Source of the DNA: SAR116 cluster bacterium
GTDB taxonomy: Bacteria > Pseudomonadota > Alphaproteobacteria > Puniceispirillales > Puniceispirillaceae
Length of the DNA: 13,043 nucleotides
Direction: 5' to 3'
NCBI GenBank assembly: GCA_002700485.1
Contig: PADU01000040.1
Span: 1-13,043, forward strand
The translations under genes and the position numbers were made by a program. The notes below the pieces were generated by a model. The model saw only the letters and a list, made by a program, of their open reading frames with translations. It was not told where the DNA came from and made no database searches. How positions within the stretch are numbered: position 1 is the stretch's first letter; each line of letters begins with the position of its first letter. Shown here one piece after another: positions 1 to 13,043 of the stretch.

Positions 1-1
1 T

Positions 2-64
2 TACCACATAAGAAATTGTCTTTGTTGCTTCGCCTATGGCAATTGGCAAAACTCCGCAAGCCAG
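2..64 (-). pseudogene. truB: truB fragment (tRNA pseudouridine-55 synthase), inverted at the window edge
   Basis: Read on the minus strand from about 64 down to 2, the sequence gives an uninterrupted LAC followed by [18 protein letters not shown]. This matches the well-known TruB segment just after the catalytic-loop motif GTLDPLA, which continues as GVLPIxLGEATK in most TruB proteins. TruB makes pseudouridine 55 in the T-loop of tRNAs. Only about 21 residues are present and the reading runs off the window at base 1. Upstream on the minus strand the codons before LAC should encode DP, but here they read S and P and lie in pnp sequence. The homology therefore ends at about base 62 to 64. In bacteria truB normally lies upstream of rpsO and pnp on the same strand, so its inverted orientation here is abnormal. 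The match is from memory of the family, with no search run. Confidence 0.78.
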
Positions 65-67
65 AGA
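60..67. other. Rearrangement or chimera junction between inverted truB and internal pnp
   Basis: To the left of this point the minus strand encodes TruB. To the right the plus strand encodes PNPase from about its residue 190 onward ([11 protein letters not shown]). The two homologies meet or overlap by one to a few bases within bases 60 to 67. In the usual order truB-rpsO-pnp these two points would lie within about 2 kb on the same strand. The junction is thus an inversion combined with loss of the intervening DNA. That pattern is typical of multiple-displacement-amplification chimeras or assembly errors at contig ends. A true genomic inversion would break two important genes and seems less likely. 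Confidence 0.7.
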
Positions 68-1634
68 AGGCGTTCTAATGGTTGAATCAGAAGCATCAGA
101 ACTGTCTGAGGAGGTTATGTTGGGGGCTGTAACATTCGGTCATCAGAAGATGCAAGATGTTATCGACGCCATCATCGATTTGGCTGAGGTCGCCGCAAAC
201 GAACCACGTGAACTGCCTGAGGAAGCCCCAGAGGCTGCTGATCTGCGTGGTCGCCTCGTCAGTCTCAAAGATAAGATCGAAGCTGCTTATGCACATTCTG
301 ATAAAGCAGAACGTCAGGTTGCTGTTGCTGAGGTGAAAGCTGAGGCACTGGAAGTTGCCGGCGAAGAGTCTGATCAGGTTCTGGTTGGCGGCCTTATAAA
401 AGATATGGAAGCAGATGTTGTCCGCTCCTCTATTCTGAAAACGGGCGTGCGTATTGATGGCCGGGACACAAAAACAGTTCGTCCGATTGTTGCCGAGGTT
501 GGGCTTTTGCCGCGCACACATGGGTCATCGCTGTTCACACGTGGTGAGACACAGGCGCTGGTCGTGTCCACATTGGGAACAGGGCAGGATGAGCAGATCA
601 TTGATGCGCTGACAGGGGAAAGCCGAGCGCGCTTTATGCTTCATTATAACTTCCCGCCTTATTCTGTTGGTGAAGCGGGCCGTGTTGGATCACCTGGTCG
701 GCGTGAGGTTGGTCACGGAAAATTGGCATGGCGGTCAATTAATCCCCTGCTGCCATCAAAGGACGAGTTTCCATATACCATTCGGATTGTCTCAGAAATT
801 ACTGAATCAAATGGTTCATCTTCAATGGCAACGGTGTGTGGAACCTCGCTTGCTCTGATGGATGCCGGTGTGCCGTTGGCCAAACCTGTTGCCGGAATCG
901 CGATGGGCCTGATTAAAGAGGGTGATGAATATGCCGTGCTGTCCGATATTCTGGGTGATGAGGATCATTTGGGCGACATGGATTTCAAGGTTGCGGGAAC
1001 AGATGCTGGGATTACAGCTTTGCAGATGGATATTAAGATTACATCAATCACACCTGAAATTATGCAGATTGCACTAGACCAAGCCCGTGACGGGCGAATT
1101 CATATTCTAGGTGAAATGGCAAAGGCCCTAACAGCTGCGCGTGACGGGCTGGCTGAATCTGCGCCAAAGATTACAACACTGAAAATTCCAGTTGATAAAA
1201 TCCGTGAGGTGATTGGCCCAGGCGGCAAGATGATTCGCGAGATTGTTGAGGAAACAGGCGCAAAAATTGATATTGAGGACGATGGCAGCGTATCTATTGC
1301 AGCTGTCAGTCAGACATCGAGCGATGCGGCTCTCGCACGTATCCGTGAGATTGTTGCTGAGCCTGAGCTCGGTGAGATTTACACAGGTAAAGTTGTGAAG
1401 ACAGTTGATTTCGGTGCTTTCGTCAATTTCCTTGGCGCGCGCGATGGTCTTGTTCATATCTCTGAGATGAAAAATGAGCGTGTCGCTCAGACAACAGATG
1501 TCTGCAAGGAAGGCGATACGGTCAAAGTCAAAGTTATTGGCTTTGATGACCGTGGCAAGGTTAAGCTGTCCATGAAGCGGGTTGACCAGGAAACAGGTGC
1601 TGATCTTGAAACTGGAGAAAAGGACGCTGATTAA
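63..1634 (+). CDS. pnp: Polyribonucleotide nucleotidyltransferase (PNPase), 5'-truncated
   Basis: PNPase is the phosphorolytic 3'-to-5' exoribonuclease and a core of the RNA degradosome. About 523 residues are present, against roughly 700 to 710 in the family. The N-terminal RNase PH domain (about 190 residues) is missing. Numbered from the in-frame ATG at 36, the order is: a helical linker domain (about 35 to 120); the catalytic RNase PH domain with [14 protein letters not shown] and SNGSSSMA; the metal-binding stretch [11 protein letters not shown] with Asp308 and Asp314 (equivalent to E. coli Asp486 and Asp492); a KH domain with GPGG at 394 to 397; and an S1 domain (about 446 to 516). The ATG at 36 is not a real start: bases 1 to 62 belong to inverted truB, and an in-frame TAA lies at 9 to 11. 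The gene stops at TAA 1632 and is followed closely by a strong terminator. Confidence 0.95.
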
Positions 1635-1661
1635 TCAGTTCGGCTTTAAATAAAAGACATC

Positions 1662-1694
1662 AAAAAGGCATCTGTATTTGCAGGTGTCTTTTTT
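1662..1694. terminator. Intrinsic terminator shared by converging pnp and fabI
   Basis: An A-run at 1662 to 1666 precedes the arm GGCATCTG (1667 to 1674). A six-base loop follows, then the arm CAGGTGTC (1681 to 1688, pairing with two G-U wobbles), then six T at 1689 to 1694. The A-run and T-run extend the stem. It lies 27 bases past the pnp stop and 20 bases past the fabI stop (on the other strand). The A/T symmetry means it can terminate transcription from either side. Confidence 0.85.
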
Positions 1695-1714
1695 AATGGT
1701 GTTAGTGGTTGTGT

Positions 1715-2497
1715 TTATTCAGTTTCGCGAGGCACGCCTATATGGCGATAACCACCATCGACATAATGTGTTTCACCAGTCACCCCGGACGCCAGATCAG
1801 ATAACAGATAAACAGCAGCCCGCCCAACTTCACTGATATCGGGGTTGCGGCCAAGCGGAGCCTGTTGTTCCGAATGTCTGAAAATATGGCGCGCACCACT
1901 AATTGCTGCGCCGGCAAGTGTTCGCATCGGTCCGGCTGAAAGGGTGTTCACCCGGATATTCTCACCGCCCAAATCCACAGCCAGATAACGGGTTGACGCT
2001 TCCAGGGCGGCCTTTGCCACCCCCATCACATTATAATTAGGCGTGGTCCGCACCCCACCCAGATAGGACAGGGTCAATAATGAACCTCCCTCAGGCATTA
2101 TCTTGCGCGCTTCAGCTGCAATTTCGGTAAAAGAGAAGGCAGATATCAGCATGGTCTGCTCAAAATTCTGCCGTGTCGTGTTATAATAAGGGCCCTTCAA
2201 CTCACTCTTATCTGAAAACCCAATGGCATGCACTACAAAGTCCAGCGCATCCCATCTTGTCCGGATAGCTGAAAAGGTCTTCTGCGCGGCACTTTCTTCA
2301 GCAAGATCACAGGGAATGAGGAAGTCTGATCCAACAGAGGACGCCAGAGGAGCCAGCCGCTTTCTGAAACCTTCAATCTGATAGGTAAAGGCCAGATCAG
2401 CCCCCTGTTCTGCAGCCATCGCAGCAATGCCCCACGCTGCAGATTTTTCATTTGCAACACCCATGATAAGTCCACGCTTGCCCTGCAGAATTCCCAT
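1715..2497 (-). CDS. fabI: Enoyl-[acyl-carrier-protein] reductase (NADH), FabI
   Basis: FabI reduces trans-2-enoyl-ACP in the last step of each type II fatty acid elongation cycle. The 260-residue length is typical. It is a short-chain dehydrogenase fold with the divergent FabI N-terminal nucleotide site (GLIMGVANEKSAAWGIA, about 9 to 25). The catalytic set is Tyr145, Tyr155 and Lys162 in SYLGG...PNYNVMGVAK, matching E. coli Tyr146, Tyr156 and Lys163. The C-terminal VDGGY is the usual ending. The start ATG at 2497 is preceded by an AAGGAAA ribosome-binding site. It is the last gene of fabA-fabB-fabI, 37 bases after fabB. The motif set fits NADH-dependent FabI rather than FabL or FabV. FabI is the triclosan target in other bacteria, but sensitivity cannot be read from this sequence. 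Confidence 0.96.
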   Translation of the reverse strand: MGILQGKRGLIMGVANEKSAAWGIAAMAAEQGADLAFTYQIEGFRKRLAPLASSVGSDFLIPCDLAEESAAQKTFSAIRTRWDALDFVVHAIGFSDKSELKGPYYNTTRQNFEQTMLISAFSFTEIAAEARKIMPEGGSLLTLSYLGGVRTTPNYNVMGVAKAALEASTRYLAVDLGGENIRVNTLSAGPMRTLAGAAISGARHIFRHSEQQAPLGRNPDISEVGRAAVYLLSDLASGVTGETHYVDGGYRHIGVPRETE

Positions 2498-2534
2498 CAG
2501 CTTTCCTTCTTCAAGTTATCCGCTGACAACCTGT

Positions 2535-3773
2535 CTAATCTGCCATTCTGGCCAAGGCTAGGGTAGCGTTGGTGCCTCCAAAGCCAAAGCTGTTTGAAAG
2601 AGCTAGATTAATGGTTTTGTTATCCATTCTGGTTTGCGGCACAGGAATATTCCCAATCGCTGGATCAGGTGTGATGATATTCGCAGAAGCTCCAATAAAG
2701 TTATTTTGCATCATCAGAAGTGTATAGATGGTTTCCTGAACGCCTGTTGCGCCAAGTGAATGACCTGTAAGAGACTTCGTCGAGGTAACAACAGGCAGAT
2801 AGCCACGTGGGCCAAATACAGCCTGAACAGCTTCCAGCTCCTTTACATCACCAACTGGGGTCGATGTGCCATGTGCATTGATATAATCCACAGGCTGTTC
2901 TAATCCGGCACTGTTAAACCCGTCCAGGGCCAGTTTCATGCAGCGCTGAGCACCTTCACCTGATGGGGCCACCATGTCATGGCCATCTGAATTCGCGCCA
3001 TAGCCGACAACCTCAGCATAGATTTTTGCGCCACGTGCCTTGGCATGTTCATAATCCTCCAATACCACCATACCGCCGCCACCTGCGATGACAAACCCGT
3101 CTCTATCTGTATCGTAAGCCCGTGACGCCAGCTTTGGCGTTTCATTATATTTAGATGACATTGCGCCCATAGCGTCAAAAAGTACAGATAATGTCCAGTG
3201 CAGCTCCTCACCCCCACCGGCAAACACGATATCCTGCATCCCATACCGAATCGCATCTGTACCAGCCGAAATACAATGTGCTGAGGTTGAACAGGCAGAT
3301 GAAATGGAATAATTCACTCCTTTGATTTCGAAGAATGTGGCGATACAGGCGGATACTGTAGAGGACATGCAGCGAGGCACCATATAAGGCCCAACCCGTT
3401 TCGGTCCTTTATCGCGGGTTGTGTCAAAAGCGGTCAGCATATTGGCTGTTGACGGTCCGCCTGAGCCAGCAATCAGGCCGGTTCGGGGGTTGGATATCTC
3501 AGCTGCAGTTAGGCCGGAATCAATAACCGCCTGCTGCATGGCAACAACTGCATAAGCCGCTCCTTCACCCATGAAGCGCATTTGCTTGCGATCAATATGA
3601 GCGGTCAGATCAATATCGACAGCCCCTTTTACCTGTGAGCGGAATCCCAGTTCTTTATAGTCAGGGGCAGCAACAATGCCAGATTTGGCCTCTCGAAGTG
3701 ATTGAGTGACTGAATTGGCATCTGTGCCAATAGAGGAGACAATACCAATGCCTGTAATTACTACACGTCTCAT
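2535..3773 (-). CDS. fabB: Beta-ketoacyl-ACP synthase I, FabB
   Basis: FabB condenses malonyl-ACP with acyl-ACP. It is the enzyme that elongates the cis-3-decenoyl product of FabA, so it is needed for anaerobic-type unsaturated fatty acid synthesis. The 412 residues form a complete thiolase-fold condensing enzyme. The nucleophile Cys161 is in [12 protein letters not shown], and the catalytic histidines are His301 ([11 protein letters not shown]) and His338 ([15 protein letters not shown]). Lys333 is conserved. The FGFGGTNA motif is near the C-terminus. It could be called FabF from the fold alone. The direct 4-base ATGA overlap with fabA (3770 to 3773) and the fabA-fabB pairing favour FabB. 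Confidence 0.95.
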
Positions 3774-4294
3774 GTTTCTGTTCCATCTGCCCCAAACAGG
3801 CCTACACGGATATCTTTTGCTTCAAATACAGTCTTGCCGTCACAAAGGACCCGACCATCTGCAATGCCCATTACCAGTCGGCGCATCAAAACGCGCTTGA
3901 TATCAAGTTGGAAGGTCACAAGTTTAGCAGTAGGCAGAATTTGCCCTGTAAACTTCACATCACCTACAGATAGGGCACGACCCCTACCTAGACCGCCAAG
4001 CCAGCCAAGGTGAAAGCCCACTAGCTGCCACAGCCCATCCATGCCGAGACAGCCCGGCATAACAGGATCACCTTCAAAATGGCAGGGGAAAAACCATAAA
4101 TCAGGATAGATATCCAATTCGGCTTGAATATAGCCTTTATCAAACTGACCACCCGTTTCCGTTATGGATGTAATGCGGTCTGTCATCAGCATTGGTGGCA
4201 AAGGTAATTGCGGGTTTCCCGGGCCGAAAAGTTCACCTTTTGCACAGGAAATAAGCTCATCATAGGTAAATGCTTTTTTGTGTATCAGGGACAT
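3770..4294 (-). CDS. fabA: Beta-hydroxydecanoyl-ACP dehydratase/isomerase, FabA
   Basis: FabA dehydrates 3-hydroxydecanoyl-ACP and isomerises the trans-2 product to cis-3, the branch point to unsaturated fatty acids. The hotdog-fold protein shows [21 protein letters not shown], with catalytic His72 and Asp86 (E. coli His70 and Asp84). The ATG at 4294 gives 174 residues, close to the E. coli length of 172. It has a modest AGG seven bases upstream. The longer reading to 4309 would begin at TTG and is not favoured. The gene overlaps fabB by four bases, so translation is probably coupled. In Rhizobiales an irr-type regulator gene often sits just upstream. Here only about 80 bp separates fabA from the SH3 gene and no such regulator is present. 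Confidence 0.95.
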
Positions 4295-4344
4295 ATGGAA
4301 ACCTATCAATAATTTAATACCTTAACCTTTAGACTATATCAGGA

Positions 4345-4365
4345 GAAAAAACCATGCCTGGTGGT
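4345..4365 (-). terminator. Possible weak terminator after the SH3-protein gene
   Basis: On the minus strand a short inverted repeat (ACCA with TGGT, loop 4 or 7 bases depending on pairing) is followed directly by a run of about seven T (plus-strand A run 4345 to 4351). It lies just after the SH3-protein stop at 4376. The stem is only four to five pairs, so it may be inefficient. Read-through into fabA is possible. No convincing fabA promoter was found in the 4295 to 4375 gap. A TATAGT hexamer lies at plus positions 4334 to 4339 (minus strand), but it has no good -35. Confidence 0.3.
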
Positions 4366-4375
4366 CATCCTCTAA

Positions 4376-4981
4376 TCAGTTAAGCTCTTCATTGGGCAAG
4401 ACGCCCCAAAACTGGTGACGTTCTAGCCACCCCTTGGCATTTTCTGTTCCCAATCGGCACCATTTCCCGTCACAATACTGGATTTCCATCAGCACTCCTG
4501 CTTCTGCGACTGCAGTCACGCTGGCTTGTTGACTGGGATCAGCTCTTAATTTGGCATTAGAGCTGGTAATAACGCTATATCGTTTAAGAGAGACGAGCTG
4601 GCCATGAACCCAGCCGGTTTCGCCCTCATGATCAACAACTTTACGCCAGACATCAAATTCTGAAATAACCTTCAGAGGTAGGTTTTTTCGCAGATACACC
4701 CATTGCAGAGGGTATTCATGGCCTGGGCCAACACGCATATTTACAACATCTGATTTCAAGGACACAAAACGAGGAACAGGCAGCCCTGATCCTCGGATAA
4801 CGGTTTTGGTTTCTGGTTCGCCTGCATGAATTTTGTCCAGTGCCGCGGCTTGTTTTACAGGCAGGACTGCGAACTGCGCCGTCATCCCAATAACCAAACT
4901 AATTAATGCTGGCAGATAGTTAAGATAGATTGGGAGTGAGCTCAACAGATCAGAAACAGTAAATGATAAAGCCAGGCGCAT
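4376..4981 (-). CDS. Exported or membrane-anchored tandem bacterial SH3 (SH3_4-like) protein
   Basis: This is a 201-residue protein counted from ATG 4981. A hydrophobic N-terminal stretch (about residues 20 to 45, YLPALISLVIGMTAQFAVLP, followed by KQAAA) looks like a signal peptide or anchor, so the rest probably lies in the periplasm. Two bacterial SH3-like repeats follow. The first begins at VNMRVGPGHEYPLQWVYL and includes WRKVVDHEGETGWVHGQLVS. The second begins at AKLRADPSQQASV and includes CDGKWCRLGTENAKGWLER. Such domains often bind peptidoglycan or peptide stems, but no catalytic domain is present and the role is unknown. The start is uncertain: ATG 4981 has no clear ribosome-binding site, and a TTG at 4996 is an alternative. 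It is divergent from the dehydrogenase at 5156. From memory, alphaproteobacteria often keep this SH3 gene between that dehydrogenase and the fab operon. Confidence 0.85.
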   Translation of the reverse strand: MRLALSFTVSDLLSSLPIYLNYLPALISLVIGMTAQFAVLPVKQAAALDKIHAGEPETKTVIRGSGLPVPRFVSLKSDVVNMRVGPGHEYPLQWVYLRKNLPLKVISEFDVWRKVVDHEGETGWVHGQLVSLKRYSVITSSNAKLRADPSQQASVTAVAEAGVLMEIQYCDGKWCRLGTENAKGWLERHQFWGVLPNEELN

Positions 4982-5061
4982 AGGATAAAAGTACAATTTT
5001 CAAGGATAAGTCAGATGCCGAATTTTGAGACAAACTATATTTCTGTTAAGATTTGCACAGG

Positions 5062-5076
5062 CGATGAATGTCATCG
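5062..5076. promoter_or_regulatory. Inverted repeat in the divergent promoter region
   Basis: CGATGAATGTCATCG is a perfect 6-bp inverted repeat with a 3-bp centre. It lies in the 174-bp gap between the divergent SH3-protein and dehydrogenase starts. It overlaps the area just after a TTGCAC hexamer at 5053 to 5058. It could be an operator, but a single 6-bp repeat can occur by chance. A TATAGT hexamer for the minus-strand gene lies at plus positions 5034 to 5039. No complete sigma-70 promoter was convincing in either direction. Confidence 0.3.
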
Positions 5077-5155
5077 ACAGTTTAGCTTTTTTATGGTCAA
5101 AAGAATACCGTAAATTCACACATCAGATATGTCATCTTTAGGAGAGTTGGCAAAA

Positions 5156-6136
5156 ATGAAACCAAAGGTCATTTTAACTCGAAAACTTTCTGACAGTGTT
5201 GAAACGCGGATGCGCGAATTATTCGATGCTGAATTGAGTTCTGATGACCAGCCGTTGTCTGCTGAACAGCTGGTCGAGGTGATGCAGCGTGCTGATGTTC
5301 TAGTTCCAACAGTCACGGATAAAATAGACGCTGAGATGTTGGAACAGGCAGGTGCGAACCTGAAATTGATTGCCTCTTTTGGAACAGGTGTTGACCATAT
5401 TGATTTGCATGCAGCAAAGGCAAAAGGGGTAACGGTGACAAACACGCCAGGAGTTCTTACCGAAGATACAGCTGATGTGGCAATGGCGTTGATTCTGTCT
5501 GTGCCCCGTAGGATAATGGAAGGGGATGTTCGTGCCCGTTCTGGCGAATGGACAGGCTGGTCGCCAACCGGCATGCTGGGCCACCGTATAAACGGGAAAC
5601 GTCTGGGGATCATCGGCATGGGCCAGATTGGTCAGGCAATTGCCCGCCGAGCACGTGGCTTTGGAATGTCAATTCACTACCACAACCGCAAAGCCGTCCA
5701 TCCATCAATAGAAGCAGAGCTAGAAGCGACATTTTGGGAAGATTTGGATGAAATGTTGCGGCGGATGGATATTGTATCTGTGAATTGTCCATCAACAGGA
5801 GCAACAGAAGGGCTGTTGTCCGCTGAACGTCTGGCACTGATGCCAAACCATGCCTATCTGGTCAATACAGCCAGGGGTGAGATCGTAGATGAGGCGGCCT
5901 TAGCTGAAATTCTGAAAACTGGCGGTATCGCAGGGGCTGGTCTAGATGTTTATCAGAACGAACCGGATATTCCTTATACGCTGAAGGACCTGAAGAATGT
6001 TGTTCTACTGCCGCATATTGGTTCAGCAACCATTGAAGGTCGCCATGCCATGGGTGACAAGGTTATTATCAATATACAGGCCTTCCTAGATGGACACACA
6101 CCACCTGACAGGGTTGTTGCGGCAATGGTATCCTGA
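5156..6136 (+). CDS. D-2-hydroxyacid dehydrogenase (D-glycerate dehydrogenase / glyoxylate reductase type)
   Basis: This NAD(P)H-dependent D-isomer-specific 2-hydroxyacid dehydrogenase probably reduces glyoxylate or hydroxypyruvate to glycolate or D-glycerate in the cytosol. From ATG 5156 it has 326 residues, usual for the family. The Rossmann motif GMGQIG is at 154 to 159. The catalytic trio is Arg240 (NTARGEIVDE), Glu269 (QNEPD) and His287 (LPHIGSAT). The start at 5156 is chosen because AGGAG (5140 to 5144) lies 11 bases upstream and the protein then begins MKPKVILTRKL, as in relatives. The in-frame ATG at 5129 would place that Shine-Dalgarno inside the gene. The exact substrate cannot be settled from sequence. 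It converges on moeB with only 26 bp between stops and no clear hairpin. Confidence 0.93.
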   Translation: MKPKVILTRKLSDSVETRMRELFDAELSSDDQPLSAEQLVEVMQRADVLVPTVTDKIDAEMLEQAGANLKLIASFGTGVDHIDLHAAKAKGVTVTNTPGVLTEDTADVAMALILSVPRRIMEGDVRARSGEWTGWSPTGMLGHRINGKRLGIIGMGQIGQAIARRARGFGMSIHYHNRKAVHPSIEAELEATFWEDLDEMLRRMDIVSVNCPSTGATEGLLSAERLALMPNHAYLVNTARGEIVDEAALAEILKTGGIAGAGLDVYQNEPDIPYTLKDLKNVVLLPHIGSATIEGRHAMGDKVIINIQAFLDGHTPPDRVVAAMVS

Positions 6137-6162
6137 CATGCTCTTAATAAAGTGATGCTATT

Positions 6163-6924
6163 TCAGCCTTTGCCGCACACAGGGCATGCCGGATCAGCTG
6201 ATACACTGATTTCCGTGAAGCGGGCAGACAGACCATCATATAAAAGTAATCTCCCTATTAAGGCGGTGCCTGTTTGGGTAAGTAATTTTATAGCTTCTGC
6301 TGTCTGCAGTGCTCCCATAATTAATGTTGTTGATCCAAGCACACCAGCAATAGAACAAGACGGCGCCTGATCATAATCAAGTTCCGTCTGCGGGAAGATG
6401 CAGCGTAAACATGGGCTTTCTTCTGCATCTGGCACAAAGCAGGTGATCTGACCATCTGTTCTTACCGCGCCGGCAAAGATCAGCGGTGCCTTATGTTGAT
6501 AACACTTTCTATTAACCAGATAGCGTGTTTCATCATTATCTGTGCAGTCAACGACTAGATCATGTGAGCCAACTAGTGTATCAGCATTTTTTTCACTGAA
6601 CCTGATTGTCTTTATGTGAACCTGAATGTCAGGGTTTAACGATCTTGAAAATAGGGCCGCGCTCTCAGCTTTATTCATTGCCAGCCGATCCATCGAATGG
6701 ATGATTTGCCGGTTCAGATTGGTCAGCTCAACTTCATCATCGTCAATCACTGTCAGATGCCCAACCCCTGCCCCGGCCAGTCCGGCAATCACAGGTGCGC
6801 CAAGACCGCCTGCGCCTAGGATAAGGACTTTGGCGTCTAACAGTTTTTTTTGTCCAACCTCACCAATTTCTGGCATTACAACCTGCCGGGCATAGCGTTC
6901 TACTTCTTGATCGGTCAGTATCAT
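6163..6924 (-). CDS. moeB: HesA/MoeB/ThiF-family E1-like adenylyltransferase, probably MoeB
   Basis: MoeB activates the C-terminal Gly-Gly of the small molybdopterin synthase subunit MoaD by adenylylation. ThiF does the same for ThiS. The 253 residues (E. coli MoeB has 249) show the start [12 protein letters not shown], nucleotide loop GAGGLG at 37 to 42, an acidic [13 protein letters not shown] stretch (61 to 73), and CTDN at 127 to 130. Two zinc-binding pairs are present, CLRC (172 to 175) and CPVC (247 to 250). There is no C-terminal rhodanese domain. Cys190 (APSC) lies near the position of the E. coli MoeB cysteine. No MoaD, MoaE or ThiS gene is nearby, so MoeB versus ThiF is not proved. 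The start overlaps the dut stop by four bases (ATGA), so it is the last gene of the coaBC-dut-moeB run. Confidence 0.9.
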
Positions 6925-7403
6925 GATGGCTCCCTGGAATCCTGTTGTTTGGCACCTTCATAGAGGCCGGTTGACCCAAATCCTCCATCAGCACGCGATG
7001 TGTTATCCAGTTTGTTTGTCAGCTGGAAAGTTGCTTTCAGAACGGGGCTGAAAATCATCTGGGCAATCCGCATCCCGTGGTCAATTGTAACCGGTTCTGC
7101 CCCTAAATTAATCAGCAGTACTTTTATTTCACCGCGATAATCAGAATCGATTGTGCCAGGTGCATTGGCAACAGTCAGTCCTGTTTTCAGGGCTAGGCCG
7201 GAACGGGGCCTTATCTGAGCCTCCACTCCTTCTGGCATGGCGATAAAGAGGCCTGTTGGCACCGCTGCCCGCTGTTGTGGGGGCAGTTCTATGGACCCTT
7301 CAGTTAAAGCAGCCTGCAGATCAACGCCTGCAGATAGTTCTGTCTGATAGGCAGGCAGAGGCAGGTCAGCTGCCGCTTCACTTTGTTTCAATTGAACAAT
7401 CAT
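6921..7403 (-). CDS. dut: Deoxyuridine 5'-triphosphate nucleotidohydrolase (dUTPase)
   Basis: Dut hydrolyses dUTP to dUMP and pyrophosphate, keeping uracil out of DNA and feeding dTMP synthesis. At 160 residues it is a standard homotrimeric dUTPase with all five motifs: AGVDLQA (25 to 31), RPRSGLALK (65 to 73), [14 protein letters not shown] (80 to 93, with Asp86 and Tyr89), RIAQMIF (112 to 118), and [10 protein letters not shown] (137 to 146). The gene overlaps the 3' end of coaBC by 26 bases and the start of moeB by four. It must therefore be co-transcribed and probably translationally coupled. The coaBC-dut pairing is also found in E. coli. Confidence 0.97.
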
Positions 7404-8820
7404 GCGCCTTTATCCATTGGTCAATTTCTACAATCAACCGTTCTGCAAGTGCCTGTTTTGACTGGTATGGCCAGTCAATAATGTCCACCCCCTTTAGCAG
7501 GCTTGCCTTGTTATGGTCAGAACCAAAGACCGATGATGATGGGTCATCAGAAATATGGTTGGCAATGATCCAGTCACATTTCTTTTTTGCCAGCTTGTCT
7601 TTCGCATGGCGAATCAGATGTTCTGTTTCCGCAGCAAAACCAATAACAAGTGGAGGTCTGCTGGTAGCTTGGCTCAGGCTAGCTAGAATATCAGGGTTTT
7701 TGGCAAGCTCAATTTGTGGCTGAACATGGTTCTGTTTTTTTTGTTTTTGTGTCGCAGCGTTTAAAACATACCAGTCTGCCACAGCTGCGGCACAGATGGC
7801 GATATCGGCAGGCAGGGAGCTCAGGCAAGCCTGATGCATCGCCCTGGCTGTGTTCACCTTGACCAGAGTCACATTGGCAGGACAGGGCAAGCTGACAGGG
7901 CCGCTGACCAATGTGACGCGCGCGCCATGCGCTGCACAGGCGGCCGCAAGTGCATAGCCCTGCTTTCCGGAAGATCTGTTGGAAATATAGCGCACTGGGT
8001 CAATTGGCTCATGTGTTGGGCCAGAAGTGATCAGCACATGCCGCCCGGCAAGACAGTTTCTTTTGCTATGCACAACCTGAGCTGCTGCATCGGCAATATC
8101 AACTGGTTCAGCAAGACGACCAATCCCTATCTCGCCGCAGGCCGTATCGCCGCTGACGGGCGCAATAATCTGCACACCGCGCTGATCCAGGCAGGTCAGA
8201 TTATCTTGTGTTGCGGGATGTTGCCACATATTTGGGTTCATGGCCGGTGCCACCATGACAGGCGCATCGGTTGCCAGACACAATGTTGAGGCAAGGCAGT
8301 CTGCGAGACCATGGCTGAGCTTGGCAATGAAATTAGCTGTCGCTGGCGCGACCAGCACTAAATCTGTATCACGGGCTAAGCGAATATGACCCATTTCGGC
8401 TTCATCTGTAAGTGAAAACAGCTCTGTGTAGACTTTATCTCCAGTTAGTGCTGAGAGGCTGAGTGGTGTGATAAAATTCTGAGCTGATTCAGTCATCACA
8501 CCACGCACAGAAAATCCCCTGTCCATTAGGCGGCGGGCTAGGTCAAGCCCTTTATAAGCGGCAATACCTCCGGTGATTATTAGCAACACCCGTCTCTTTG
8601 TTTGGGTGGTGAGGGGGTAAAGCTGTAATTTTTTAGGCTCAAATGACCAGCCCTTTGCATGCAGGGCTGTGCTGATTATGGCCATCTTGTCGCGCGGCAA
8701 CTCGGCACGTCGCAGATAATTGGATAAGGCGCTTGGCCCAACACCCAGCAGGGCTTGTACAGCATCACGGCCTCCAAGCTTTTGGATAACCTGAGCGAAT
8801 ATATCTGCAAAATCAGACAT
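7378..8820 (-). CDS. coaBC: CoaBC (phosphopantothenoylcysteine synthetase/decarboxylase) with an extra N-terminal HTH-like domain
   Basis: CoaBC joins cysteine to 4'-phosphopantothenate (CoaB) and decarboxylates the product (CoaC, FMN-dependent) to 4'-phosphopantetheine on the CoA pathway. The 480 residues exceed E. coli CoaBC (406) by an N-terminal extension of about 70. The CoaC domain (about 75 to 245) has GGIAAYK, His145 (MGHIRLAR), PATAN, PAMN with Asn195, and Cys228 in [10 protein letters not shown]. The CoaB domain (about 258 to 475) has [20 protein letters not shown] with Asn281, AAAVADW, and Lys374 in LAKNPDIL. The extension includes [20 protein letters not shown], with a helix-turn-helix pattern like Cro/CI-type DNA-binding domains. 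It reads in one frame with no stop, and the start at 8820 has a weak GAG eight bases upstream. An internal ATG codon (Met46) would leave out most of the extension, but it splits the domain and lacks support. A palindrome array lies directly upstream. Confidence 0.94.
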
Positions 8821-8833
8821 AGCAGTATCTCAA

Positions 8834-8865
8834 AATTCACAATATTGTGAACAATTCACAATATT
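8834..8865. promoter_or_regulatory. Overlapping palindromic operator-like array upstream of coaBC
   Basis: Three alternating copies of the half-site TTGTGAA/TTCACAA fill most of the 48-bp gap between ubiB and coaBC. Bases 8836 to 8851 form a perfect 16-bp palindrome, TTCACAATATTGTGAA. Bases 8841 to 8851 and 8855 to 8865 are perfect 11-bp inverted arms around CAA. The 13-mer AATTCACAATATT occurs twice in direct orientation (8834 to 8846 and 8853 to 8865), 19 bp apart, close to two helical turns. No T-run follows, so it does not look like a terminator. Its place 14 bases before the coaBC start suggests an operator, possibly for the HTH-like domain at the N-terminus of CoaBC itself. That link is inference. 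A plain sigma-70 promoter was not evident, and the best -35/-10 matches are weak and lie within the repeats. Confidence 0.65.
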
Positions 8866-8868
8866 TGT

Positions 8869-10365
8869 CTACAGTAAACCAGAATGACCAAATAATACAA
8901 GGGCTAGCAAGCCAGTAATTATGAGCCACGGCATTTTTGATGGAGGTGGCGGAGCAGGATCAGCCTGATCCAGCCTGTCGAGCAGTTTTGGCAAAGTTTG
9001 ATACAAACGTAAAAGGTTCTGGCCAAACTGTCTGGCTTGCGTTTTAAGGGTCACTTCAGATGACATCCAGTTTTCCGCTAGTGGGCGAGCTAAACCCCAC
9101 ATATTTGCCTTTGGGTTAAGCGTGCGGGCCACCCCTTCTGCCATCATCATTGTCTTTTGCAGAAGGTTAAATTGGGGCTGAACAGATATATCAAAATGTG
9201 AAGAAATTTTCAAAATTTGACCTAAAACAATGCCTAGTGAAATATCTCCAAGTGCTTTGCCAAGTACAGGTTCAACAACACTCCGCAGGCTCTGTGCAAA
9301 TAGAGGTAGAGGCACATTTTCAGAAAGCATGCCGGCATCATAATGAAGATGGGCAACATAGTCATAGTCGCGTTCCAATATTGCCATCAATAATCGAGCT
9401 AGAAATAGCCTGTCTGAAAAGTCAAGTTGACCCATAATGCCAAAGTCAATAGGCACAAGGGTACCGTCAGCAGTTATAAATATATTCCCCGGATGCATGT
9501 CAGCATGAAAATAACCATCTCTGAAGACCTGATTAAAAAAGCTAGTCGCGGCTATTTTTGTAATCTCCTCAATATCATGTCCGGCTGCTGCCAGCGCATC
9601 AACATCATCAATGCGCACCCCATCAATCCATTCTGTTACTAGAACAGAACTGCTGGTGCGCTCCAGATCAATGAATGGGATCCTGATCCCGCTGTCTGCT
9701 TCCAGATTCTCTGATAATTTACCGCCGGCGGCTGCTTCCATCCGTAAATCGAGTTCGATTTCTGAAATTGACTCAAATTGATCAACAGCGGTGACAAGAC
9801 GAAGTCGCCGCAAGGCTGGGGCTAATGTTTCAACTAGCCGTGCCATAGTCTTAAAAAAACGGATATCCCTGCGCATCCGTTTGTGGATATCAGGCCGTAA
9901 AATCTTTACAGCAACCAGACGGCCATCAGGAAGCTGTGCCTTATGCACTTGAGCGATGGAGGCAGCTGCGACAGGCATGTCATCAAAGCTGCTGAAGAGC
10001 TTCTCAACTGACTCACCAGCACTGTCCTGTATGATCTGGCGAGCTAGTCTACCACTGAAAGCAGGCAGCTTATCTTGAAGCTGTACTAACCCGCCGGCTA
10101 GTTCAGGGCCAATCAGATCCGCTCTTGTGGCGAGGGCTTGGCCAAATTTAATGAAACCTGGCCCAAGGGCCTGCAGCGCCTCACAAAGCGCCTGACCTGC
10201 ATCTGTGCGGGCACTGCGTGAGACAATTAAAAAATTGACCAATTTAAACAGATTGGCCAGCCACGCAGGCCACAAATCAAGTTTGGATAAATGGCCTAGA
10301 ACACCTGCTCTACCCAGAATGAAGCCCATCCGCGGGAGCCGCCAAATAACTAGAATTACGGCCAT
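8869..10365 (-). CDS. ubiB: Ubiquinone biosynthesis ATPase/kinase-like protein UbiB (ABC1/ADCK/AarF family)
   Basis: UbiB is a membrane-associated atypical kinase-fold ATPase required for ubiquinone synthesis, probably helping hydrophobic intermediates reach the Ubi enzymes. The 498 residues include the family hallmark KxGQ (KFGQ from Lys73) and the alanine-rich loop in place of the normal glycine-rich loop (AAASIAQVH, 133 to 141). Further motifs are VAVKI with Lys154, the ExD motif (Glu204 to Asp206), HADMHPGN (287 to 294) and DFG (307 to 309). The C-terminus ends in a proline-rich linker and one hydrophobic segment (MPWLIITGLLALVLFG), the expected membrane anchor. The start ATG shares one base with the ubiE stop (TGATG), so translation is coupled to ubiE. 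Confidence 0.95.
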   Translation of the reverse strand: MAVILVIWRLPRMGFILGRAGVLGHLSKLDLWPAWLANLFKLVNFLIVSRSARTDAGQALCEALQALGPGFIKFGQALATRADLIGPELAGGLVQLQDKLPAFSGRLARQIIQDSAGESVEKLFSSFDDMPVAAASIAQVHKAQLPDGRLVAVKILRPDIHKRMRRDIRFFKTMARLVETLAPALRRLRLVTAVDQFESISEIELDLRMEAAAGGKLSENLEADSGIRIPFIDLERTSSSVLVTEWIDGVRIDDVDALAAAGHDIEEITKIAATSFFNQVFRDGYFHADMHPGNIFITADGTLVPIDFGIMGQLDFSDRLFLARLLMAILERDYDYVAHLHYDAGMLSENVPLPLFAQSLRSVVEPVLGKALGDISLGIVLGQILKISSHFDISVQPQFNLLQKTMMMAEGVARTLNPKANMWGLARPLAENWMSSEVTLKTQARQFGQNLLRLYQTLPKLLDRLDQADPAPPPPSKMPWLIITGLLALVLFGHSGLL

Positions 10366-11120
10366 CAGTCAAGTTTCCAACCGGAGTGAATGGCCGCGAT
10401 GCCATTTGACAAATTCCGAAAGCGAACTTGGGCAAAACCGGCCTCTGACATCATTCTGGCAAGATCATGCTGTGCGGGAAATGTGCGGATTGATTCGGCA
10501 AGATAACGGTAGGCGGCTTCGTCACGTGCAACCATCCGGCCCAGCTGTGGCATGGCGTTAAATGACCAGAGATCATATAATTTAGAAAATGTGGCATTCT
10601 GAACAGTTGAAAATTCAAGGCAGCAGAAACGGCCACCCGGTTTCAAGACACGAAATGCTTCACGCAAGGCCACATCGCGGTTGGTCACATTGCGCAGTCC
10701 AAAGGAAATGGTTACCCGTTCAGCTGTCCCTGTCTGCAGTGGAATATCTTCTGCACTGGCAACAGTCCAGTCAAGCTGGTTTGAATAAGCCTTTATATCG
10801 CTCCGCTTTTTGCCTGCGCTGATCATATCTGGATTGATATCAACTACATGCACATGACTGCCGCCGCGTTTCAGAAATCTGAGCGCAATGTCACCTGTGC
10901 CGCCAGCCAGATCGATTAGAATCTGTCCCTTACAAGGGGCTAGCCAGTCCATTAAGGCATCTTTCCACAGCCGGTGAACGCCGCCGCTCATCAGATCATT
11001 CATAATATCATAGGACGAAGCGACAGATGAAAATACATCCGCAACACGAGACTGTTTCTCCTTAACAGGCACGGTTTCAAAACCAAAATCTATCCATTCA
11101 GTTTTAGGCTGGTTTGTCAT
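10365..11120 (-). CDS. ubiE: Ubiquinone/menaquinone biosynthesis C-methyltransferase UbiE
   Basis: UbiE is the SAM-dependent C-methyltransferase that converts demethoxy-benzoquinol intermediates on the way to ubiquinone (and demethylmenaquinol where menaquinone is made). With no menaquinone genes in view, ubiquinone is the likely product. The 251 residues match the family. Motifs are VFSSVASSYDIMNDLMSGG (30 to 48), SAM motif I ILIDLAGGTGDIA (67 to 79), Asp94 in VVDINPDM, SFGLRNV, and FRVLKPGGRF. It is the first gene of the minus-strand block ubiE-ubiB-coaBC-dut-moeB and is divergent from mutM across 138 bp. Confidence 0.96.
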   Translation of the reverse strand: MTNQPKTEWIDFGFETVPVKEKQSRVADVFSSVASSYDIMNDLMSGGVHRLWKDALMDWLAPCKGQILIDLAGGTGDIALRFLKRGGSHVHVVDINPDMISAGKKRSDIKAYSNQLDWTVASAEDIPLQTGTAERVTISFGLRNVTNRDVALREAFRVLKPGGRFCCLEFSTVQNATFSKLYDLWSFNAMPQLGRMVARDEAAYRYLAESIRTFPAQHDLARMMSEAGFAQVRFRNLSNGIAAIHSGWKLD

Positions 11121-11258
11121 GAAAAGTCTCTGTGCTCAAGAAATGTTTGCCGAAGCTTGGATACGCTCACGCCAGCAGCGGGTATCTTGATTTTTAAGCT
11201 GTCGCTGCCAATGTTACATCCAATATAATATAGCTTTAGCAAAAGGGAAATTGTTAGC
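11121..11258. promoter_or_regulatory. Divergent ubiE/mutM promoter region
   Basis: This gap must hold the starts of both the ubiE block and the mutM group. On the plus strand a perfect TATAAT lies at 11224 to 11229, 29 bases before the mutM start codon, but no good -35 is found 16 to 18 bases upstream. On the minus strand a TTGGCA hexamer can be read (within plus 11200 to 11220) with no good -10 at the right distance. The mutM promoter is therefore plausible and the ubiE promoter is not located. Confidence 0.4.
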
Positions 11259-12080
11259 GTGCCTGAATTACCTGAAGTTGAAACAGTACGTGTGGCCCTT
11301 GAACCGGTGATTTCAGGGCAGACCATTGAATCTGTGCGCCTGACCAGAGAGAATTTGCGCTGGCCCTTGCCTGAACATTTGGACAAACGCTTGCTGGGTC
11401 AGTGTTGTTCAGTGCCAAAGCGCCGCAGTAAATACATCCTGATCGATCTAAGCAATGAGGAAACCTTGCTGATTCATTTAGGCATGTCAGGTGCGATACG
11501 GCTTTATGATCAAAAGCCCAATTTTGCAAAACATGATCATTTTTCTGTTGAGTTTACATCCGGCCAGTGGGTTGTGTTTTCAGATCCGCGGCGATTCGGA
11601 CATCTTGACTTGTTTGCTTCTGATGCCACATGCAAACACCCGCTTCTATCTGGTCTTGGGGTCGAACCTTTGTCAGATGAATTCACAGACTCAGTGCTGG
11701 CATCTTTAATGAAAGGTCGGACGACACCAATCAAATCTGCCCTACTTGATCAGCGTTTAATTGCCGGGCTTGGGAATATTTATGTCAGTGAGGCATTATT
11801 CAGAGCAGGAATATCGCCGCGCCGGAAAGCCGGAACAATTGCAGGGCAGCGCGCGCGCAGGCTCACAGAAGCAATCAAGGTTGTGCTTCGTGAGGCGATC
11901 AACGCTGGCGGCACAAGCCTGCGTAATCACATACAACCCGGCGGCGAAATTGGATATTTTGTGCAGGATTTGCGTGTCTATGGTCAGGCTGGTCAGCCTT
12001 GTGTGGATTGCGGGCAGGGGATAAAACAAATCATTCAGTCTGGAAGGTCCAGTTTTTATTGCTCTTCTTGTCAGCGTTAA
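11259..12080 (+). CDS. mutM: Formamidopyrimidine-DNA glycosylase (Fpg/MutM)
   Basis: MutM removes 8-oxoguanine and formamidopyrimidines from DNA and cuts the strand by beta/delta elimination. At 273 residues it is complete. It starts at a GTG and reads MPELPEVETV, so Pro2 (the Schiff-base nucleophile after Met removal) and Glu3 are present and fix the start. Lys58 (RRSKYI) is the conserved DNA-contact lysine, HLGMSG is the conserved loop, and the H2TH region includes LLDQRLIAGLGNIYVSE. The C-terminal zinc finger has Cys248, Cys251, Cys268 and Cys271 with Arg263. A GGG-containing purine stretch lies about 11 bases upstream of the GTG. Confidence 0.97.
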   Translation: MPELPEVETVRVALEPVISGQTIESVRLTRENLRWPLPEHLDKRLLGQCCSVPKRRSKYILIDLSNEETLLIHLGMSGAIRLYDQKPNFAKHDHFSVEFTSGQWVVFSDPRRFGHLDLFASDATCKHPLLSGLGVEPLSDEFTDSVLASLMKGRTTPIKSALLDQRLIAGLGNIYVSEALFRAGISPRRKAGTIAGQRARRLTEAIKVVLREAINAGGTSLRNHIQPGGEIGYFVQDLRVYGQAGQPCVDCGQGIKQIIQSGRSSFYCSSCQR

Positions 12081-12095
12081 GCATACTATTGTCCT

Positions 12096-12521
12096 ATGTC
12101 TTTCATCTGTTTTACAATTTCGGTCTTTCCTTTTGCCCGGCAGCTCGTCAGAATAGCTGTTGTGGGCGCGGTTTTAGCAGGCTGTCTTGCGCCCCTCTCA
12201 ATTCTGTCTGCCTCCGAGCGAACTGCTTGGTTCAGTGATGTGCCTTTGATTAACAGCGTCACCGTTGATACACAGTTGAGCTTTGCATTTGATTCGCCCT
12301 CCGGGCGCATCCTAGTTTTGCATTTACAAACACAAGCAGAGGATAAAGATATTCAGGTTTCTTACCACAATACGCTTGCTGCGATAGGATGGACAAAGCG
12401 TGACGATCAGTTTGTCAAAGGTGATGAGCTGCTGAGACTGGAAAAGATAAATGTTGGGGGCAAGCTCTTGTGGCGGCTGACAATTATTCCAAAGTCTGCG
12501 AATCAGCTTGAAATTCGCTGA
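12096..12521 (+). CDS. Small probable lipoprotein or exported protein of unknown function
   Basis: This 141-residue protein sits 15 bases after mutM on the same strand. The N-terminus has basic residues at 15 and 19, then a hydrophobic segment (20 to 28) ending in LAGC at 27 to 30. This fits a lipobox with Cys30 as the lipidated residue, although a signal peptidase I site after LSA (about 39) cannot be excluded. The mature part contains DVPLINSV, SFAFDSPSGRI, SYHNTLAAIGW and a C-terminal RLEKINVGGKLLWRLTIIP stretch. The pattern of a 'FDSPxGRI' strand followed by 'YxxTLxxxGW' resembles small alphaproteobacterial exported proteins I recall. I cannot name the family with confidence. There is no visible Shine-Dalgarno, which suggests translation coupled to mutM. 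No catalytic residues were recognised. Confidence 0.75.
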   Translation: MSFICFTISVFPFARQLVRIAVVGAVLAGCLAPLSILSASERTAWFSDVPLINSVTVDTQLSFAFDSPSGRILVLHLQTQAEDKDIQVSYHNTLAAIGWTKRDDQFVKGDELLRLEKINVGGKLLWRLTIIPKSANQLEIR

Positions 12522-12537
12522 AAATAACCAAATATAC

Positions 12538-12567
12538 TTGACGTCATTGCTGAATTCAGCGTATAAG
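12538..12567 (+). promoter_or_regulatory. Sigma-70-type promoter of rpsT
   Basis: TTGACG (12538 to 12543) and TATAAG (12562 to 12567) each match the consensus at five of six bases and are 18 bp apart. They lie just after the upstream gene's stop at 12521. The expected transcript would start near 12575, leaving a leader of about 30 bases. AGGAAG (12591 to 12596) sits nine bases before the rpsT ATG. Confidence 0.75.
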
Positions 12568-12605
12568 CCCGGTTTGAAACAAAGTATCTCAGGAAGATTC
12601 ATCTT

Positions 12606-12872
12606 ATGGCAAATCATAAATCCGCAAAAAAACGGATCCGCCGCAACGCGAATCGTGCTGAAACCAACAAAAGCCGGATTAGTCGTATCCGCACTTTTTT
12701 AAAGCGTGTAGAAACTGCTATTGCTTCAGGTGATAAGGGAGCTGCACAGACAGCATTGAAAGAGGCGCAGCCGGAACTGATGCGCGGTGTGTCAAAAGGC
12801 GTGTTACACAAAAATACAGCTTCACGCAAAATGTCGCGTTTGTCTGCTAAAGTGAAAACCGTCGAAGCGTAA
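12606..12872 (+). CDS. rpsT: Small ribosomal subunit protein bS20
   Basis: bS20 is a primary 16S rRNA-binding protein of the 30S subunit. The 88 residues form the usual basic helical protein. It starts [17 protein letters not shown], continues [22 protein letters not shown], and ends with the conserved region [16 protein letters not shown]. The ATG at 12606 has a good Shine-Dalgarno (AGGAAG), its own promoter and a strong terminator, so it forms an independent unit. In alphaproteobacteria rpsT commonly lies beside dnaA and mutM, as the layout here also suggests. Confidence 0.98.
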
Positions 12873-12909
12873 AGACAGGCTGCGAACAGCAAGTTGTAAT
12901 AGTCGTAAT

Positions 12910-12935
12910 AAAGGTGCACAATTGTGCACCTTTTT
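12910..12935 (+). terminator. Intrinsic terminator of rpsT
   Basis: A perfect 24-bp palindrome runs from 12910 to 12933, with its centre between 12921 and 12922. Its left half begins AAAGGTGCAC and its right half ends GTGCACCTTT. The T-run is completed at 12931 to 12935. The central AATT forms the loop. It lies 37 bases after the rpsT stop. The A/T flanks would allow some function in the opposite direction too. Confidence 0.88.
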
Positions 12936-13043
12936 CACATGATTTTCTGCCACTCCCCCGCCCCTCTTCATTTTATCACCAGTTAGCGAGTTTTCTTTAG
13001 GGTTAACTTTGATTCGCATAAGCTAAGCTATTTTATTTAATAA
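12936..13043. other. Gene-free AT-rich window end, upstream region of an unseen gene
   Basis: No ORF, RNA gene or strong repeat is visible. A C-rich patch (12951 to 12964) is followed by AT-rich sequence. A possible weak promoter reading rightward is TTGATT (13009 to 13014) with TTTATT (13032 to 13037) at 17 bp. From the usual alphaproteobacterial order the next gene may be dnaA, but no part of it is in the window, and a cluster of DnaA boxes is not seen. Confidence 0.35.

Follow-up and report, generated by a model that had tools for sequence, protein, structure and literature searches.

The 13,043-nt stretch of SAR116 cluster DNA analysed here (the window) carries coaBC on its minus strand, and the order of transcription is ubiE, ubiB, a 48-bp gap, coaBC, dut, and a ThiF/MoeB-type gene (Table 1). 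The gap (8821-8868) is bounded by the coaBC start codon at 8820-8818 and by the end of the ubiB-type gene at 8869. Downstream, the coaBC/dut and dut/ThiF gene overlaps are only a few bases each, and dut and the ThiF/MoeB-type gene are probably co-transcribed with coaBC. Both CoaBC domains exceeded their Pfam cut-offs (111 bits against 22.7 for PF02441, and 235.6 bits against 22 for PF04127), and residues 74-474 aligned with the solved full-length CoaBC of PDB entry 6tgv (E = 1.2e-73). H145, N195, and C228, which we take to be catalytic-motif residues of CoaBC, are invariant in the CoaBC alignment A1; judged by sequence, the catalytic motifs look kept and the enzyme is apparently intact.

Table 1. 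Genes, protein domains, half-sites, and promoter-like hexamers at the coaBC locus of the window.
Feature	Position	Strand	Basis
ubiE	10365-11120	minus	Pfam Ubie_methyltran
ubiB-type gene, upstream of array	8869-10365	minus	Pfam ABC1, 3e-75
coaBC, 480 aa	7378-8820	minus	ORF list; Pfam Flavoprotein and DFP; PDB 6tgv match; carries N-terminal Cro-type extension
Cro-type helix-turn-helix domain, residues 1-67	8620-8820	minus	A2 profile match, E 1.9e-26 (the window sequence is a member of A2)
Helix-turn-helix core, residues 18-40, including Y35 and R38	8701-8769	minus	3bd1 alignment and A2; helix limits inferred
CoaC (PPC decarboxylase) flavoprotein domain, residues 77-247	8080-8592	minus	PF02441, E 5.7e-32
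CoaB (PPC synthetase) domain, residues 257-441	7498-8052	minus	PF04127, E 4.7e-70
dut (dUTPase), overlaps coaBC end	6921-7403	minus	Pfam dUTPase, 4e-32
ThiF/MoeB-type gene, overlaps dut end	6163-6924	minus	Pfam ThiF, 3.7e-73
Half-site 1, TTGTGAA	8855-8861	minus	Sequence
Half-site 2, TTCACAA on coaBC strand	8845-8851	plus	Sequence
Half-site 3, TTGTGAA	8836-8842	minus	Sequence
Promoter-like hexamers TTCACA-16-GATACT, overlapping array	8824-8851	minus	Consensus scan; not evidence of function
Second promoter-like pair TAGACA-16-CACAAT	8871-8844	minus	Consensus scan; not evidence of function

The N-terminal extension of CoaBC

Because the known CoaBC homology (6tgv) begins at residue 74, the extension of the window protein was taken as residues 1-73; at ~73 residues, it agrees with the ~70 additional residues reported in an earlier note made from the window sequence. 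That note also likened residues 15-45 to the recognition half of a Cro/CI-type helix-turn-helix (HTH) and suggested a profile search of the N-terminus, which was run with 28 relatives. Alone, the window extension gave weak Pfam matches (YdaS_toxin, 0.012; P22_Cro, 0.013), at 12.5-16 bits and thus short of the curated cut-off of 30. The profile built from an alignment of the extension domains of the 28 relatives (A2) matched the solved Cro proteins 3bd1 (E = 1.6e-10), XPH1 5w8y (1.8e-8), and P22 Cro 1rzs (0.0065), and the suspected HTH similarity was thereby upheld. Two BURRH entries were also matched at 2.6e-7, a value summed over weak repeats of which no single one passes. When the A2 members were scanned singly (E up to 1), 27 of the 28 matched YdaS_toxin (best 4.7e-8) and 25 of the 28 matched P22_Cro (best 9.8e-7); the best bit score shown for the domain was 29 against a cut-off of 30.2 (P0139). 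The protein database's own table assigns PF14549 to many proteins of f4, one of the families labelled f1-f4 below. The extension is thus classed as Cro-type on sequence homology and not on Pfam membership. Six residues (G16, G17, L25, S33, N34, and P42) are invariant across the 28 aligned domains. A phage or toxin-antitoxin remnant was considered and rejected: YdaS merely names the domain family, and the neighbours are housekeeping genes.

Within the order Puniceispirillales, which is the SAR116 cluster, a CoaBC match was found in 88 of the 101 genomes of the window's genus, family, and order, leaving 13 without one. The 88 loci examined came from 87 of the 88 matching genomes (G039 was left out), and in two of them, L062 and L066, the contig stops short of the domain; the extension is present in all 86 readable loci. 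One genome (G044) has two coaBC copies, L029 and L045, with the extension on both; a second CoaBC match at G049:C79:1135-2364 contains three stop codons and lies in a genome with 7% contamination. A class-wide sample gave a CoaBC match in 300 of 387 genomes, and among those listed from outside the order the extension was not seen: alignments started at query residue 37-76, and nearly all at 59-76. Of the six class members whose matches reached furthest into the extension, two (G287 and G204) had no HTH on reading and three others run across stop codons.

In a large protein collection, residues 1-75 retrieved 29 proteins with the f1 query, 182 with the f4 query, and 3 with the f3 query, and both CoaBC domains were found in every protein listed (for f4, 120 of the 182). 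A domain scan of named species genomes yielded 31 loci, comprising 29 CoaBC fusions, one fusion to HisZ (L173), and one free protein (L174); the records are labelled SAR116 cluster or Alphaproteobacteria, apart from one each labelled Rhodospirillaceae and Proteobacteria, and L174, which is labelled Deltaproteobacteria. Of 41 genomes scanned with the A2 profile, 37 gave exactly one match each, always at coaBC, and the remaining four are also without a coaBC match.

Half-sites between ubiB and coaBC

Read toward coaBC, the gap contains the array TTGTGAA-N3-TTCACAA-N2-TTGTGAA, with the spacers ttg and ta; the repeats are perfectly inverted. The earlier note's three alternating TTGTGAA half-sites in perfect palindromes within a 48-bp gap were confirmed at 8861-8855, 8851-8845, and 8842-8836. 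Three loci of the window's genus (L007, L009, and L010) have a fourth, imperfect half-site, TTCACT, that extends the array outward. A promoter-like consensus scan of both strands gave four sites, compared with 0.7 in shuffles; a terminator at the array was rejected, as no terminator-like site was found there. The window's own assembly comprises 1.73 Mb and is 76% complete; in it, the sole mismatch-free place of TTCACAATATTGTGAA is the coaBC gap, and allowing two mismatches adds a single other place. The gap is likewise the sole exact place of the two-half-site pattern TTGTGAANNNTTCACAA, for which 19 places were found within two mismatches (two at one mismatch, the rest at two) compared with 5 for the reversed control, so weaker additional targets in this genome are possible.

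TGTGAA half-sites were counted in the 130 nt upstream of coaBC in 82 of the 88 loci (L022 and L024, whose 5' ends are cut, were left out, as were L062, L066, L089, and L090), and the expectation was taken from dinucleotide shuffles. Families f1-f3 together had 135 half-sites against 7.7 expected, a statistic that treats related genomes, which are not independent; by family, the counts were 98 against 5.9 in f1 (52 loci), 31 against 1.4 in f2 (10 loci), and 6 against 0.4 in f3 (3 loci). At least one half-site was present in 61 of the 65 f1-f3 loci, and at least two in 48. Elsewhere in the same loci, TGTGAA occurred 4, 0, and 0 times inside coaBC and 5, 1, and 0 times at the ubiB end (f1, f2, and f3, respectively). 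Counting was repeated for just the interval that follows the ubiB stop codon, a stretch that includes the first bases of coaBC; the gap was identified in 81 of the 82 loci, and 80 were used. The result was 83 against 6.9 in f1 (51 loci), 24 against 1.1 in f2 (9 loci), and 6 against 0.2 in f3 (3 loci), with the automatic ubiB end probably misplaced at very short gaps (e.g., L012, L017, L023, L046, and L051). The earlier note had proposed a survey of the extension against upstream palindromes, and in the one run here, 40 control CoaBC genes without the extension, hand-picked among the class matches listed, had five half-sites (2.0 expected) in five loci, and never a pair.

When no motif was specified, the top enriched 7-mer in f1 was TTCACAA, which 38 of the 52 loci contain (1.8 expected). 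The spacing is fixed: allowing one mismatch per half-site, the f1 geometries +-10, -+9, and ++19 were present in 18, 19, and 21 of the 52 loci (shuffles 0.10, 0.03, and 0.05), and in f2 an inverted pair at 8 occurred in nine of ten loci (0 in shuffles). Motif-free inverted repeats, which are weaker than the motif tests, were found in 17/52 f1 loci (shuffles 4.8, maximum 11), 6/10 f2 loci (0.9), 3/3 f3 loci (0.3), 15/17 f4 loci (7.5, maximum 11), and 6/40 controls (2.2, maximum 5). Across 61 genomes, the three-half-site pattern at up to two mismatches gave 26 matches in 18 genomes and two for the reversed control. The 16 that have one mismatch or none are all at coaBC, and the ten at two mismatches are divided equally between coaBC and elsewhere; a wide regulon of the full array was rejected on these numbers.

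The exceptions are concentrated. In f1, 17 of the 52 loci show one exact half-site or none, including four (L015, L040, L041, and L047) without any, and all keep the extension; they fall in genus g4 (10/12), in g2 (5/13), and once each in g8 and g9. Their gaps hold looser relatives of the half-site, for example TGTGAT, and in g2, g9, and g4 one TTCACA lies within the last codons of ubiB. The earlier note had named relatives that bear the extension without the palindromes as counting against its proposal; this is seen in part, most g4 loci and some g2 loci having the extension with fewer than two exact half-sites. No f1-type three-half-site pattern at two mismatches was found in 43 of the 61 genomes, including f2, f3, and most of f4.

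Family f4 and the HisZ fusions

Family f4 differs from f1-f3 in both the recognition helix and the array. Residue 35 is W in 19/19 f4 proteins and Y in 65/65 of f1-f3; residue 38 is R (61) or K (4) in f1-f3 (n = 65), compared with L (15), N (2), Q (1), and K (1) in f4. In the 130 nt upstream, TGTGAA is at chance level in f4 (1 against 1.1 expected) and ATGAAA is in excess (40 against 9.1), and AATGAAA-N2-TTTCATT is present in 14 of 17 loci (0.30 in shuffles); in the gap alone, ATGAAA/TTTCAT was counted 23 times (6.1 expected) and TGTGAA 0 times (0.9 expected). TATAAT occurs in 8 of the 17 upstream stretches. Residue 38 may be what reads the G that is missing from the f4 array. The f4 array is weaker evidence than the f1-f3 half-sites: the ubiB stop codon lies partly within its first AATGAAA, many loci gain an ATGAA from the start of coaBC, the ubiB end is itself rich in ATGAAA words (16 in 17 loci), 15 of the 17 loci are from one genus, and the motif-free 7-mer test was headed by ubiB coding words.

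The same kind of domain also occurs on a different protein. In a second alphaproteobacterial group, L173:2483-3214 (+) encodes a Cro-type HTH on the N-terminus of a HisZ-like protein (tRNA-synt_His, 5.1e-25; P22_Cro, 6.9e-5 but below the Pfam cut-off), and the fusion is also present at L175, L178-L195, and L197-L199. Among 61 genomes around L173, the match includes the HTH part in 24; the HTH was seen on reading in 22 of 23 HisZ loci and by profile match in the 23rd (L196), and 17 of 19 genomes scanned in this group had a single domain match. Upstream of 22 HisZ fusions, TTCAT/ATGAA was counted 107 times (28.0 expected) and TGTGAA four times (2.2 expected). Residue 38 in the fusions (n = 22) is L (10), Q (9), or D (3), so that they resemble f4 more than f1-f3 at this position. 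At L173:2300-2345, ~150 bp before the HisZ fusion gene, lies an inverted repeat centred around ATGTGATA...TATCACA. HisZ and CoaBC have in common the same kind of domain, at the N-terminus of a biosynthetic protein, but the enzyme differs, and the two fusions probably arose independently. In the portion of PMC9413887 available to us, nothing was found on an HTH-HisZ fusion.

At L174:778-1026 (+), a free 82-amino-acid Cro-like protein with LGVGPSAVSNY adjoins a divergent gene resembling an Xre-type regulator; L174 was rejected as an enzyme fusion. Its arrangement is a possible picture of the source of the Cro-type domain.

CoaBC as a putative trigger enzyme

The Cro relationship, the conserved array, the co-occurrence of the two, their joint difference in f4, and the near single-place pattern were all computed. 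The link between domain and repeats, which the earlier note had put forward as inference, gains support from them: extension and half-sites are found together over most of the order, paired half-sites are lacking before the 40 control genes without the extension, genomes tend to have the three-half-site array at one place only, and in f4 the recognition helix has changed along with the array. From these sequence patterns, we think it likely that the SAR116 order has in CoaBC a trigger enzyme, its N-terminal Cro-type HTH binding the ubiB-coaBC array and controlling its own operon. Two features that such an enzyme calls for are found in the sequence: enzyme and DNA-binding domain are in one chain, and operator-like sites at its own gene are conserved with the domain, the exceptions being mainly g4 and g2. 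The third, binding of that DNA with a change of transcription in response to metabolism, is predicted.

The putative mechanism would begin with HTH-CoaBC binding the array between ubiB and coaBC. Since promoter-like hexamers of the coaBC strand lie partly within the array, bound CoaBC is predicted to repress coaBC and, via the overlapping genes, also to hinder dut and the ThiF/MoeB-type gene. The half-sites are 9-10 and 19 bp apart and thus on one DNA face, which would suit several HTHs of one CoaBC oligomer holding them together. Binding may report the amount of enzyme or its ligand state; of the signals that the earlier note put forward (FMN, phosphopantothenate, or CoA), a first guess would be CoA, or else its thioesters, both being inhibitors of mycobacterial CoaB.

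Three-part operator arrays are known from phage switches. Over helices 1-3, the CoaBC extension is homologous in sequence to P22 Cro (1rzs) and the Xylella prophage Cro (3bd1); however, phage Cro proteins are free repressors of 60-80 amino acids, whereas the SAR116 domain is fused to a host enzyme and has a single apparent target. Trigger enzymes such as BirA, NadR, and PutA consist of a metabolic enzyme and a DNA-binding domain and act as transcription factors, and the binding of PutA is confined to the spacer beside the putA gene, according to the part of PMC8249747 available to us. CoaBC resembles them in joining an enzyme to a DNA-binding domain, and it likely shares with PutA, as described there, a sole target at its own gene. 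The enzymes and pairings differ, of course: SAR116 has CoaBC with a Cro-type domain and a three-half-site array, and its regulation is predicted.

In the accessible part of PMC7794376, mycobacterial CoaBC is described as a dodecamer whose corners are CoaC trimers and whose edges are formed by CoaB dimers; the M. tuberculosis enzyme is inhibited by CoA and CoA thioesters. Control of CoaBC has been little studied, and the authors state there that nothing was known of it in any organism before the CoA thioester tests. Mycobacterium CoaBC (6tgv) has the same two catalytic domains as the SAR116 protein but no N-terminal HTH, and it is known to be controlled not at transcription but through inhibition by CoA and CoA thioesters. 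We found no report of a DNA-binding or autoregulated CoaBC in the open-licence literature; PMC11487621 includes both CoaBC and helix-turn-helix, and in the part of it accessible to us the latter term refers to CymR of Bacillus.

HTH-CoaBC might bind the array as an activator, or as a pure concentration sensor without a ligand, and neither the direction of control nor the f1 promoter position is fixed by sequence. We consider this unlikely, however, as the array in the window overlaps or sits downstream of the promoter-like hexamers, which is a repressor-like place, and Cro proteins are repressors. Somewhat less probable still is that the array serves as operator for a different regulator, such as one of the CRP/FNR type, with the Cro-type domain of CoaBC acting elsewhere or not on DNA here. 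The half-site does have TGTGA in common with the CRP consensus, TGTGA-N6-TCACA, the surplus of two-half-site places over the reversed control could indicate a wider set of weak sites, and g4 has the domain but weak sites. The inner spacing at coaBC, TGTGA-N5-TCACA, is nevertheless unlike that of CRP, and a three-half-site array confined to coaBC at no more than one mismatch in 61 genomes is unlike a global regulator; moreover, the lack of paired sites before the 40 CoaBC genes without the extension, and the joint difference of array and recognition helix in f4, argue against another regulator.

We regard as very improbable that the inverted repeats act in RNA, as a hairpin, attenuator, or terminator, and that the N-terminal domain survives from a phage protein only as a structural remnant. 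The repeats are able to pair, and when 75-nt leaders of nine loci were folded, all nine were somewhat stabler than mononucleotide shuffles (L013 the most, z = -2.8), but the majority of the z values, from -0.5 to -1.8 (f4, -0.5), were weak, and an RNA hairpin was rejected as the main cause of the repeats on that account. The array also has no terminator-like site, its letters and spacing are both kept, and the third half-site has no place in a single hairpin; in addition, invariant residues in all 28 domains are unlike a decaying domain.

Beyond CoaBC as a probable trigger enzyme, we offer more tentatively, as a possibility a little short of probable, that the Cro domain, derived from phages, acts as a portable module and was attached more than once to alphaproteobacterial biosynthetic enzymes (CoaBC and HisZ), making each enzyme a near single-target regulator of its own gene. 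A CoaBC cage with up to twelve HTHs would then read a phased half-site array, so that transcription would follow CoA supply with no regulator besides the enzyme. With the HisZ fusion as a parallel, a general route by which enzymes become regulators is suggested, and the two putative natural specificities (f1-f3 and f4) would make a clean binding test. SAR116 is a large group of surface-ocean bacteria, and if the proposal is true, CoA supply and transcription would be coupled in it by a regulator that is part of the enzyme.
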